64,000 bases of DNA from Anaerolineaceae bacterium oral taxon 439. GTDB lineage: Bacteria; Chloroflexota; Anaerolineae; Anaerolineales; Anaerolineaceae. The stretch spans positions 186,001-250,000 of the forward strand of contig CP017039.1 in the NCBI GenBank assembly GCA_001717545.1, in the 5' to 3' direction. Made by a program: the position numbers and the translations under genes. The first letter of the stretch is position 1. Every line of letters begins with the position of its first letter. This document shows positions 1-64,000 of the stretch, one piece after another. The notes under the pieces are model-generated. The model did not search any database. It was not told the origin of the DNA and saw only the letters and a program-made list of their open reading frames with translations.

Positions 1-2
1 AA

Positions 3-116
3 TGGGACACAGTAAAATCCAACGTCTTTGCAAGGACAGCAATCCGGGATATCCAGAGCTTGTCGGAGGTGCGGCCGCTGAAAGAAATTGTTGTGCTATT
101 TGAGCAAGGACGATAG
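3..116 (+). CDS. C-terminal end of an unidentified protein (partial)
   Basis: An open frame enters from the left edge and ends at a TAG at 114-116, giving about 37 residues ending in VVLFEQGR. It is rich in charged and aliphatic residues and looks like the end of a helical domain. I do not recognise the family. It could also be chance open sequence, because only the last 114 bases are visible. It lies upstream of, and on the same strand as, the TetR gene. Confidence 0.3.
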   Translation, partial: WDTVKSNVFARTAIRDIQSLSEVRPLKEIVVLFEQGR

Positions 117-151
117 TTTTCACAAATATATAACGAGATTCAAGCAAGCAC

Positions 152-180
152 TTGATTTATTTCGCAGAATCTGATAGACT
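152..180 (+). promoter_or_regulatory. Candidate promoter of the TetR operon
   Basis: TTGATT (152-157) and TAGACT (175-180) are separated by exactly 17 bases, 20 bases before the proposed ATG of the TetR gene. The match to sigma-70 boxes is moderate. A TetR repressor would be expected to bind near here, but I see no convincing palindrome. Confidence 0.4.
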
Positions 181-200
181 CATTCTATGAATCCTGGCGA

Positions 201-806
201 ATGCACAGAAACGGATGTCGTGTCTTGAACGAAGAAAAGAAAACCGAAAAGAGAAGGGAAATCATCGGCGTCTGCCTTGACTGCTTTGTTGAAAAGGGGT
301 TGACCGTTACCACGACAAAAGACCTCTGTACGGCGGCAAAGCTGCAAAACGGCGGCATCTATTATTACTTCTCCACCAAAGAAGAAATCGTTCTTGCTTG
401 TGTCGAGGAAGCGATCAGCCGAATTGAAAAAGGTGCGTTCAACATCGTGCTGGAAGATATCAGCGACATCAAAAGCATGATGAACCATCTTGGCGAACTG
501 GCGGATAAAATGTCGCCGACCATGCGCTTTCTGGTCAGTGTCTGCGTGTCGCGGGAATACGGAGAAAAGGTAAAGCCTTCCCTCGTTCGGCTTGCGGCAA
601 GATATCCCTATTACACAGGCAGAATTGCGGAGATTCTCGGCTGTTCTGACGAAGAGGTTGAGCCATTCGCTCATCTACTGATTCTTTCTATCAACAATTA
701 TATGATATTTGCCGAGCGGGCGCTGTTTGGCCCGCAGATCGAGGCGGTCAAAAAAGAGCTGTTGAGGCTTGGCGCAAGAAAGAAAAAAAAGGAGGGAGAT
801 CAATAA
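201..806 (+). CDS. TetR/AcrR family transcriptional regulator
   Basis: A 201-residue regulator, normal length for TetR. Residues about 15-65 form the DNA-binding domain: a first helix (EKRREIIGVCLDCF) followed by the recognition-helix signature GGIYYYFSTKEEIV that is typical of TetR/AcrR. The rest is the helical ligand-binding and dimerisation domain, which diverges too much to name a ligand. The ATG at 201 has no clear ribosome-binding site, and a TTG at 225 is a possible alternative. It lies 77 bases upstream of, and co-directional with, the DUF1254 and alkylsulfatase genes. By context it probably controls them, with the ligand perhaps an alkyl sulfate or other amphiphile. That last step is inference. 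Confidence 0.88.
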   Translation: MHRNGCRVLNEEKKTEKRREIIGVCLDCFVEKGLTVTTTKDLCTAAKLQNGGIYYYFSTKEEIVLACVEEAISRIEKGAFNIVLEDISDIKSMMNHLGELADKMSPTMRFLVSVCVSREYGEKVKPSLVRLAARYPYYTGRIAEILGCSDEEVEPFAHLLILSINNYMIFAERALFGPQIEAVKKELLRLGARKKKKEGDQ

Positions 807-883
807 GCGTCGCACAGAAAAAGTAAAAACACAAAGTTTCAAGTAATAATCTGAATTATAAAAGGATAAACAGGAAGAACAAA

Positions 884-2257
884 ATGAAAAAGATACTTGC
901 AATACCTCTATCGGCGCTCACGCTGCTTTCCAGCGGACTTCTTTTCATCTGCTCTGCCGAAAAAATACAGCCGGATGCAGACGCCGTGTGGAAAATGGTC
1001 AGCGAGGCGTACATCTATGCGCTCCCACTGGTGCTCACGAACGCAACCAAAACATTATCGACCAATACGGACGGGACCATGGAAAGCCGTGCGCCTGTCA
1101 ATCAGTTCAACCACGCAGAAAAGCTGGCGGACGCCTCTTTCCGCACCGTCGTGACGCCGAACGTCGATACGGTCTATTCACAGGCCTGGCTCGACATCAG
1201 CGCAGAACCCATGATCTACGTCCTGCCGGAAACGGATCGTTTCTGCAACGTGCAGCTTCTGGACGCATGGACGAACACCGCTGCCGTGCTGGACAAGGCT
1301 GGCGCATACGCCATCGCACTTCCAGGTTGGGAGGGTGAACTGCCCGACGGCGTAACGCGCGTAGACGTGCCGACCGCAACGGTATGGTCGATCGCCCGCG
1401 TTGTGCTGTCCGGGGACGAGGACCTCCCCAATGTTTATGCCATTCAGGAGCAAATGCAGCTTCTTCCTCTCTCGGCCTATGGTCAGGAGGGAACATACAC
1501 TGCGCCAGTGGGAACGTATGCGAAAGAAAATGAGTTTGTTCCCGTAAAAAAGGTCCTTTCCATGACACCGGCGGAATTTTTCAATACGGCAAACGCGCTG
1601 ATGCAGGTCAATCCGCCCGCCGAAGCTGATGCGGAACTGCTGAAAAAGCTCTCCACCATCAACGTGGGAGCTGGCATGAGCTTCGATGCTTCCATTCTCG
1701 GAGAGAACGCCGCAGAACACTGGACGCAGATGCTCCAGGAGCTTCGCGCCACGCTTACTGCCGACGGCGTAAAGTATGCACAGAAGCTCGGCCAGTGGAT
1801 CTATTACGGCAAGCCTATCGGCGACTTTGGGGCGGAGTATACCTACCGCGCTTTGGTGGCGCTGGTGGGACTGGGAGCCAACACGGTGGATGTAGCGATC
1901 TATCCCAAGACCGAAGTGGATGAAAACGGCGCAGCGCTGAGCGGAGAAAAGACCTATACGCTCCACTTTGAATCCCTGCCTCCCACACTGGAAAGGGGCT
2001 TCTGGTCTGTGACCGCATATGGTGGGAATGACTTTCTCATCGACAATCCAATCAATCGCTACTGCATCAACGACCGCTCTGCGTTCAAGTTGAACGAGAA
2101 CGGGACGCTGGATATTGTCCTGTCGAAGGAAGCGCCGGAGGATACCTCCAACTGGCTGCCTGTCTCTGACGGGGAATTTCATCTATTCATGCGAATTTAT
2201 GTGCCGGATATGGCTGCGTTGGATACGTGGCAGCCACCCGCCATTCGCGAACAATAG
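884..2257 (+). CDS. Secreted DUF1254/DUF1214 domain protein
   Basis: A 457-residue protein. An N-terminal signal sequence (KKILAIPLSALTLLSSGLLF) is followed by a DUF1254 domain (about residues 35-180) with the characteristic VTPNVDTVYSQAWLD and a later C-terminal DUF1214 domain containing RGFWSVTAYGGNDFLIDNP. Proteins of this architecture are common in bacteria and have no firmly known activity. The Cys near the end of the hydrophobic stretch is not in a good lipobox, so a cleaved secreted protein is more likely than a lipoprotein. The next gene, an exported alkylsulfatase, starts 22 bases downstream, so the two are probably co-transcribed under the TetR regulator. The start is supported by the signal peptide beginning at this ATG and by the AGGAAG-type site upstream. 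Confidence 0.85.
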   Translation: MKKILAIPLSALTLLSSGLLFICSAEKIQPDADAVWKMVSEAYIYALPLVLTNATKTLSTNTDGTMESRAPVNQFNHAEKLADASFRTVVTPNVDTVYSQAWLDISAEPMIYVLPETDRFCNVQLLDAWTNTAAVLDKAGAYAIALPGWEGELPDGVTRVDVPTATVWSIARVVLSGDEDLPNVYAIQEQMQLLPLSAYGQEGTYTAPVGTYAKENEFVPVKKVLSMTPAEFFNTANALMQVNPPAEADAELLKKLSTINVGAGMSFDASILGENAAEHWTQMLQELRATLTADGVKYAQKLGQWIYYGKPIGDFGAEYTYRALVALVGLGANTVDVAIYPKTEVDENGAALSGEKTYTLHFESLPPTLERGFWSVTAYGGNDFLIDNPINRYCINDRSAFKLNENGTLDIVLSKEAPEDTSNWLPVSDGEFHLFMRIYVPDMAALDTWQPPAIREQ

Positions 2258-2279
2258 GAAAACAGAGGAAGAAAAAATT

Positions 2280-4325
2280 ATGAAACGCATCACATCTACA
2301 CTTCTCATATCGGCGCTGCTACTGTCCTGCGCTGCCTTCACACAAATTGGAAATTTAGAGCAGAAGACAAAACAAACAGACCTCGGACTGACCACTGAAG
2401 TAAAACCCGCTACGGAGTTTACAGCAAAGGCAAATGCCGCAGTCTATGACGAACTCGACTTCGATGACAAGCAGGAATACGAGTTCGCCACCCGCGGCCT
2501 GATCGACGCTCCGGAAACGCTGGAGCTGAAGGACGAAGACGGGAAGATCCTATGGAGTCAGGAAGCCTATGCGTTTCTGGATGACTACGAAAAAGCGCCC
2601 GACAGCGTGAACCCCAGCCTTTGGGAGAACACGAAGAACAATCATGCCTATGGACTTTTTGAGGTGACTGAGGGTATCTATCAGGTTCGCGGCTACGACA
2701 TGTCAAACCTCACGGTTGTCAAGGGAGATACGGGCTGGATCGTCTTCGACACGCTGATGAGCGTGGAGTGCAGCCAGGCCGCCATGCAGCTGATTGAAAA
2801 AAATCTGGGCAAGTTCCCAGTCAAAGCCGTCATTATTTCCCATTCCCACGTCGACCATTTCGGCGGCATTGCCGGCGTGATGGCAAAAGAGAACAAGGCG
2901 GACGAGACGCTTTCCATTGAGGAGCAGCTTGCCAGCGGTAAGATCCCCGTCATCACTCCTGTGGACTTTACCGAGCACTCTGTGAAGGAAAACGTCTATG
3001 CTGGCAGGGGTATGGGTCGCCGCAGTAATTACCAGTACGGCGTCCTGCTGACCCCCGGCGTGACCGGCAAGCTGGCGCAGGGCATCGGCATGGGGCAATC
3101 TACCGGTACAGTGTCGTTCATCACGCCCAGCTATGAGATTAAGAAATCCGGCGAAAAGCTGACGATCGACGGCGTGGAACTGGAATTTCAACTCACACCG
3201 GGCACAGAAGCCCCCGCCGAAATGAATACGTGGCTGCCGCAGTATCATGCGCTGTGGATGGCGGAAAACTGCACCGGAACGCTCCACAACCTCTATACGT
3301 TGCGCGGTGCTGAGGTTCGCGACGGCGCGGCATGGGCAAGCTATATCACCGAGGCAATTTCCCTCTACGGGAAGGATGTGGAAGTCACCTTCCAGTCTCA
3401 CAACTGGCCGCACTGGGGCAACGAAGTGGTGAATGATTATATGGTCAACACTGCGGCAGTATATAAGTATATCAACGATCAGACTCTGACCTATATCAAC
3501 CAAGGCTACACAAGCGATGAGATTTCCAACATGATCAAGCTGCCGGAGGCGCTGAACAAAATCTGGTACACCCGCCAGTACTACGGGACGGTTGCACATA
3601 ACGCCAAGGCGGTCTATCAGAAGTTCATGGGCTGGTATGACAGCAATCCCGTCAATCTGAACCCCCTCATGCCCAGTGACAGCGCGAAGAAATGGGTGGA
3701 GTATCTGGGCGATACCGATAAGGTGCTGCAAATGGCAAAGGCAGACTTTGACAAGGGCGAGTACCAGTGGGTAGCCGAGGTCACGAACACTATCGTTTTT
3801 GCCGATCCGACGAACACCGACGCACGGATGCTGTGTGCTGACGCGCTGGAGCAGCTGGGGTATCAGGCGGAGTCCGGCCCGTGGCGCAACGAGTACCTGA
3901 CTGGCGCGCAGGAGCTGCGCCATGGCAATGCCAATTTCACCGCTTCCACCAAGAGCACTGATGACATGGTCAAGGAGCTTTCCGCACCTATGCTGTTTGA
4001 CTATATGGCCATCGTTATGGATAAGCAGGCGTTTGCAGACTACGACTTTACTATGAATGTGACGCTGCCCGACTTAGGCGAGCAGCATATGCTCCGCGTA
4101 AAGAACGGCGTGCTGCTGGTATACGCAGATACGCTGTCCGACGGGGCAGACGTGTCCATCACCTGCCCGAAGAACGCACTCTTTGCGATCCTGACCAACA
4201 ATCAGGAAGCGGTCGCGCAGGCTGTCAAGGTCGAGGGCAACGCCGAGCTGCTGACGCTGATGATGGAGAATATGAACCAGTTCCCGGTCGGCGAAAACAA
4301 TCCGTTCAACATTATCGAGCCGTAA
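2280..4325 (+). CDS. Alkyl/aryl-sulfatase, metallo-beta-lactamase fold (SdsA-like)
   Basis: A 681-residue sulfatase of the SdsA1/Pdsa family, which hydrolyses primary alkyl sulfates such as dodecyl sulfate to alcohol and sulfate. The metal motif HSHVDHFGG begins at residue 188. The family signature APAEMNTWLPQYHALW, then AENCTGTLHNLYTLRG, carries further metal and substrate residues. An alkylsulfatase dimerisation region follows, and a C-terminal SCP2-like domain (about 560-681) should bind the alkyl chain. The ATG at 2280 is chosen because it follows AGAGGAAG and opens a signal sequence. LLLSC at residues 13-17 is a possible lipobox, so the enzyme may be a surface lipoprotein. The open frame continues upstream into the previous gene but without a plausible start. 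Confidence 0.92.
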   Translation: MKRITSTLLISALLLSCAAFTQIGNLEQKTKQTDLGLTTEVKPATEFTAKANAAVYDELDFDDKQEYEFATRGLIDAPETLELKDEDGKILWSQEAYAFLDDYEKAPDSVNPSLWENTKNNHAYGLFEVTEGIYQVRGYDMSNLTVVKGDTGWIVFDTLMSVECSQAAMQLIEKNLGKFPVKAVIISHSHVDHFGGIAGVMAKENKADETLSIEEQLASGKIPVITPVDFTEHSVKENVYAGRGMGRRSNYQYGVLLTPGVTGKLAQGIGMGQSTGTVSFITPSYEIKKSGEKLTIDGVELEFQLTPGTEAPAEMNTWLPQYHALWMAENCTGTLHNLYTLRGAEVRDGAAWASYITEAISLYGKDVEVTFQSHNWPHWGNEVVNDYMVNTAAVYKYINDQTLTYINQGYTSDEISNMIKLPEALNKIWYTRQYYGTVAHNAKAVYQKFMGWYDSNPVNLNPLMPSDSAKKWVEYLGDTDKVLQMAKADFDKGEYQWVAEVTNTIVFADPTNTDARMLCADALEQLGYQAESGPWRNEYLTGAQELRHGNANFTASTKSTDDMVKELSAPMLFDYMAIVMDKQAFADYDFTMNVTLPDLGEQHMLRVKNGVLLVYADTLSDGADVSITCPKNALFAILTNNQEAVAQAVKVEGNAELLTLMMENMNQFPVGENNPFNIIEP

Positions 4326-4364
4326 CGGCTTTATCGGTCGAACACACACAACATTAATAGAACG

Positions 4365-4409
4365 GGGCTGCTGCAGAAAGCCGTAAAAGCTTTCATACAG
4401 CAGCCCTTT
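4365..4409 (+). terminator. Likely rho-independent terminator after the sulfatase gene
   Basis: GGGCTGCTG (4365-4373) pairs with CAGCAGCCC (4398-4406), followed by TTT. The loop holds an additional small AAAG/CTTT pairing. The T-run is short, so termination may be partial. Confidence 0.6.
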
Positions 4410-4454
4410 GCGAATACATCCGGTTCAGTTAATTCTGAAGATATCTCCTGTATA

Positions 4455-4655
4455 TTAAAATATCAATAATTTCGAACTCATTTTAAATGACGATATTTGC
4501 AGCGCAATATAGAAAATCCATCTGTTTCCGTAGGCAGACAGATTTTCCTTTGCCTTATGGTCATTCAGCACGCCATAATCCATCAGCCGACAATAATAAG
4601 ATTGGATTACTTCCTTTTTGAACCGATTCAGCCAATCAGGTTTTCTTAATTTTGC
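4455..4655 (-). pseudogene. Possible remnant of an unidentified coding sequence
   Basis: The long gap 4326-4881 is mostly AT-rich. On the minus strand it holds an open frame of 66 codons with protein-like composition (it includes KPDWLNRFKKE and MDYGVLNDHKAKENL) but no good start codon and no ribosome site. This looks like the tail of a decayed gene. I cannot name the family, and chance cannot be excluded. Apart from this and the terminator, the gap holds only the upstream region of the DeoR gene. Confidence 0.3.
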
Positions 4656-4881
4656 TTATTTTTTTGTTTGCTTTCATATTCTAACATATGCCAAGGTAAA
4701 TGAAAGAATCCGAATGTCATAAAATCTACAGAACCGTAATAATACAGACATGATGTTTGTCGTGAAGCACGAGTATTAACGACGCTTTGATCATTTTTGA
4801 CAACCCACGGTAAAATTGAAAACACAATGTTTCCAACTTTTTTGTAATTATCGCGAAAAAAATCGGAAACGAGGATGCCAG

Positions 4882-5661
4882 ATGCTTGCCGAAGAACGAA
4901 AAATAAAAATTATAGAATTACTGTCGCATCAAAATACGATTTCAGTGAATGAGATCGGGAAGGTTCTTAACGCAACAAGCGTAACAATCCGAAAAGATCT
5001 ATCGGAATTAGAGTCCGAGGGAAAATTACAGCGGATTCACGGCGGAGCGATTGCGATTGAAAAAGTCGGGGAAATCTTTAAAGATAAAGACTTGGAAATC
5101 CGCGCGCCGAAAGAAAAAAAAGCGATAGCCAGATATGCCTATGGGTTCATTGAAAATAACGACACAATCCTGCTGGATTCGTCTACGACGGCCAGAGAAT
5201 TAACAAAACTGATCCAGACGGGCGGCAAGAAAAACCTGACGATTTTCACGAACTCGATCTATAACGCGATGATCCTATCAGAGAACGAAAGCTGCAATTT
5301 AGTGATGATCGGAGGCACAATTAATCCCTCCTTACGCTTTGCGACCGGTCATTTCTCCGAAGATTTCATATCGCGGGTACGAGTCGACAAGTGCTTCCTG
5401 GGGACCAATGGTATCGACAGAGAGTTTGGATTTTCCGTGACAAATATAGAAGACGCAAGCTTAAAACGAAAAATGGTCGAGTCTTCCAGGCAGCTTTATA
5501 TATTAGCGGATTCGTCAAAATTTAACAAAGTCTACCTGATGACCTTTGCAAAATTTAACGAATCGCTTACCGCATTGATAACCGATTCAAAAATTTCAAA
5601 CCAGATTATCCAACAATACAATCCGATTTGCAACCTGCTGTTAGCTCCGATCGCAAATTAA
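4882..5661 (+). CDS. DeoR/GlpR family transcriptional regulator
   Basis: A 259-residue regulator. Residues 1-60 are the DeoR winged helix, beginning MLAEERKIKIIELL and including VTIRKDLSELESEGKLQRIHGG. Residues about 75-250 are the DeoR sensor domain, related to ribose-5-phosphate isomerase, with DSSTTARELT and FLGTNGID as typical phosphosugar-site segments. These proteins usually repress sugar catabolic operons and are released by a phosphorylated sugar. The ATG at 4882 is preferred over the upstream in-frame ATG at 4816 because the conserved domain starts there and GAGG lies eight bases upstream. No sugar gene lies directly beside it: the next genes converge from the other strand. Its target is therefore unknown. 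It is richer in A+T than the purine operon that follows. Confidence 0.9.
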   Translation: MLAEERKIKIIELLSHQNTISVNEIGKVLNATSVTIRKDLSELESEGKLQRIHGGAIAIEKVGEIFKDKDLEIRAPKEKKAIARYAYGFIENNDTILLDSSTTARELTKLIQTGGKKNLTIFTNSIYNAMILSENESCNLVMIGGTINPSLRFATGHFSEDFISRVRVDKCFLGTNGIDREFGFSVTNIEDASLKRKMVESSRQLYILADSSKFNKVYLMTFAKFNESLTALITDSKISNQIIQQYNPICNLLLAPIAN

Positions 5662-5694
5662 CCTCTTTATAAAAATCGTTCGCGTTTTCATTTA

Positions 5695-6486
5695 TTAACT
5701 ATTTGCGTCTGGTTCCATGGTCATTATCTGAACGTTTGTAATATATTTATCCCGATCCTTCTCGACAAACTGATCGATGACATTGAAGTTGATCAGCTCG
5801 TCGGCAAAGCGTCCCTCCGGAACCGCCCGCCGCATCCGCGACGCCGTCTCCCCGATCGTTTCGTACGATCCGCAATGATACCCGCAGAGATACTTCCCCG
5901 CCGGAATCGTGAGCACCTGCGTATCCGTTTTCATAACCCAATCCCGCTCATCGTAAGACTGCGTCGACGAATAAATCAGCGCCCCGAACGTCTTCCCGCC
6001 CGCAGCGTCGTAAAACGCGATCGTCGGGAAAAAATAGAACGAATCGTCCCGATACAGCGTATCTTCGACCCCCAGCCGGATATACTCCCGATCCGGGAAC
6101 TCGATAACGCGTATCTCGCTCAGGTCCCCGATTTTTTCGATCTCACGCTCGATAAACTGAATCTTCCGCTGGATAATATGATCCGTCTTCAACAGCTCGT
6201 CAACCTGCCGCTGGATCTCGCTGGAACGCTTCTTCAGGATTTCCAAAGACGAATCCGACGTCAGGTTATCAAAATACCCCTGAATATCGGACAGAGAATG
6301 CCCGATCCGGCGCATGTAACGGATCGAGGCCAGCTTATATACCTGGTCAAACGTATAGAAACGCCGTCCGGTCCAGGCGTCCCGAAAAGCAGGTTTAAAC
6401 AAGCCGATCGTATCGTAAAACCGGAGCGTCTGAACGTTCAGCCCGAAAAGCTTGCTGAACTCGCCGACCGTATACCGTTCTTTCAT
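5695..6486 (-). CDS. MerR family regulator with effector-binding domain (BmrR-like)
   Basis: About 263 residues. The N-terminal MerR winged helix includes YTVGEFSKLFGLNVQTLRFY and DAWTGRRFYTF. It is followed by a dimerisation coiled coil (about 80-125) and a C-terminal effector domain of the BmrR/GyrI type (about 130-260), which binds small organic molecules. This is the last gene of the nucleoside-transport operon, 18 bases after the second permease gene. The operon promoter has the 19-bp spacer and central dyad that MerR proteins remodel, so self-regulated activation of the whole operon by a purine-like ligand is the natural reading (inference). The start is uncertain: ATG at 6486 is chosen over an in-frame TTG at 6498, which sits too close to AAAGGG. 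Confidence 0.88.
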   Translation of the reverse strand: MKERYTVGEFSKLFGLNVQTLRFYDTIGLFKPAFRDAWTGRRFYTFDQVYKLASIRYMRRIGHSLSDIQGYFDNLTSDSSLEILKKRSSEIQRQVDELLKTDHIIQRKIQFIEREIEKIGDLSEIRVIEFPDREYIRLGVEDTLYRDDSFYFFPTIAFYDAAGGKTFGALIYSSTQSYDERDWVMKTDTQVLTIPAGKYLCGYHCGSYETIGETASRMRRAVPEGRFADELINFNVIDQFVEKDRDKYITNVQIMTMEPDANS

Positions 6487-6504
6487 TTCATCACACAACC
6501 CTTT

Positions 6505-7440
6505 CTATCGGCTGCCGCGCTGATACGGAACGCCCAGCGCCGCCGGATCCGCGTTCTTTCCCGCCGAGAAAAACAGGACGAAAACCGCGGCAATATACGG
6601 AAGAATCGAAAACGCCTGCGACGGGATCGGGATATTCATCGTCTGAAGCTGGAACTGAATCGCATCGGCGAACCCGATAATCAGCGCGGAAAGGAAGATC
6701 CGGACCGGTTCGCGCCGTCCGAGGATCACTGCGACAATCGCCATGTAACCCTTCCCGCGCGTAATATCCTCCATGAAAAAACCCAGCTGCGCCAGGGTAA
6801 AATACGCCCCTGCCAGTCCGCCCAAAACCCCATTCGCCAGACACGCAGCATATCGAACGCGGTAAACGTTCAGCCCGGCGGTATCCGCGGCGCGGGGATG
6901 TTCCCCCACCGCGGTAATGATAACGCCCCATTCCGTTTTCCGATACAAAAACAGGAAAACGAAAATCAGGACCATCGTCAGATACACAAAAATATTATGT
7001 GAAAACAGGACCGTCCCCAGAAACGGAATCCGGGAGAGAAGCGGAAGCGGAAAACTCTGAACCGTGGAACACTGCGGCAGAACCGAGCTCCGGCCAAACG
7101 ATAGAAGGAAAAGAAACCCGGTCAGCCCCAGCGCGAAAAAATTCAGCGCCAGCCCGACGATCGTCTGATTCGCGCGGAACCGGATACAAAGCAGCGCATG
7201 GATCATCGCGATAACCGCGCCGGCCAGAATTCCCGCTGAGATCCCCAACGCTAAGCTATCGGTAAAAAACGTCGTGATAAAAGAAGCGAACGCGCCGCAG
7301 AGCATAATCGCTTCCAGCCCCAGATTCAGGATCCCGGCGCGCTCCGAAAGCGCTTCGCCCAGTCCGGCGATCGTCAGCGGCGCCGCCATGCGAATACAGG
7401 CCGCAAGGATATTTTCGATGAATAAAATCGCCGCCGTCAT
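6505..7440 (-). CDS. Nucleoside-type ABC transporter permease (BmpC/NupQ-like)
   Basis: A 311-residue multi-spanning inner-membrane permease. The opening contains ERAGILNLGLEAIMLCGAF, a signature of the branched-chain/BMP-type permeases of purine nucleoside importers. Eight or more hydrophobic segments follow. Its start overlaps the end of the other permease gene by ATGA (7437-7440), so the two are translationally coupled and probably form a heterodimeric channel. The substrate is inferred from the operon: a BMP-family binding protein and an 8-oxoguanine-deaminase-like enzyme point to purine nucleosides or bases. Confidence 0.9.
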   Translation of the reverse strand: MTAAILFIENILAACIRMAAPLTIAGLGEALSERAGILNLGLEAIMLCGAFASFITTFFTDSLALGISAGILAGAVIAMIHALLCIRFRANQTIVGLALNFFALGLTGFLFLLSFGRSSVLPQCSTVQSFPLPLLSRIPFLGTVLFSHNIFVYLTMVLIFVFLFLYRKTEWGVIITAVGEHPRAADTAGLNVYRVRYAACLANGVLGGLAGAYFTLAQLGFFMEDITRGKGYMAIVAVILGRREPVRIFLSALIIGFADAIQFQLQTMNIPIPSQAFSILPYIAAVFVLFFSAGKNADPAALGVPYQRGSR

Positions 7441-8495
7441 GCTACCCCCTCTTCTTCCTTCTTCTCCAGCGCCGAAATAAAAGCGTCCTTAGCCATCAGC
7501 AGCAGCACGATCGCGCCCAAAATAATCGACGAAATCGCGGACGGAACGTTCCCAGCGCGCTGCATCGACAGCGAACCGACCTGAATCGCGGAAATCGCCA
7601 GCCCGGAAACGATAATACCTGACGGATGATTCTTCCCCAACAGCGCGACAATCACCGCCAGATACCCGTAGCCGGGCGAAATTCCTTCGATCAGGTGATG
7701 ATGCAGCCCGGTTATTTCGACGAACCCCGCGATCCCTGCAAGGCCCCCGCTGACCATCGACGTAAACAGGATCGTCCCAGCGACCGATACCCCGGCGCAC
7801 TGGCACGCGCGCGGGTTCATCCCAACCGCGCGAACCTTGAACCCGATCGCCGTGTAATAAATCAGGACGTACGAAACCAACGCGCAGGCAATCGCGATCA
7901 GGAAACCGCTATGCAGCCGAGTTCCCGGGATTAACACGCTCAGCTCCGCCGATTTCGGGAGATCCGGCGAAACGGGAAAATAATTCGCCGGATCTTTAAG
8001 AACCGTCTGAAGCGTGATCCCGACGATTCCGATCGCGATATAGTTGAACATGATCGTATTGATCACCTCGGAAATCCCGAACTTCGCCTTCAGCACCCCG
8101 GGGATCAGCGACCAGACGCCGCCGGAAAGAAAGCTGAGCAGGAAGCAGGCCGTCAGCAGGAGCGGACGGGGCAGCGCCGGAAACGACAGCGCGGCGGCCG
8201 TCGCGGCGATCGCGCCGATATACAGCTGACCTTCCGCGCCGATACTGATAAATCCGCTCTGAAACGCGAAGGAAACGCCGAGCCCGGCTAAAATCAGCGG
8301 CGTCGCCTTTACGAAAACCTCGGAGACCGCGTACGACGACCCGCTGATCCCGCGGAGAAACCCGCCGAACGCGACGTCGAACCGGCTTCCCGAAAGATAA
8401 ACCAGAACGACCGTCAGCCCCGCGGCAATCGCGGCGATCAGCAGCAGCGCGATCAATTCGTTTTTTCTCCGACGTTTAGAAAACCTGCGATCCAT
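7437..8495 (-). CDS. Nucleoside-type ABC transporter permease (BmpB/NupP-like)
   Basis: A 352-residue membrane permease with a basic cytoplasmic N-terminus (DRRFSKRRRKNE) before the first membrane segment. It contains AFQSGFISIGAEGQLYIGA, typical of this permease class, and about ten hydrophobic segments. GAGGGAAC precedes the ATG. It lies 18 bases after the ATPase gene and is coupled to the second permease. Together with the ATPase and binding lipoprotein it makes a complete importer. Confidence 0.9.
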   Translation of the reverse strand: MDRRFSKRRRKNELIALLLIAAIAAGLTVVLVYLSGSRFDVAFGGFLRGISGSSYAVSEVFVKATPLILAGLGVSFAFQSGFISIGAEGQLYIGAIAATAAALSFPALPRPLLLTACFLLSFLSGGVWSLIPGVLKAKFGISEVINTIMFNYIAIGIVGITLQTVLKDPANYFPVSPDLPKSAELSVLIPGTRLHSGFLIAIACALVSYVLIYYTAIGFKVRAVGMNPRACQCAGVSVAGTILFTSMVSGGLAGIAGFVEITGLHHHLIEGISPGYGYLAVIVALLGKNHPSGIIVSGLAISAIQVGSLSMQRAGNVPSAISSIILGAIVLLLMAKDAFISALEKKEEEGVA

Positions 8496-8513
8496 CGTTC
8501 CGTTCCCTCTCGC

Positions 8514-10022
8514 TCATTTTTTCCCAGCCATCATCAGCCCAATCGCGGTCAGATCCGGATTTTCTGAATTCTCGAAAAGCCCCATGATCCTCCCGTCATA
8601 CATCACGGCGATCGTATCGCTCAGCGCCAGAATCTCTTCCAGGTCCGCGGAAATCAGGAGGATCGCCGCGCCCTTCCCCCGCTCGATTATCAGCCGCTCA
8701 CGAACGAACTCGGAAGCGCCGACGTCGAGACCGCGGGTCGGCTGCGCCGCGACAATCAGCCGCGGAGAATCGCCCAATTCCCGGGACAGGATAATCTTCT
8801 GCTGATTTCCGCCGGAAAGATAACGGACCGGGACCGTGAGATCGTCTGCTTTAATCTGATACTCGGCCTTTTTTTCCAACGCCAACCGTCGGACGCCAGA
8901 AAAATCGACGAATCCCGCGCGCCGGTACGGACCGCGATCGCAATATTTAAGCAGCATGTTATCCAGAATCCCGGCGTCCATCAGCAAGCCGTCATGATGA
9001 CGGTCCTCGGAAATATAAGCGAGCCCCAGCTCGCGCCGCTCCCGAACCGTCTTTCGGCTCAGCTCCTCGCCGCCAAATCGAACTGTTCCGCTTTGAACCC
9101 GGCGCAGCCCGACCACAACCTCCGCCAACTCCCTTTGCCCGTTGCCCTCAACGCCGGCGACGCCGAGGATCGACCCGCACGGGACGGTCAGCGCAACGTC
9201 CCGAAGACGGGAGGACCCGCCCTTCGTCAGCGAAACGCGATCCAGTACCAGCCCGGCCCCGGCCGGCGCAGGAACCGGATCATTCCGCCTTCGCTCCGCC
9301 AGCTTCCTCCCGATCATCAATTCCGCAAGGCGCGTCTCGTTCAGCGTGGAAATCGGATACGTCCCGACGCTCTCCGCGCTGCGCATGACGGTCACCTGAT
9401 CCGCGATTTTCATGACCTCCGGGATTTTATGCGTAATCAGGACGACGGAACAGCCCGCCGCTTTTAACTTCCGTAAAACGTCGAAAAGCTTCTCCGTTTC
9501 CTGCTGCGTCAGGACCGCCGTCGGTTCGTCCAGGATCAGCATCCGCGCGTCCCGGAACAGCAGCTTCATAATTTCGACGCGCTGCTGTTCCCCCACGGAA
9601 AGCGTCCCGACCTTCGCGCCAACGTCGATCGGAAGCCCGTAACGACCAGACAGCGCTTTCAGGCGGCGATCGATCCCGGCGCGATCCGTCAACGGGAACC
9701 CCTTTTCTTTCAATCCCAACGTAATATTTTCGGAAACGGTCAGCGACGGGACCAACATGAAATGCTGATGGACCATGCCGATTCGCATCGCGATCGCGTC
9801 CTTCGGCGACTCGAAACGCGCTTCTTTACCTTCGACGAATATCCTGCCTCCGTCCGGCCGGTACAGGCCGTAAAGAATATTCATCAGCGTCGTTTTTCCA
9901 GCGCCGTTCTCGCCCAGAAGCGCATGAATTTCGCCGGCTTCCACGTTCAAATTAACGTTCCGGTTCGCGTATTTTCCGAAGAACCTCTTTTGAATGTTTT
10001 CCATTCGCAGCATCATCGTCAT
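8514..10022 (-). CDS. ABC transporter ATPase with two nucleotide-binding domains (NupO-like)
   Basis: About 502 residues holding two ABC domains in tandem, as in sugar and BMP-type nucleoside importers. The first has Walker A GENGAGKTTLMN, signature LSVGEQQRVEI and Walker B MLILDEPTAVLT. The second has a degenerate Walker A (VEGNGQRELAE), signature YLSGGNQQKI and the altered Walker B LIVAAQPTRGLD. That asymmetry is normal in this family and usually leaves one catalytic site dominant. The start is taken at the ATG that follows GGGGAGAAAA. Earlier in-frame ATGs exist but lie before that site. Confidence 0.92.
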   Translation of the reverse strand: MTMMLRMENIQKRFFGKYANRNVNLNVEAGEIHALLGENGAGKTTLMNILYGLYRPDGGRIFVEGKEARFESPKDAIAMRIGMVHQHFMLVPSLTVSENITLGLKEKGFPLTDRAGIDRRLKALSGRYGLPIDVGAKVGTLSVGEQQRVEIMKLLFRDARMLILDEPTAVLTQQETEKLFDVLRKLKAAGCSVVLITHKIPEVMKIADQVTVMRSAESVGTYPISTLNETRLAELMIGRKLAERRRNDPVPAPAGAGLVLDRVSLTKGGSSRLRDVALTVPCGSILGVAGVEGNGQRELAEVVVGLRRVQSGTVRFGGEELSRKTVRERRELGLAYISEDRHHDGLLMDAGILDNMLLKYCDRGPYRRAGFVDFSGVRRLALEKKAEYQIKADDLTVPVRYLSGGNQQKIILSRELGDSPRLIVAAQPTRGLDVGASEFVRERLIIERGKGAAILLISADLEEILALSDTIAVMYDGRIMGLFENSENPDLTAIGLMMAGKK

Positions 10023-10064
10023 TTTTCTCCCCATGGAAGCCGGCCCCAATTCCGTTTCAGCGCG

Positions 10065-11084
10065 CTATTTCGACGGCGTTTCGATCACGGGAACGACGAA
10101 CTCGCCCTTTCGGATCGCTTCCTTTTTCTCCGCGATCCGGTTCTTCAAATCCTGCGGAATCTTATCTTCAAAGTTCCCATACCCGGTTATATCGACGACA
10201 TCCTCCGCGAGGCCAAGATGATAAATACCGCCATGGAAAGCGTTCTTTTTAACCTGCTCTACGCCGGTCAGGATCACCTTCGGCATCCGGTAAACCGTCG
10301 ACGCCATGACCGTATCCGGCGCAATACTGCTCTGGTCAAACGAATTCCCACAGGCCAGCAGATTATTTTCCTGCGCGGCGACAATAACGCCGTTTCCCGC
10401 CTGATTGGCGACATGGTACAGGACGTCGGCGTTCTGTCGGACCATGCTCAGCGCGGCTTCTTTCCCCAGCGAAGCGTCGGTAAACGAGTTGACGTAAATT
10501 TCAAGAACCCTGACCTCCGGATCGATTTCGGCCGCCCCAAGCTTGAACGCCTCCAGCTCCTTCGTGATCGACGGCTGCTCAAAGCCGCCGACGACCCCGA
10601 TCACCTTCGTCGCGCTCATCCCAGCGCACAACATCCCCATCAGATACGCGCCCTGTTCGCAGCTCATTACGTAAGACGCCATGTTCTCCGATTCGGAATT
10701 CGACTCGGTCGACATGAAAAACGCCTTCGAAAAATCGCCGGAAACCTTCTTCGCCGGCTCGCCGAACTGATACCCATGCCCGATGATCAGGTTATATCCC
10801 TGCGCGGCGTAATCGCGGAACGCCGCTTCGGAGTCCGCGATACTGACGTTTTCCATCGTCGAAATCGAAACGTCGTATTCCTTCTCCGCCTCGTTCAGCC
10901 CCTCAAGCGCCGTCGCGTTCCAGCCCTGATCGTTCGCCGGCCCCGACAGGATCAGCGCGACCTTCAGCGTTTCCGGCGCAGCCGCCTCCCCGTCTTCCGT
11001 CGCCTTCGGCGCAGCGCCGCAGCCGGCAAGCAGCCCGACAGCAAGCGCCGCCGTCAAAAACAGCCCAACCCATTTCGTCTTCAT
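10065..11084 (-). CDS. BMP-family substrate-binding lipoprotein of the nucleoside importer
   Basis: A 339-residue exported lipoprotein. The signal sequence ends in the lipobox LLAGC (Cys22), then GAAPKATEDGEAAAP as a flexible linker. The fold contains ALILSGPANDQGWNATALEG and VIGVVGGFEQPSITKELEAF, typical of the PnrA/Med/BMP family of purine-nucleoside binding proteins. GGAGG lies five bases before the ATG at 11084. The slightly longer frame starting at a TTG is rejected, because that TTG forms part of the ribosome site. Gene order (enzyme, binding protein, ATPase, two permeases, regulator) supports one transcript. Confidence 0.92.
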   Translation of the reverse strand: MKTKWVGLFLTAALAVGLLAGCGAAPKATEDGEAAAPETLKVALILSGPANDQGWNATALEGLNEAEKEYDVSISTMENVSIADSEAAFRDYAAQGYNLIIGHGYQFGEPAKKVSGDFSKAFFMSTESNSESENMASYVMSCEQGAYLMGMLCAGMSATKVIGVVGGFEQPSITKELEAFKLGAAEIDPEVRVLEIYVNSFTDASLGKEAALSMVRQNADVLYHVANQAGNGVIVAAQENNLLACGNSFDQSSIAPDTVMASTVYRMPKVILTGVEQVKKNAFHGGIYHLGLAEDVVDITGYGNFEDKIPQDLKNRIAEKKEAIRKGEFVVPVIETPSK

Positions 11085-11107
11085 CTTTTCCTCCAATTTA
11101 ATAGTTT

Positions 11108-12493
11108 TTAAAAATACTGACGGAACGGGCCCCGGATGACCCGATCGCAGACCGCTTCGCCCGCCCGGGCAATCTCGGGCTCATCGATCCCCGTCAGCTT
11201 CCCATCCTGATAAACGACTTTCCCGCCGACCATCGTCAACCAGACGTTATCCGTCCTCCCAACGCGGGCCAGCAAATTCTTCGGATCATGCAGCGTACCG
11301 GAGAGCTCCGGAACGTCCGTATCGATCATGAATAAATCAGCGCATTTTCCAACCTCAAGCGACCCCAGATCGGATCGGCCCAGCGTCTTCGCGCCACCGA
11401 CCGTCGCCAGCTTCAGAATCTCATACGGCGTAACGCAGCCCCCGCGCGCTTTGCAGTGCCAGGCTTGCATCAGGTATCCCATCCGCATCGTATCCAGCAG
11501 GCTCGACGAATCGTTCGTCGCCGACCCATCACAGCCAAGGCTCACGTTGACGCCCGTCGATACCAGTTCGCGAAGGTCCAGGATCGGGAATCCGCCGAGA
11601 ATCGCCGGACCGGGGCAGTGCGAAACGCCGCTTCCGGCCCTCGCCAGCTTCCGGACCTCGTCCATCGTCCCTTCCCAGAAATGCGCGAACCAGACGTCCT
11701 CGCCGATAAACCCGATCTCTTCGCACCAGTCCAGCGTGCGCTTTCCCCAGCGCTGCGTCATGATCCCGTTTTCCCCTTCGCCGAGATGCGTATGCAGCCG
11801 GACGTTCCTCGCCCGCGCCAACCGGACGCTCTCGGTAAACGTGTCGAGGTACGAATTGATCGGCTGGCAGGGGGCGATCACCACTTGACGCATCGAGCCA
11901 GGATTCGGGTCATGATACGTATCGATCAGCCGCTCGCAGTCGGCAATAAACGTATCCGTCGTCTCCAGCATCTCGTCCGGGATCGTGCTGCCCTCGGATC
12001 GCGGGAGCGTATTCGTCCCCCGTCCGGCGTGATAGCGGATCCCGAGCAGCTCCGCAGCGGCCATCTGCCGGTCGACCGGCCCCGTCCCCGTCTTCTTCGT
12101 GAAACAGTATTGATGATCAAACGCACAGGTACAGCCATGTTTAATCAGGTCCGACAGCGCGGTCAGCGTGCTGAAATAAATGACGTCGTTATCGATAACC
12201 TGAAAGACGCGATAGATTTTATCGATCCAATCGACGACCGTCAGGTTCGGATAATCGATCGCCAGCGTATTGCGGACGAACGTCTGGAAAAAATGATGAT
12301 GCGTATTGATCAGCCCGGGATAAATAAACTTCCGCGACGCGTCGATCGTTTCCGCGCCCTCCGCGGAAAGACCGGCCCCGATTTCGGCGATAAACCCGTT
12401 CCGAATCAAAATATCGCAGCCGCGGTAAACCCGATCCGCCGGATCACAGCTTACAATCGCTTCAGCGTTCTTCAACAGGACTGTCTTCTTCAT
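11108..12493 (-). CDS. 8-oxoguanine deaminase-like amidohydrolase
   Basis: A 461-residue metal-dependent hydrolase of the AtzB/TrzN/8-oxoguanine-deaminase branch of the amidohydrolase superfamily. Metal ligands are visible as NTHHHFFQTFVRN, RLHTHLGEGE, AHFWEGT and SLGCDGSATND. The metal-dependent barrel is flanked by the small beta domain made from both ends (KNAEAIVSCDPADRVY and KCADLFMIDTD). Enzymes of this branch remove amino groups or substituents from purine- and triazine-like rings. The purine-type transporter directly downstream favours a purine deaminase. AAGGAG lies nine bases upstream of the ATG. It is the first gene of the operon, 48 bases after the -10 box. Exact substrate (8-oxoguanine, guanine or isocytosine-like) cannot be told from sequence. 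Confidence 0.85.
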   Translation of the reverse strand: MKKTVLLKNAEAIVSCDPADRVYRGCDILIRNGFIAEIGAGLSAEGAETIDASRKFIYPGLINTHHHFFQTFVRNTLAIDYPNLTVVDWIDKIYRVFQVIDNDVIYFSTLTALSDLIKHGCTCAFDHQYCFTKKTGTGPVDRQMAAAELLGIRYHAGRGTNTLPRSEGSTIPDEMLETTDTFIADCERLIDTYHDPNPGSMRQVVIAPCQPINSYLDTFTESVRLARARNVRLHTHLGEGENGIMTQRWGKRTLDWCEEIGFIGEDVWFAHFWEGTMDEVRKLARAGSGVSHCPGPAILGGFPILDLRELVSTGVNVSLGCDGSATNDSSSLLDTMRMGYLMQAWHCKARGGCVTPYEILKLATVGGAKTLGRSDLGSLEVGKCADLFMIDTDVPELSGTLHDPKNLLARVGRTDNVWLTMVGGKVVYQDGKLTGIDEPEIARAGEAVCDRVIRGPFRQYF

Positions 12494-12540
12494 AATAAGC
12501 GACTCCTTTTCAGCCCGGATAGATTATTTCAGATGGCTCT

Positions 12541-12571
12541 ATTCTATAACTTATAGTTACGATAAGTTCAA
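12541..12571 (-). promoter_or_regulatory. MerR-type promoter and operator of the purine operon
   Basis: On the minus strand TTGAAC (12566-12571) and TAGAAT (12541-12546) are separated by exactly 19 bases, not the usual 17. A dyad with seven-base arms AACTTAT/ATAAGTT (12548-12568) is centred in the spacer. Overlong spacers with a central dyad are the hallmark of promoters activated by MerR proteins through DNA distortion. The operon's last gene encodes such a protein. The rest of the gap, 12572-12833, shows no other structure that I can support. Confidence 0.75.
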
Positions 12572-12833
12572 GCCCGATCCGAACAAGCCCGCGTTCCTGA
12601 AAAAAAGAAGCGGAACAATATCATGCGTTGTCACAAAGAAAACATGATAAACGTCAACAGACCCCAACGCAGCCCCCGGACAGCAGAAAATCAGTCCCGC
12701 TTTTAATACGTTCCTAAACTTGAATTGATACAAATCATGCCGCGTTCATCCTGAAAAGGGAAAACAGTATGGTAAAAAATAATCAGCATTGGATGATTGA
12801 ATGCGATTTGATGAATTTTATTGAGGTGAACCT

Positions 12834-13508
12834 ATGGGATTTAACTTATCCGTATCGATCTGGGGCGCGTTTATCGGCGGGCTGTTTTCGTTCTTCAGCC
12901 CATGCATTATTCCGCTTCTCCCAGTCTACGTCAGTATTCTAACCGAAACCGGCGGCCCCCAGAAGGCGAATTCAGGAGCGAACCGTGTCCTGAACTCGCT
13001 CCTTTTCGTTCTCGGCGTCGGCGCGAGCTTCGCTGTTCTCGGCTTCGGGTTCGGAACCGTCAGCGCGTTCGTTTCCCAGCGCGCCGTCTCGGTCGCCGCC
13101 GGCTTGCTGATCGTCCTGATGGGCGTCAGCCAGATGGGCCTGATTCATCTTCCGGTTTTTGACCGCTTCAGCGATCAGAGCGGAAAAATTGAAGCGCGCG
13201 GCGGACCGTTCCGTTCGTTCCTGCTTGGGCTGCTCATGTCGATCGGCTGGATCCCCTGTATCGGCCCGATCCTGGCGTCGATCCTTTTCCTGAGCGGAAC
13301 GAGCGGCTCCGCGCTCCAGGGCGGCGGTTACATGCTGATCTATATTACAGGCTTCGCCGTTCCATTTTTAATAATCACGATTTTTTCAGACTATTTCCTG
13401 ACAAAAATCAGGAAAATTCATCCGTACCTGCCGCTGATTAAGAAGATCGGCGGCGCGCTCCTGATCTTAATAGGGTTGACCCAGGCTTTCAACGTACGGA
13501 TCGGATAG
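12834..13508 (+). CDS. ccdA: CcdA-type thiol-disulfide membrane transporter
   Basis: A 224-residue membrane protein with about six hydrophobic segments, the size of CcdA rather than full DsbD. The two redox cysteines lie in the conserved contexts SPCIIPLLPVY and GWIPCIGPILASIL. CcdA passes electrons from cytoplasmic thioredoxin to extracytoplasmic thioredoxin-like partners. GAGGTGAACCT precedes the ATG. A thioredoxin-like lipoprotein gene starts 46 bases downstream and an MsrA-MsrB fusion follows, forming a redox-repair operon. The partner is therefore most likely the next gene's product. Confidence 0.9.
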   Translation: MGFNLSVSIWGAFIGGLFSFFSPCIIPLLPVYVSILTETGGPQKANSGANRVLNSLLFVLGVGASFAVLGFGFGTVSAFVSQRAVSVAAGLLIVLMGVSQMGLIHLPVFDRFSDQSGKIEARGGPFRSFLLGLLMSIGWIPCIGPILASILFLSGTSGSALQGGGYMLIYITGFAVPFLIITIFSDYFLTKIRKIHPYLPLIKKIGGALLILIGLTQAFNVRIG

Positions 13509-13554
13509 TCAACCGTAAATTCAAATCGAAAGGCATTAAAGGTAAAATAAACGC

Positions 13555-14190
13555 ATGAAAACACAACTCAGAACATACCGTCGATCCCTCCCGTTCCTGA
13601 TCCTCGCGGGAGTTCTCCTGATCCTGGCGGGCCTGACGGCCGGCTGCTCAACGGACGGAGCGAAAAGCCCGGCCGCTGGCGGCGCTCCCGTTTCCAACGA
13701 CACGTCCACGGAAGCAAAACCCAGCGACGACGCCGAAGTCAATTCGGATAACGGCGCGATCGACCTCCTCGATTTAGACGGAAACCGGTTCCGCTTATCG
13801 GAATACCGCGGTAAAAAAGTTTACATGAAATTCTGGGCGTCCTGGTGCACGGTCTGCCTCGCCCGGCTGGAAGAAGTCGAAAAATTAGCGAACGATGCCG
13901 GTCTCGATTTCGAAGTCGTGACCGTCGTTTCGCCGGGCTACGGGCAGGAGCTCGATCTGGAGAATTTCCGGAAATGGTTCGCGAAACAGGAACATAACAG
14001 GTTCCCCGTCCTGATCGACGAGGGCGGAAAGCTGGCAAAGTGGTACGGGGTCCGCGGCTATCCGACGTCGTTTTTTATCGACCCCGAAGGCGCGGTCAAA
14101 GTCTTCCAGGGCGATCTCAGCGGCGACATGATCCATCAGGTTTTCGCGTCGGAGATGATGAACCGAGAGCCCGAAACGGAGGATGACTGA
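13555..14190 (+). CDS. TlpA-like thioredoxin-fold lipoprotein
   Basis: A 211-residue exported protein. The signal sequence ends in LTAGC (Cys31, lipobox), then a low-complexity Ser/Thr/Pro/Asp linker to about residue 65 and a TlpA/AhpC-type thioredoxin domain. The active site is WASWCTVC with Cys98 and Cys101. The later cis-proline is visible in [14 protein letters not shown]. As a membrane-anchored reductant outside the cell it would receive electrons from CcdA, encoded just upstream. Its stop codon lies two bases before the preferred MsrAB start, so translation is probably coupled. Confidence 0.9.
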
Positions 14191-14191
14191 C

Positions 14192-15202
14192 ATGACCCAT
14201 CCAACCGCATCGCAGAGCGCAGCGACGAAAAAGATTTATTTAGCCGGCGGGTGCTTCTGGGGCGTCGAGGCTTATTTCCAGAGCGTCGACGGCGTCGTGG
14301 AAGCAGTTTCAGGCTACGCGAACGGTAAGACCGAAAATCCGCGCTATGAAGACCTGATTTACCATAACAGCGGACACGCGGAGACCGTCGAAGTGACCTA
14401 CGACCCGAGCCGGATCAGCCTCGACGAGCTCCTTCGCCATTACTTCCGGATCATCAACCCGGTCAGCCGAAACCGGCAGGGGAACGACGTCGGCACGCAG
14501 TACCGCACCGGCGTTTACTACACCGATACCGCCGATCTTCCCACAATCGAGGCGCGGATCGCCGCGGAACAGGAAAAATACGACCAGAAGATCGCTGTCG
14601 AGGTCAAACCGCTCGAACAGTTCTTCCAGGCCGAGGAGTATCATCAGGATTACCTGATCAAGAATCCGAACGGCTACTGCCATATTGATTTAGGCCTCGC
14701 CGAAAAACCGCTCGAAGCCGAAACTCCGATCCCGACTCCGATCCAGAGCACGCCGGCGTATTCGAAGCCCGACGACGCAGAGCTCAAAGCGACGCTCAGC
14801 CCGGAGAGCTGGAAGGTTGTCCGGGAAAACGGGACGGAACGGCCGTTCTCGAGCCCGCTTTGGGACGAGGACGGGGACGGGATCTACGTCGACGTCACGA
14901 CCGGCGAACCGCTTTTCAGTTCGCAGGATAAATTCGAATCCGATTGCGGCTGGCCGAGCTTTTCGAAGCCGATCGACGAACGGGTCGTCGATTATCATGA
15001 AGATCGCTCGTACGGAATGAACCGGACCGAAGTCCGAAGCGTGACCGGCGACGCGCATCTGGGGCACGTCTTCGAAGACGGACCGAGCGAATTCGGCGGG
15101 CTGCGTTACTGTATCAACGGCGCGTCGCTCCGTTTCATCCCGAAAGAAGACCTCGAAGCCGAAGGTTACGGCGCCTACCGATCGCTCTTTGACGAAAAAT
15201 AA
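14192..15202 (+). CDS. msrAB: Peptide methionine sulfoxide reductase MsrA-MsrB fusion
   Basis: A 336-residue bifunctional enzyme that repairs both methionine-S-sulfoxide (MsrA) and methionine-R-sulfoxide (MsrB). The MsrA domain (about 14-175) has [11 protein letters not shown] with catalytic Cys21. The MsrB domain (about 195-335) has [17 protein letters not shown] and [11 protein letters not shown] with its catalytic Cys. The zinc-binding CxxC pairs of many MsrB proteins are absent, as in a known subgroup. ATG at 14192 is preferred because GGAGG lies nine bases upstream; an ATG at 14183 directly abuts that site. No signal sequence is visible, although both upstream genes encode membrane-associated redox carriers. 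Confidence 0.93.
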
Positions 15203-15223
15203 ACCCGGGCCTCCGGGGAATCA

Positions 15224-15262
15224 GCGAAAAAAAAGGAAACGTTCGGTTTCCTTTTTTTTCGC
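15224..15262 (+). terminator. Strong rho-independent terminator after msrAB
   Basis: A perfect 17-bp stem (15224-15240 with 15246-15262) around a five-base loop GTTCG. The A-rich and T-rich arms mean it can terminate in both directions. The rest of the gap 15263-15494 holds a lone TATAAT at 15468-15473 and nothing else that I recognise. Confidence 0.88.
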
Positions 15263-15494
15263 GTCCGGATAAAAAATTCCGCTGCGATCGATAAACTTTC
15301 AGGCGCCCCGCGAACGGAAGAACCGTCTTCCCGCCCGCCGGCGCTTCGATCGGTCCGAATTAATTCTACAGGAGTTTTCGACAATTCGCCTCAGGCGCAT
15401 TCACCTCAGGATAGATTCCAATCCGAAAACGCCTTTAAGCCATGCGCAGGGTCAGCCGGCGATAGCTTATAATCAATGCCGAAAGAGCGGGAAC

Positions 15495-15527
15495 GCGGTA
15501 GAATCTTATTATAAACTGACGATGGAG
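15495..15527 (+). repeat. Upstream copy of a 33-bp repeat flanking fic
   Basis: Matches 16572-16604 at 30 of 33 positions. It runs from GCGGTA through TCTTATTAT to GACGATGGAG and lies just upstream of fic. The second copy forms the leader and ribosome site of nagB. See the paired entry. Confidence 0.8.
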
Positions 15528-15550
15528 ATTCAATATGGAGGCGATCTCGT

Positions 15551-16558
15551 TTGAGTAACTATCAACCGCCTTTTCACCTGACGGATAAGATGACCTCTCT
15601 GATCGCGGAGATCAGCGAGCAGGTCGGTTTGATCACGATTTTACAGAAGGGAACGATCAGCCCACGCCTGCGCCGGGAGAACCGCATCCGCACCATCCAC
15701 AGTTCGCTTGCGATTGAGCATAATTCGTTGTCGCTGGAACAGGTGACGGCAATCCTGAACGGCAGGCGCGTTCTCGGCAATCCCAACGAAATCAAAGAGA
15801 TTCTGAACGCATATGAAGCCTATGAACTGATGCTGCGGTTGGACCCTGCTTCTGTAGAAGATCTCTTGCATGCGCATCGGCTGATGATGAACGGATTGAT
15901 CCCGGAAAACGGCAGGTTCCGTTCCGCTGGCGTGGGTGTATTTAACGCCGAAGGACTGATTCACCTGGCGCCTCCCGCGAAATTTGTGTCAGAACATATT
16001 CATAACCTCTTTGACTGGTACCAGCGGTCTGAACTGCACCCGCTGATTAAAAGCGCCGTCTTCCATTATGAATTCGAATTCATCCACCCCTTCGCGGACG
16101 GCAACGGCCGCATGGGACGGATGTGGCATTGTCTTCTGCTGGGCAAGTGGAAAGAACTGTTCTTCTGGCTACCGATTGAGGAATTAATCCGATCCAGGCA
16201 ACAGGAATACTACGCGGCGCTCGGCGCCGCGGACGCGCAGGCAGACAGCGCGGGCTTTGTAGAATTGATGCTCGAAATCATCCGGGACAGCCTGAGAGAG
16301 ACAACGGTTGTTGGTCATGGGACCGACCAAGACAGCGACCCAGTAAGCGATCAAGATAAAACGCCCGTGGGCAGGCTGCTGTCGGCGCTCGGGAAAGACA
16401 CGTTGTCTGCCGCGGAGCTGATGCAGCGGCTCCGACTATCGCACAGGCCGACTTTCCGGAAGAACTACCTGAATCCCGCGCTGGATCAGCATCTCATAGA
16501 ACGCACGATCCCGGATAAGCCGAACAGCAAAAATCAGAAATACCGGAAGGCTGGATAA
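15551..16558 (+). CDS. Fic domain protein (putative AMPylator)
   Basis: A 335-residue Fic-family protein starting at a TTG, chosen because GGAGG lies eight bases upstream and no nearer ATG fits. The catalytic motif HPFADGNGRMGR begins at His179. An inhibitory-helix-like segment SSLAIEHNSLS lies near residue 55, with His where many family members have Gly after the Glu. A C-terminal winged-helix-like region (about 270-335, including LSAAELMQRLRLSH) follows. Fic enzymes usually transfer AMP to target proteins, and the target here is unknown. The gene sits between two near-identical 33-bp leader repeats, in front of nagB. This suggests it was inserted there. Confidence 0.9.
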   Translation: MSNYQPPFHLTDKMTSLIAEISEQVGLITILQKGTISPRLRRENRIRTIHSSLAIEHNSLSLEQVTAILNGRRVLGNPNEIKEILNAYEAYELMLRLDPASVEDLLHAHRLMMNGLIPENGRFRSAGVGVFNAEGLIHLAPPAKFVSEHIHNLFDWYQRSELHPLIKSAVFHYEFEFIHPFADGNGRMGRMWHCLLLGKWKELFFWLPIEELIRSRQQEYYAALGAADAQADSAGFVELMLEIIRDSLRETTVVGHGTDQDSDPVSDQDKTPVGRLLSALGKDTLSAAELMQRLRLSHRPTFRKNYLNPALDQHLIERTIPDKPNSKNQKYRKAG

Positions 16559-16571
16559 GCTGGGACTTAAA

Positions 16572-16604
16572 GCGGTAAAATCTTATTATCAATTGACGAT
16601 GGAG
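16572..16604 (+). repeat. Downstream copy of the 33-bp repeat, nagB leader
   Basis: Paired with 15495-15527, with three mismatches. It contains TAAAAT at 16576-16581 and ends in GATGGAG, directly joined to the nagB ribosome site. The duplication brackets fic exactly, as expected if fic arrived by an event that duplicated the leader. Confidence 0.8.
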
Positions 16605-16613
16605 GGATCCTTA

Positions 16614-17348
16614 ATGAACCGAATTCATATTCAAACAGCTGCCGACCCGACCGCGGTCGGGAAAATCACCGCGGAAATCTTTCTTTCCCATGTCCGCGCT
16701 AAGCCGAACGCCGTTTTAGGACTGGCGACCGGATCGACGCCGCTGCCGCTGTACGCCGCGCTGGTCAACGCCTTTCGCGCCGGATCGGTCTCGTTTAAAG
16801 CGGTACGCACGGTAAACCTCGACGAATACGTCGGACTGGCCCCGACGCACGATCAGAGCTACCGCTATTTCATGAACGAGAACCTTTTCAAGCGGATCGA
16901 TATCGACCTTGCCAACACCCATATCCCCGACGGAACGGCGGAGGATCCGGAAGCCGCCTGCAAGGCGTATGAAGAAAAAATCGCCGCGCTCGGCGGGATC
17001 GATATCCAGCTTCTCGGGATCGGCCTCAACGGGCATATCGGGTTCAACGAGCCCGACGACGTTTTTTCAAAGACCACGCACGTCGTCAGGCTGACCGCGA
17101 TGACCCGCGAATCGAACCAGCGTTTCTTCGCCTCGCTCGCCGACGTCCCGACGCACGCGGTCACGATGGGGATCGGGACGATTTTCGCCGCGAAAAAGCT
17201 CGTTCTCGTCGTAACCGGCGCGAACAAGGCCGAAATCCTGAAAAAGACGCTTTACGGCGAGGTTGACCCGCGCGTCCCGGCTTCAATCCTGCAATTTCAT
17301 CCCAACGTGGAAGTTTTCGCCGACGAAGCCGCGGCGCGCCTTCTCTGA
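16614..17348 (+). CDS. nagB: Glucosamine-6-phosphate deaminase
   Basis: A 244-residue cytoplasmic enzyme that converts glucosamine-6-phosphate to fructose-6-phosphate and ammonia. Visible family segments are LGLATGSTPLPLY, NLDEYVGL with the catalytic Asp, GIGLNGHIGFNEP with the catalytic His, and TMGIGTIFAAKKLVLVVTG. GGAGG lies seven bases before the ATG at 16614; the slightly longer frame starts inside the leader repeat. No nagA gene is next to it. A strong terminator shared with the fur-like gene follows. Confidence 0.94.
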   Translation: MNRIHIQTAADPTAVGKITAEIFLSHVRAKPNAVLGLATGSTPLPLYAALVNAFRAGSVSFKAVRTVNLDEYVGLAPTHDQSYRYFMNENLFKRIDIDLANTHIPDGTAEDPEAACKAYEEKIAALGGIDIQLLGIGLNGHIGFNEPDDVFSKTTHVVRLTAMTRESNQRFFASLADVPTHAVTMGIGTIFAAKKLVLVVTGANKAEILKKTLYGEVDPRVPASILQFHPNVEVFADEAAARLL

Positions 17349-17365
17349 AACGCGGATCGCATAAA

Positions 17366-17417
17366 AAAACGAGCCCTCGCCCGGACGCCGAATCGGACAG
17401 CCGCGGGGGTTCGTTTT
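17366..17417. terminator. Bidirectional terminator between nagB and the fur-like gene
   Basis: AAAACGAGCCCTCGC (17366-17380) pairs, with G-U and one mismatch, with GCGGGGGTTCGTTTT (17403-17417). The flanking A and T runs serve both converging genes. Confidence 0.75.
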
Positions 17418-17438
17418 ATCCTGAAATCATCGGCCGAT

Positions 17439-17867
17439 CTATTCCGCCCGGGGCGTCTGGCAGTCGGGACAGACGCCTGAAAACAGAACGCTCTTCGACC
17501 GGATCTGATAACCGCTGATCGCTTCCGGAACCGGAAGGCTGTCAAAATCGTACTCCAGATCGATCAGCCGGTGGCACTTTTCGCATTCGAAATGCGCGTG
17601 CGGCTCGGTGACGATATCGTAATGCAGCTCGTTTGCGCTCGTATACACCGGACGGACCAACCCGGCGTCGACCAGACTGTTGACCGTGTTATAAATCGTC
17701 GTCCGCGAGAGCGTCGGGATCGTCGATTTCAGATCGTTAAAAATCATGTCAACGCTGGGATGCGTATGATTTTCTGTCAGGTATTCAAGAATCTTCAATC
17801 GCTGGTACGACAGCTTGATATTGTGCCGCCCCAGTTCTGTTTTAAGTTTTTCAGTGGAATCTTTCAT
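17439..17867 (-). CDS. Fur-family metal or peroxide regulator
   Basis: A 142-residue Fur-superfamily repressor. The winged helix (about 15-85) includes SYQRLKILEYLTENHTHPS and TLSRTTIYNTVNSLVDAGL. The dimerisation domain has HAHFECEKCHRLIDLE and a second cysteine pair CPDC, so it has the structural zinc site of PerR/Zur/Fur proteins. Sequence alone does not settle which metal it senses. PerR-like is plausible given the nearby methionine-sulfoxide repair genes, but no linkage is shown. No strong ribosome site is seen. TATAAT upstream, near 17905, may be its -10 box. Confidence 0.9.
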   Translation of the reverse strand: MKDSTEKLKTELGRHNIKLSYQRLKILEYLTENHTHPSVDMIFNDLKSTIPTLSRTTIYNTVNSLVDAGLVRPVYTSANELHYDIVTEPHAHFECEKCHRLIDLEYDFDSLPVPEAISGYQIRSKSVLFSGVCPDCQTPRAE

Positions 17868-18121
17868 AGTTTGTATATCTTTCGATCTAAAAGTTTTCTC
17901 TGATTATAGCATATTTGAAATTGTCATACATGGGTTATGGCTCATGCCATGCGGAAGGCGTCCCCGGATCGGCCGACGGGTATGGAACTTTCCGTCCCGG
18001 ACCAGGCCCTTCCGCATCATTCCGGCAGCATATGCAGATTTCTTTCTGATAAAATACAGGAACTCCACAGGACGGGGGATTATCCGTCCGAGAGAACGCG
18101 ATGAACCGCGAGGATACCTGG

Positions 18122-19015
18122 ATGAGAACCGAAACCGGCCCTGAAAACGAACCCGCCGCCCGCGCGATCGGCGTCTTTGACTCCGGCGTCGGCGGACTGA
18201 CCGTCATGCGCGCGCTGATGAAAACGATGCCAATGGAGGATATCGTTTACTTCGGCGACACCGCGCGCGTTCCCTACGGGAGCAAGTCGAAAGAAACGAT
18301 CGTCCGCTTCTCGCGCCAGATCGTCAGCTTCCTGCGCAGCCGGTCCGTCAAAGCCATCGTCGTCGCCTGCAACACGGCCAGCGCCTGGGCGCTCGAAGAG
18401 CTCCGCGGCGAATTCGAGCTTCCGATCGTCGGCGTCATCGCCCCAGGCGCGGCCGCGGCGGTTTCGGCGACGCGGAACGGGAAAATCGGCGTCATCGGCA
18501 CATACGCGACCGTCGAGAGCCAGGCCTACGACCGCGCGATCCGCGCGCTCGATCCGGCGCTGACGCCGATTAAAACCGCCTGCCCGCTGTTCGTTCCGCT
18601 CGTTGAGGAAGGGCTGACCTCCGGCGAGATTACCGACCGCGTCGTCGCCTATTATTTAAGCGGGATGAAAGCCGGCGGCGTCGATACGCTCCTCCTCGGC
18701 TGTACGCATTATCCGCTGATGAAAGGCGCGATCGCCGCGTTCATGGGCGAGGGCGTCCGCTGTATCGATCCGGCGAAGAACACGGCCGAAGAGCTGCGCG
18801 GGATACTGGAAAGCGCGGGGCTCCTCCGCGGCGGCGCGGACGTCCCGGCGAAAGCGGAATACACCTTCGCCGTCAGCGACGCCGAAGAAAGGATGACCGC
18901 GTTCGCGAACCGGATCCTGCCGTTTTCGATCGCGGCCGCGGAAAAAATCGCGATCGAAAGCTATGAGCCCATCCCGCATGGATCATTCAACGAAGAAAGG
19001 GGAACCCTGCGATGA
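18122..19015 (+). CDS. murI: Glutamate racemase
   Basis: A 297-residue cytoplasmic enzyme making D-glutamate for peptidoglycan. The family motifs are FDSGVGGLTVMRAL, the first catalytic cysteine in VVACNTASAW, and the second in LLLGCTHYPLM. ATG at 18122 is preferred because GAGG lies eight bases upstream; an ATG at 18101 is in frame and adds seven residues. Its end overlaps the next gene by ATGA. Confidence 0.95.
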   Translation: MRTETGPENEPAARAIGVFDSGVGGLTVMRALMKTMPMEDIVYFGDTARVPYGSKSKETIVRFSRQIVSFLRSRSVKAIVVACNTASAWALEELRGEFELPIVGVIAPGAAAAVSATRNGKIGVIGTYATVESQAYDRAIRALDPALTPIKTACPLFVPLVEEGLTSGEITDRVVAYYLSGMKAGGVDTLLLGCTHYPLMKGAIAAFMGEGVRCIDPAKNTAEELRGILESAGLLRGGADVPAKAEYTFAVSDAEERMTAFANRILPFSIAAAEKIAIESYEPIPHGSFNEERGTLR

Positions 19016-19974
19016 AGTATCGAATTGAAAAAGGAACCTGTTCCGAAATGGGATGCGAAGAATGGACGATGATCCAGTCCGACGGCGATCGCTCCGTCGC
19101 CGAAGTCACGATCCTTCCGGGACACGGCGCGAATATCCGCCGCTACGCGGTCGACGGAATCGAGTATCTTTACCCGGCCCCGGAACCGCTCGTGGACCGG
19201 CGGCATTTCGGCGTTCCGGTCCTGTATCCGTTTCCGGGAATCGTCCGCGGCTGCGGCTTTGAATTCGACGGGCGCCGGTTCGAGCTGAAGCCCAACCGCG
19301 GGACGTTCTACCGGCATGGCTACGTTATCGAAGAACCGTTCGCCAGCGCCGAACCGGTCGCGACCCCGAACGGCGTTTCAGCGTCGTTCACGTACACGCT
19401 CCAGCCGGGAAATCCGCTTTTCACGGAATTCCCAATCGAAAACCGGCTGACGCTGACAATAACGCTCAGCGATCGGCGGCTCCAAGTCGGAGTCGAAATA
19501 GCGAATCTGGACCCGGAAAACCGGCTGCCCTTCGGCTTCGGGCTTCATCCATACTTCAATCTTCACGGCCCCCGCGATACGATTCAAATCCGCGTCCCCA
19601 TGAAGCTCAGGGTCGACCCGGATCGGGGAACGCTCGCCGATCCCGCGCTGGGAACGTACGACCTGCGGAGCGAACGCACGATTGAGGACATGGTCATCGA
19701 CGACGTTTTTCAGGGAATGACGCCGGACCAGCCGATGACGCTGACGTATGGCGCGATCGGGAAGCGGCTGACGATTTCCGCCGGCGAACCGTTCACGCAC
19801 AGCGTCGTCTATTCACCCGAAGGCGCGCCATATATCTGCCTCGAAAGCTGGACCTGTTCCCATGATGCGCATCGGCTTTACGCCGATGGGAAACAGGACG
19901 CCGCCCACCTGATCATCCTGCCGCCGGGCGAGACGATCCACGCGGCCGTCGAATACCGCGTCGATCCGGTCTGA
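19012..19974 (+). CDS. Aldose 1-epimerase family protein
   Basis: A 320-residue beta-sandwich sugar mutarotase-like protein. Supporting segments are PGHGANIRRYAVDGIEYLYP, the histidine in GFGLHPYFN, and the C-terminal ICLESWTCSHDA with the expected catalytic Glu region. Aldose epimerases interconvert alpha and beta anomers of hexoses or hexose phosphates, and the exact sugar cannot be assigned. It overlaps murI by four bases, so the two genes are translationally coupled, although the functions are unrelated. Confidence 0.85.
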   Translation: MKYRIEKGTCSEMGCEEWTMIQSDGDRSVAEVTILPGHGANIRRYAVDGIEYLYPAPEPLVDRRHFGVPVLYPFPGIVRGCGFEFDGRRFELKPNRGTFYRHGYVIEEPFASAEPVATPNGVSASFTYTLQPGNPLFTEFPIENRLTLTITLSDRRLQVGVEIANLDPENRLPFGFGLHPYFNLHGPRDTIQIRVPMKLRVDPDRGTLADPALGTYDLRSERTIEDMVIDDVFQGMTPDQPMTLTYGAIGKRLTISAGEPFTHSVVYSPEGAPYICLESWTCSHDAHRLYADGKQDAAHLIILPPGETIHAAVEYRVDPV

Positions 19975-19986
19975 GTCCGGCGCGTG

Positions 19987-20018
19987 AAAACGCCCGCGTT
20001 CATATGACGCGGGCGTTT
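19987..20018 (+). terminator. Terminator after the aldose epimerase gene
   Basis: AACGCCCGCGT (from 19989) pairs with ACGCGGGCGTT (20006-20016) over a six-base loop, bordered by A and T runs. It is a compact GC-rich stem that can work in both directions. Confidence 0.82.
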
Positions 20019-20068
20019 GGGCTTCATAAAGCAAGCGAAGCTGACTTTATCGCCAGCTATGGATTAAA

Positions 20069-20137
20069 TTAATCCAGACGATAGTTTCCGAGGAAACTGG
20101 CTAATGCTGCGAAAGCAATTAAAACGAAGACTGTCAT
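20069..20137 (-). CDS. 22-residue hydrophobic small protein candidate
   Basis: ATG at 20135-20137 opens a 22-residue frame (starts MTVFVLIAFAALASFLGN, ends NYRLD). A purine-rich ribosome site, GGAAAGGAAAGGG, lies just upstream. The first 17 residues could span the membrane, with a short charged tail. A TACAAT box lies near 20215 and a perfect 12-bp inverted repeat at 20239-20280 farther upstream, so it appears to have its own transcription unit. No family recognised. It lies beyond the end of the maltose-type transporter genes. The remainder of the gap 20281-20483 shows nothing I can support. Confidence 0.5.
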   Translation of the reverse strand: MTVFVLIAFAALASFLGNYRLD

Positions 20138-20238
20138 TTTCCCTTTCCTTTCCCCACATTCAGCCTTGCTGAACCGTGATCAGCGCGGGAATTCCTGTTC
20201 CCCGCCGATCGCCCTTATTGTAGGGCAAAAGTTATTTT

Positions 20239-20280
20239 GCATATGACATTCGTCGCAAAAATGTGACAAATGTCATATGC
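20239..20280. promoter_or_regulatory. Perfect inverted repeat, candidate operator
   Basis: GCATATGACATT (20239-20250) and AATGTCATATGC (20269-20280) form a perfect 12-bp inverted repeat separated by 18 bases. Within it are two sites resembling the CRP/FNR pattern TGTGA-N6-TCACA: TATGA-N6-TCGCA (20242-20257) and TGTGA-N6-TCATA (20262-20277), 20 bases apart. The repeat centre lies about 45 bases upstream of the presumed transcription start for the 22-residue ORF. Binding by a CRP-like factor is inference. Confidence 0.55.
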
Positions 20281-20483
20281 GCAAAAACTAAACGTTTCCT
20301 GGAAAAGGAATAGAGCGAATCGCCCCGGCCGCCGCGGACTTCCGCGTACGATTTCCCCGCTTAAAGCCGCAGCCGGCAAATCGCCGTTCCCATCGGGATT
20401 CGGGCGATCGCCGACTGTTTTGAAACGTTTGCCGCATGGACCGTTTCGCAGCGCGCCTCAGGCGGCTTCAAGCCCTCAGCCGC

Positions 20484-21353
20484 TTACTCCTTCAACGCTC
20501 CGGAGCTCAGCGACGTTACCAGGATATTCTGCGTCACGACGAACGAGATCACGAACGGGATCGCGATCAGGAGCGCCCCAGCGCAGAAGACCGTAAACTC
20601 GTTCTTCCGATCTGTCACGAACGTCAGCAGCCCGATCGCCAGCGTCTGCTTCGCGTTCGAGCGCAGCACTAACTTCGCAAAAATATACTCCATCCAGGGC
20701 CCCGTGAAGCTCGAAATCGCCAGGAAGGTAATAATCGGCTTCGTCAGCGGCAGCACGATCTGGAAAAATGTCCGCGCGTTCGACGCGCCGTCGATCTTCG
20801 CCGCTTCGTCGAGCGTCCGCGGAATCGAGTCGACGTAGCTCTTAACCAGCCAGGTATTATACGGAACGTTCCCGGCCGTATAAATCAGGACCATCCCCCA
20901 GAGCGTATCGAGACCGCCCAATCGGAGCAGGATCACATAAATCGCAACCATGCCCAAAAACGACGGAAAAATCTGCAAAATCAGGAACGACAGCATCAGG
21001 CTCTTCTTAAACGGGAAGCGGAACCGCGAAAATACGTACGCCGCAATCGTGCAGACGAAGACCGTCGCCAGCGACACGCCTACGGCGATCATCAGCGTAT
21101 TCTTGAACCAGAGCAGGTAATTCGACTTACGGAACAGCTTGGCAAAATGTTCAAACGTAAACCCGTTCCCGAATGGAACCGTGCTCAGATTGGAAATCGA
21201 GCTTCCGGGCGTAAACGCGGCGGATATCAGGTAGACAACCGGGTACAGCACGAGCAGCGCGGCCAGCGTCAGAAACACATAAACCAGAACCATATTCGCC
21301 GTGCGAACGAATTTATCCCGCCGCACCATCCTCTCAAATTGCGCGTTGGTCAT
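20484..21353 (-). CDS. Maltose-type sugar ABC permease (MalG-like)
   Basis: A 289-residue inner-membrane permease with six hydrophobic segments. The EAA loop that contacts the ATPase is visible as EAAKIDGASNARTFFQIVLP. Its start overlaps the stop of the MalF-like gene (TGATG), so they are translationally coupled. No ATPase gene is in the cluster; importers of this class often share a multi-sugar ATPase (MsmX/UgpC type) encoded elsewhere. Oligosaccharide of the maltodextrin type is the likely substrate. Confidence 0.92.
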   Translation of the reverse strand: MTNAQFERMVRRDKFVRTANMVLVYVFLTLAALLVLYPVVYLISAAFTPGSSISNLSTVPFGNGFTFEHFAKLFRKSNYLLWFKNTLMIAVGVSLATVFVCTIAAYVFSRFRFPFKKSLMLSFLILQIFPSFLGMVAIYVILLRLGGLDTLWGMVLIYTAGNVPYNTWLVKSYVDSIPRTLDEAAKIDGASNARTFFQIVLPLTKPIITFLAISSFTGPWMEYIFAKLVLRSNAKQTLAIGLLTFVTDRKNEFTVFCAGALLIAIPFVISFVVTQNILVTSLSSGALKE

Positions 21354-22684
21354 CAGATTTCTCCTTCCTTGAATGATTTCGTGCGGCGGAAGTTATAGAT
21401 CGCGAACGGCGCTAAAATCGCGAAGATGCAAATCGCGATCACCGACGCGTAGTTATACTTCAGCAGGTTAATCGTCAGCTTATAAATCCAGGTCACCAGG
21501 ATATCGGTCCCGCCCGCGCCGGTCAGCGTCGAATCCGAAACGATCGGATCGCCCCCGGTCAGGAAGAAAATCGCGCCAAAGTTATTGATATTGAACGTAA
21601 ACGACATAATAATCAGCGGCATCGTCTGGTACAGCACCTGCGGCAGCGTAATATAGCGGAACGTCTGGTAATTCGACGCGCCGTCGATCTGCGCCGCCTC
21701 AAACTGATCCCCGCTGATCGACGTCATCGTCCCCATCGTCAGCAGCATGAAGTACGGGAAGCCCGCCCAGAGATTAATCACGATACAGATAATTTTCGCC
21801 AGCGTCGGATCGCTCAGCCAGGGGATCATGCTGCTTTTATCGATCAGCCCCAGCTGAAGCAGCGTCCGGTTGACAATCCCAAACGACCCGTTGAGCAGGT
21901 TGCGCCAGATCATCATCGAAACGACGATCGGGATCGCGTACGGCAAAATGTAAATCGAGCGAAAAACCGAGATGAGCCTGATTTTAAGCTGCGTCAGGAC
22001 CGTCGCCATGATAATCCCGCCGGCGTAGCAGGTCACCGTCGCCGCCGCGCCCCAAAGAATCGTCCAAAACGCGACGCGCCCGAACGCGCCCGCCCAAACG
22101 TTACTGCCGCCGAACAGGGTCCGGAAGTTTTCCAGCCCGACCCAGTTCACGACGTTATTCGGCGGAATATGATCCGGGGCGGAATAGTCGGTAAACGCGA
22201 CCAGCGCCGAAAACAGGAGCGGAACAATAATAAAGAAAATAACGAGGATCAACGCCGGCATCAGGCCAAGAATCGGGAAGGATTTGTTCGCCAGTTCGGA
22301 GAAAATGTTCTGGCCGCTGTCGTTCTTTCCGGTCAACTTCCGTTCGTCGTAATCCGACAAAGCGCTTTTAACCGACAGCGCGTACAGGACGAAGAAAAGG
22401 AAAATCACGGCCAGAACGGTAATCCCATCGATCATCATGAACATCGAATGGTCCCGTTCGATCATCGGAAGATCCGGCTTGGGGTCGCCCAACGTAATCA
22501 GGCCGTGAACCTTCCCGAACAGGGTCGGAATAAAAATCAGGAACAGGATCTCAATCAGCGCAAACAACGCGCCTTTAACGTACTGCTTCAGCTGGAGAAG
22601 ATGCCCCAGTCCCATGAAGATAATCGACGTCCGGAAAAGCCGCTTCCGTTCCGGGTCGTCATGAATAGCGGATACAGCTGCCAT
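21353..22684 (-). CDS. Maltose-type sugar ABC permease (MalF-like)
   Basis: A 443-residue permease. The first 140 residues hold two extra membrane segments and a soluble loop, as in extended MalF proteins. The transport core follows and carries the EAA loop EAAQIDGASNYQTFRYITLP. AAAGGAG lies nine bases upstream of the ATG. The gene is separated from the binding-protein gene by a hairpin at 22792-22819, which probably lowers permease expression relative to the binding protein. Confidence 0.92.
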   Translation of the reverse strand: MAAVSAIHDDPERKRLFRTSIIFMGLGHLLQLKQYVKGALFALIEILFLIFIPTLFGKVHGLITLGDPKPDLPMIERDHSMFMMIDGITVLAVIFLFFVLYALSVKSALSDYDERKLTGKNDSGQNIFSELANKSFPILGLMPALILVIFFIIVPLLFSALVAFTDYSAPDHIPPNNVVNWVGLENFRTLFGGSNVWAGAFGRVAFWTILWGAAATVTCYAGGIIMATVLTQLKIRLISVFRSIYILPYAIPIVVSMMIWRNLLNGSFGIVNRTLLQLGLIDKSSMIPWLSDPTLAKIICIVINLWAGFPYFMLLTMGTMTSISGDQFEAAQIDGASNYQTFRYITLPQVLYQTMPLIIMSFTFNINNFGAIFFLTGGDPIVSDSTLTGAGGTDILVTWIYKLTINLLKYNYASVIAICIFAILAPFAIYNFRRTKSFKEGEI

Positions 22685-22791
22685 ATTGCATCGCTCCTTT
22701 CTTGAATCGTTTCGGGTTACAGTGAATTTTATGAAAAATCTTTCGCTGATTTCTCCACGGCGTTTCCGTGGTGAAAACGAACGTTGAAGAA

Positions 22792-22819
22792 AAGGCCTCC
22801 AAATCTGGCTGGAGGCCTT
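22792..22819 (-). terminator. Hairpin between binding-protein and permease genes
   Basis: AAGGCCTCC (22792-22800) pairs perfectly with GGAGGCCTT (22811-22819). It lies 15 bases after the stop of the binding-protein gene. A second small stem, CCACGG/CCGTGG, lies at 22755-22771. Such intergenic hairpins commonly cause partial termination or 3' protection, so the binding protein is made in excess. Confidence 0.7.
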
Positions 22820-22834
22820 CTCGTTCTGTCTGCG

Positions 22835-24019
22835 TTATTTGGCGGTAAAACCTACGATCGCGGTATCAAGCTTCTGGAGCTCGGCTTCGACGTCGGCCCC
22901 GTCCCAGATATTCGCGGACGCGGCGCCGGCGGAATCCCAGAACGCGGTCATCGCCGGAACGGACGGCATCGGGAACGCGTATTTCAGCTGTTCAATGAAG
23001 CCGTTGACAATTTCCGATTCAACTTCCAGCGGAATCGCCGGAATCGCGCCGGTAATCTCATAGCGCAGCCGCTGCATTTCTTCCGAGATCAGGAACTTCG
23101 CGAAATCGGCGGCTTCTTCCGGATGCGCGCTGTACGCGGAGACGAACATCCCGCGGGTACCGGAGAACGAAGAAGCAGGAACCTTCCCGTCGAGCGACGG
23201 AAGCGTCGCAACGCCGAAGTCGATCCCGTCTTCCGTAAATTTGGAGACGTTCCAGGGGCCGGAAATATGGAGCGCGGCCGTACCGGCGCTGAACGCGCCG
23301 TCGGCGGTACCGGTATCGAGGTCGGCGGCGTTGAACGGAACGACGTCATGCAGCGATTGGAAAATCTTCATTCCGGCAATCGCGTCTTCGGTCGCCAGAT
23401 AAGAAGAAGAGGTGTCGAGGCCGTCCGGACCGAAAAGCCGGTTCCCGTTCATCGTCGTAAACAGGATCGTATAGTACACGTTCCCGACGTCCATGACAAA
23501 CCCGTATTTATCCGGGTTGGCTTCGTTGAATTCCCTGACCCAATCGGCGAGCTCTTCAAACGTCTCCGGGGCCTTGTCAACCAGCTCCTTGTTATAAAAC
23601 AGCACGTACGTATCCGCGGTCGTTGGGTATCCGTACATGACGCCGTCGTACGTTAACGCCTGAGCGGCGGAAGGCAGGATCGCAGCGGCGACTGCTTCCG
23701 CGTCAACGGTCGGAAGAACATGCCCGCCGGCAACGAGCTCGCCCAGCTTATCATGCGGAGCGGCGAAAAGATCGGGGCCGATACCGGACGGGCCGTCGAG
23801 CGCGATCTGCGTCGAGGAATCGACAATTTCGACATTGACGAATTCGACCGTAACGTTCGGATTCATTTCAGCATACTTTTCGCCAGCCTGAATCAGCCAT
23901 TCGTCGGGACCGCCGACGGATTCCCAAACGGTCAGCGTAACTTTATCCTGCGCGACGACGCCGGCAAACAACGCAGCAAATAAAGCGAAAACAACTAAAA
24001 CCGAAAAAACTTTCTTCAT
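22835..24019 (-). CDS. Maltose/maltodextrin-type sugar-binding protein
   Basis: A 394-residue extracellular solute-binding protein, family 1. The signal sequence KKVFSVLVVFALFAALFAG ends in VVAQ with no lipobox cysteine. The mature start TLTVWESVGGPDEWL is typical of MBP-like proteins. Later segments VMYGYPTTADTYVLFYNKEL, FSAGTAALHISGPWN and the C-terminal lobe agree. ATG at 24019 is chosen because the signal sequence begins there and AAGGA precedes it; the open frame runs 60 codons farther upstream without protein character. Lack of a lipid anchor is notable for a lineage in which other binding proteins in this window carry one. Confidence 0.92.
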   Translation of the reverse strand: MKKVFSVLVVFALFAALFAGVVAQDKVTLTVWESVGGPDEWLIQAGEKYAEMNPNVTVEFVNVEIVDSSTQIALDGPSGIGPDLFAAPHDKLGELVAGGHVLPTVDAEAVAAAILPSAAQALTYDGVMYGYPTTADTYVLFYNKELVDKAPETFEELADWVREFNEANPDKYGFVMDVGNVYYTILFTTMNGNRLFGPDGLDTSSSYLATEDAIAGMKIFQSLHDVVPFNAADLDTGTADGAFSAGTAALHISGPWNVSKFTEDGIDFGVATLPSLDGKVPASSFSGTRGMFVSAYSAHPEEAADFAKFLISEEMQRLRYEITGAIPAIPLEVESEIVNGFIEQLKYAFPMPSVPAMTAFWDSAGAASANIWDGADVEAELQKLDTAIVGFTAK

Positions 24020-24089
24020 GACAACATCCTTTCTTAAACCTTGATAAAAAGAACCGACCGGGATAAAAAAGCCCCTATATGTTATGGAA

Positions 24090-24118
24090 ATTATACCTGT
24101 CCTTTCGGTTTTTGTAAA
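24090..24118 (-). promoter_or_regulatory. Promoter of the maltose-type transporter operon
   Basis: On the minus strand TTTACA (24113-24118) and a perfect TATAAT (24090-24095) are separated by 17 bases, 70 bases upstream of the binding-protein ATG. This is a strong sigma-70-type match. No clear operator is seen around it. Confidence 0.75.
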
Positions 24119-24162
24119 TAATGTAAAGAGAACTCGCGAAAACTCGAAACGGATCATCCGGC

Positions 24163-24465
24163 CTAAGCGAAATAAAAGCGGATCAGGAAATACATCCATC
24201 CGAGATGCGCTATGGCGAAAAGCGGGACAAGCGTCCGGAATTTCGTTTTCCGCGTTTTATGATGAAACAGCAGCATCCCCGCCAACGCGCCAAACGGAGC
24301 GCCGGCGGCAACCCAGAGCAGCGTCCGCTCCGGGATCCGGCGGCGGTTCCGTTCCGCGAACCGCTTATCGATAAAGTAAAAGAAAAGCCCGACTGCGTTC
24401 GCCGCGGCGAACGGAACGATCCAGACCCAAATCAGCGTCAGGCCTTCCGGCGCGATCTTTAACAT
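24163..24465 (-). CDS. DUF1294 family small membrane protein
   Basis: A 100-residue protein with three hydrophobic segments. The segment GAPFGALAGMLLFHHKTRKTKF is the family signature of DUF1294, which is found as a stand-alone membrane protein or fused to cold-shock domains. Function unknown. No ribosome site is evident at the ATG. It lies 23 bases after the epimerase gene and could be co-transcribed with it. Confidence 0.82.
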   Translation of the reverse strand: MLKIAPEGLTLIWVWIVPFAAANAVGLFFYFIDKRFAERNRRRIPERTLLWVAAGAPFGALAGMLLFHHKTRKTKFRTLVPLFAIAHLGWMYFLIRFYFA

Positions 24466-24488
24466 ACAGGAATTTTATCGCGCGAAGC

Positions 24489-25595
24489 TCAGCTATTCCG
24501 AAGCAGTTCGACGATCCGCTCAGCAGCGCGCCCATCTCCATATGGGTTGACCGCCCCGGCCATCGCTCTCCGCGCCGTTTCGTCGTCGAGGATCCGCGAC
24601 GTCTCCCGCAGGATCGTTTCCGGATTCGTTCCAACCAGACGGACGTTTCCGGACGCGACGCCCTCCGGACGCTCGGTCACGCTGCGCAGCACAAGGACCG
24701 GAACGCCCAGACCCGGCGCTTCCTCCTGAAGCCCGCCCGAATCAGTCAGGACCAGCGCCGACCGCCTGACCAGCTGGACCATGCTCAGATAGTCCAGCGG
24801 ATCGAGAAGCGTCAGGTTCTCAACGCCTTGCAACTTCGCGAAAACGACCGAACGCACCCTCGGATTCAGATGAACCGGGTAGACGAAATGGACCCGGGCG
24901 CGGTACCGTTCCGCGAGCGCCGCGACCGCTTCGCAGATATCCTCAAGCGGTTTCCCGAAATTCTCGCGCCGGTGCGCCGTGATCGTGACGATCTCCTTCT
25001 CTCCGAAAGGCAGCCCCGCCAGCGGAGAGCGCTCCAGCTTAAAAGGAAGCCCAGCGGCAAGACGGAGCGCGTCGATCACCGTGTTCCCAGTTACATGAAC
25101 GCTCCGCGGCTCGACGCCCTCCGCCAGCAGGTTCTCGCGCGCGCCCGCGGTCGGCGCAAAATGCAAATCCGCGATCGTTCCGGCGATCCGCCGGTTAATT
25201 TCCTCCGGATACGGGGCCCATTTCTGAAAACTGCGCAGCCCGGCTTCAACATGTCCCACGCGGATCCGGTTATAAAACGCGGCCAGCGCCGCCGCCATGA
25301 CGGTCGTCGTATCCCCCTGAACGAGGAGCCAGTCCGGACGCAGCGCGTCCAGCGCCGGCTGGATCCCGGTCAGGATCGCCGCCGTCAGCCCACTCAGCGT
25401 CTGATCCGCGGTCATCAGGCTCAGGTCCAGATCGCGTTCCATCCCGAAGACGCCGAGAACCTCCTCGGCCATCTCGCGGTGCTGCCCGGTCAGGCAGAAA
25501 ACCGTCTCCATGTCCGGAGCGGCGCGCAGCCGACGGACTACAGGGATCAGCTTGATAACTTCCGGACGCGTCCCGGCGACGACCATGATTTTCAT
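24489..25595 (-). CDS. wecB: UDP-N-acetylglucosamine 2-epimerase (non-hydrolysing)
   Basis: A 368-residue cytoplasmic enzyme interconverting UDP-GlcNAc and UDP-ManNAc for surface polysaccharide synthesis. Supporting segments are GTRPEVIKLIPVVRRL, RVGHVEAGLRSF, TAHRRENFGKPL and TDSGGLQEEAPGLGVPVLVL. GAGG lies eight bases before the ATG. No glycosyltransferases are adjacent, so which polymer it serves is unknown. Confidence 0.94.
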   Translation of the reverse strand: MKIMVVAGTRPEVIKLIPVVRRLRAAPDMETVFCLTGQHREMAEEVLGVFGMERDLDLSLMTADQTLSGLTAAILTGIQPALDALRPDWLLVQGDTTTVMAAALAAFYNRIRVGHVEAGLRSFQKWAPYPEEINRRIAGTIADLHFAPTAGARENLLAEGVEPRSVHVTGNTVIDALRLAAGLPFKLERSPLAGLPFGEKEIVTITAHRRENFGKPLEDICEAVAALAERYRARVHFVYPVHLNPRVRSVVFAKLQGVENLTLLDPLDYLSMVQLVRRSALVLTDSGGLQEEAPGLGVPVLVLRSVTERPEGVASGNVRLVGTNPETILRETSRILDDETARRAMAGAVNPYGDGRAAERIVELLRNS

Positions 25596-25759
25596 GAATA
25601 AAACCTCGCGTTCTTCGATTTTGGGCGGAGGGAACGAACCGCCTGGCTGTTTCCGATTATACTTATTTTAATCGACAAATTTCATCCGAAAACGAACGCC
25701 AGCGCCGCTCCCGCTGTCCGCGCGCCGGGCGTATCGATCGATCCGGAGGGGTCCTGCTC

Positions 25760-27280
25760 ATGCTCGCGAAAGTTATTTCCTGCGCCCTGACCGATTTGGA
25801 CGGGACGCTGATCGACGTTGAAGTCGATACGTCGTTTTCCTCGCTCCCCAAAACGATTATCGTCGGCCTTCCCGACCTCGCGGTCCAGGAGAGCCGCGAG
25901 CGCGTCAACGCCGCCTTCCGTAACTCCGGGATCCAATACCCGCGTTACAAAGTGACCGTCAACCTCGCCCCGGCGGACATCCGCAAAGAAGGGCCGTCGT
26001 TCGACCTGCCGATCGCGGTCGGGTGCATGGCGGCGGCGGGGATTATCGACGCGTCCGCCTACGCCGGCAGCCTGATTATCGGCGAGCTGTCGCTCGACGG
26101 ATCGGTCCGGCATGTCCGCGGGATTCTTCCGATTACCGCCCGGGCGAAGGAAGCCGGTTTCGCCAGCGTCTTCGTCCCCGCCGTCGACGCCAAAGAAGCG
26201 GCGCTCGTCCCGGGAATTACCGTCCTCCCGGTTTCTTCGCTCGAAGAACTCTTCAGGCATCTCAGCGGCGAAACCCGGATCCAGCCGCAGACAGCGCCGC
26301 GGCTTTCCGAAATCGTTCCGGAAATCCCGACCGATTTCGCCGAAATCCAGGGACAGGAAAGCGCCAAACGCGCGCTCGAAATCGCGGCGGCGGGCGGGCA
26401 TAATATCCTGATGAGCGGGTCGCCGGGAACGGGGAAGACGCTGATGGCGCGGGCGCTCCCGTCGATCCTCCCGAGGATGACGATCGAGGAAGCGCTCGAC
26501 GTGACGCGGATTTACTCGATCGCCGACATGCTCCCCGGCGATCAGCCGCTGATCCGGGCGCGTCCCTTTCGCGCGCCGCATCACACGATTTCCAATATCG
26601 GCCTTGCCGGCGGCGGGAACCCGCCGAAGCCCGGCGAAATCTCCATGGCGCATCGCGGCGTCCTCTTCCTCGACGAATTCCCCGAATTCGGGACGCGCGT
26701 CCTTGAGGTCCTGCGCCAGCCGCTTGAAGATAAAATCGTGACGATTTCGCGGGCCTCCGGCTCGGTGACGTATCCGGCGAATTTCATGCTCGCGGCGGCG
26801 ATGAACCCCTGTCCCTGCGGCTATTACGGCGACCCGACGACAGCCTGCACCTGCTCTCCGACCGCGATCGACAGGTACCAGAAGCGCATCTCGGGGCCCA
26901 TGCTCGACCGGATCGACCTGCATGTCGACGTCCCGCGCGTCGATTTCCAGAAACTGACGCACGCAGGACGGAACGAGGCGTCGGAAACGATCCGCGCCCG
27001 CGTCGAAGCCGCGCGCGCGATTCAGCGCGAACGCTACCGCGGGCTGCCGATTTTGAGCAACGCGGAAATGCGCCCCGGGGAGATTCGAAAATACTGCCCG
27101 CTCGACAGCGCAAGCCAGATGCTGATGAAAAAAGCGATGGAACGGTTCAGCCTTTCGGCGCGCGCGTTTCATCGGCTCCTGAAAATCGCGCGGACGATCG
27201 CCGATTTAGCCGGCTCGGCCACGGTCCGCGCGGAGGATATCGCCGAAGCGATTCAATACCGTCCGAAAAAGACGCGCTGA
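25760..27280 (+). CDS. YifB/ComM family Mg-chelatase-like AAA ATPase
   Basis: A 506-residue protein with an N-terminal Lon-like ChlI domain (about 1-165), a central Mg-chelatase AAA domain with Walker A GSPGTGKTLMA near residue 220 and Walker B HRGVLFLDEFPEF, and a C-terminal helical domain. The cysteine cluster NPCPCGYYGD, then CTC, is characteristic of the family. ComM in Haemophilus and Vibrio is a branch-migration helicase for natural transformation; orthologues in other phyla are less studied. A ComEC-like gene lies 30 kb away in the same window. GGAGG precedes the ATG. Confidence 0.92.
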   Translation: MLAKVISCALTDLDGTLIDVEVDTSFSSLPKTIIVGLPDLAVQESRERVNAAFRNSGIQYPRYKVTVNLAPADIRKEGPSFDLPIAVGCMAAAGIIDASAYAGSLIIGELSLDGSVRHVRGILPITARAKEAGFASVFVPAVDAKEAALVPGITVLPVSSLEELFRHLSGETRIQPQTAPRLSEIVPEIPTDFAEIQGQESAKRALEIAAAGGHNILMSGSPGTGKTLMARALPSILPRMTIEEALDVTRIYSIADMLPGDQPLIRARPFRAPHHTISNIGLAGGGNPPKPGEISMAHRGVLFLDEFPEFGTRVLEVLRQPLEDKIVTISRASGSVTYPANFMLAAAMNPCPCGYYGDPTTACTCSPTAIDRYQKRISGPMLDRIDLHVDVPRVDFQKLTHAGRNEASETIRARVEAARAIQRERYRGLPILSNAEMRPGEIRKYCPLDSASQMLMKKAMERFSLSARAFHRLLKIARTIADLAGSATVRAEDIAEAIQYRPKKTR

Positions 27281-27286
27281 ACCGGT

Positions 27287-28210
27287 TCAGCCAAGCTGAT
27301 CGAGCTGGATCCCTGCCGTTTTCAGCGTTTCCTCGACGAGCTTGGGAGCCGGGAAACCGGCCGACGCGCCGGAAGTCCGGATTTTCAAGGCTGCGAAGAC
27401 CTCGGCGCGAATCAGCGCGTCGATCGGCAGATACCCCTTCAGCGCGTAATTCAGGTACGCGGAGAAGAGCGCATCCCCCGCGCCGACGGTATTCACGACG
27501 CCCCCGAGGTTCGCCGCGCTGAGACGAACGAGCCGGTCCGCGCTCCGGTCGTAAAGGAGCGCGCCTTTTTCCCCGCGGCCGATCACGATCGTTTTCGCAG
27601 GGACGACCTCTTTCAGCCGCAACGCGAATCTTTCCGCTTCCTCGGGAAGCTTTTCATCGCTCAGGAATAAAATATCCGCCGCCTGCATGAAATCCCGATT
27701 ATATCCGTCGTTCAGATCGCTCAGCACATGCACATCCGTCGCGATCGGGAGCCCCATCGATTTAATTTCGCTCAGCAGCGCCCGATTAAAATTCACGTTG
27801 CAGAGAACCGCGATCCGGCTATCGGGTAAATCTTCCTGGACGGCTTCGATCCGCAAGGTCCGCTCCTGAATATCTTTCAGGTCGCAGTAAATCTGCCGCC
27901 GCCCGGCGTCGTCATATAAAACGACCGACGCCGGCGTTTCGGGAAGCTCGCCGAAAACGGCGTGCGTCGGGATCCCCATATCGTCCAACGCGGAACGTAT
28001 CCGGTCCGATTCCGCGTCGTTCCCGACGAACGACGCCAGTCGGACGTCGTTTCCCAGCGTTTTCAGCGCCTTCGATAGATTAAACGCGACGCCGGAAACG
28101 TTCGAGCGGATCCGGAAAAACGAATAATCGATCGGGAAATAGTTGATCGGGAACTGGCGGACCCTGACCGTCGTTTCGATATTGATAAGACCCGAGATAA
28201 AAATTTTCAT
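27287..28210 (-). CDS. PfkB-family carbohydrate kinase
   Basis: A 307-residue sugar or nucleoside kinase of the ribokinase fold. The N-terminal glycine-rich region is SGVAFNLSKALKTLGNDV and the catalytic anion-hole motif is NTVGAGDALFSAYL, with Asn at the position often Asp. The first residues (KIFISGLINIETTVRVRQFP) are typical of a PfkB subgroup that precedes the conserved sugar site. The substrate cannot be assigned. No ribosome site is visible before the ATG. It converges with yifB, separated by only six bases. Confidence 0.88.
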   Translation of the reverse strand: MKIFISGLINIETTVRVRQFPINYFPIDYSFFRIRSNVSGVAFNLSKALKTLGNDVRLASFVGNDAESDRIRSALDDMGIPTHAVFGELPETPASVVLYDDAGRRQIYCDLKDIQERTLRIEAVQEDLPDSRIAVLCNVNFNRALLSEIKSMGLPIATDVHVLSDLNDGYNRDFMQAADILFLSDEKLPEEAERFALRLKEVVPAKTIVIGRGEKGALLYDRSADRLVRLSAANLGGVVNTVGAGDALFSAYLNYALKGYLPIDALIRAEVFAALKIRTSGASAGFPAPKLVEETLKTAGIQLDQLG

Positions 28211-28302
28211 ATGCGGATCGTACCCGGGCTATGATATATCAGCCTTTCTATCATTCCCCGCCCTGATCAGGTTAATCCCTTTGGGACGGTTCCAAAATGC
28301 CC

Positions 28303-28324
28303 AGCCCGCGGCAAACCGCGGGCT
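28303..28324 (-). terminator. Hairpin downstream of the LapA-like gene
   Basis: AGCCCGCGG (28303-28311) and CCGCGGGCT (28316-28324) form a perfect 9-bp stem with a four-base loop, 31 bases after the end of the LapA-like gene. The following minus-strand sequence has only a short T-run. Confidence 0.6.
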
Positions 28325-28355
28325 GTCTCTCGCTTTCGTTTTTTACGGAACCGGC

Positions 28356-29126
28356 TTACCAGAAGCCGAACCGTTTTTTCGCCTCTTCCTTCGGCTCGTC
28401 GCCGGCTTCGGCGTCCGAGTCCTCAACCTCGTCGGGAAGATCTTCCGTTTCAGCGTCGTTCGCCTCCGCGCCCCAGCCGTTCGGCAGGATCGTCGCCTCC
28501 GGATCGGCGTTGCCCTCCGTCCCGGCGACGTCCGGCTCAGGGGCTGGCTCCGCCGGAGCGAGCGGCGCTTCCGCCTGCGCCTCCATCGCTGTGCGCATGA
28601 TCTCGACCTTCTGCTCGCTGAATTTCATTTTTTCTTCCATTCTTTTCAGCGCCGCGTCAAGCTCGTCCCGCGCCTCGATCGCTTCCTTACGCGCCTGTTC
28701 CGCGTCGGCGGCGCTGAGCTGCGCCTGCCCGATCGCCTCCTGCATGTCCTTGATTTCGCGATCGGCGCTGACCTGCGCCGCTTCGAGCTGATCTTTGGCT
28801 TCTTCCAGCTCGAAGATTTTCTGACGTAAATCCTTGTTTTTGTTCTGCGTATCGATTAAATCGGCGCGATACTTGGAAAGGCTGTCTTCGAGCCCGGTCA
28901 ACTCCTTTTTATAGACCCGATCCGACCGTTTCCAGCGGAACCAGCCGGGAAGGGTAAAAACCGCCGCGAAGACCGCCCCGATCGCCAGCGCCAGGATCAT
29001 CAGGATCGCCAGCGGCAGGCTGAAACTCCAGATAAAGAAATGAAGCGTGACGATTTCGGTATTCTGGACGGCGAATATAACCGCCAGTACCGCAAAGATC
29101 ATCGATACAATCATGCCGAATTGCAT
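28356..29126 (-). CDS. LapA-like membrane protein with long coiled coil
   Basis: A 256-residue protein. Residues 1-65 contain two membrane segments in the LapA/DUF1049 pattern (VFAVQNTEIVTLHFF-like, here IFAVQNTEIVTLHFFIWSF). Residues about 75-180 are a charged heptad-rich coiled coil. The last 75 residues are acidic and Pro/Ala-rich. In E. coli LapA works with LapB on lipopolysaccharide export, but many Gram-positive and Chloroflexi proteins share only the membrane part, so no such role is claimed. The start is the ATG at 29126, five bases after AAGGAGG; the longer frame begins before this site. Confidence 0.8.
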   Translation of the reverse strand: MQFGMIVSMIFAVLAVIFAVQNTEIVTLHFFIWSFSLPLAILMILALAIGAVFAAVFTLPGWFRWKRSDRVYKKELTGLEDSLSKYRADLIDTQNKNKDLRQKIFELEEAKDQLEAAQVSADREIKDMQEAIGQAQLSAADAEQARKEAIEARDELDAALKRMEEKMKFSEQKVEIMRTAMEAQAEAPLAPAEPAPEPDVAGTEGNADPEATILPNGWGAEANDAETEDLPDEVEDSDAEAGDEPKEEAKKRFGFW

Positions 29127-29228
29127 AAAACCCTCCTTCAAGCATCAGGATTCGTTGATTTGACTCTCCTTAATTTTACCCGAACCCGCGCGAAAACCCA
29201 CTACGCCGTTCCAGGGCCGATCGACGGT

Positions 29229-29609
29229 TCATTGCCGCGGCGCGACATGATTGATCAGCGCGCGCAGGATCCCCATCGACGAATCGTACAGCGACTGCAT
29301 TGTGTCCCAGATCGTATCCTGATTTAATATGCCGCAATACGGATGATCCCCGAGCTCATTCTCATGCTGATAATCCGTCCCCCACTGAGCATAGTAGTAT
29401 TCTACAAGGGCATCCTCACGCTCAAAAATTTCGGGGAGCGCGGCAAGAAACGCTTCCATCCGCCCGGCATCCGCTTCGACACGCGCATGGAGCGCGCTCA
29501 TTTTCTCCAGCCTGCGAAGCGTCTCCTCTTTTTCAGCTTCGCTTAACGACCCGGTCTTCTCCTCCGGAACTGTCTCCGGGTCTTCCTCGGTATGCAATTC
29601 GGTTTGCAT
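29229..29609 (-). CDS. DUF4298 domain protein
   Basis: A 126-residue soluble, acidic protein. The first 30 residues are Glu-rich and probably disordered. The rest is helical and ends with a segment (LVEYYYAQWGTDYQHENELG, then CGILNQDTIWDTM) that matches the DUF4298 pattern of a tyrosine-rich helix followed by 'GvLseD'. Function unknown. Start chosen at the ATG nine bases after AAGG; two earlier in-frame ATGs exist. Confidence 0.7.
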   Translation of the reverse strand: MQTELHTEEDPETVPEEKTGSLSEAEKEETLRRLEKMSALHARVEADAGRMEAFLAALPEIFEREDALVEYYYAQWGTDYQHENELGDHPYCGILNQDTIWDTMQSLYDSSMGILRALINHVAPRQ

Positions 29610-29712
29610 TCTTCCCATCCTTTCTTTATAAATCATCCAGCCAAATCATAACATGTTCGGGACAGCCGAAAGGAGACGGCGTCATCTTTGACGTACGGCC
29701 CAGCGCAGGACT

Positions 29713-30339
29713 TTATACAAGCTGCCCCGGCAATTTCATTTTCTTTTTTGGTGAAAAACCGACGTCAAAATTTTCCACGTCCCGTCCGTCAACCAGGTAG
29801 CCCTCCGGCGTGTAGTAAGTCCCGGTAACGCCGTTCAGAAATCCTGCCCTCAACTCCCGGAGCAGAAAATAAGGAACTTCATCCGTCCTCGGTTCCGCGT
29901 TGTAATGAATCCCCCTGGAGCTCGCGACCACAAAGCCGAGCTTGCCGTAGAAATCCAGATTCCCTTCCATGCAGAGGGCGCCAACGCCCAGGTCCGCCGC
30001 TTTTTCCATGGAAAACTCCAGAAGAGCCTTGCCGTAGCCCTGCCTTTGATATTCCGGCGCGATGCTGATCGGGCCGAAGGTCATGATCGGGATCCGCCTG
30101 CCATCGTCCGCCTGGATTTCCGTGCGAACATACATGATATGACCCATGATTCCGCCGTCCTTTTCCATGACGAAATCCAATTCCTGGACAAAATCCTCAC
30201 GGCCGCGATAAGCGTGCAGGATGTAATGCTCGATGCAGCCCGGCCGATAAACGTTCCAGAACGCTTCCCGTGTCAGATTTTCCGCCGCCCGATAATCATC
30301 AGGCGTTTCCAACCGGATCGTATAACCGCCTTGATTCAT
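29713..30339 (-). CDS. GNAT family N-acetyltransferase
   Basis: A 208-residue acyltransferase. The acetyl-CoA motif A is visible as FGPISIAPEYQRQGYGKALL (the R/Q-x-x-G-x-G/A loop), with motif B in CMEGNLDFYGKLGFV. The subgroup resembles YhbS. Substrate unknown. AGGAAG lies seven bases upstream of the ATG. It stands alone between DUF4298 and the divergent radA region. Confidence 0.9.
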   Translation of the reverse strand: MNQGGYTIRLETPDDYRAAENLTREAFWNVYRPGCIEHYILHAYRGREDFVQELDFVMEKDGGIMGHIMYVRTEIQADDGRRIPIMTFGPISIAPEYQRQGYGKALLEFSMEKAADLGVGALCMEGNLDFYGKLGFVVASSRGIHYNAEPRTDEVPYFLLRELRAGFLNGVTGTYYTPEGYLVDGRDVENFDVGFSPKKKMKLPGQLV

Positions 30340-30402
30340 TGTTTTGCTTCCTGAAAATTGTTAACCGACGATCGTGTCAACTGACAATCACAGGAGGTCT
30401 GC

Positions 30403-30519
30403 ATGAAATTGTATTGTGCAAGCCTCCCGGTTCAGGATACGATCTCCAAAGGATTGGTTTTCTTCAAACAGCGTCTCCTTAAAAAGGATTTCTCAACTCA
30501 GGCTGTCGAGCCAGCCTGA
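30403..30519 (+). CDS. 38-residue small ORF with strong ribosome site
   Basis: ATG at 30403 follows AGGAGGTCTGC, one of the best ribosome sites in the window, and opens a 38-codon frame (starts MKLYCASLPVQD, ends STQAVEPA). It has no membrane segment and no recognised domain. It is 88 bases upstream of radA and on the same strand, but a TATAAT just before radA suggests radA is transcribed separately. It could be a real small protein, a leader peptide, or the remnant of a truncated gene. Confidence 0.4.
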   Translation: MKLYCASLPVQDTISKGLVFFKQRLLKKDFSTQAVEPA

Positions 30520-30594
30520 CGTAAGAGTATACCCCGAAAATATATTCAGGTTGAAAGCGGTTATTTTTCCATCAGGCAACCGGCGCGAATCCTT

Positions 30595-30600
30595 TATAAT
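30595..30600 (+). promoter_or_regulatory. TATAAT box placed for a leaderless radA transcript
   Basis: A perfect TATAAT ends seven bases before the ATG at 30608, and no ribosome site exists upstream of that ATG. Transcription starting at the usual distance would begin at or next to the start codon. No good -35 box is visible. Confidence 0.45.
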
Positions 30601-30607
30601 GATCAGC

Positions 30608-32035
30608 ATGAAGAAAGTCCAGACGCAATACGTCTGCCGCGAATGCGGCAGGACGAATCCGAAATACATGGGACGCTGCCCCGGCTGCGGCGGGCTGGGG
30701 ACTATGGAGGAGGAGATCGTTTCCAATCCGGCGGCCGCCTCCGCGGCGCATCCCGCATTCCGTAAGAGCGAACCGGTCCGGCTCCGCGATATCGAGCTGA
30801 CCGGCGAAAAACGGATCGATCCGGGGATCGGCGAGCTCGCGCAGGTCCTCGGCGGCGGGATCGTCCCCGGCTCGTTGATCCTGATCGGCGGCGACCCGGG
30901 GATCGGGAAATCGACGCTCCTTCTTCAGACGGCAATTTTCCTCGCCGGAAAAGCGACCGTCCTCTACGTTTCCGGCGAAGAATCCGAACGCCAGATCAAA
31001 ATGCGCGCCGAACGGATTCTCGCGTCAGCGCCGAAGTTCCGCGATCTTTCCGAACGCCTCCTGCTGTACACGGAAACCAGCCTGGACGCGATTTTAAACG
31101 CTGTCGCCGAGTTGAAACCGGAATTCCTGATTGTCGACTCGATCCAGACAATCCAGCTTTCGGCGCTGGAATCGAGCGCCGGATCGCTGACGCAGGTCCG
31201 CGAATGCACCGGGAAATTACGCGAGCTGGCGAAGACGAGCGGGCTGACCGTTTTCGTCATCGGGCATGTTACCAAAGAGGGCCTGATCGCCGGTCCGCGC
31301 GTCCTGGAACATATCGTCGACACTGTCCTGTACCTGGAAGGCGACCGCTTTCAGACGCTGCGGCTGCTGCGTTCGGTCAAGAACCGCTACGGCGCGACGT
31401 CGGAGGTCGGCGTCTTTGAAATGATTGAGAGCGGGCTGAACGAGGTGAAGAACCCGTCCGAGCTCTTCCTTTCCGAACGCATGGTCAACGCGTCGGGGTC
31501 CGCGATCGCGGTCACGATGGAAGGGACGCGTCCGATCCTCGTCGAGGTTCAGGCGCTGACCAACCTGACCGCGTTCGGGAACCCGCGCCGGGCCCAGAAC
31601 GGCGTCGACATGAACCGTCTTTTCCTGATTACCGCCGTCCTGACCCGGCGCGTCGGCCTCCGGCTCGGCGACCAGGACGTTTACGTCAACGTTGTCAACG
31701 GGCTGAAAATCAGCGAACCCGCCGCCGATTTAGCCGTCGCCGGCGCGATTTTTTCGTCGGCGCGCGGCGTGCCGCTGCGCGCCGATACGGTCCTGATCGG
31801 CGAGATCGGACTTTCGGGCGAGCTTCGCGGAATCCAGAAGCTCAGCGCGCGGATCAACGAAGCGCGAAAGCTGGGGTTTACGCGCGCGATCGTCCCGCGA
31901 CTGCTGCGGAACCGCGAGACGTTCCCGACAGGGATCGAAATTATTCAGGCGCGAACGCTGAAAGACGCAATGCAAAACGCCGTCAGCGACGCCGCCCCTG
32001 TGGGAACCGATCCGGAAGGCGCGGGAAACGGGTAG
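30608..32035 (+). CDS. radA: DNA repair protein RadA
   Basis: A 475-residue recombination helicase/ATPase. The N-terminal zinc finger is CRECGRTNPKYMGRCPGCGG. The RecA-like core has Walker A GGDPGIGKSTLLLQ and the RadA motif KNRYG, in which Tyr replaces the usual Phe. The C-terminal third is the Lon-protease-like domain (GEIGLSGELRGIQKLSARIN). RadA drives branch migration at recombination intermediates. ATG 30608 is chosen so the protein begins at the zinc finger; an ATG at 30599 overlaps the TATAAT. The DUF6391-like gene and holA follow. Confidence 0.94.
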   Translation: MKKVQTQYVCRECGRTNPKYMGRCPGCGGLGTMEEEIVSNPAAASAAHPAFRKSEPVRLRDIELTGEKRIDPGIGELAQVLGGGIVPGSLILIGGDPGIGKSTLLLQTAIFLAGKATVLYVSGEESERQIKMRAERILASAPKFRDLSERLLLYTETSLDAILNAVAELKPEFLIVDSIQTIQLSALESSAGSLTQVRECTGKLRELAKTSGLTVFVIGHVTKEGLIAGPRVLEHIVDTVLYLEGDRFQTLRLLRSVKNRYGATSEVGVFEMIESGLNEVKNPSELFLSERMVNASGSAIAVTMEGTRPILVEVQALTNLTAFGNPRRAQNGVDMNRLFLITAVLTRRVGLRLGDQDVYVNVVNGLKISEPAADLAVAGAIFSSARGVPLRADTVLIGEIGLSGELRGIQKLSARINEARKLGFTRAIVPRLLRNRETFPTGIEIIQARTLKDAMQNAVSDAAPVGTDPEGAGNG

Positions 32036-32094
32036 AATAGATAAAAGACGCGGGCGTATCCTGATCCTGCGCCCGGGCGTTCTCCGGAGGAGCT

Positions 32095-32727
32095 ATGAAC
32101 GAAACGAATGAGATGATGGAAGGCGGACGGATAGAGCCTGAACGGATGGAAAGCGAGCGGATCGAGACCGGGAAGATCGAAAACGACGAGAGCGAAACCC
32201 AATTCTCAATTTCGGTCGACGCGCCGATCCTGCGATCGTTGATGAATACCCCAAAAATCCACGCGCTGGAGCACGCGACGATCGCCGTGCTGGCGTCGCG
32301 GTTCAACCGGAAAAAATTTTCCGGGCTTTCGCTTCCCTTCGGTTTTTTCCTGATCGGAGAGGCGTCGATCGAAGAGGTTCGCGACGCGTTTGACATCGCG
32401 CTGTCGCGGCTTAAGGCCGGCGAAACCGAGCTGGCGCTGTCGAAGAACTGCGGGACGAATATCGCCGTGACCGGCGCGCTCTGCGCGCTGACGGCGATCG
32501 CGGCGCTTTCCGGAACGAAAAGCACGAAGGAACGGATGAAGCGATTCGACCTGCTGGCGCTCTCGCTGGGGTTCCTGAGCCGGATTGGGCCGGAACTCGG
32601 GATGCTGGCACAGAAAGAAATCACAACCGACCCGAACGTCGCCGGGCTGAACGTCACCGAAATCAAGCAGACGACGATCTTCGGCCATGAAGCCTACTTC
32701 GTCAAGATCATTGAAAGCGAAAGGTAA
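32095..32727 (+). CDS. DUF6391-like conserved protein
   Basis: A 210-residue protein. The first 40 residues are Glu/Arg-rich and variable. The conserved core has HALEHATIAVLASRF, then LPFGFFLIGEASIEEV, then GETELALSKNCGTNIAVTG followed by a hydrophobic segment. This pattern matches a family seen in cyanobacteria and Chloroflexi (DUF6391, from memory). Function unknown. The conserved His-Ala-Leu-Glu-His and Asn-Cys-Gly-Thr-Asn elements look like possible active-site or metal residues, but this is speculation. GGAGGAGCT precedes the ATG. It sits between radA and holA with short spacers, so it is probably in one transcript with them. Confidence 0.72.
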   Translation: MNETNEMMEGGRIEPERMESERIETGKIENDESETQFSISVDAPILRSLMNTPKIHALEHATIAVLASRFNRKKFSGLSLPFGFFLIGEASIEEVRDAFDIALSRLKAGETELALSKNCGTNIAVTGALCALTAIAALSGTKSTKERMKRFDLLALSLGFLSRIGPELGMLAQKEITTDPNVAGLNVTEIKQTTIFGHEAYFVKIIESER

Positions 32728-32742
32728 TCGGACGGACCCGGC

Positions 32743-33744
32743 ATGGCGATATCGGTTCGCATCCTGCATGGCGACGACGAGGAAACGATTCGGACGGTTT
32801 TAAGAACGGTCGAATCCGGACTGCGCGCAACCGGCCTGGCCGAGCTGAATTTTCAAGTTCTCGACGGGAAAAATACCGACGGCGAAGCGTTTTCGAACGC
32901 CGTTTACGCGCCGCCGCTGATCGCCGACCAGCGCGTCGTCGTCCTGAATAACCCGTTAGCGATGGCCGGGGGGCGCGACGGGAACCAGCGCTTCCTGACG
33001 CTGCTGAATTCGATCCCGGAAACGACCTGCCTGATTCTGGTCATTCATGACACGTACGAACGGAGGGACTGGTCGGCGCTGCCGGCGAAATCGTTCCTGA
33101 GGAAATGGGCGACGGAACGGCCGGAGAGCGCGATCATCGAAACGCACGCGCGCCCCGACCTGAACGGCATGCGCGGCTGGATCACGGCGAAAGCGAACGA
33201 GCTCGGCGGGCAGATCGAACCGGGCGCAGCGCGGCTCCTGATCGGCATGATCGGCAACGACACCGGCGAAGCGCGTCAGGCGCTCGACAAGCTCCTTCTC
33301 TACGTCGATTTTGCCCGGCCGATCGATGAAAGCGACGTCAGCGAGCTGATCACCGCGAACAATACCGTCAATATTTTTGCCATGATCGACGATCTCGTCG
33401 CCGGAAACGCGAAATCCGCGCTGATCAAGCTTCACCAGCTCATCGAGGAACAGGACGTCCCGGGCGTTCTGGCGATGATCACGCGGCAGTTCCGCCTTCT
33501 CGTCCAGGCGCGGGAAATCCTCGACGAAGGCGGCGGGACCGGCGCGATCATGAAAGAGCTGGGGCAGATCGAATTTGTCGCCAATAAGCTCGGGAATCAG
33601 GCGCGCGCGTTCTCGATGAACCGGCTTTGCGATTTATTCGGCGAACTCGTCGAAATCGATCGCGGGCTGAAAACGTCGCAGTCCGACCCGCTGACCGCGT
33701 TGGATTTATTCGCCGTCAGCGTCGCTTCCGGCAAACGCAAGTAA
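32743..33744 (+). CDS. holA: DNA polymerase III delta subunit
   Basis: A 333-residue clamp-loader subunit that opens the sliding clamp. Supporting segments: ILHGDDEETIRTVLRTVE at the start, FSNAVYAPPLIADQRVVVLN, and the helical collar domain with ARQALDKLLLYVDF and ITRQFRLLVQAREIL. Length and order fit HolA. It starts 15 bases after the DUF6391-like gene. The ribosome site is weak (GGAC). Confidence 0.92.
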   Translation: MAISVRILHGDDEETIRTVLRTVESGLRATGLAELNFQVLDGKNTDGEAFSNAVYAPPLIADQRVVVLNNPLAMAGGRDGNQRFLTLLNSIPETTCLILVIHDTYERRDWSALPAKSFLRKWATERPESAIIETHARPDLNGMRGWITAKANELGGQIEPGAARLLIGMIGNDTGEARQALDKLLLYVDFARPIDESDVSELITANNTVNIFAMIDDLVAGNAKSALIKLHQLIEEQDVPGVLAMITRQFRLLVQAREILDEGGGTGAIMKELGQIEFVANKLGNQARAFSMNRLCDLFGELVEIDRGLKTSQSDPLTALDLFAVSVASGKRK

Positions 33745-33758
33745 AAATCTCAGCGCGT

Positions 33759-34868
33759 TCAGCGCTTCGCCTCGATATACGGAAGGAACCAGTTCCCCGA
33801 CCCGGCGCGCGCGCTCAGGTCCGACGCGCTTTCAACCTCGCGGAGCTCGTTCCCCATCCGAACGAGATGGACCCAGGTTTGGCCGGGTTTCAGCGGGAAC
33901 GGTTCGCCGTTTTCGAAAACGAAGCGAATCGGACGGAAGCGGTCGGTCGCGTTTTCCGCCGTCCCGCTCCGCGTCGTCCAGTACACGTCGTAGCGCAGCC
34001 CGTCGCGGAAGACGATCGCCGGACGGCGGTCGATAAAGTTCAGGACCGGCTTGAACCCGTCGCTCATCCGCTCGGTATCATGAAACAGCAGGACGACGTT
34101 CTGGAAGGAAAGCTGACGTTCGGTCAGCGCGTCGGTCGTCGGCAGGATTTCCGGGTTCCCAACTGAATTCTGCGAATGCGTATACAGTCCCGCGGCGCGG
34201 TCATACGTCCAAAGCGTCTGATTCGCCGGAGCGTAACGGACGAGGAGACTCGCCGCCGGAAGGCCGGTCCCGGGAGGGCCGTACGAAAACGGGAGCCGGA
34301 GGAGCTCCGGATCGGGAGGCTGGATCTTCGCGGTCCAGCTCGTCAGAAACGACTCGTACGTTGAAACCGGAAGCTTCGGATAGAGGTCCTTCCCGCTTTC
34401 CCCGTACCAGGACTGAACGTTGTACAGCCCGTCGTCAACAACCGCCCTGCGGTTGCCAGCGCTGATCAGCAGCGCGCCGTAATGGTTCCTCAGGTCCTCA
34501 ACGCCGTAAAGCGCCCCGCCGAGCGAGCCGATATACGGATCGACGCCGGTCGACGCCGACGGAAGGCGTCCGTAAAAAAGGGCGAAAAGCCGCGAAATCC
34601 CACCCATGTCGTAAAATTCGAAAATCCAGGCGGCGAAGCTGAGCCCGGCGCTGGGACGGGCCTCGTCGGGATAGCGCGAAATCGGAACCAGCGCGGGAAC
34701 CTTCCGGAGCAGCTCCGGATCGTCCGCCGTTTCGCCGGTCAGCGGATTAATCCCGCCGGGGAAGACCGTCTCCGGCGTGTCCTGACGCGCGCGGACGTCC
34801 GGAACGATCGCCAGCGCAGTTAGAGCGATCAGAGCGAAAAGAAGTATCGTAACGGTTCGCTTCATCAT
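33759..34868 (-). CDS. DUF3048 (YerB-like) secreted protein
   Basis: A 369-residue exported protein. The signal sequence MKRTVTILLFALIALTALA lacks a lipobox cysteine. The mature part has the DUF3048 hallmarks NPLTGETADDPELLRKVPAL and SRLFALFYGRLPS in the first domain, and VLLFHDTERMSDGFKP in the C-terminal domain. YerB of Bacillus is a lipoprotein of this family; function is unknown. Start at ATG 34868, eight bases after AGGAGG. It converges with holA. Confidence 0.88.
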   Translation of the reverse strand: MMKRTVTILLFALIALTALAIVPDVRARQDTPETVFPGGINPLTGETADDPELLRKVPALVPISRYPDEARPSAGLSFAAWIFEFYDMGGISRLFALFYGRLPSASTGVDPYIGSLGGALYGVEDLRNHYGALLISAGNRRAVVDDGLYNVQSWYGESGKDLYPKLPVSTYESFLTSWTAKIQPPDPELLRLPFSYGPPGTGLPAASLLVRYAPANQTLWTYDRAAGLYTHSQNSVGNPEILPTTDALTERQLSFQNVVLLFHDTERMSDGFKPVLNFIDRRPAIVFRDGLRYDVYWTTRSGTAENATDRFRPIRFVFENGEPFPLKPGQTWVHLVRMGNELREVESASDLSARAGSGNWFLPYIEAKR

Positions 34869-34997
34869 CGGAAGAACCTCCTGTTTCCGGCGCGGCGCCG
34901 GGATATATTGAAAGAAAACGTTCGCCCGCCGTTTACCGTATTGTATCATCAGGCGTCGGGAATAAAAAACGCTCAACCGGACGATTGAGCGCCTGAG

Positions 34998-35069
34998 CTC
35001 CTCGACCAGGATTCGAACCTGGAACCTAGCGGTTAACAGCCGCCCGCTCTGCCGTTGAGCTATCGAGGA
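34998..35069 (-). tRNA. tRNA-Asn (GTT)
   Basis: A full 72-nt cloverleaf on the minus strand. Acceptor stem TCCTCGA/TCGAGGA, D arm GCTC/GAGC, anticodon stem GGCGG/CCGCT (one G-U) with loop CTGTTAA giving anticodon GTT, and T arm CCAGG-TTCGAAT-CCTGG. The CCA end is not encoded. Confidence 0.97.
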
Positions 35070-35082
35070 TCAACATCAGAAT

Positions 35083-35110
35083 ATTATAGCCGGATTCGCA
35101 AGGCTGTCAA
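35083..35110 (-). promoter_or_regulatory. Consensus promoter of tRNA-Asn
   Basis: Perfect TTGACA (35105-35110) and TATAAT (35083-35088) on the minus strand, 16 bases apart, 14 bases before the tRNA. The -35 box overlaps a 30-bp sequence shared with an insertion-sequence junction near 51.2 kb. Confidence 0.88.
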
Positions 35111-35136
35111 GATCGCGTTATTTTTTTGAGATTCAT
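35107..35136. repeat. 30-bp sequence shared with the IS junction at 51.2 kb
   Basis: Thirty bases here are identical, in reverse complement, to 51217-51246, where they encode the last residues of the decayed transposase and the adjoining end. Identity includes a run of seven T's and stops at single mismatches on both sides. The segment lies between the tRNA-Asn -35 box and the stop codon of the kinase gene. Confidence 0.85.
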
Positions 35137-35143
35137 TCGCGTG

Positions 35144-37588
35144 TCAGTCGTCGTCGCCGAGCCGGATCTGGATCGCCGGACGTACCCCCGCAGGATTGGT
35201 AATGAAAACCCCGATAATTTCGCCGCGCGGATCAATCGTGATGACGCGGCCTTTTTCAGTCCACGAACCATTTGTTTCAATCCGCGAAAAATTGTAATTG
35301 CGAAGCCACCAGTTCCCGCTTTGAGCGTTGTACCCGGGCAGGCCGCGAACGTAATCGGAGACTGGCGCGATCCGGTCCTGTTTTTCCGGAATGTAAGCCT
35401 GAACCTCCTCCATCGTCAAAGCGAAGACTTTGTTTAAAGAAATAACCACTTTTGAAATTCTATCCCATTTAGTCGGACCTCTTTCATAATATTCAAATTC
35501 GATGATCCTCCCCGCCTCAGCAGGCACAAACGCAGCTTCCACAAAATCTTCATTCAGCCATTTTCGCAAGGTGCAGCTCATCCAGGATGTCGCTGAGTCC
35601 CGATAATGATAATTTTTCAGATCGAGGATCGACCGGCTCAACAGCAGCGCGGCCTGATTCTTAATTTCCAGCACCCGCCATTCGATCGGTTCCGGCCCGT
35701 TTTCCAGATCGTTATCCTGTTCATAGCGCCCAAACTGGACGATATCGCCGACTTTGAGCCCCGGGAACGATAAGTCCGGCTCGCTCGTTGGCTCGGGACC
35801 AGATACCGCAGCCTCCGTCCATTGCGCGGTCGCCGTCATCGCTGCCGCAACTGACGCCAATTCTTCCGCCTTTTGCCATAGCGCTTCCGCGGTCGCCTGC
35901 TGCGCGGCGCGATCCGCTTCAACAGCGGCGGCTTCCGCGCCCAACGTTTCGGTCATCGATCTGGATCCCGCCATTTCGGTTTCGCGCCGGAGTACCGCTA
36001 ATTCAGCGGTCGATGTCATTTGAGCTGCGGCTGCGGCTAATGTCGCCCCCTGCTGCCATAGCGCTTCGGCGGTCGCCTGCTGCGCGGCGCGATCCGCTTT
36101 AACAGCGGCGGCTTCCGCGCCCAACGTTTCGGTCATCGATATGGCTCCCGCCATTTCGGTTTCGCGCCGGAGTGCCGCCAATTCAGCGGTCGATGCCACT
36201 TGAGATGCGGCTACGGCTAATGTCGCCCCCTGCTGCCACAGCGCTTCCGCGGTCGCCTGCTGCGCGGCGCGATCCGCTTCAACAGTAGCGGCTTCCGCGC
36301 CCAGCGTTTCGGTCATCGATCTGGATCCCGCTATTTCGGTCTGACGGCTTTGCGCTTCCGCCGTCTCCGCCGGCGCGGCCGTACTCGCCTCAAATACGGA
36401 GGGCTTCGGCCGACCCATCAACAGGCCAAAAAGCACGGACAGGATCCCCAGACCCGCTAACACGGCCATCAGCCTGAGAGCTGCCTGACCGGCGCGCTGC
36501 ATCCCGGAGTTCTCCTGAGACGCCTGATGGGCCCCGCTCGTCCCCACGGCCTGCGCAATCGGCAGGGCTTTCGCTTCCGATCGGATTTCCCGACTGCCAG
36601 TCGCCGGCTCCGCTTTCGCGACGCCGGCGCGAATCTTCCGAATATCCGTTTTGCCAAAGCGGACCGAGCTTTCCGTCCCGGCTTCCGCCTTCGGGACCGT
36701 CTGAATCCCGGTCGTTTCTCCCGATTGGGCTTTTCGCGCGGCGGCGGTCAGCGCCTGCAAGCGCAGCCCGTCCAGATCGCGCAAAAAATCTTTCATCGAG
36801 CCGTAGCGGTCGTCCGGCTTCTTCGCCAGCGCCAGATCGAAGAATTTCCTGACGGACCCGGGAAGATCGGGAACGAACTCGCGCGGGTCCGGGAACGGTT
36901 CCGTCGCCTGCTTCGTCAGGACTTCCAACGGCGTTTCGCCCTGAAACGGTTTCCGGCCGGTAATCAGCTCGTAAAAAACGACCGCCAGCGAATAAATATC
37001 GGCCCGGCCGTCGATCCGCTTGCCTAACCCCTGCTCCGGCGCCATGTACTCCGGCGTCCCGATCCCAACCCCGGTTCCCGTCAGCGTATTCTGATCCTCG
37101 GATTCCTCTAAAAATTTCGCGATCCCAAAATCGGTCAGGACGACTTTTTCGCCTTTGGTAATCATGATATTCGACGGTTTAACGTCGCGGTGCAGCATGC
37201 CCTGATCATGGACATAGCGCAGCGCGTCCGCAATCGGCCGGATCAATCGGACCGCCGTCTCCACTTTCAGCGGCTTGCGGACCTCCTTGAGCGTCGCCCC
37301 CTCTAAAAACTCCATGACCAGATACGGCATATCGCCGTACGTTCCGAAATCGTAGACCTGAACGATATTCGCATGGTTCAGCCGCGCCAACGCCCGGGCC
37401 TCGCGCTTGAATCGTTCGGGAAGCGTTTTGAGCTGATCGATCGTGAACCCGCCGACACGGATCAGCTTGATCGCGACCGGACGGTTCAGGTGCGGGTCGA
37501 AGGCTTTATAGACGATCGCCATTCCGCCGCGACCGATTTCCCGTTTGATTTCGTATCGGCCGATCGTTTTCACGCTGTCTTCTGTCAT
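35144..37588 (-). CDS. Receptor-type Ser/Thr protein kinase with tandem repeats and DUF6273-like domain
   Basis: An 814-residue PknB-like kinase. The N-terminal domain (about 8-275) has the glycine loop IGRGGMAIVYKAF, invariant Lys in VAIKLIRV, catalytic loop MLHRDVKPSNIM and LTDFGIAKF. A linker leads to one membrane segment (RLMAVLAGLGILSVLFGLLM, about 370-390). Outside are nearly three 60-residue Ala/Glu/Thr-rich repeats, then a C-terminal DUF6273-like domain beginning FGRYEQDNDLENGPEPIEW. That domain resembles those attached to many secreted and sensor proteins and probably binds a cell-surface ligand (inference). AAGGAGG precedes the ATG at 37588. Four small membrane-protein genes lie just upstream. 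Confidence 0.92.
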   Translation of the reverse strand: MTEDSVKTIGRYEIKREIGRGGMAIVYKAFDPHLNRPVAIKLIRVGGFTIDQLKTLPERFKREARALARLNHANIVQVYDFGTYGDMPYLVMEFLEGATLKEVRKPLKVETAVRLIRPIADALRYVHDQGMLHRDVKPSNIMITKGEKVVLTDFGIAKFLEESEDQNTLTGTGVGIGTPEYMAPEQGLGKRIDGRADIYSLAVVFYELITGRKPFQGETPLEVLTKQATEPFPDPREFVPDLPGSVRKFFDLALAKKPDDRYGSMKDFLRDLDGLRLQALTAAARKAQSGETTGIQTVPKAEAGTESSVRFGKTDIRKIRAGVAKAEPATGSREIRSEAKALPIAQAVGTSGAHQASQENSGMQRAGQAALRLMAVLAGLGILSVLFGLLMGRPKPSVFEASTAAPAETAEAQSRQTEIAGSRSMTETLGAEAATVEADRAAQQATAEALWQQGATLAVAASQVASTAELAALRRETEMAGAISMTETLGAEAAAVKADRAAQQATAEALWQQGATLAAAAAQMTSTAELAVLRRETEMAGSRSMTETLGAEAAAVEADRAAQQATAEALWQKAEELASVAAAMTATAQWTEAAVSGPEPTSEPDLSFPGLKVGDIVQFGRYEQDNDLENGPEPIEWRVLEIKNQAALLLSRSILDLKNYHYRDSATSWMSCTLRKWLNEDFVEAAFVPAEAGRIIEFEYYERGPTKWDRISKVVISLNKVFALTMEEVQAYIPEKQDRIAPVSDYVRGLPGYNAQSGNWWLRNYNFSRIETNGSWTEKGRVITIDPRGEIIGVFITNPAGVRPAIQIRLGDDD
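35877..36342 (-). repeat. 180-bp tandem repeats inside the kinase gene
   Basis: The segment beginning near GCGCTTCC recurs at 35881, 36061 and 36241, a period of exactly 180 bases (60 codons). The first two copies are complete and the third partial. Copies are nearly identical, so the array is young or under concerted evolution. The repeats encode Ala-rich helical units (ETLGAEAAAVEADRAAQQAT) in the extracytoplasmic stalk. Confidence 0.9.
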
Positions 37589-37701
37589 GGGTCCGATTCC
37601 CTCCTTCAAATATTGAGGTATTGAGGATCGCCGGTCCTCAATCATAATCTTACCGCAATCTGGAATAATTTTTCTGTTAATTCATGGTCAATTCCCTGAT
37701 C

Positions 37702-37899
37702 TCAGAGCGCGGCCTCGGGAAAGAATACGACGCCGAACGCAGCGCGGAGAAGATAAACGATCGCCAGCGCGGCGACCGCGGCGATCAGGATCCGCAGCAA
37801 CACCCCGACCGTCTTCGAAATCACCTTAACGATCAACAGCGTCACCAAAAGCCAGAGCGCCAGCGAGACCAGCCCGCCGATCGATTCAGGAACAGACAT
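37702..37899 (-). CDS. Small two-span membrane protein, unknown
   Basis: A 65-residue protein with two hydrophobic segments (SLALWLLVTLLIVKVI and LLRILIAAVAALAIVYLL) and almost nothing else. AGGAGG lies eleven bases before the ATG. It is the fourth of a run of membrane-protein genes leading to the kinase gene, 113 bases before the kinase start. That gap holds a stem TTGAGGA/TCCTCAA at 37621-37641, which may be a weak terminator or leader. Family not recognised. Confidence 0.65.
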   Translation of the reverse strand: MSVPESIGGLVSLALWLLVTLLIVKVISKTVGVLLRILIAAVAALAIVYLLRAAFGVVFFPEAAL

Positions 37900-37928
37900 C
37901 TTTCAACCACCCTCCTTTCCTCCCGGGC

Positions 37929-38330
37929 TCAATAAAAGAAAACCAGGACCGAAAAAACAAAATGCGTCAGGAAAAACGCGCCGATCATCCCGCACAGGAC
38001 GCGGCGGACCGGGGGCGTTTCTTTCCGTTGAGCCGCGGTCAGCAACGCCCCAACCAGCGCCCAGGCGCATAAAAACTGCACGGCCAGACCATTGCGCAGC
38101 CGCCAGAAAATCGCGGTCCGCGACTGGACCTGGGCAAGAAGGGCGCGATCGAGAATAAAAAAGGCCGTCGCCCCGGTCAACGCCGTCGCAATCAGCAGCG
38201 TCAGCCCGACGCGCAGCGCGCGGCGGCGAACCGTCCCAACGCATTCATAAACGGCGACGCAAAAAACGATCCAGCAGATCGACAGGATCAGATACAGATA
38301 AAGGTCGCCGGGAATCGCAAGCTCATTCAT
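37929..38330 (-). CDS. Four-span membrane protein, unknown
   Basis: A 133-residue integral membrane protein with about four hydrophobic segments and a basic loop (GTVRRRALRVG). No conserved domain recognised. It starts 18 bases after the next upstream gene ends, so it belongs to the same run of membrane genes. Confidence 0.65.
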   Translation of the reverse strand: MNELAIPGDLYLYLILSICWIVFCVAVYECVGTVRRRALRVGLTLLIATALTGATAFFILDRALLAQVQSRTAIFWRLRNGLAVQFLCAWALVGALLTAAQRKETPPVRRVLCGMIGAFFLTHFVFSVLVFFY

Positions 38331-38348
38331 GTTTTATCTCTCCGCCTC

Positions 38349-38918
38349 CTACGCCCCGATCATCCGCGGCAGCGCGTACATCCCGGTCAGCGCCAGCGCA
38401 AAGAAGAGCGCAAGCGCAAGCCGGACGATTTTCCCCCCGTCCCGCTCCCGCTTTTCGTCCCCAAACGCAGCGTAAAACAGCGCGCTCCCAACGATCAGGA
38501 CCAGCGTCAGCGCCGGCGTCGACGCCAGCGGACGGAAAAACGATAAGTACCCCGGCTCGAAAACCGCCGTCAGGTACAGCGTCAATCCCATCGCAACGAT
38601 CAGCCCGAAGAACCAGGCCAGCCATCCGTCCATCTTATCGGCAATCCGCCATTGGATCAGGTCGGCAAACAGGAGACAAAGCCCGACGCCGTAAGCCGCG
38701 CTTCCCCAAAGCGACGACGGAAGAACCATCCAGTCCCGATAAAACAGGACCAATACGCCGGCGATTACCGCGGCCGACCCGATGAACAAGACCGCGCTGT
38801 AGACCGTCCGCCCGGATTTCAGGCGCATCCCATACAGCGACGTGACACAGACGACAGCGGCGACGCACGCCGATAAGAAGTAGAAAAATGGCTCGCTGAA
38901 ACGTAAAATCGGTATCAT
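38349..38918 (-). CDS. Six-span membrane protein, unknown
   Basis: A 189-residue integral membrane protein with about six hydrophobic segments. The loops are mostly basic (GMRLKSGRTVY, GDEKRERDGGKIVR). The ATG at 38918 overlaps the preceding gene's stop by ATGA; a longer open frame upstream is a shadow of that gene. Not recognised. Translational coupling suggests it forms a complex with its neighbours. Confidence 0.7.
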   Translation of the reverse strand: MIPILRFSEPFFYFLSACVAAVVCVTSLYGMRLKSGRTVYSAVLFIGSAAVIAGVLVLFYRDWMVLPSSLWGSAAYGVGLCLLFADLIQWRIADKMDGWLAWFFGLIVAMGLTLYLTAVFEPGYLSFFRPLASTPALTLVLIVGSALFYAAFGDEKRERDGGKIVRLALALFFALALTGMYALPRMIGA

Positions 38919-39310
38919 CCCGCCCCCGTTATCCAGATAAAAATAAAATTCCCGCCCATCAGGACAACGACAAACGCGATCGCCAGCGCCGCCGCAGCGC
39001 GCAGCGCGAACGGGACCGACGGCGAAAACGCGCGCGCCAGCGCCGCCGTCAGGACGAGCCAGCCGACCGCCGTTATCATCCGATAAGCCTCGCCCAACGA
39101 AGCGAGGTCCGGGAAAATCGCCGCGACCCGATCCGACGCGAAGCGGAATAGCAGCGCTGCCGCGATCCAACCCAGGAAGACGAGCAGGTAAACGGCCGCC
39201 GATCCGGCCAGGATCCGTCCGCGCCCGCGCGCGTCGTTCGACCCCAGGTAGAGGATCGTGACGAGGAGAACCGTCAGGAAGAGTATTGCCGAGGGAAAAG
39301 TTAAACCCAT
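38915..39310 (-). CDS. Four-span membrane protein, unknown
   Basis: A 131-residue integral membrane protein with four hydrophobic segments and the loop GSNDARGRGR. It is the first gene of the run of four (39310 to 37702) that precedes the receptor kinase. ATG 39310 is chosen because hydrophobic sequence starts there, with AAGGA about twelve bases upstream. Not recognised. Confidence 0.68.
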   Translation of the reverse strand: MGLTFPSAILFLTVLLVTILYLGSNDARGRGRILAGSAAVYLLVFLGWIAAALLFRFASDRVAAIFPDLASLGEAYRMITAVGWLVLTAALARAFSPSVPFALRAAAALAIAFVVVLMGGNFIFIWITGAG

Positions 39311-39574
39311 AGTGTTTCGAATCCTTTGCCGGCGAAGCTGCCGCCGGGCATGTACAAAAATAAATCCGACCATTCGAATTTTACCAAAGTCTATTCAGGA
39401 TCACCCCCAAAACGCCGGGATTGCGGCGAAATCCGCCGGCGTCATGGATTATCAGGCAAAAGCGGAAACCTCCGACGCGTCCAAAAAAGTCGATCAGGTC
39501 AAAAATTGCGCTATAATCGTTAAGTGAGGAAATAAAACAAACGATGGGGGATTCCCTATACGGAGTTAAAAAAG

Positions 39575-40264
39575 ATGAACGTTCGCATGAAACCCCGGAT
39601 TTTTTTAGCCGTCCTGCTGACCGTGCTTCTGGTTCTGACGTTGGGCAGCTGCGTTTCGAATCTTCCGAACGGCGGCGAGGCGGCGAAACCGACCGAAGCC
39701 GCTTCGGAAATGGGAGACGGAAACGCGGCATCTTCCGACGGCGTTTCCGCCGGTCCGGCAGCGAATTTCGTTCCGGGTGACGATTCCGCCGTGTCCGCCG
39801 CTAATACGACCCCGATCGCGCCCGGGACAACGTTCGATAACCCCTGGCGCTACTGCGAAGCGGTTTCGACGATCGACAGTCCAGGGATCGAATACGTCGG
39901 GGAAAAACCGAACGGCGCGGTCGTCGCGAAAACGCTCCGGCTCCTCGGCGTTCCGGAGAGCGACGGCGCGGGTCATACCGTCGTCTGGCGCTGCATGGAC
40001 GGGCTGGTTTACGGCTGCGACGTAACGCTGACGGGGACCTGCCTGACGAAATTATCGCTCCTGACGCAGCCGACCCAGCGCATGATCGACGAATGCGCCC
40101 GCGGCGAAAACGACGGCGCGGCGCTCCCCGAAGCCGTAACTGGGGCGGACACGCCGTATGAATGGGGCTGCGTCGGCTCGGCGCCGGCGATCCTCCGCCA
40201 GCGGGTCTCCGTCGACGCGCAGGATTTCGACGCGACGATCTGGAAACCGGTGTATGAAAATTAA
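39575..40264 (+). CDS. Putative lipoprotein with six cysteines
   Basis: A 229-residue exported protein. The signal sequence ends in LTLGSC (lipobox), followed by a Gly/Ala/Ser-rich linker to about residue 85 and a compact domain with six Cys (WRYCEAV, WRCMDGLVYGCDV, GTCLTK, DECARGE, WGCVGS), presumably disulfide-bonded. Family not recognised. GGAG lies nine bases before the ATG. A TATAAT at 39512-39517 is the likely -10 box. The downstream nucleoside phosphorylase gene starts 63 bases later and could be co-transcribed. Confidence 0.75.
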   Translation: MNVRMKPRIFLAVLLTVLLVLTLGSCVSNLPNGGEAAKPTEAASEMGDGNAASSDGVSAGPAANFVPGDDSAVSAANTTPIAPGTTFDNPWRYCEAVSTIDSPGIEYVGEKPNGAVVAKTLRLLGVPESDGAGHTVVWRCMDGLVYGCDVTLTGTCLTKLSLLTQPTQRMIDECARGENDGAALPEAVTGADTPYEWGCVGSAPAILRQRVSVDAQDFDATIWKPVYEN

Positions 40265-40327
40265 GGAATCCCAGCGAAAAAAAAACGTTAAAGTCAATTC
40301 AACAACTGAAATAAGGAACCCCGAATC

Positions 40328-41656
40328 ATGAACGCTGTAGAAATTATCGTTAAGAAGCGCGACGGCGAACCGCTCAGCCGCGAGGAGATCAAATTCTTTA
40401 TCGACGGGTACACCGCGGGAAAAATCCCCGATTACCAGGCCTCCGCGCTGGCGATGGCGATTCTCTGCCGCGGGATGAACGACCGGGAAACCGCCGATCT
40501 GACCATGGCGATCGCGGAATCCGGCGAAGTCCTTTCGCTTGACGGCGTCGTCGATATCGCGGTCGACAAGCATTCGACCGGCGGCGTCGGCGATAAAACG
40601 ACGCTGATTGTCCAGCCGATCGTCAGCGCCTGCGGCGTTCCGGTCGCGAAAATGTCCGGACGCGGGCTGGGGTTCAGCGGGGGAACGATCGATAAACTCG
40701 AATCCATTCCGGGGATGCGCCTCGACCTGACGAAAGAGGAATTCCTCGCGCAGCTGAAAAAATATCATACGGTTCTTTCCGGTCAATCCGGCGACTTAGC
40801 CCCGGCGGACGGGAAGCTTTACGCGCTCCGCGACGTAACCGGAACCGTTCCGGCGCTCCCGCTGATCGCGTCGTCGGTCATGAGTAAAAAGATCGCCGCC
40901 GGAACGCCCGTGATCCTTCTCGACGTCAAGGTCGGCGACGGCGCGTTCATGGAAACGATCGAAAAGGCGCGGCGCTTAGCCGGCGTCATGGTCGCGATCG
41001 GCACGCAAATCGGTCGGAAGGTCTACGCGGAACTCACTGACATGAACCAACCGCTCGGCGCGGCCGTCGGCAATATTCTCGAAGTCAAAGAATCGATCGC
41101 TTTCCTGAAAGGGGAGCCCGTTCCATCCGATCTCTACGAACATTGCGTCAAGTCATCGGCGACGCTGCTGGAAATGGCCGGGGCGGCGGCGACGAGCGAA
41201 GACGCGCTGGCGCTGGTTCGCCGCGCGCTCTCGTCCGGCGCAGCCTTCGAGAGCCTGAAAAAGCTGGTCTCGCTCCAGGGCGGCGATATTTCCTACCTCG
41301 ATTCACCGGAAAAATTCCCGGCCGCGCCGATCGTTCGGACCGTTACGGCCGATCGCGCCGGTTATGTTCATGCCATCCGCGCGCGGATCGTCGGCGAAGC
41401 TTCGGTCACGCTGGACGCCGGGCGGATTACCAAGAGCGACGCTATCGACCGCCGCGTCGGTATCCTGGTGCATTCGAAGGTCGGCGATCCCGTCGAAAAA
41501 GGTCAGCCGATCTTCACGATTCACGCCAACAGCGAAGCGAAGGCCGAACGGGCGGCGGCGAACCTGATCCAGGCCATCTCGATTCAGGACGGACCCCGCG
41601 ACCGCTATCCACAGTTCTACGGCCTGATCACCGGATCGGACGACAAAACGGCATGA
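40328..41656 (+). CDS. deoA: Pyrimidine-nucleoside (thymidine) phosphorylase
   Basis: A 442-residue enzyme that cleaves thymidine, uridine or deoxyuridine with phosphate to base and (deoxy)ribose-1-phosphate. The family signature is VDKHSTGGVGDKTTLIVQP, with SGRGLGFSGGTIDKLESIPG and KVGDGAFMETIEKA. Length is standard. AAGGA precedes the ATG. Its stop overlaps the start of the AraC-type regulator gene (ATGA), so the two are coupled. With the purine operon at 5.7-12.5 kb it shows nucleoside salvage on both the purine and pyrimidine sides. Confidence 0.94.
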   Translation: MNAVEIIVKKRDGEPLSREEIKFFIDGYTAGKIPDYQASALAMAILCRGMNDRETADLTMAIAESGEVLSLDGVVDIAVDKHSTGGVGDKTTLIVQPIVSACGVPVAKMSGRGLGFSGGTIDKLESIPGMRLDLTKEEFLAQLKKYHTVLSGQSGDLAPADGKLYALRDVTGTVPALPLIASSVMSKKIAAGTPVILLDVKVGDGAFMETIEKARRLAGVMVAIGTQIGRKVYAELTDMNQPLGAAVGNILEVKESIAFLKGEPVPSDLYEHCVKSSATLLEMAGAAATSEDALALVRRALSSGAAFESLKKLVSLQGGDISYLDSPEKFPAAPIVRTVTADRAGYVHAIRARIVGEASVTLDAGRITKSDAIDRRVGILVHSKVGDPVEKGQPIFTIHANSEAKAERAAANLIQAISIQDGPRDRYPQFYGLITGSDDKTA

Positions 41657-42453
41657 ACCCCGACAGCTCCAGTCCGGACAAAAAAGAAATCGAACGTGAA
41701 AGCGAAGCCGCGTTCGGAGAGCGCCCCTTTGCGCAGCTCCGCAGCGCGGCAAAGACGAAAAAGCTCATTTTCGACGCGGTCGAATCCGGAGACGCAGGAA
41801 CGATTCATCGCTTTCTTCAGCGGAACGAATTCCCCGGCGCGCTTCATAAAAACTTTTATCCTGACGAGAAAGAGCTTTCCGGACTGAAAAATCTCCTTCT
41901 CCGTTTCTTTTACGAAGCCGCTGAAGCCTCAATCCGCGGCGGATTCGATCCCGAGGAAGCGGAAACGCTTTTCGAGGAGCTTTCCGGCCGCCTGAATCAG
42001 GCGACCACCGTCGAAGACCTTGTCAGCCTCGAAAAGCTGGTCATTTCGACGTACGGCGATCCGTTTTTCCGAAAGACCACGCAGAGGCACTGTTCGCTTC
42101 CCGAACGGGTCAACCGCTTCATCAGCGAAAACTACATGCAGAAACTGACGATCACCCAGATTTCGAACGCTCTCTGCCTGCATCCGAATTACCTGATGAA
42201 AAAATATAAGGCGGAATCGGGAAAAAGTATCATGCAGGCGGTCAACGACAAACGCATCAGCGAGGCGATGAAGCTCTTGCTGACGACGGAGATATCGATC
42301 GACCGGATTTCGAAGAAAATTGGCTTCGAAACGCCGCAGTACTTCAACACCGTCTTCAAGAAGCGCATGGGGAAGTCGCCGAATCAGGCCCGCCGCGAAG
42401 CGAAAGCGTCAGGACGGCGGAAGACAGACGCTGAGCCCGAAGCGGAAGACTGA
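41653..42453 (+). CDS. AraC-type regulator coupled to deoA
   Basis: A 266-residue regulator. Residues about 1-150 form an acidic helical N-terminal region with no recognised ligand domain. Residues about 160-255 form the AraC double helix-turn-helix (TITQISNALCLHPNYLMKKY, then ISIDRISKKIGFETPQYFNT and FKKRMGKSPNQAR). It ends in a basic then acidic tail. The start is taken at the ATG that overlaps the deoA stop, because the frame upstream lies inside deoA. It probably regulates deoA or another nucleoside gene, which is inference from coupling. Confidence 0.87.
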   Translation: MNPDSSSPDKKEIERESEAAFGERPFAQLRSAAKTKKLIFDAVESGDAGTIHRFLQRNEFPGALHKNFYPDEKELSGLKNLLLRFFYEAAEASIRGGFDPEEAETLFEELSGRLNQATTVEDLVSLEKLVISTYGDPFFRKTTQRHCSLPERVNRFISENYMQKLTITQISNALCLHPNYLMKKYKAESGKSIMQAVNDKRISEAMKLLLTTEISIDRISKKIGFETPQYFNTVFKKRMGKSPNQARREAKASGRRKTDAEPEAED

Positions 42454-42712
42454 AACGGTCGATCCGCGGAACGTCGCCCGGCTCGCCGAAGACACGCGCC
42501 GGTTGACCGCCCTGCAGGAACGGGAAGCCGTCCACCGATATGGGAAATGGTTCGGCGAACGGGATATTTATTCGAAAGCGTGTCAGTTGCGATAAAATAG
42601 ACCGTAGACAGTTAATTAAGAGCCGTCCTCGTTCCAGAAATAAAACTGCTCCGGGCGGGACGTGCTCAAAAAACAATAAAGCTATTTTGTACACTTGGAA
42701 GGAGTTTCTATT

Positions 42713-43129
42713 ATGTTCCATACAGTTATTGTTGCAGGAAATATCGGTCGGGATCCGGAAATGCGGTACACGCCGTCGGGCGTTCCGGTTACGTCGTTCA
42801 GTGTCGCGACCAGCCGGCAATATTCAAATGCGCAGGGGCAGCCGGTCAAAGAGACGATCTGGTTCCGGATCACCTGCTGGTCAAAGTTGGCTGAATTTGC
42901 GAATACATACTTGAAAAAAGGGACGAAGATCATCGTCGAAGGCCGGCTCGTTCCTGATCCGAATACTGGCGGACCGCGCGTTTTTCAGCGATCCGACGGA
43001 ACTTCTGGTGCATCGTTTGAGATTAACGCTGCGACAATCCGTTCGATCGGCTCACGAAGCGAAAATACCGAATCAGGTTCAACCGATTTCGATACAAGCG
43101 ACGCGAACGAGGACGATATCCCGTTCTAA
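42713..43129 (+). CDS. ssb: Single-stranded DNA-binding protein
   Basis: A 138-residue OB-fold protein beginning MFHTVIVAGNIGRDPEMRYT, with WFRITCWSKLAEFANTYLKKG, and ending in the conserved acidic tip DDIPF that recruits partner proteins. GGAAGGAG lies nine bases upstream of ATG 42713. A conventional ssb usually sits between rpsF and rpsR; here it stands next to a translin-like gene, so it may be an additional paralogue. Confidence 0.95.
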   Translation: MFHTVIVAGNIGRDPEMRYTPSGVPVTSFSVATSRQYSNAQGQPVKETIWFRITCWSKLAEFANTYLKKGTKIIVEGRLVPDPNTGGPRVFQRSDGTSGASFEINAATIRSIGSRSENTESGSTDFDTSDANEDDIPF

Positions 43130-43132
43130 CTC

Positions 43133-43792
43133 ATGAACCATTCTACGACTCAAACGATCAATCAAATCGCTGAATCAGCGCACGTCGTTTTTGAAGCGGA
43201 AACGAAGGCTCGAGACGACGCGCTCAGCAAAGCCCGGGCGCTGACACGGGCCTCTGCTAACGCGATCCGCGCGATTCATCGGGGCGACAGCGTTGAAGCA
43301 CATCGTCATCTTGATGCTGGAAAGAACCTGTTCTCCGAAATAGCCGAGGAGTTGAAAAGCTTTCCCGGTTTGTATTACGCGGGTTATACCCAGGACGCCA
43401 TTAAAGAGTACTGCGAAGCCAGTCTGACAACGGCGTTTATCGAAATGTGCGAGCTCCCGACGCCGGAAAGTTTAGGCGTTCCGGTTTCTACGTTCCTGCG
43501 TGGATTAGCGGAAACGCCGGGCGAACTGCGCCGCCGCTGCATGGATATCCTGCGAATGGGGTATTCGGACGAGGCGGAAACGCTGTTGTCTGAAATGGAC
43601 GATATTTATTCGGTCCTGATTACGATGGATTACCCGGACGCGGTCACGAATGGCCTCCGACGGCAGACGGACCTGCTGCGCGGGATTGTCGAGCGAACGC
43701 GCGCCGACCTGACGCTGAGTTTGCGAGAAGAAAAACTGAAAGAATTGCTGCGGCGAACGATCGAAACGCATGAATCATCCCTCATAAAGTAG
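43133..43792 (+). CDS. Bacterial translin-family protein
   Basis: A 219-residue, all-helical protein. The pattern ARALTRASANAIRAIHRGD, YYAGYTQDAIKEYCEA, FLRGLAETPGELRRRCMDIL and DYPDAVTNGLRRQTDLLRG matches the translin/TRAX family, known in eukaryotes and some archaea and bacteria. Translin binds single-stranded DNA and RNA, and TRAX has RNase activity. Bacterial members are poorly studied. It begins three bases after ssb ends, so the two genes are almost certainly co-transcribed, which fits a nucleic-acid role. Confidence 0.82.
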   Translation: MNHSTTQTINQIAESAHVVFEAETKARDDALSKARALTRASANAIRAIHRGDSVEAHRHLDAGKNLFSEIAEELKSFPGLYYAGYTQDAIKEYCEASLTTAFIEMCELPTPESLGVPVSTFLRGLAETPGELRRRCMDILRMGYSDEAETLLSEMDDIYSVLITMDYPDAVTNGLRRQTDLLRGIVERTRADLTLSLREEKLKELLRRTIETHESSLIK

Positions 43793-43801
43793 ATGAAACG
43801 G

Positions 43802-43840
43802 GGCGTCCCAATCGTTTCTGAAACTTTTGGGACGCCTTTG
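43802..43840 (+). terminator. Terminator after the ssb-translin unit
   Basis: GGCGTCCCA (43802-43810) and TGGGACGCC (43828-43836) form a perfect 9-bp stem, followed by TTTG. It also marks the border to the AT-rich sugar operon that comes from the other strand. Confidence 0.85.
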
Positions 43841-43883
43841 TTGACTGGATCTCACCTATCGATGCCCTGACATCAGGCGAAGC

Positions 43884-45356
43884 TTATCCCAATTGGGTAG
43901 CCAGCGGATAAAGTTTAAGAAATTGACGAAATCGTTCTTCATACATGGAGGTTAATTTATTGTCAGGTGTGTACCTTTCGGCAGGACAGCTGTCCGTCAG
44001 GTATTCTATGAAGCCTGCGTAATTCTTTTCTTTCCCTAATCCGATTTTACCTGAAACGGATAATGCGATCGCCGGTAAAAAGTCTGCATTGGAAAATACA
44101 ATTAATTCCTGGTTAAGAATATTGGAGAGAATTTTCATCCAGCACATCTCTTTTGTTCCACCGCCGACAACGGTCATTTTCTGAACGGATTTATTTATCG
44201 TTTCTAATCCTTGACGAATCGAAAATGCGACGCCCTCTAACGCTGCCTGAGCTAAATCAGTCTTTGAAGTCGATGCAGAGATACCGGCGAAGAGGCCGCG
44301 AACAGAATTGTTCATGACCGGGAAACGTTCTCCAATAATATATGGAAGGAAAAGCAAACCGTTGCTGCCCGGGGTTCCGTCAAGCAGCAAACGATGAACC
44401 TCATCATAATTAATCGCTCGCTCCTGTGAAGATAAAATTTTACTGATCCATTGATGTACATTGCCTGCGTTTAGAAATGGAACGACGTTTATATAAGTCT
44501 GCGAAGGGATCGCGGCGAGATTGAAAACAGAAGGGTTATCCAGCGGTTTTTCAGACGCGGTTGCGATCCACCCTGTCGTACCGATATTGATATTAAAATC
44601 ATTCGCCGCTATAACCGCGCCTGCCAACGTTGCTGATCCTGCGTCGCCTGAACCAGAAAAGACAAGCGTTCCAGACGAATATCCCGTTTCGATCGAAGCG
44701 CTTTCGATAACTTCGCCCACAATTTCATCAGAAGACGTTACTTTGGGAAGCAAGCTGGAAGAAAAGCCGAATCGATTTATCCATTCAACTTGCCATTCTT
44801 TCGAAAGAATGTCCATTAGCCCAGTTGTGGATCCGGTCGTAATATCGGTTACGCAGTTCCCGGTCAGTTTCCGAATAATAAAGTCTTTTGAACTGAATAA
44901 AACGCAGTCAGTTTGATTAAATACATCAGGCGACATGTCCTTAAGCCATAAAAGCTTCGCAAAGGGCGTAGCTCCATCCATCCTGTTTCCAGTAATTTTT
45001 CGTATTGTTTCTTTTCCAAGGGCGGCGCTGATCTTTTCTGCCTCGCGATTCGCTCTCCCATCAGAATACAAAATTGCGTTCGACGATGGATCGCCATTCT
45101 TCTGAATAGGTATAAGATTTTGCATCTGACCGCTCATAATGATAGCTTCAATTTTATGTTGCGGTTTGGTTCTTACGAACAGATTCGAGATTTCACAAAA
45201 AGCTGTGTACCAGCTGTTCGGGTCCTGCTCACCTTTTTCGTTATGAAAAAAAGTATCGATTCTTCGGCTTTCTGCACGGATAATAGTATTATCCATCCCT
45301 ATCAGTACACCTTTAATAGCGGTAGTGCCAATATCAAAAGTAGCGATACAGTTCAT
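43884..45356 (-). CDS. FGGY-family sugar kinase (xylulokinase-like)
   Basis: A 490-residue carbohydrate kinase. The N-terminal phosphate loop is TFDIGTTAIKGVLIG. The C-terminal half has GTTGWIATASEKPL, the conserved FLPYIIGERFPVMN and ALEGVAFSIRQGLETI. It resembles xylulokinases, but the FGGY family contains many sugars. It is the last gene of the SorC operon, starting directly after the TrpA-like gene ends. It should phosphorylate the imported sugar. Confidence 0.88.
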   Translation of the reverse strand: MNCIATFDIGTTAIKGVLIGMDNTIIRAESRRIDTFFHNEKGEQDPNSWYTAFCEISNLFVRTKPQHKIEAIIMSGQMQNLIPIQKNGDPSSNAILYSDGRANREAEKISAALGKETIRKITGNRMDGATPFAKLLWLKDMSPDVFNQTDCVLFSSKDFIIRKLTGNCVTDITTGSTTGLMDILSKEWQVEWINRFGFSSSLLPKVTSSDEIVGEVIESASIETGYSSGTLVFSGSGDAGSATLAGAVIAANDFNINIGTTGWIATASEKPLDNPSVFNLAAIPSQTYINVVPFLNAGNVHQWISKILSSQERAINYDEVHRLLLDGTPGSNGLLFLPYIIGERFPVMNNSVRGLFAGISASTSKTDLAQAALEGVAFSIRQGLETINKSVQKMTVVGGGTKEMCWMKILSNILNQELIVFSNADFLPAIALSVSGKIGLGKEKNYAGFIEYLTDSCPAERYTPDNKLTSMYEERFRQFLKLYPLATQLG

Positions 45357-46124
45357 TTATTCATCCTTGCCTGGAAGATTTGTCTTAATTTCGCGAATAA
45401 AAGCATACAGCTCGTTCGCCGACAGATTCAGTTTTCTGACCATAGCTGTGCCGACAATGACACCGTCAAAGCCGGCAGCAATTAAATTCGAGGCTTTTTC
45501 GGGCGTGTTGATTCCGAATCCGGCGAATATGTGGCAGCCACCGTTTTTCTTGATCAGGTCCAATAATGGCTTGTAGTCTTCTTCAACGCCGTTCATCCCG
45601 GTTGGCCCTGAATAGAGCTGAAAATAGATCGGATTAAAATGCTCAATTTGCTCCTGAACGGATTCAATTGGCATCTTCGGATTTATGAAGCCGATTACAT
45701 CTATTGGATAGGGATCGATTGATTTTTGAAATTGGATTCGTTCGGAATAGGTCAACTCTGGTAACACGAAGCCATCGGCAAATCTATTTTTTGCAATTTC
45801 CAGATAAAAATCATTTTTCAACAGATCTTCTTTGTAACCCATAATCCATATTGGGCAGTCTAACGTTTCTCTGATTTTGGCCCAGTTGGAAAGATCATTT
45901 CTATTCATCTGCGTTTGCAGGTGGGCTTGTTGGATGATATCACCGTCTAAATAAGGGTGGGACGAAGGATATCCGATTTCAAAAATATCCAGCCCTGCTT
46001 TGACGCAATTAGCCCCGACATCGAGAAATTGGCCAAAAGTCGGGTATCCCGATACCAGGTAGCCTGCAAGAAGCGATTTACTGCGATTTAATAAATTCCT
46101 ATTTCGAATCGATCGAAGCTCCAT
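45357..46124 (-). CDS. TrpA-like TIM-barrel protein in a sugar operon
   Basis: A 255-residue homologue of the tryptophan synthase alpha chain. The catalytic region FEIGYPSSHPYLDGDIIQQA keeps the Glu and Asp that correspond to E. coli Glu49 and Asp60. Later segments YFQLYSGPTGMNGVEEDY and the phosphate-binding FAGFGINTPEKAS with FDGVIVGTAMVRKL match the family. No trpB or other trp gene is nearby. It overlaps the permease gene by one base (TAATG) and abuts the kinase gene. TrpA cleaves indole-3-glycerol phosphate to indole and glyceraldehyde-3-phosphate by a retro-aldol step. In this operon it might cleave a phosphorylated sugar instead (inference). Confidence 0.82.
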   Translation of the reverse strand: MELRSIRNRNLLNRSKSLLAGYLVSGYPTFGQFLDVGANCVKAGLDIFEIGYPSSHPYLDGDIIQQAHLQTQMNRNDLSNWAKIRETLDCPIWIMGYKEDLLKNDFYLEIAKNRFADGFVLPELTYSERIQFQKSIDPYPIDVIGFINPKMPIESVQEQIEHFNPIYFQLYSGPTGMNGVEEDYKPLLDLIKKNGGCHIFAGFGINTPEKASNLIAAGFDGVIVGTAMVRKLNLSANELYAFIREIKTNLPGKDE

Positions 46125-47077
46125 TATTCGGTGCTTCCTTTCCCTAATTTTTGCGCGATTACCGCTAAAATAATTATTGCTCCCGTTAATATATCCTGAA
46201 TATAAGTTGGAACCTGGAGTATGGTTAATCCGTTTGCTAAGATTCCTAAAATTGCGGCGCCGATAAACGTTCCCCATACGTTCGGAACGCTTTCTCTGAA
46301 AACCGTGCTTCCGAGATATACAGCGGCGTAGGAAGAAAGGAAGAAACTATCGCCGCCCGTCGGGTGAGCAGAGCCCAGGCGGCTTGCCATGAGGACGCCG
46401 GTCACTGCGGAAAGCCCACCGCAAAGCGCGAATGCAATTCTTTTATTTCTATTTACGTTAATACCAGAGACTCGCGAGGCTGTTTCATTACCGCCGATTG
46501 CGTAGAGTTTACGTCCAAAAGCGGTATTTCGCATGATAAACCAAAAGATCACGGAAAAAAGCAGCATGATCATTGTTAGGTATGGAATTTGCGTCAGACT
46601 TTTCGAGCCGATAAAGGTAAAAGATTTAGGAATGTTTTGAAAAACTGTTGATCCATCCGTTAGCCAATACGTGAAACCTGCAAGGATAGTGCTCATTCCT
46701 AAGGTTGTAATAAACGAAAGCACGTTGAATTTTGTAACAATCCAACCGTTGACCCATCCAAGAATCAGACAAGCGACGACAGGCACCAGGAAACAAAGCC
46801 AGACTGGAAAACCCGCTACAGCCAGTAACGCTCCGATTACGCCGCCTAAACTCGCTAACGCGCCAATCGATAAATCGAATTCGCCGACGCACATGATCAG
46901 CGTTGCGCCAATTGCTATAATAACTTGAAGTGAGATTTGGCGGCTGATATTGATAAGATTCCTGAAAGTAAAGAAAGCGTCGAGGCGAAGAATACTGAAA
47001 ATTATTATCACCAGAAGGCCCGCAATAATCGTCCCGTAGGTTTGAAGAATATCTGAAGCTGTTGTTTTATTTTTCAT
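46124..47077 (-). CDS. Ribose-type sugar ABC permease (RbsC-like)
   Basis: A 317-residue membrane permease with about nine hydrophobic segments. FDLSIGALASLGGVIGALLA and NPVFxGINVNRNKRIAF-type loop (RVSGINVNRNKRIAFALCGG) are typical of the RbsC/XylH class. It overlaps the ATPase gene by eleven bases and the TrpA-like gene by one. Base composition is AT-rich compared with the rest of the window. Confidence 0.9.
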   Translation of the reverse strand: MKNKTTASDILQTYGTIIAGLLVIIIFSILRLDAFFTFRNLINISRQISLQVIIAIGATLIMCVGEFDLSIGALASLGGVIGALLAVAGFPVWLCFLVPVVACLILGWVNGWIVTKFNVLSFITTLGMSTILAGFTYWLTDGSTVFQNIPKSFTFIGSKSLTQIPYLTMIMLLFSVIFWFIMRNTAFGRKLYAIGGNETASRVSGINVNRNKRIAFALCGGLSAVTGVLMASRLGSAHPTGGDSFFLSSYAAVYLGSTVFRESVPNVWGTFIGAAILGILANGLTILQVPTYIQDILTGAIIILAVIAQKLGKGSTE

Positions 47078-48578
47078 CTTTGCGCCTTTCTTCTTTCCGC
47101 TGATAACAGATTGCCAAAATTTGTCTTGATGTCAGGTTTTCATTCTTCAGACAGGCTTGCGTTTCCCCGTTTACGATAACGACGATATTGTCTGCGATAT
47201 TCAGCATTTCGTCTATATCCGAGGAAACGACGACAATAGCGGCGCCTTGGCCCGCCAGATTGCGAAGAAGGCGATGAATTTCAGATCGTGTTTTGATATC
47301 GACTGCCTGCGTTGGCTCGTCGCATAAAAGAACCTTTGGTTCGGACATTAACGCTTTTGCGAAAACGACCTTTTGTTGATTTCCGCCAGATAATTTGGCG
47401 ACTTGCTGCGCTGGGCCGGTCGTTTTAATCGATAAGGATCTAATTTTTTCTTCAGCGTGGTTCGTTTCATTTTTTTCGTCGACAATCCCGAATCTGGCAT
47501 TCTGATCGATGGTTGACAGAACGATATTTTGTTTTACAGATAGGCTTGTGATTAATGCCTTTCCGCGCCTGTCCTCACTGATAAGAACCAAACCGTTTTT
47601 TAGTGATTGCGCCGGAGAAGGTTTTGGGTATCCTTTTTGGCCTATGGTTATTTTTCCAAAGGCTTTTTCTCGTAAACCGTAGATAGTCTCGAGTGTTTCT
47701 GTTCTGCCGCTTCCTCCCAGACCGTAGATTCCGAGAATTTCGCCTTTCCTGACAGAAAAACTGACGCCTTTTACGATTTTGTCTGCGCTCTTCAGATGAT
47801 CAACAGATAGAAATGTTTCCCCGAAGACTCTATCAGTTCCTTTGGCTTCGCTTACCCAATTGCCTGTCATCAGTGAGATAATTTTTTCCAGGTTGGTATG
47901 GTTTGTTGTTTCGGTTGAAATCAGCTCTCCATTTTTTAAGACTGTAATTCTGTCCGTTAATCTAAATATCTCGTCCATTCGATGCGAAACGTATAAAATG
48001 GAAACGCCGCTTTCCTTTAATTTTTGTATGATCCTAAAGAGAATTGCAGCCTCTTTTTCGGTCAGCGAAGCTGTAGGCTCGTCTAAAATCAACAATTGAC
48101 ATTCAGTCATCATTGCACGAATTATTTCGAGCAGTGTTTTTTGAGGCGGGCTTAATAATCTGGCTGGCGCTCTGAGATTCAGGCTGATTCCTATGCGTTT
48201 TGCGGTCTTGTCGACCCTTTGCTGCATTTTCTCCCAATCCAGGAGGATTCCGCCAAATCGCGTTTCATACGGAAGCCCGAGATAGGCGTTTTCATATCCG
48301 CTAAGAAAGGGAATAAGGTTTCTGTCCTGATGTATAACGTTGATTCCAAGTCTGCGACTCTGCCATGGGGAATGAATTCTGATTTCCTTTCCATTCCACA
48401 GGATTTGGCCAGAGTCAAACCCATAAACTCCAGTCAATATCTTAATTAAAGTTGATTTTCCAGCGCCGTTTTCACCGACAAGGCCATGAATCTCTCCTGG
48501 CATCATTTCAAAATCTACATTTCGCAGAGCATATATCCCGTTGAATTGTTTGTTGATTTTCGCTGTTTTCAATAACAT
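47067..48578 (-). CDS. Ribose-type sugar ABC ATPase (RbsA-like)
   Basis: A 503-residue protein with two ABC domains. The first has Walker A GENGAGKSTLIKIL and Walker B LLILDEPTASLT. The second has the altered Walker A GLGGSGRTETLE, signature LSGGNQQKVVFAKAL and LLCDEPTQAVDI. It resembles RbsA/XylG/MglA. AAGGA lies seven bases before the ATG. Confidence 0.92.
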   Translation of the reverse strand: MLLKTAKINKQFNGIYALRNVDFEMMPGEIHGLVGENGAGKSTLIKILTGVYGFDSGQILWNGKEIRIHSPWQSRRLGINVIHQDRNLIPFLSGYENAYLGLPYETRFGGILLDWEKMQQRVDKTAKRIGISLNLRAPARLLSPPQKTLLEIIRAMMTECQLLILDEPTASLTEKEAAILFRIIQKLKESGVSILYVSHRMDEIFRLTDRITVLKNGELISTETTNHTNLEKIISLMTGNWVSEAKGTDRVFGETFLSVDHLKSADKIVKGVSFSVRKGEILGIYGLGGSGRTETLETIYGLREKAFGKITIGQKGYPKPSPAQSLKNGLVLISEDRRGKALITSLSVKQNIVLSTIDQNARFGIVDEKNETNHAEEKIRSLSIKTTGPAQQVAKLSGGNQQKVVFAKALMSEPKVLLCDEPTQAVDIKTRSEIHRLLRNLAGQGAAIVVVSSDIDEMLNIADNIVVIVNGETQACLKNENLTSRQILAICYQRKEERRKDEK

Positions 48579-48611
48579 GGCCCTGTCCTTAAATTGTGCG
48601 TAAAGAGCAGT

Positions 48612-49559
48612 CTATTCTTTCAGATAATCTGCAACGTTTTTAATCGTGATCAGCTTCGCGGGCGCGTAAATTTCGCCTGGCTCGATCGTTTCATCGTCGA
48701 ACATTTGAATAATTGACGCTGAGATGAGTTCCGCCATGCCTTCGAAATCCTGGGCTACGGTTGCTTTAAGATCTGTTCCGTCAGCGATCATTTGCAGCGC
48801 TTGACTATTCCCGTCGACGCCGGTAATTACAATTTCATCCCGACCAGCGTCCAAGCATGCCTGAGCCGCTCCAATCGCGGGCTCGTCCCAGGCAGCCCAG
48901 ATAGCAGAGATCGATCCTTTTTCAGAATTCGCAAGCAGCAGGTTCTCAACGATTTTTCGTGCGTTTTCAATCGGATTCGGAACTTCAACGTGCTGCTCTG
49001 TAATAAGTTCGATTTCCCCGTTATCTTTAAGCAGGTCGTCCATAGCTTCGCAGCGCTTGACCACGCCTGGATGAGGGCGGTGTGTCAGGGTGATAATCTT
49101 GCCCTCTCCGCTTATTAAATCGTTGACCAAATATTCTCCAATTAATTTTCCCATTGCGTAATTATCGCTGGTTGCGTTGACGGCCATGCCTTCGATAAAA
49201 CCGCTGTCGACGCCAAAGACTGGAATATTTGCTTCGAATGCGGATTCGAGTTGGGCCTCGACCTGAGAGGGATCGACGCTGATGATAACGATCGCGTCGA
49301 CCATAGCCGAGACAGTGTCTTCAATACGGCTCGCAAATTGCGCCATATCGCCCTTTGTATCAACGATCGTTACGATGACGCCAGCGTCTTCTAAACGGTC
49401 CGATAAATAATTGGCCATCTGGTTTGTTGTTACTGAACTCATGTATGGCGTCAGGATCGTAACTTTTTTCCCTTTAGGGCTTCCCATGACTGTGAATACA
49501 TTTGCCAAAAGCAATACAAACGCTAATCCGTATGCGGCTAAAAAATTATTCTTTTTCAT
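48612..49559 (-). CDS. Periplasmic-type sugar-binding protein (RbsB-like)
   Basis: A 315-residue exported binding protein of the peripla-BP-4 family. The signal sequence (KNNFLAAYGLAFVLLLANVF) lacks a lipobox. Mature part: TILTPYMSSVTTNQMANYL, VDAIVIISVDPSQVEAQLES, FGVDSGFIEGMAVNATSDNY and TGVDGNSQALQMIADGTDLK. AAGGAG precedes the ATG. It is the second gene of the SorC operon. The sugar cannot be assigned from sequence. Confidence 0.9.
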   Translation of the reverse strand: MKKNNFLAAYGLAFVLLLANVFTVMGSPKGKKVTILTPYMSSVTTNQMANYLSDRLEDAGVIVTIVDTKGDMAQFASRIEDTVSAMVDAIVIISVDPSQVEAQLESAFEANIPVFGVDSGFIEGMAVNATSDNYAMGKLIGEYLVNDLISGEGKIITLTHRPHPGVVKRCEAMDDLLKDNGEIELITEQHVEVPNPIENARKIVENLLLANSEKGSISAIWAAWDEPAIGAAQACLDAGRDEIVITGVDGNSQALQMIADGTDLKATVAQDFEGMAELISASIIQMFDDETIEPGEIYAPAKLITIKNVADYLKE

Positions 49560-49584
49560 CTTTCTCTCCTTTAGTTTATGGTTT

Positions 49585-50523
49585 TTAATTTAATAGACGT
49601 GCTGCTGTATCCGTATCCGTGATCAGAACGTCTAAATATCCGCTGCTAAGCGATGCTTTAATGGCCTCTGTTTTAGCTATGCCGACACCAATTCCTATTT
49701 TCTTGGCGCTGGAGAGGGTTTGTAATGTTTGCCCGATACTTCGTTTATCTAAGATCGTTTCAATAATTTTTCCATCTTTATCAAGGAAGGAATTGCAAAT
49801 TGCCGCGATAACTCCGCGATTCAACAATTCTTTTCTGTCTTTTTCCGTCCAACGCCCGGCGATTGCAGGCGTTGATGATACGTTGACGTTTCCGATTCCG
49901 AGAAGCGCAATATCGCAGTTTCTTCCGAGTTTAAGGATCGATCTAATTGTTGGTTCGCGCAATAGCGATTCCTTGATCTCGGCGCTTTGAACGATGACAG
50001 GCGCGTTCAGCGCATAATTAATCCCGCCGGTTTTTTCTGCAAATCGTTGGGCGATCGCGTTTGCATGGATTTTAGCGTTCTCTAATCCGAGCCCTCCCAT
50101 TAAAGGAACAATCTCAAGGTTCTTTTTTTGAGATGGGGAAACGTAATCGATTACGGTCGAGATCGTGTTCCCGCTCATGACCCCAATTTTCATCCCGTCG
50201 TTTATCAGGGTTTCGATATGCTCGGCTGCCTGCATACAGAATTTTTCAAAAGTCTGATCGCTCGGATAACCGCTTAGATTGACGACGATCGCGTCCTTTA
50301 AGCTGAACTTTTTAATTAATCCTTGCTCAAGGTTCAATTCAGTTTCGAAAGCGTCATCAATTGTTATTGTTACAATCCCTTTTTCTCTCGCGGCCGAAAT
50401 TATCCGACAAACCTGTGGCCTCGAAATCCCCAGCTTCTCTGAGATTTCTTTTTGGCTAATGTTTGCCAGGTAGTACATCCTGCAAATTTTGAGCATCAGC
50501 TGACGGTTATCCAACATTGTCAT
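49585..50523 (-). CDS. SorC-family transcriptional regulator
   Basis: A 312-residue regulator. The N-terminal helix-turn-helix is YLANISQKEISEKLGISRPQ. The long C-terminal sugar-binding domain (about 55-310) includes KIGVMSGNTISTVIDYV and LLGIGNVNVSSTPAIAGRWT, typical of SorC/DeoR-like sugar sensors. The ATG at 50523 is chosen because AAAGG lies eight bases upstream; a GTG at 50532 is also in frame. As first gene of the AT-rich operon it probably controls its own transcription in response to the phosphorylated sugar. Confidence 0.88.
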   Translation of the reverse strand: MTMLDNRQLMLKICRMYYLANISQKEISEKLGISRPQVCRIISAAREKGIVTITIDDAFETELNLEQGLIKKFSLKDAIVVNLSGYPSDQTFEKFCMQAAEHIETLINDGMKIGVMSGNTISTVIDYVSPSQKKNLEIVPLMGGLGLENAKIHANAIAQRFAEKTGGINYALNAPVIVQSAEIKESLLREPTIRSILKLGRNCDIALLGIGNVNVSSTPAIAGRWTEKDRKELLNRGVIAAICNSFLDKDGKIIETILDKRSIGQTLQTLSSAKKIGIGVGIAKTEAIKASLSSGYLDVLITDTDTAARLLN

Positions 50524-50539
50524 ATGCGACACCTTTAGA

Positions 50540-50567
50540 AATTTATTTCAGCTTAATAATTTATTTC
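50540..50567 (-). promoter_or_regulatory. Direct repeat upstream of the SorC gene, candidate operator
   Basis: Minus-strand GAAATAAATT occurs twice (50540-50549 and 50558-50567), 18 bases apart and 17 bases from the regulator's start codon. Paired, phased sites are usual for SorC-type oligomeric regulators. No clean -35/-10 pair is seen. Confidence 0.45.
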
Positions 50568-50974
50568 CATTCCATCTTACACTTATGCCTCATCCTTGAC
50601 AAGTGATTTTTGTAATGAAAAAGGGAGCGAAGTGTAATATATCCGACTAAGATTATAACAATCTCCCGTCTGCTCCAGCTACTTTTATATCTCGCATTGT
50701 CCGGCAGGCAATACCTTATGTGGCAGGGGGATCATGTCAATAACAAGGGGAAATGTCCCAAAAAAGGGGAACATCAGCGGGAAAAAAGGCTATCGGCAGA
50801 TTAAGAAATCCTGAAGCGGCGATGGGCTTGATCCTGGGCCAAGATAAAAGAAGAATAGCGCCAGGGGGTGTTTCATAGGCGGAGCAGGAAAAACAGATTC
50901 AGGCGAAGACGATCATCTGGCGGAAGCGAAGATCTGGCCGTCAAAAGCCCTGATCACAAGGCAATCGCTTATGA
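50568..50974. other. Intergenic stretch without a supported gene
   Basis: About 400 bases between the SorC operon promoter and the first insertion-sequence fragment. All six frames are broken and I see no RNA gene or strong hairpin. Composition is mixed, as in decayed mobile-element flanks. Nothing else can be supported. Confidence 0.4.
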
Positions 50975-51212
50975 TATAGCGGTTTACCGTCCGGACGGTC
51001 ATGCCTGATTTCACCGCAACACGCTATTTATTACCGCCATGATCCATCAATACTTTAATAACCTGATATTTTTGTTCCTCGTTCATTCGTAGTGATATCT
51101 TTCTCATGTCAGGGAATCCTCCTGCCGTCCATCATGACAAACTGACGTTTATCATGGTAGACGGCAGGACAAATTCCAAAAAACTTCTATGAGACAATAT
51201 CACAGACTTTTC
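50975..51212 (-). mobile_element. ISNCY-like IS fragment, 5' part only (copy 1)
   Basis: The minus strand holds the left end of the element, a hairpin (51120-51169), and the first ~48 codons of a transposase (MRKISLRMNEEQKYQVIKVL, then VRTVNRYI) with an in-frame TAG after GGNK. Homology to copy 2 then stops near 50975. Its left end directly joins the right end of copy 2, so the copies are in head-to-tail tandem. Confidence 0.82.
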
Positions 51213-51216
51213 GCGC

Positions 51217-52188
51217 ATGAATCTCAAAAAAATAACGCGATCTTGAACTGGCGATGAGTCATCTCTTGAATGCGGAGGAAAGAAGCTTGCTTCCAAGGAT
51301 AAGTCTTCGGAGGGATATAACGTTTTTTCGGCACAGGAGGAACAATGACATCAAATTCAGGAGAGGATACAGCATGTTTGCGGATCTCACTCAACGCGAA
51401 GGATTTGGTCGAAAACGTGATAATAGCCGTCGAGTGTTTCCTACCAATCAAAGAAGGCGCCGACGATGGCGCGGGTGGCATTATCGACAGCAAGATGAAG
51501 GACGGACTTGCGTTCCCCGAACCAGAGATGAAAAGAGCCGTCCATTCGGATTTCTTCGCCGAAGTATTTACAGCGCTGCTGACGCGGATGAGCGTCCTCA
51601 AGAGCGATCTGGCGACGGACAACCGTCTCAACTTCGTTTTCAGAGATGGAAGGGGTATCCGTCAGCAATTTAGCTTTTGTGAGCTTTTTTCGAGTAGCCC
51701 TGCGAATATGCGGAGACAGGATATCATTCGCCCAGAGAAGGCGATAGACAGTCGCGTAGGAAACGTCAATGTTCTCGTACTCAGATAGTAAGTCTTTGTA
51801 ATGGGCGAAATTGAATCCAGCATATTTTTCTCGATACAAAGATACAATCAAATCGCTTACTTCCTTGGAGAGAGAATTAGCAGGAGGGCGGTGTCTGTTC
51901 CCATGAACAAACGCCGCTTTTCCTTTACGCTTGTAGGCAGCGATATAGCGGCTTACCGTCCGGACGGCCACACCCAGTTTCAACGCAACACGCTGTTTAT
52001 TATCGCCATGATCCATCGATTCTTTAATAACCTGATATCTCTGTTCCTCGTTCATTCGTAGTGATACCTTTCTCATGTCAGGGAATTGTCCTGCCGCCCA
52101 TCATAGCAAACTGACGTTTATCATGACAGACGACAGGACAATTTCCAAAAAACTTCTATGAGACAATATCACAGACTTTTCACACAGC
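51217..52188 (-). mobile_element. ISNCY-like insertion sequence, internally deleted (copy 2)
   Basis: Most of one element on the minus strand, with its left end near 52188 (GCTGTGTGAAAAGTC). A long imperfect inverted repeat at 52088-52139, of the kind that hides the start of transposase genes from outside transcription, separates that end from the gene. The right end meets copy 1 at about 51213. The gene is inactivated; see the pseudogene entry. Left-end sequence also occurs at 51180-51212 and 63201-63240. Confidence 0.85.
51224..52076 (-). pseudogene. Decayed ISNCY-like transposase
   Basis: The frame from 52076 gives 211 residues: helix-turn-helix domain (MDHGDNKQRVALKLGVAVRT), then the start of the DDE catalytic core, EDAHPRQQRCKYFGEEIRMD followed by GSFHLWFGERKSVLHLAVDN. 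It is broken by TAG at 51441-51443 inside FFDW*ETLDGYYHVFDQIL, whose homology continues past the stop. After about 25 more residues the core is lost by a deletion, and the C-terminal tail reappears as RYIPPKTYPWKQASFLRIQE up to TGA at 51224. Family members are about 400-450 residues, so roughly a third is missing. Confidence 0.85.
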
Positions 52189-52212
52189 ACAAACTAACCG
52201 CATGGGCCATCC

Positions 52213-52241
52213 TTGACAAATCTGTCAAGCTCTCGTACAAT
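52213..52241 (+). promoter_or_regulatory. Promoter of tRNA-Phe
   Basis: Perfect TTGACA (52213-52218) and TACAAT (52236-52241) separated by 17 bases, 26 bases before the tRNA. It sits just beyond the left end of IS copy 2. Confidence 0.85.
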
Positions 52242-52267
52242 AATTAAGTTGTTTGAAAAGACAGCGC

Positions 52268-52340
52268 GCCGAGATAGCTCAGTTGGTAGAGCATACGACT
52301 GAAAATTGTAGTGTCCACAGTTCGATTCTGTGTCTCGGCA
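52268..52340 (+). tRNA. tRNA-Phe (GAA)
   Basis: A 73-nt cloverleaf with acceptor stem GCCGAGA/TCTCGGC and discriminator A, D arm GCTC/GAGC, anticodon loop CTGAAAA giving GAA, and T loop TTCGATT. CCA not encoded. It may be read through into rsmA, 66 bases downstream. Confidence 0.97.
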
Positions 52341-52406
52341 CACTCAGAAACGAGGCGTTCGCTAAAAGGACGCCTTTTTTATTCAGCGAACACGGAACTT
52401 CTCGCC

Positions 52407-53264
52407 ATGAACTCAACGAAGCCCCTTCCACCTCTCAACGTTCCCGCCCTGCTGGCCCGCTATCGACTCCAGCCAAGCAAAGGACTGGGTCAGAACTTCC
52501 TAACCGACGACGGCGTCCTGGCCGAAATCGTCCAAGCCGCGGGCGTAGATAAAACGAGTGTGGTTTTAGAAATCGGGCCGGGACTGGGATCTTTAACGCG
52601 GCGCCTTGCCGCGGAGGCTTCGCAGGTTATCGCGGTCGAATTGGATCGGAAGATGATTCCCGTACTGAACGAGACGCTGGCGCCGTTTTCTAACGTCGCG
52701 ATCATCCAGTCGGACATTCTTGCGTACGATCCGTGCGACGCTTTCGCCGGTGAATCCTACTGTGTTGTCGCCAATATTCCGTACTATATCACCTCTGCGG
52801 TCATCCGCCATCTTCTTGAGCTCAGAACGCGGCCAGATCGAATTTCGCTGACGATTCAGAAAGAAGTCGCGGAACGTATCTGCGCCGAGCCCGGGGATTT
52901 CAGCCTTCTATCGCTGAGCGTTCGGATTTACGGCGAGCCGCGCTGCATGATGACGATCGGGAAAGAGGCGTTTTATCCGGTTCCGAAAATCGATTCCGCG
53001 CTCGTCCGAATCGATTTATACGACGAACCGCTTATTCCGAGGAACAATGCGGACGCATTTTTCAAGCTGATCAAAGCCGGTTTTGGACAGAAGCGAAAAA
53101 CGCTGCGCAACGCGCTGACCTCTGGACTGGCGCTCGATAAGACGGCGATCGAAAACGCGCTTTCCGAAGCGGAAATCGATCCCAAACGGCGCGCCGAAAC
53201 GTTGACAATAGACGAATGGAAACAATTGCTGTCGGTCCTGAACCGACGGAGCGGAGGACAATAA
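52407..53264 (+). CDS. rsmA: 16S rRNA dimethyladenosine transferase
   Basis: A 285-residue methyltransferase that dimethylates two adjacent adenosines near the 3' end of 16S rRNA. Motifs: GLGQNFLTDDGVLAEIV, the SAM site VLEIGPGLGSLTRRLA and the catalytic VANIPYYITSAVI. Start at ATG 52407 from conservation; the longer frame runs back through the tRNA. Its stop overlaps the xylB start (TAATG). Confidence 0.95.
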   Translation: MNSTKPLPPLNVPALLARYRLQPSKGLGQNFLTDDGVLAEIVQAAGVDKTSVVLEIGPGLGSLTRRLAAEASQVIAVELDRKMIPVLNETLAPFSNVAIIQSDILAYDPCDAFAGESYCVVANIPYYITSAVIRHLLELRTRPDRISLTIQKEVAERICAEPGDFSLLSLSVRIYGEPRCMMTIGKEAFYPVPKIDSALVRIDLYDEPLIPRNNADAFFKLIKAGFGQKRKTLRNALTSGLALDKTAIENALSEAEIDPKRRAETLTIDEWKQLLSVLNRRSGGQ

Positions 53265-54790
53265 TGAGCTGCCTGTTAGGAATCGATCTTGGAACGTCAG
53301 GGCTGAAAGCGATCCTGGCGAACGATTCGGGACGTATTCTCGCGAACGCCTATCGTGCCTATTCATTCGATTCGCCGTCCCCAGGCTACGCCGAGCAGGA
53401 TCCCGAAGTCTGGTGGCGCGCCTGTCGCGAAGCGCTTTCGTCCGTCCTGACCGAAAGCGCGGTCGATCCCGCCGAAATCCGGGGGCTTAGCTTTTCAGGT
53501 CAGATGCATGGGCTGGTCGCGCTGGATGAGCATGGAAACGTCGTTCGCCCTGCAATTCTGCACTGCGACGCGCGGTCGAGCGCTGAAATCGACGAAATCC
53601 GCGCCGCCTTCAGCGAATCCGAACGCAGTGAATTTTTTATGAACCCGATTTTCACCGGTTTCCTGATGGTTTCGCTGCTTTGGGTCCGGAAGAATGAGCC
53701 GGAAAACTACGCCCGGATCCGAAAAGTATGCCTGCCGAAAGATCACCTGCGTTATAAGCTGACCGGGATCGTTTCGTCCGATTATTCCGACGCCTCAGCG
53801 ACGCTCGCGTTCGATATCCCGAACCGGAGCTGGTCCAGCGCAATTCTCGATCGTCTGAGTCTTCCGCGCGAACTGTTCCCGGACTGCGACGAGACGATCG
53901 CGCCGGTCGCGCCGGTTTCCCGGACCGCAGCACTGGAAACGGGGCTGTCGGAAACGACGGTCGTCGTTGCCGGCGGCGGGGATCAGGTCATGCAGTCGAT
54001 CGGCAACGGACTGATTTCAGACGGAGACGGAAGCGTCAATATCGGATCGAGCGGTCAGGTCAGCTTCCAGCTTGGGAAACCGTTCCTGAACCCGGCGCTG
54101 AACTCGAATATGTTCTGCGCGTATGATCGCGACCGCTGGATCATGTTCGGCGCGACGATGAGCGCGGGATTGTCGCTGAAATGGTGGAACCGGATCATTC
54201 AGCAGTCCAGCTATGAAGAGTTGAACCATGAAATCGGGAAGATCCAGCCTGGAAGCGGCGGCCTGCTGTTTTTCCCGTACCTGAACGGCGAACGCACGCC
54301 GCACGTTAACCCGAATATCAGCGGAACGCTCATGGGGTTCAATCACACGACGAGCCGATTCGCGATCGCGCGCGCCGTAATGGAAGGCGTCGCGTTTTCT
54401 CTGAAGGACTGCCTGGATATCTGCATGGGCGCGGGTTTCCTTCCCAACCGACTGGTCGCGTCAGGCGGCGGCGCGCGCAGCCCGCAATGGCTCCAGATTC
54501 AGGCGGATATTCTGGGATTGCCGCTGGTCGTTTCGCGATCCGAGGAGCAGGCAGGCATGGGAGCGGTTATCGCCGCGGGTACCGGAAGCGGGGTCTTTCA
54601 TGATATTCGCGAGGCGATCGGGGTTTTCGTCCGGTACCAGGACCAAACGATCGAACCGGCCCCGGACGCACGGCGAATTTACACGGAGCTGCATGAAATT
54701 TACAAAGACGCTTATCGGCGGATGGCTCCCGCGCTGGAAGCGTTAACCGTCTTTGGCCGGCGGCAGGAGGCGCGCGCCTTTGTCAACTAA
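53264..54790 (+). CDS. xylB: Xylulokinase
   Basis: A 508-residue FGGY kinase that phosphorylates D-xylulose. Signatures: LLGIDLGTSGLKAILAND, FSGQMHGLVALDEHGNVVRP typical of XylB, GGGDQVMQSIGNGLI, and YLNGERTPHVNPNISGTLMG. GGAGG lies six bases before the ATG. It is coupled to rsmA by a one-base overlap, an unusual pairing of an rRNA modification gene with sugar catabolism. Compared with the kinase at 43.9 kb it matches XylB more closely. Confidence 0.92.
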   Translation: MSCLLGIDLGTSGLKAILANDSGRILANAYRAYSFDSPSPGYAEQDPEVWWRACREALSSVLTESAVDPAEIRGLSFSGQMHGLVALDEHGNVVRPAILHCDARSSAEIDEIRAAFSESERSEFFMNPIFTGFLMVSLLWVRKNEPENYARIRKVCLPKDHLRYKLTGIVSSDYSDASATLAFDIPNRSWSSAILDRLSLPRELFPDCDETIAPVAPVSRTAALETGLSETTVVVAGGGDQVMQSIGNGLISDGDGSVNIGSSGQVSFQLGKPFLNPALNSNMFCAYDRDRWIMFGATMSAGLSLKWWNRIIQQSSYEELNHEIGKIQPGSGGLLFFPYLNGERTPHVNPNISGTLMGFNHTTSRFAIARAVMEGVAFSLKDCLDICMGAGFLPNRLVASGGGARSPQWLQIQADILGLPLVVSRSEEQAGMGAVIAAGTGSGVFHDIREAIGVFVRYQDQTIEPAPDARRIYTELHEIYKDAYRRMAPALEALTVFGRRQEARAFVN

Positions 54791-54834
54791 AAATCAGCCG
54801 GAAGATACCAATCAGGATTCTTCCGGCTTGATTT
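54791..54834. terminator. Bidirectional terminator between xylB and glgC
   Basis: GCCGGAAG (54797-54804) pairs with CTTCCGGC (54820-54827), extended by the complementary flanks AAATCA and TGATTT with one bulge. It ends both converging genes. Confidence 0.82.
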
Positions 54835-54858
54835 CACTGCGTCACAGCGTCAAAACGA

Positions 54859-56133
54859 TTACGGCGCGATAACGGTACCGTCCGGAATCGTCGTATTCTT
54901 CGGCACGATCACAATCCCGTCGCGAATATAGTATTTCTTAATCGGATCCGGATCGTCGAACTCGGTGCCTTCCGGGAAGGGGCGGATAATGACATTGTCG
55001 CCGATCCGCGCGTTTTTATCGATAATCGCCTGCGAAATTTCGCAATTTTTCCCGATCCCGAGCGAGACGCTGAAATAGCGCGCGTCTTTATAGCTCTTCT
55101 CGAAAACGTCCTCGTCGACCCCCATGACGATCGTGTCGCGCAGGACCGACCCTTCGTCGATAATTGACCTCAGCCCGATAATTGAATGGGCAATGCTGGC
55201 AGCGTTGATAATCGATCCGCGGGCGATCAGCGCATGATCGATATTCGAGTTCTTGACCTTTGCCGCCGGCATGTTGTTAATATAGGTGTAAATCGGATTA
55301 CGCGGATCGTAGAAATTGAAGCGTGGGAGGTCGTCGGTGAGCATCAGGTTGGTATCGAAGAACGAACGGATCGTCCCGATATCTTCCCAGTAATCGTCGA
55401 ACGTCCAACCGACGACTTCATACTTATCGATCGCGTAAGGAATGATATGCTTCCCGAAATCGGAATAATCAAGCGAATTCAGGAGCCCAACGAGAAGATC
55501 GCGATTGAACAGGTATATCCCCATCGATCCAAGATACGGCCGTTCCGGATCGTCGAGACTGACGAGATCGGCAAGGATCGCCGCATCCTTCGGCTTTTCT
55601 TTGAAAGCGGAAATCTTCCCGGACGATTCGCATTTCAAAATCCCGAACCTTCCGGCTTCGTCCTTATGAACCGGCTGCGTCGCGATCGTCACGTCGGCCT
55701 TCTTTTCGATATGATACTGAAGCATTTTCGAATAGTCACAGCGGTACAGATGATCCCCTGAAAGAATCAGGACATATTCCGCCCGGGCTGCGATAATTTC
55801 GCTGAGCTGCTTACGAACCGCGTCGGCGGTTCCCTGATACCAGTCGTTATTATCAGCGCGCTGCTCCGCCGCCCAAATCTGAACCGACCCCGAATGGAAT
55901 TTATCGAACTGATACGTCTCGGTAATATGGCGATGCAGCGAAACGGTATTAAATTGGGTCAAAACCGCAATTTTAAAAATACCGGAATTGATGCAATTGC
56001 TGATCGGAATATCGATCAAACGATATTGGCCGGCGATCGGCACCGCAGGTTTGGAACGAAGTTGAGTTAACGGGAAAAGACGCGTACCACGGCCGCCCCC
56101 GAGAATAACGGCAAGCACGTTATCAGATGACAT
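54859..56133 (-). CDS. glgC: Glucose-1-phosphate adenylyltransferase
   Basis: A 424-residue enzyme making ADP-glucose for glycogen. Motifs: ILGGGRGTRLFPLTQLRSKP, YRLIDIPISNCINSGI, the catalytic loop in LSGDHLYRCDYSKML, FKEKPKDA, and a C-terminal left-handed beta-helix with ISQAIIDKNARIGDNVIIRP. GGAGG precedes the ATG. No glgA or glgB is adjacent. Confidence 0.95.
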   Translation of the reverse strand: MSSDNVLAVILGGGRGTRLFPLTQLRSKPAVPIAGQYRLIDIPISNCINSGIFKIAVLTQFNTVSLHRHITETYQFDKFHSGSVQIWAAEQRADNNDWYQGTADAVRKQLSEIIAARAEYVLILSGDHLYRCDYSKMLQYHIEKKADVTIATQPVHKDEAGRFGILKCESSGKISAFKEKPKDAAILADLVSLDDPERPYLGSMGIYLFNRDLLVGLLNSLDYSDFGKHIIPYAIDKYEVVGWTFDDYWEDIGTIRSFFDTNLMLTDDLPRFNFYDPRNPIYTYINNMPAAKVKNSNIDHALIARGSIINAASIAHSIIGLRSIIDEGSVLRDTIVMGVDEDVFEKSYKDARYFSVSLGIGKNCEISQAIIDKNARIGDNVIIRPFPEGTEFDDPDPIKKYYIRDGIVIVPKNTTIPDGTVIAP

Positions 56134-56229
56134 ATTGTTCTCCTCCTTCTAAAATCGAGCGTTCAGCGTATATCCTATTCTAACAAAATTTTCCGAAAAA
56201 GTTACAGCGAATTTCGGCGAAAAAAAAGA

Positions 56230-58530
56230 CTATTCTTCCGACTTATAAAAAACCTGTTCTCCGTTTGTCCTGAGGACGAACTGTGGGTTGGTTTTCGCAT
56301 GGATCAGGATCGGCGGCACGAGAAACGGTTCCGCCGAAACGGCCTCCGCCAGCCACGCTTCCCAGTCCGCGCGCCGGTCATCGCGCTGAAGCAAGATCAT
56401 CGTCGCGGAAAAAATCTCCGATCGAGCCTGAGATTCATCCAACGGATTTTCATGAACCAGCCTTTCCGGCGCGATCCCATTCGGGATCAGCAGGCGGAAA
56501 CGTCCGATCGTCACGACCCAGGCTTCACGTCGCAGGAACCGGACGGGAAACGCAACGTTCACCGCGCCCAGCTGAATCGACCCGGTATCGTCGTCCGCCG
56601 CTTCAGCAAGGCGCAGAAGCATATCGAGCTCCGCCGTTGGGCTGGGAATCCGCGCGCCGTTGAGGATCAGGACGTCCGGATCGCCTTCGTACGCCTCCGC
56701 GATTCTCTTCCCAATCCAGGGCTCAGCCGTTGTGACTCTGGCGAAAACGCGGCGGAACCGGGCTGGGCCCGGACGAAAAAGCTTTTCCTCCGCTTCATAT
56801 CCATTCAGATTTTCGCCAAGAATGAATTCGTTCATTCCCGGCGTCCGAATCGTCAGCGTCATCGCGGACCGCAACGCCTCGTAACGAATTTCATAGCGAT
56901 CGGGGAACAGCCGCAGCCTTCCCAGCCCAACCCGCCAGCAAGCCAGCGCGAAGATCAGCGCCGCTGAAGTCCCCAGCGCAAACGGAATTTCCCGTTTCGG
57001 GAGCGCCGCGATTCGACCGCGCAGCTTCCAAATCAACGCAATCGCGGCGCAGCTCAGCCAGGCCTGCGTCGACGATACCCGAAAATAGGAGCTCGCGCCT
57101 GGAACTGCCGCGAAAAGCTCGACGACCCGAATTGTCAGCGACGCCGCCGGCGTTATCAGCCACGCAATCCCCATCCCTATCGGCGTCCAGAGATAGGAGA
57201 CCAGAAGCGCGACGAACCCTCCGATCATGATTGGCGACTGGAAGAGCGCGATTGCCGCGTTGGCTACGAGCGACACCCGGGAAAACTGTGAAAAGGCGGC
57301 TGCGCCAATAAACGTTGTAAAAACCTGAGCGGAAAGCGACGTCAGAATTAAATCGTTCAGGAGATCAACTACCGTCCCGAGCGCCTTTGCGTCGGAGAGG
57401 CCTGACCGCGAAAGCCCTTTCCGAACCAGATTCGCCAACGGTTGATTAAAAAAGAGAATCCCCAGCGTCGCCATGACAGAAAGCTGGAAGCCAACGTCGA
57501 ACAGTATCATTGGGCGGACGAACGACATCAGTGCCGCCGAAAACGCGAGCGCCGATTCGCCGTTTTTCCGTTCGCCGAACGTATCCGCGATCAGCGTCAG
57601 CGCACTCAGGATCGCCGCGCGGACGATCGGAGCGGATGCCCCGGTCAGCAGCGTGTAAAGCAGGATGAACGGCAGCAGCGTCAGCGAAATCCACCAACGT
57701 GTTGAAACCCGTCGGACGATCGCCGCCAGAATCCAGATCAGGACAGTAAAATTCATCCCGCTGATCGCGATAATATGCGCCGTACCCGTTCGCCGAAATG
57801 CATCGTCAACCTTCGAAGGAATTTTCGCTTCATCGCCGACCAGAATTCCGGCGATCAACGGCGCTTCCGGCGACGGGAAGAGACGAAAAATCCGATCGAC
57901 GAAGGAACTCCGAACGCGATAAATCGCGCTGAGAAGCGGATTCCCGCTGAAGCCGGGAAGGACGGTCAGTTCCGGCCGATAAAAAAGAAAAAGAATCCCA
58001 TTCCGACGCAAATACCGATAATAAGAGCTCCGCGACTCGGCGGGAATTATCGTTCGTTTTCCCTCAACGCGGATACGCGCCCCATATTCCGGCGCCGCTC
58101 CCGTAATCGGAAGCGTCAGCAGTACGTTCAAATTCCGGATCTCTTCGCTTTCCGTCCGTCCACAGCGAGCAAGCATGCGGGCAGCGACGGTCCGACGGGA
58201 TATCGCCTCGACCGGAAGGTCCGAGACGACGCCTTCAAAGCAGACCGGACTTTCGATTGGAACCGTTTCGAACGGGTCGGCAGCGACGCTCGCCTCACGA
58301 ACGATTGCCGATCGTAAACCGCCCGTCGCGAAGACGGCGATCGTTAAAAGCGAAACCGCCAGCGTCTTTGACGGATGATCCAAGCGATATTTTCGGGCTT
58401 CGCGCGACGCCGCGATCGCGAAGAAACCCGATCCGCCAAGAAGACAATACCAGAATAGAAAAGGTAAAGGGAAAAGCCGATCGAGAAGTATTCCGCTAAG
58501 GAGCCCCAGAGAAAACGTCAGCAGGTTCAT
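56230..58530 (-). CDS. ComEC/Rec2-like membrane protein with degenerate C-terminal domain
   Basis: A 766-residue protein. Residues about 20-170 hold the DUF4131 segment, with ARIRVEGKRTII in its OB-like part. Residues about 220-510 are the multi-spanning competence domain with FRRTGTAHIIAISGMNFTVL and LLTGASAPIVRAAILSALTL. The remaining 240 residues occupy the place of the metallo-beta-lactamase-like domain, but the usual HxHxDH metal motif is absent: the expected position reads DPDVLILNGARIPSPTAELD. ComEC forms the DNA uptake channel in naturally transformable bacteria. Here transport could persist without nuclease-type activity. No comEA is adjacent. Confidence 0.85.
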   Translation of the reverse strand: MNLLTFSLGLLSGILLDRLFPLPFLFWYCLLGGSGFFAIAASREARKYRLDHPSKTLAVSLLTIAVFATGGLRSAIVREASVAADPFETVPIESPVCFEGVVSDLPVEAISRRTVAARMLARCGRTESEEIRNLNVLLTLPITGAAPEYGARIRVEGKRTIIPAESRSSYYRYLRRNGILFLFYRPELTVLPGFSGNPLLSAIYRVRSSFVDRIFRLFPSPEAPLIAGILVGDEAKIPSKVDDAFRRTGTAHIIAISGMNFTVLIWILAAIVRRVSTRWWISLTLLPFILLYTLLTGASAPIVRAAILSALTLIADTFGERKNGESALAFSAALMSFVRPMILFDVGFQLSVMATLGILFFNQPLANLVRKGLSRSGLSDAKALGTVVDLLNDLILTSLSAQVFTTFIGAAAFSQFSRVSLVANAAIALFQSPIMIGGFVALLVSYLWTPIGMGIAWLITPAASLTIRVVELFAAVPGASSYFRVSSTQAWLSCAAIALIWKLRGRIAALPKREIPFALGTSAALIFALACWRVGLGRLRLFPDRYEIRYEALRSAMTLTIRTPGMNEFILGENLNGYEAEEKLFRPGPARFRRVFARVTTAEPWIGKRIAEAYEGDPDVLILNGARIPSPTAELDMLLRLAEAADDDTGSIQLGAVNVAFPVRFLRREAWVVTIGRFRLLIPNGIAPERLVHENPLDESQARSEIFSATMILLQRDDRRADWEAWLAEAVSAEPFLVPPILIHAKTNPQFVLRTNGEQVFYKSEE

Positions 58531-58560
58531 TCGCCATCGCTCCGGGAAAATCCAGATCCG

Positions 58561-58977
58561 TTATTTTCCGGACGGCGGTTTCGAATCGCCGAAGGCGACG
58601 GTCCGATTGATCAGGAATTGCGTGACGGCGACGACCACGATTGAAAACAGCTTGGCGATCATCGGCGGAATCCCCAATCTTCCTCCGGCCCAGAGGATCG
58701 CGGAGGATAGGGCTAACCCAAATAACCCGGTCAGGTAGAACGAGACGAACCGTTTTCCGGTTTGATCAGTTTTTCGGAAGTTGAAATTCCGATTCAGAAA
58801 GAAACTCAGGAAAATTCCGCAGTGCGTACTGATCAGGTTGACCAGAAATTCGTCGAACCCGGCGAGCTGAAAGAGGAGGTAAAAAACGCCAGCGTCGGTC
58901 GCGGCGCTGATCCCACCGATCATCGCGTAAAGAATAAACGTGCGAAGAAAGCGTTTTTGATCGTCGCCGAGCTTCAT
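58561..58977 (-). CDS. GtrA family membrane protein
   Basis: A 138-residue protein with four hydrophobic segments. FILYAMIGGISAATDAGVFY at the start and LFSIVVVAVTQFLINRTVAF at the end are typical of GtrA, proposed to flip lipid-linked sugars. It overlaps the end of the inositol phosphatase-like gene by four bases. Confidence 0.88.
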   Translation of the reverse strand: MKLGDDQKRFLRTFILYAMIGGISAATDAGVFYLLFQLAGFDEFLVNLISTHCGIFLSFFLNRNFNFRKTDQTGKRFVSFYLTGLFGLALSSAILWAGGRLGIPPMIAKLFSIVVVAVTQFLINRTVAFGDSKPPSGK

Positions 58978-59792
58978 CCCGACGCCCCGTTCAGCCGATG
59001 CGGCACGGTTTGAAGATCTTTAAAAAGTTCCGCGTGAAGCGCTGCGTTCGCCGTCCAATAGCCCCATGGCTCGGTAAACGCGTCCACGCCGCCGTCGAAC
59101 CGCGTCGTCTTCGCGCCGGCTTCTTTCAGAATAACGAGCCCGGCCGCGATATCCCATGGGCTGAGGCACATTTCCCACATGCCGTCGATCCGTCCGCAGG
59201 CAACGTAACACATCCCCAACGCTGCAGAGCCCAGGCGGCGCACCCCGGCGGTCGTCAGCATGAAATGCCGGAACAGGTCAAAATTCTGCAGCCCCATTTT
59301 CGTCATTTTCGGCGAAAAACCGGTATCCAGGAGCGCCTGCGCCCGGTCGGTCGTCGTCCCAACCCGAATTGGGTCCCCGTTTAGAAACGCGCCTTTTCCC
59401 TTTTCAGCGTAAAAGCATTCATCCGCGTTGGGATCGTAAACGACGCCTGAAACCAACTCCCCATCCACCGCATAGCCGATTGAAACGCAGTAAAACGGAA
59501 TCCCATGCGCGTAGTTCATCGTCCCGTCAAGAGGATCGATATACCAGCGGCGGCGCGTATCGCCGTCGTGCGCCCCGGTTTCCTCGGTCAGGATCGCGTC
59601 TTCCGGATAAGCGGTGCGCAGCTCGGAAAGAATATACGCCTCGTTTCGGCGGTCGACTTCGGTAACGACGTCCTGAGCGCCCTTGATCCCGATTTCATGG
59701 TTCGCGTGCAGCCGTTCGCGGGCATAGGCCCCGGCGGCTTTCGCGATTCGGATGATGTTTTCAATCTGGACTTCGGTTTTGGCGTATGTCAT
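58974..59792 (-). CDS. Inositol monophosphatase family protein
   Basis: A 272-residue Mg-dependent phosphatase. The metal sites are EETGAHD, DPLDGTMNYAHG and LSPWDIAAGLVILKEAGA. Substrate may be inositol phosphate, fructose-1,6-bisphosphate or 3'-phosphoadenosine phosphate. AGGAG lies seven bases before the ATG. A TATAAT lies on the minus strand at 59825-59830. Confidence 0.92.
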   Translation of the reverse strand: MTYAKTEVQIENIIRIAKAAGAYARERLHANHEIGIKGAQDVVTEVDRRNEAYILSELRTAYPEDAILTEETGAHDGDTRRRWYIDPLDGTMNYAHGIPFYCVSIGYAVDGELVSGVVYDPNADECFYAEKGKGAFLNGDPIRVGTTTDRAQALLDTGFSPKMTKMGLQNFDLFRHFMLTTAGVRRLGSAALGMCYVACGRIDGMWEMCLSPWDIAAGLVILKEAGAKTTRFDGGVDAFTEPWGYWTANAALHAELFKDLQTVPHRLNGASG

Positions 59793-59880
59793 GGGCGTCT
59801 CCTGTGTTTTCGTCAGATAGACTAATTATAATCCCGACTTTGATAGTTATAAAAAGAGAAACAGCCTGATTCAGCGAGAA

Positions 59881-59908
59881 TCAACATGTTTCAGGCGCAT
59901 GATATAAT
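59881..59908 (+). promoter_or_regulatory. Candidate promoter of the 44-residue ORF
   Basis: TCAACA (59881-59886) and a perfect TATAAT (59903-59908) separated by 16 bases, 46 bases before the small ORF start. Confidence 0.5.
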
Positions 59909-59953
59909 CAGGGGATAGACGCCAGCTATTATCATATTTATGCGATAGAAGAA

Positions 59954-60088
59954 ATGCAAAACCGAGGAACCTGGCATCGGGATACTTGGTTTGAGCGTTT
60001 TACGACGTTCATTTTACAGGCTTTTCTCTGGGAAGCTGGAATTATCTTCTTCCTGATTTTTGTCGTTCCTGTGATTTTCCTGCGCTGA
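59954..60088 (+). CDS. 44-residue single-span membrane protein candidate
   Basis: ATG 59954 opens a 44-codon frame. The first 25 residues are polar and aromatic (starts MQNRGTWHRDTWFERF). The end is a strongly hydrophobic segment, IIFFLIFVVPVIFLR, then stop. It has a promoter candidate upstream but only a weak ribosome site (AGAAGAA). No family recognised. The spacer 60089-60296 that follows it shows nothing I can support. Confidence 0.45.
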   Translation: MQNRGTWHRDTWFERFTTFILQAFLWEAGIIFFLIFVVPVIFLR

Positions 60089-60296
60089 AGTCCGTTTTCG
60101 CTTTTCTTTTAGTTCTCTCATTGTTCTGACGGATTTTCACCGGACGCCCATTCTCCGGTTCAGCTCATCGGCACAATGACGTCTCGGTAAACGCGCGTTG
60201 TAAAGAGGATCAAGGAGCCGGTAAAAAGCGCCTCCGCATGGTGGTTGAGCCACGTCTTTCAGGGAAGCTGGCCAGAAAAGGATTTATTCCGAATCG

Positions 60297-62813
60297 TTAC
60301 AGCAAAATTCGAGTCGCAGGGCGAACGAAATAAAATCCATCGCAGCAAAACGACATACACTGATTTCCAAGCGTACCGTCGGGAAAGACATGATATGATC
60401 CAGACAGAATCATTCCCGGCGTACGGAGCCACCAGTCTACCGCATTGTCAACGCCGATAAAACTATATTCAGTTTGAAGTAATGGCGTCAGTTTCCCTGA
60501 ACGGGAATTGCCCATGAGATATCGCTCAAATTCATCCGGGCTCAATAGAAAGACGCGATCATCGGTTTCAAAGTCGCTTTTTGATCCGGCCATGGATGCA
60601 TCCCAATTATCCAGATGTGTCAGCGGGATCCGACTTTTCTCCGGACCAGAGAAAACATCGTTATAAAATGTCGAATTCAACCAGGCGCGCAAGCTGCTTT
60701 CTTTCCACGTGTACGGTCCGCAGGTCTCATCCACCGTCCCACGCAGCAACGCATACTCACTTAATACCAGCGCGCTTCCATTGGAAATTTCCAGAACGCG
60801 CCAATCAATTGGCTCAGGTCCTTCTAAGGATTCGTCCTGTTCATAAAGACCGAACTGGATGATATCCCCGACGAGAACGGGGTCGCTTACGGAAGGTTCG
60901 CTATGGGCTGAAACCATCTCGTTTGTCAAGCGCAGCATCACTGCGGGCTGCACCCCGCAGGTTATGTCAGAAAAATCTTCTTCGTAGAATCCGAGCTTCT
61001 GAATCGTACAAACGTTATCGGTTAGCTGATAACCGCGGCTGAAATTGGTCGAGCGCAGCCACCATTTCGTGCTTCCGTAATCATCCTGCGCCGCGCCGTT
61101 CCGCATCGCATACTTTGTCGGAACCGGATCTTCGAATAGGCCTGCTCCAATTGCATATCCCATTTCCTCCCAGTTCAGCAGAAATACATAATTGTCTTGA
61201 TCGGTTTCAATCGCCATGATCGAGTGAGGCCGGTCGTTTTGCCCTATTCGCACCGGCTGAATAAACGATTTTTCCGTGGGCGTAAACGAACTCTTGAAAA
61301 ATTCGCTATTCAGCCAATCTCTCAGGTCAGAAGATTCCCAATTAACTTTAATCTTATCGTCACTCTGCAACACGTCATATTTCTTTTCATCGAGCACGTA
61401 GCGACTTAGCAGCAGAGCGGTTCCATCTTGAACTTGGATAACGGTCCATTCAATTGGCTCCGTTCCGTTGAAAAGATTATTATCCTGTTCATAGCTTCCC
61501 AGCCAGACACGATCGCCGATCTTGAGCTTTGCATATGGATTGCCGGAATCGGCGTCTGGAATTTGCGTGATTTGTGTTTGCGGATAAGCTGGCAGGGGTA
61601 GATTTGAAGGCAAAACGGTGGCTAAAGCGGCCGGCTTCGTTAGCGTTGGAACGGCGGTTATGGATTCCGTCATCTCATTTCTTACGCTTTCACGCAGATT
61701 CCCGGTTTGCGAAACGTTATCTACAATCGGCGTCAACTGAGAACCACGCTGGCCAGTTTGCATGATCACGAAAACGCTGAATGCGATCAGCGCAATTGCG
61801 ATCACGGCAATCGTTCTCTTCTGCCGCTGATCTTTTATTTTACGGGTGCGAACGGAGCCGACCTTCGTTTTTCTCTTGCCGGAATTCGTGCTTCGAGTTC
61901 CGCCCAGGATCTTTCTATCGTCGCCCGACAATATCACCGATTGGATTTTGAAAATCTGTCCGATTTCAGCAGCTGCCGATTCAGATTGAAGTTTTTCAAG
62001 ATTGGACAAATATACGGCAAACGTTGGGAAGCGATTCTCCGGGTTCTTTGCCAGGGCCCGGTCTAAAAAAAGCTTGACCGATTTGCTGAGGCCATGAACG
62101 AGTTTTCGAGGATCAGGAATTGGGTCATTTATTTGTTTGATGATGACTTCAATCGGCGTCGTTCCGCGATAGGGTTTTTCTCCGGTGATCAGTTCATAAA
62201 AGACGACTGTCAGCGAATACGCGTCGGCTCGTTCGTCGACGGTTTTCCCATTTGCTTGCTCCGGAGCCATGTATTCGGGTGTTCCGATTCCAACGCCAGT
62301 TTCGGTCAGAGCTGCACGCCCTCCTTCGCTCCCGGTCGATTTCGCAATTCCAAAATCCGTCAGGACAACCCGTTTGTCCCTGGTGAGCATGATATTCGAG
62401 GACTTTACGTCCCGATGCAGCAATCCATGCTGATGAACGTAGTCAAGCGCTTTAGCGATGGGGCGGATCAGGCCGATCGCCGCAGAAACGCTGATCGGTT
62501 TTTGGATGTCTTTCAGCGTAATACCGTCTAAGTATTCCATGACCAGATATGGGGCGCCTTCATGCTCGCCATAATCATAAATATTTACGATATTAGGATG
62601 ATTGAGCTTCGCTAACGCTTTCGCTTCACGCCGAAACCGCTCCATCATCATATCTGACCGTTCAAACGAGAAGGGCTGTTTCCGAATAAGCTTAAGCGCC
62701 GCAACCCGATCCAATTGTGAATCGCGGACGAGATAGACAACCGCCATTCCGCCGTAACCGAGTTCTCGGATAATTTCGTACCGCCCGATCTTCTTTTTAT
62801 TTATTTCGTCCAT
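60297..62813 (-). CDS. Receptor-type Ser/Thr protein kinase with two DUF6273-like domains
   Basis: An 838-residue PknB-like kinase. The kinase domain (about 10-275) has LGYGGMAVVYLVRD, VAALKLIRKQ, LLHRDVKSSNIM and LTDFGIAKS. A juxtamembrane basic stretch (KTKVGSVRTRKIKDQRQKR) precedes one membrane segment (IAVIAIALIAFSVFVIMQ). Outside are two DUF6273-like domains in tandem, beginning LGSYEQDNNLFNGTEPIEW and FGLYEQDESLEGPEPIDW. Unlike the kinase at 35.1 kb it has two sensor domains and no Ala-rich repeats. ATG 62813 follows GGTGA by eight bases. Confidence 0.92.
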   Translation of the reverse strand: MDEINKKKIGRYEIIRELGYGGMAVVYLVRDSQLDRVAALKLIRKQPFSFERSDMMMERFRREAKALAKLNHPNIVNIYDYGEHEGAPYLVMEYLDGITLKDIQKPISVSAAIGLIRPIAKALDYVHQHGLLHRDVKSSNIMLTRDKRVVLTDFGIAKSTGSEGGRAALTETGVGIGTPEYMAPEQANGKTVDERADAYSLTVVFYELITGEKPYRGTTPIEVIIKQINDPIPDPRKLVHGLSKSVKLFLDRALAKNPENRFPTFAVYLSNLEKLQSESAAAEIGQIFKIQSVILSGDDRKILGGTRSTNSGKRKTKVGSVRTRKIKDQRQKRTIAVIAIALIAFSVFVIMQTGQRGSQLTPIVDNVSQTGNLRESVRNEMTESITAVPTLTKPAALATVLPSNLPLPAYPQTQITQIPDADSGNPYAKLKIGDRVWLGSYEQDNNLFNGTEPIEWTVIQVQDGTALLLSRYVLDEKKYDVLQSDDKIKVNWESSDLRDWLNSEFFKSSFTPTEKSFIQPVRIGQNDRPHSIMAIETDQDNYVFLLNWEEMGYAIGAGLFEDPVPTKYAMRNGAAQDDYGSTKWWLRSTNFSRGYQLTDNVCTIQKLGFYEEDFSDITCGVQPAVMLRLTNEMVSAHSEPSVSDPVLVGDIIQFGLYEQDESLEGPEPIDWRVLEISNGSALVLSEYALLRGTVDETCGPYTWKESSLRAWLNSTFYNDVFSGPEKSRIPLTHLDNWDASMAGSKSDFETDDRVFLLSPDEFERYLMGNSRSGKLTPLLQTEYSFIGVDNAVDWWLRTPGMILSGSYHVFPDGTLGNQCMSFCCDGFYFVRPATRILL

Positions 62814-63047
62814 GACGCTTATCACCATTTTTGTTTAGCGCGAGATTCGACAAAGAGAACGATTTGATACAAAAATGATCTGCTGTTTTATCGGCTGATC
62901 TGGACGTAGCCGCAACCTTAACCGACAGCGCCAATCCGGGATCAAAATCATGAAAACTAAACGATCGTCGAATGGTATTTCAGGGAAAACGGACACATTG
63001 AAGAATTTGATACATATCGCTGATCGAATGGATTTCCGATCTTTCAG

Positions 63048-63131
63048 TAGCGCGAGTGGGGGTCGAACCCACACGATCTTGCGATCGACAGATTTTAAGT
63101 CTGTTGCGTCTGCCTGTTCCGCCATCGCGCC
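63048..63131 (-). tRNA. tRNA-Leu (TAA)
   Basis: An 84-nt class II tRNA on the minus strand: acceptor stem GGCGCGA/TCGCGCT (one G-U), anticodon stem ACAGA/TCTGT with loop CTTAAAA giving TAA, a long variable arm, and T arm TGGG-TTCGACC-CCCA. CCA not encoded. Confidence 0.95.
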
Positions 63132-63148
63132 ATGTTAATATCAGTAAA

Positions 63149-63176
63149 ATTATAAGCGATCCATGACAACTGTCAA
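63149..63176 (-). promoter_or_regulatory. Consensus promoter of tRNA-Leu
   Basis: Perfect TTGACA (63171-63176) and TATAAT (63149-63154) on the minus strand, 16 bases apart, 17 bases before the tRNA. Confidence 0.88.
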
Positions 63177-63200
63177 GGGCGCCTACTCCGCGTCAATGTG

Positions 63201-63375
63201 GCTGTGTGAAAAGTCTGTGATATTGTCTCATAGAAGTTTTTTGGAAATTGTCCTGTCGTCTGTCATGAGAAAGGTGATATCACAAATGAACGAGGAACAA
63301 AAATATCAGGTTATTAAAGTATTGATGGATCATGGCGGTAATAAACAGCGTGTTGCGTTGAAATCAGGCGTGTCG
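63201..63375 (+). mobile_element. ISNCY-like IS fragment, 5' part only (copy 3)
   Basis: The left end (GCTGTGTGAAAAGTC, from 63201) and the first ~35 transposase codons, nearly identical to copy 1, then loss of homology near 63375. Compared with copy 2, the hairpin region upstream of the start is deleted between two CATGA repeats. The fragment lies 25 bases beyond the tRNA-Leu promoter. Confidence 0.8.
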
Positions 63376-63445
63376 ATGCTTGTTTGTTGCAGATCACGAA
63401 CAGGCGGAGCAAACGCTGTCTATCCGTGTCCTGATCCTGGCTCAT

Positions 63446-64000
63446 TTATTCACGCGCCACTTCAGACTTTGCTTCCGATGTGAAATTTAGCTTTCGGAAA
63501 ACAAGATTGATAGCAAGAATGAAAAAGAAAGAAATGGCAATGAGGAGCATCATCGCCTGCCGCATCTCATATTTATCTGATATGAGTCCAAACAAGGGTT
63601 GTGAAACAGACGCTAAAAGAGCGAGCAGTATCGATTTGAATGAAATCACTGTGACGCGAAAGGTCGAAGAAATATTGACTTGAAAAAGTTTTGAACTGAC
63701 AGGATTCGATAAGCAAAATGCCGCTAAACCTGAAAAATACATGGAAATCGCAAGCACAGGATTTTCACTCAATGCAAACAAGAAAAACGCAATCATCATA
63801 AAAACAGGCCCCATACGAACCAGGATATTTTCATTTATACGTTGACTTAGCTTGCTGCTATATAGGCCTAAAAAGCTCACTATAATGAACTGAACGCTGA
63901 TCACAATGCCGACCCTGGATAAAGGAAAGCCAAAATGTTCATGCAGATAATTGTTATAGAACTTATCAACAGGGACCATCGACCATGCCGCCGCCGCTTC
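63446..64000 (-). CDS. MFS transporter, C-terminal part (runs off the window)
   Basis: The frame is open to the right edge (the seven codons before 63979 encode EAAAAWS), so the visible 184 residues are the C-terminal half of a larger membrane protein. There are about six hydrophobic segments, with the inter-helix loop PLFGLISDKYEMRQ typical of the major facilitator superfamily. Substrate unknown. It is somewhat AT-rich. Confidence 0.8.
   Translation of the reverse strand, partial: EAAAAWSMVPVDKFYNNYLHEHFGFPLSRVGIVISVQFIIVSFLGLYSSKLSQRINENILVRMGPVFMMIAFFLFALSENPVLAISMYFSGLAAFCLSNPVSSKLFQVNISSTFRVTVISFKSILLALLASVSQPLFGLISDKYEMRQAMMLLIAISFFFILAINLVFRKLNFTSEAKSEVARE

Follow-up and report, generated by a model that had tools for sequence, protein, structure and literature searches.

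A tryptophan synthase alpha-like gene in a conserved ABC transporter-FGGY kinase cassette of Chloroflexota and Bacillota: a candidate route from indole-3-glycerol

Several described systems come close to the locus reported here. Tryptophan synthase alpha (TrpA) has the same fold, the same catalytic acids E49 and D60 and the same phosphate site. The Lsr system for AI-2, composed of LsrR-LsrACDB-LsrK-LsrF, likewise joins in one operon a SorC-type regulator, a ribose-type ABC transporter, an FGGY kinase and a TIM-barrel enzyme that cleaves a carbon-carbon bond. Plants possess stand-alone indole-3-glycerol-phosphate (IGP) lyases, maize BX1 and its relatives, which likewise descend from TrpA and should set indole free in the absence of TrpB; among them, BX1 serves secondary metabolism and draws on internal IGP. 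Finally, the tryptophan synthases of Chlamydia and Bifidobacterium are reported to salvage free indole (PMC6635532 and PMC11085991). A search of a literature library with few subscription papers and no bioRxiv preprints found no report of indole-glycerol uptake, of a kinase acting on it, or of operons joining TrpA to an FGGY kinase.

In this work, we analyzed a TrpA-like gene carried by a 64-kb stretch of bacterial DNA (the whole stretch is called the window below), together with its counterparts in other genomes. Our central proposal, which we regard as probable, is that the gene belongs to a cassette that would import indole-3-glycerol, phosphorylate it to IGP and cleave the product by means of a stand-alone IGP lyase. 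The parts are of known kinds; their combination and the pathway they would form appear to be new.

The TrpA-like gene is the fifth in a minus-strand run of six, which leads from a SorC-type regulator through an RbsB-type substrate-binding protein (SBP), an ABC protein and a permease to an FGGY kinase (Table 1). It runs from ATG to stop at 45357-46124 and encodes 255 aa, exactly where the preliminary description had placed a TrpA homologue; it reads on the minus strand, which that description had left unstated. The translational linkage to permease and kinase claimed there is borne out by the junctions: the stop codon of the permease gene shares bases with the start codon of the TrpA-like gene (TAATG), and the kinase start follows the TrpA-like stop without a gap (TAA-ATG). 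Among RNA families, only tRNAs were found in the window, and a scan of the cassette at an E value of 0.1 gave no match, T-box included. An IS-like open reading frame (ORF) occupies 51441-52076 on the minus strand, and a broken repeat of its start, matched by eye, lies upstream of the SorC gene (50960-51107, same strand). A second FGGY kinase, of the xylulokinase type and with its GQMH motif kept, is found outside the cassette (53216-54790, plus strand), behind an ORF that we named KsgA-like by eye.

Table 1. Position of the cassette genes in the window and of a second TrpA-like type in related genomes
Feature	Location	Strand	Length and domains
SorC/DeoR-type regulator with sugar-binding domain	49585..50532	-	315 aa; PF04198 (E 5e-63) and N-terminal HTH matches
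RbsB-type substrate-binding protein (SBP)	48612..49559	-	315 aa; PF13407
Double ABC ATP-binding protein	47067..48578	-	503 aa; PF00005, two stretches
Ribose-type ABC permease	46124..47077	-	317 aa; PF02653; overlaps TrpA-like start codon
TrpA-like protein, proposed stand-alone IGP lyase	45357..46124	-	255 aa; PF00290
FGGY-family kinase, proposed indole-3-glycerol kinase	43884..45356	-	490 aa; PF00370/PF02782
Second TrpA-like type	L031 2739-3458	-	238-239 aa
Second TrpA-like type	L032 8395-9111	-	238-239 aa
Second TrpA-like type	L033 7444-8160	+	238-239 aa

The window protein matches the Pfam family Trp_syntA (PF00290) with an E value of 5e-30 and 104.7 bits, against a curated cut-off of 27. 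It scores just below the cut-off of the NCBIfam trpA model TIGR00262 (99.5 versus 102.35 bits) and below that of NF009621 (101.8 versus 234 bits), and it shares about 25-32% of its residues with the more distant members of the TrpA family in related genomes. BX1 is among its best matches both in sequence and in structure. Its AlphaFold2 model (pLDDT 91.8) fits Salmonella TrpA best (Z 33, rmsd 1.8-1.9, 246-248 residues) and BX1 with a Z of 32; these matches identify the TrpA fold alone and do not by themselves speak to function. In a phylogenetic tree, the 12 TrpA-like proteins collected from cassettes form one group (support 98/97), separate from 21 ordinary TrpA proteins including that of E. 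coli. Within this group, identity to the window protein goes down to 37-47%, and no branch is longer than that of the window protein (1.28, versus 1.19 for G789). The family alignment (A3) and the structure model cover ten of the 12 proteins, that is, all except G1158 and G1256.

Three genomes from the genus of the window carry a second TrpA-like type, which adjoins genes for BtpA and an iron-type alcohol dehydrogenase (named from Pfam in L031, by eye in L032 and L033); in L033 it also lies near a PNP-type phosphorylase, a PfkB kinase, an isochorismatase-type protein and ABC genes. It keeps E49, has E at position 60, and has lost T183, G184 and F212. Considered as a possible member of the cassette family, it was rejected, since it falls on a different branch of the tree and lacks these last three residues.

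Nine residues of the IGP site are invariant in all 12 TrpA-like proteins: E49, D60, Y102, Y175, T183, G184, F212, G213 and G234, numbered after E. coli TrpA. Another, S235, is replaced by T throughout the group. The preliminary description was right in that the window protein keeps both catalytic acids (E49 and D60) and the glycines of the phosphate site. Among positions that we take to be TrpB-facing, F54 has become S in 12/12, N104 is lost in 12/12, and D56 is lost in nine and kept in three (it is H in the window protein), while both N104 and D56 are found in all members of a comparison set of 20 ordinary TrpA proteins, 12 of which were seen adjoining trpB. Loop 6 also differs between the two groups; maize TrpA had its stand-alone activity raised when the BX1 loop 6 was swapped in (PMC9100643).

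D60 is invariant in the TrpA-like set although the neighbouring residues of loop 2 have drifted. PMC12930369 reports that D60 interacts with the indole nitrogen, and gives an IGP cluster model whose residues partly coincide with the invariant positions. While E. coli TrpA has Asp at position 60, 11 of the 20 ordinary proteins compared have Glu, so that D60 is a weaker marker than it might seem. At position 177, which we assigned to the IGP pocket by mapping from V172 of BX1 in PMC12930369, Q is present in 12/12 TrpA-like proteins versus V in 20/20 ordinary ones, and position 153 is F in every TrpA-like protein.

The window genome consists of one contig of 2.95 Mb, 99.89% complete. Searched as a whole, it yielded no TrpB over the cut-off (best score 36.3 bits versus 392.45, for a threonine ammonia-lyase that lies above the cut-off of its own family), which confirms the earlier view of a TrpA homologue without TrpB. 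Nor did we find in it an IGP synthase (TrpC), a second PF00290 protein, or a TrpD over the cut-off, the sole TrpD match being a thymidine-phosphorylase-like ORF of the window, named by eye. The searches for these tryptophan families were positive in 14/14 control genomes each, with TrpB over the cut-off in 13. The preliminary description would have given up a new role had this been the only trpA of a tryptophan prototroph; it is indeed the only PF00290 gene, in a genome where TrpB, TrpC and TrpD were not found, and we conclude that the protein does not serve there as the alpha subunit of a functional tryptophan synthase.

The order transporter-TrpA-kinase, which the preliminary description had suggested looking for elsewhere, recurs in two phyla. 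Comparing gene order by one uniform tblastn, we recognized 13 distinct cassettes in Chloroflexota and Bacillota (Firmicutes), 12 of them with a TrpA-like gene. The full order SorC-SBP-ABC-permease-TrpA-like-kinase is present in ten (G000, which is the window genome, G003, G766, G767, G768, G769, G789, G994, G1042 and G1158), the kinase being truncated at a contig end in G003, G768 and G994. As for the others, the G1256 cassette starts at the binding protein because its contig starts there, G010 has no intact SorC gene beside the cassette, and G013 has neither SorC nor TrpA-like gene in it. Named members are a Flexilinea sp. and an Anaerolineaceae MAG among Chloroflexota, and Sinanaerobacter, a Clostridiaceae, a Peptococcaceae and another Firmicutes MAG among Bacillota; the remaining genomes are placed only by the taxonomic group in which they were searched, and several of the cassette genomes are incomplete MAGs.

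Close TrpA-like relatives were detected in two of 40 related genomes besides the window's own (G003 and G010), and again in these two only when 400 genomes of the order were searched; seven further genomes matched there at E values of 1e-25 to 1e-30, G013 among them, whose matches were ordinary TrpA. An alignment of three members, used as query on the genome collection, matched six contigs, two of them from G003 and G010, and a single-sequence pattern search of the collection found no relative. With the binding protein as bait, matches were obtained in 5 of 393 genomes of Sinanaerobacter's order and in 6 of 349 genomes of the family of one of these (five being already known); among 396 genomes of the window's class, the window genome alone was retrieved, and no other genome of the same genus was among the entries listed.

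In four of the 13 cassettes, trp genes adjoin the cassette, in at least two separate arrangements. This is far above our rough estimate of chance, by which a given gene would adjoin a given cassette about once in a thousand cases. In G010 and G013, which belong to the window's genus, trpB-trpA lies directly upstream of the cassette on the same strand, and a T-box leader precedes the whole (100.5 bits in G010; 83.3 bits in G013, E 1e-17, below the gathering score of 93). Both T-boxes display UGG, the tryptophan codon, at the presumed specifier position; UGG is also read there in the T-boxes that lead a separate trpBA in G1158 and a solitary trpB in G789. Between trpA and the SBP gene, a scan of the coding strand detected no terminator-like site in G010 or G013, and a small inverted repeat was seen by eye in the G013 gap. 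In G010, the gap of 201 bases (L023 14354-14554) contains two broken pieces of a SorC C-terminus, recovered with three SorC queries at E values of 3e-8 to 3e-12. T-box and trpBA thus appear to have taken the place of the regulator in this genome.

The G013 kinase starts a few tens of bases after the permease stop, which leaves no space for a TrpA-like gene, and the only two PF00290 matches of that genome (89% complete, 5% contamination) are TrpA proteins adjoining trpB. G013, which is a MAG, carries two trpBA pairs (L025 and L026; TrpB 90% and TrpA 81% identical) and a third trpB, for which contamination is possible. In G1256, trpB is found downstream of the kinase on the same contig, up to the contig end; between the two genes, trpB is preceded by a T-box match that is weak (38.1 bits versus 93), so that a single transcript is not implied. 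In G994 a contig end interrupts the kinase; its second piece opens another contig and is followed by trpB-trpA, the pieces having been compared and not joined. No T-box was found at the trpBA of G994 and G1042. The other nine cassettes adjoin no trp gene within the sequence available, some being cut by contig ends.

Genome-wide searches for IGP synthase and TrpB covered 12 cassette genomes, 11 of them with the TrpA-like gene (all but G1256). IGP synthase is present only in G013 and G766, and is therefore missing in 10/11 TrpA-like carriers. Half of these ten have TrpB over the cut-off (G010, G789, G994, G1042 and G1158); G767, G768 and G769 show no more than a TrpB-like protein that passes the TIGR01415 cut-off, and the window genome and G003 (80% complete) have neither. 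In G010, G994, G1042 and G1158, both TrpB and TrpA are present and IGP synthase was not detected. A separate trpBA, of the sort that the preliminary description wished to see checked, exists in Sinanaerobacter (G766), as part of a trpD-C-F-B-A run apart from the cassette, with TrpE- and TrpG-like ORFs, named by eye, ahead of it. PF00290 proteins were searched genome-wide in the window genome and seven others, a set outside which G789, G994, G1042, G1158 and G1256 fall.

The window kinase passes the Pfam cut-offs for both halves of the FGGY family (FGGY_N 156.6 bits versus 28.8, FGGY_C 78.7 versus 27), and matches 12 NCBIfam models, reaching the cut-off of none; xylulokinase is the nearest (304.9 versus 380.25). 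All 11 cassette kinases with letters at these positions keep the GDAG motif and have GQMQ, versus GQMH in the xylulokinase-type kinase of the window; GQMH is taken here as the hallmark of xylulokinase (XylB). These counts leave out G1256 and the fragment of G768, and include the partial kinases of G003 and G994. FGGY kinases phosphorylate the terminal hydroxyl of short polyols and ketoses, such as glycerol and xylulose, and the glycerol tail of indole-3-glycerol offers such a hydroxyl. On the transporter side, the window's binding protein shares 57-75% identity, over the aligned parts, with its counterparts in the other 12 cassettes, including those beside trpBA, which argues for a single common ligand; the binding-protein alignment (A2) holds six sequences. 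The model of the window's binding protein resembles many ribose-type binding proteins (Z about 30), a fold that does not settle the ligand.

The sequences show how the cassette is composed and conserved, where T-boxes stand, which genes are missing and which residues are kept; what is imported, what the kinase makes, whether and in which direction the product is cleaved, how indole is used and all the activities we infer from these features. The RbsB-type transporter would take up indole-3-glycerol, and the FGGY kinase would phosphorylate its terminal hydroxyl to give IGP. The TrpA-like protein, free of control by TrpB, would then split IGP into indole and glyceraldehyde-3-phosphate by the retro-aldol mechanism of TrpA, with E49 and D60 as catalytic acids. 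Where TrpB, or perhaps a TrpB-like protein, is present, indole could be turned into tryptophan and the upper pathway bypassed. Where trpBA has entered the operon, TrpA could perform the cleavage, so the TrpA-like gene would be dispensable and may be missing. For the TrpB-less organism of the window, the gain would be glyceraldehyde-3-phosphate, and indole a waste product or a signal. Since TrpB is absent from the window genome and from G003, the route through this enzyme cannot reach tryptophan in either. The end use in the window organism is the point of which we are least sure, given the missing TrpB, the long branch of the protein, and an equilibrium of TrpA that favours IGP unless indole is removed (PMC9100643).

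At a broader scale, we are inclined to believe, with somewhat more caution, that extracellular indole-3-glycerol is a nutrient for anaerobes devoid of the upper pathway: an ABC transporter of the sugar type would import it, a dedicated FGGY kinase would phosphorylate it, and either the lyase or TrpBA would convert it to indole, tryptophan and glyceraldehyde-3-phosphate. In at least one lineage, gene replacement would have switched control of the cassette from a regulator of the sugar-phosphate type to a tRNA-Trp T-box.

The preliminary description had proposed a sequence of import, phosphorylation and cleavage to glyceraldehyde-3-phosphate, acting on a phosphorylated pentose or hexose. The scheme and the release of glyceraldehyde-3-phosphate fit our data; a plain sugar as substrate fits them less. 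An ordinary sugar cassette, cleaving a ketose phosphate to glyceraldehyde-3-phosphate and a small sugar, would explain the sugar-family membership of transporter, kinase and regulator, the lack of TrpB in the window genome and the presence of Q for V at pocket position 177. We nevertheless find it improbable, because trpB or trpBA adjoins the cassette in four genomes, preceded in two by a T-box with a tryptophan specifier, and because the nine IGP-site residues never vary. Moreover, a Schiff-base aldolase needs an invariant lysine, and the ten aligned TrpA-like members have none (a metal-type aldolase is a separate matter). The trp neighbours and T-boxes, together with the invariant residues, make IGP a likelier kinase product than a pentose or hexose phosphate, and indole the more likely second fragment. 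A role in AI-2 processing, as in an Lsr-like operon, was set aside: the tryptophan links do not fit it, and phospho-DPD is not known to offer a matching retro-aldol step.

The imported compound could instead be an indole-glycerol carrying a modification such as ring hydroxylation, or a different N-H heterocycle with a glycerol side chain, in which case the ring released would not be indole. Q177 and F153, common to all TrpA-like proteins, do hint at a modified indole, and the absence of TrpB from the window genome and G003 would agree with it. This is nonetheless unlikely to our mind, as TrpB or a TrpB-like protein in 8/10 carriers without IGP synthase, together with the adjoining trpBA, points to indole destined for tryptophan, and the G013 cassette holds an ordinary trpBA and no TrpA-like gene. 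One might also dismiss the trpBA neighbours as chance companions or hitch-hikers of horizontal transfer, and the TrpA-like protein as a drifting, non-catalytic relict: no trp gene adjoins nine of the cassettes, that of G013 manages without the TrpA-like gene, and the branch of the window protein is long. We give very little credence to this view, since the association takes a different form in each of two phyla (in the window's genus trpBA precedes the cassette, in Bacillota trpB follows it) and catalytic residues have stayed invariant in proteins that are only 37-47% identical to that of the window.

If indole-3-glycerol is indeed the substrate, tryptophan metabolism would gain a new entry point, an indole-glycerol kinase; bacteria would have a stand-alone IGP lyase of their own, and ribose-type transporters a new class of substrate. 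The cassette would also account for the genomes of this study in which TrpB is present and IGP synthase undetected. Tryptophan prototrophy may be miscalled, since the likeness of these proteins to tryptophan synthase alpha and xylulokinase is close enough for them to be annotated as such. The exchange of indole-glycerol among the microbes of anaerobic communities then becomes a testable question.

Compared with the described systems, the window protein departs from TrpA in forming a separate group in the tree, in having no TrpB in its genome, in having lost residues taken to face TrpB and in residing in a transporter-kinase operon. Unlike BX1, which acts on IGP made within the plant cell, it would receive IGP derived from an imported and then phosphorylated precursor. 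The cassette differs from Lsr in that its cleaving enzyme belongs to the TrpA family, its permease is encoded by one gene, and several relatives show links to tryptophan. Like the salvage of indole by Chlamydia and Bifidobacterium, it would make tryptophan accessible from a scavenged precursor, to which it adds a proposed transporter and kinase for a glycerol-linked form of that precursor.
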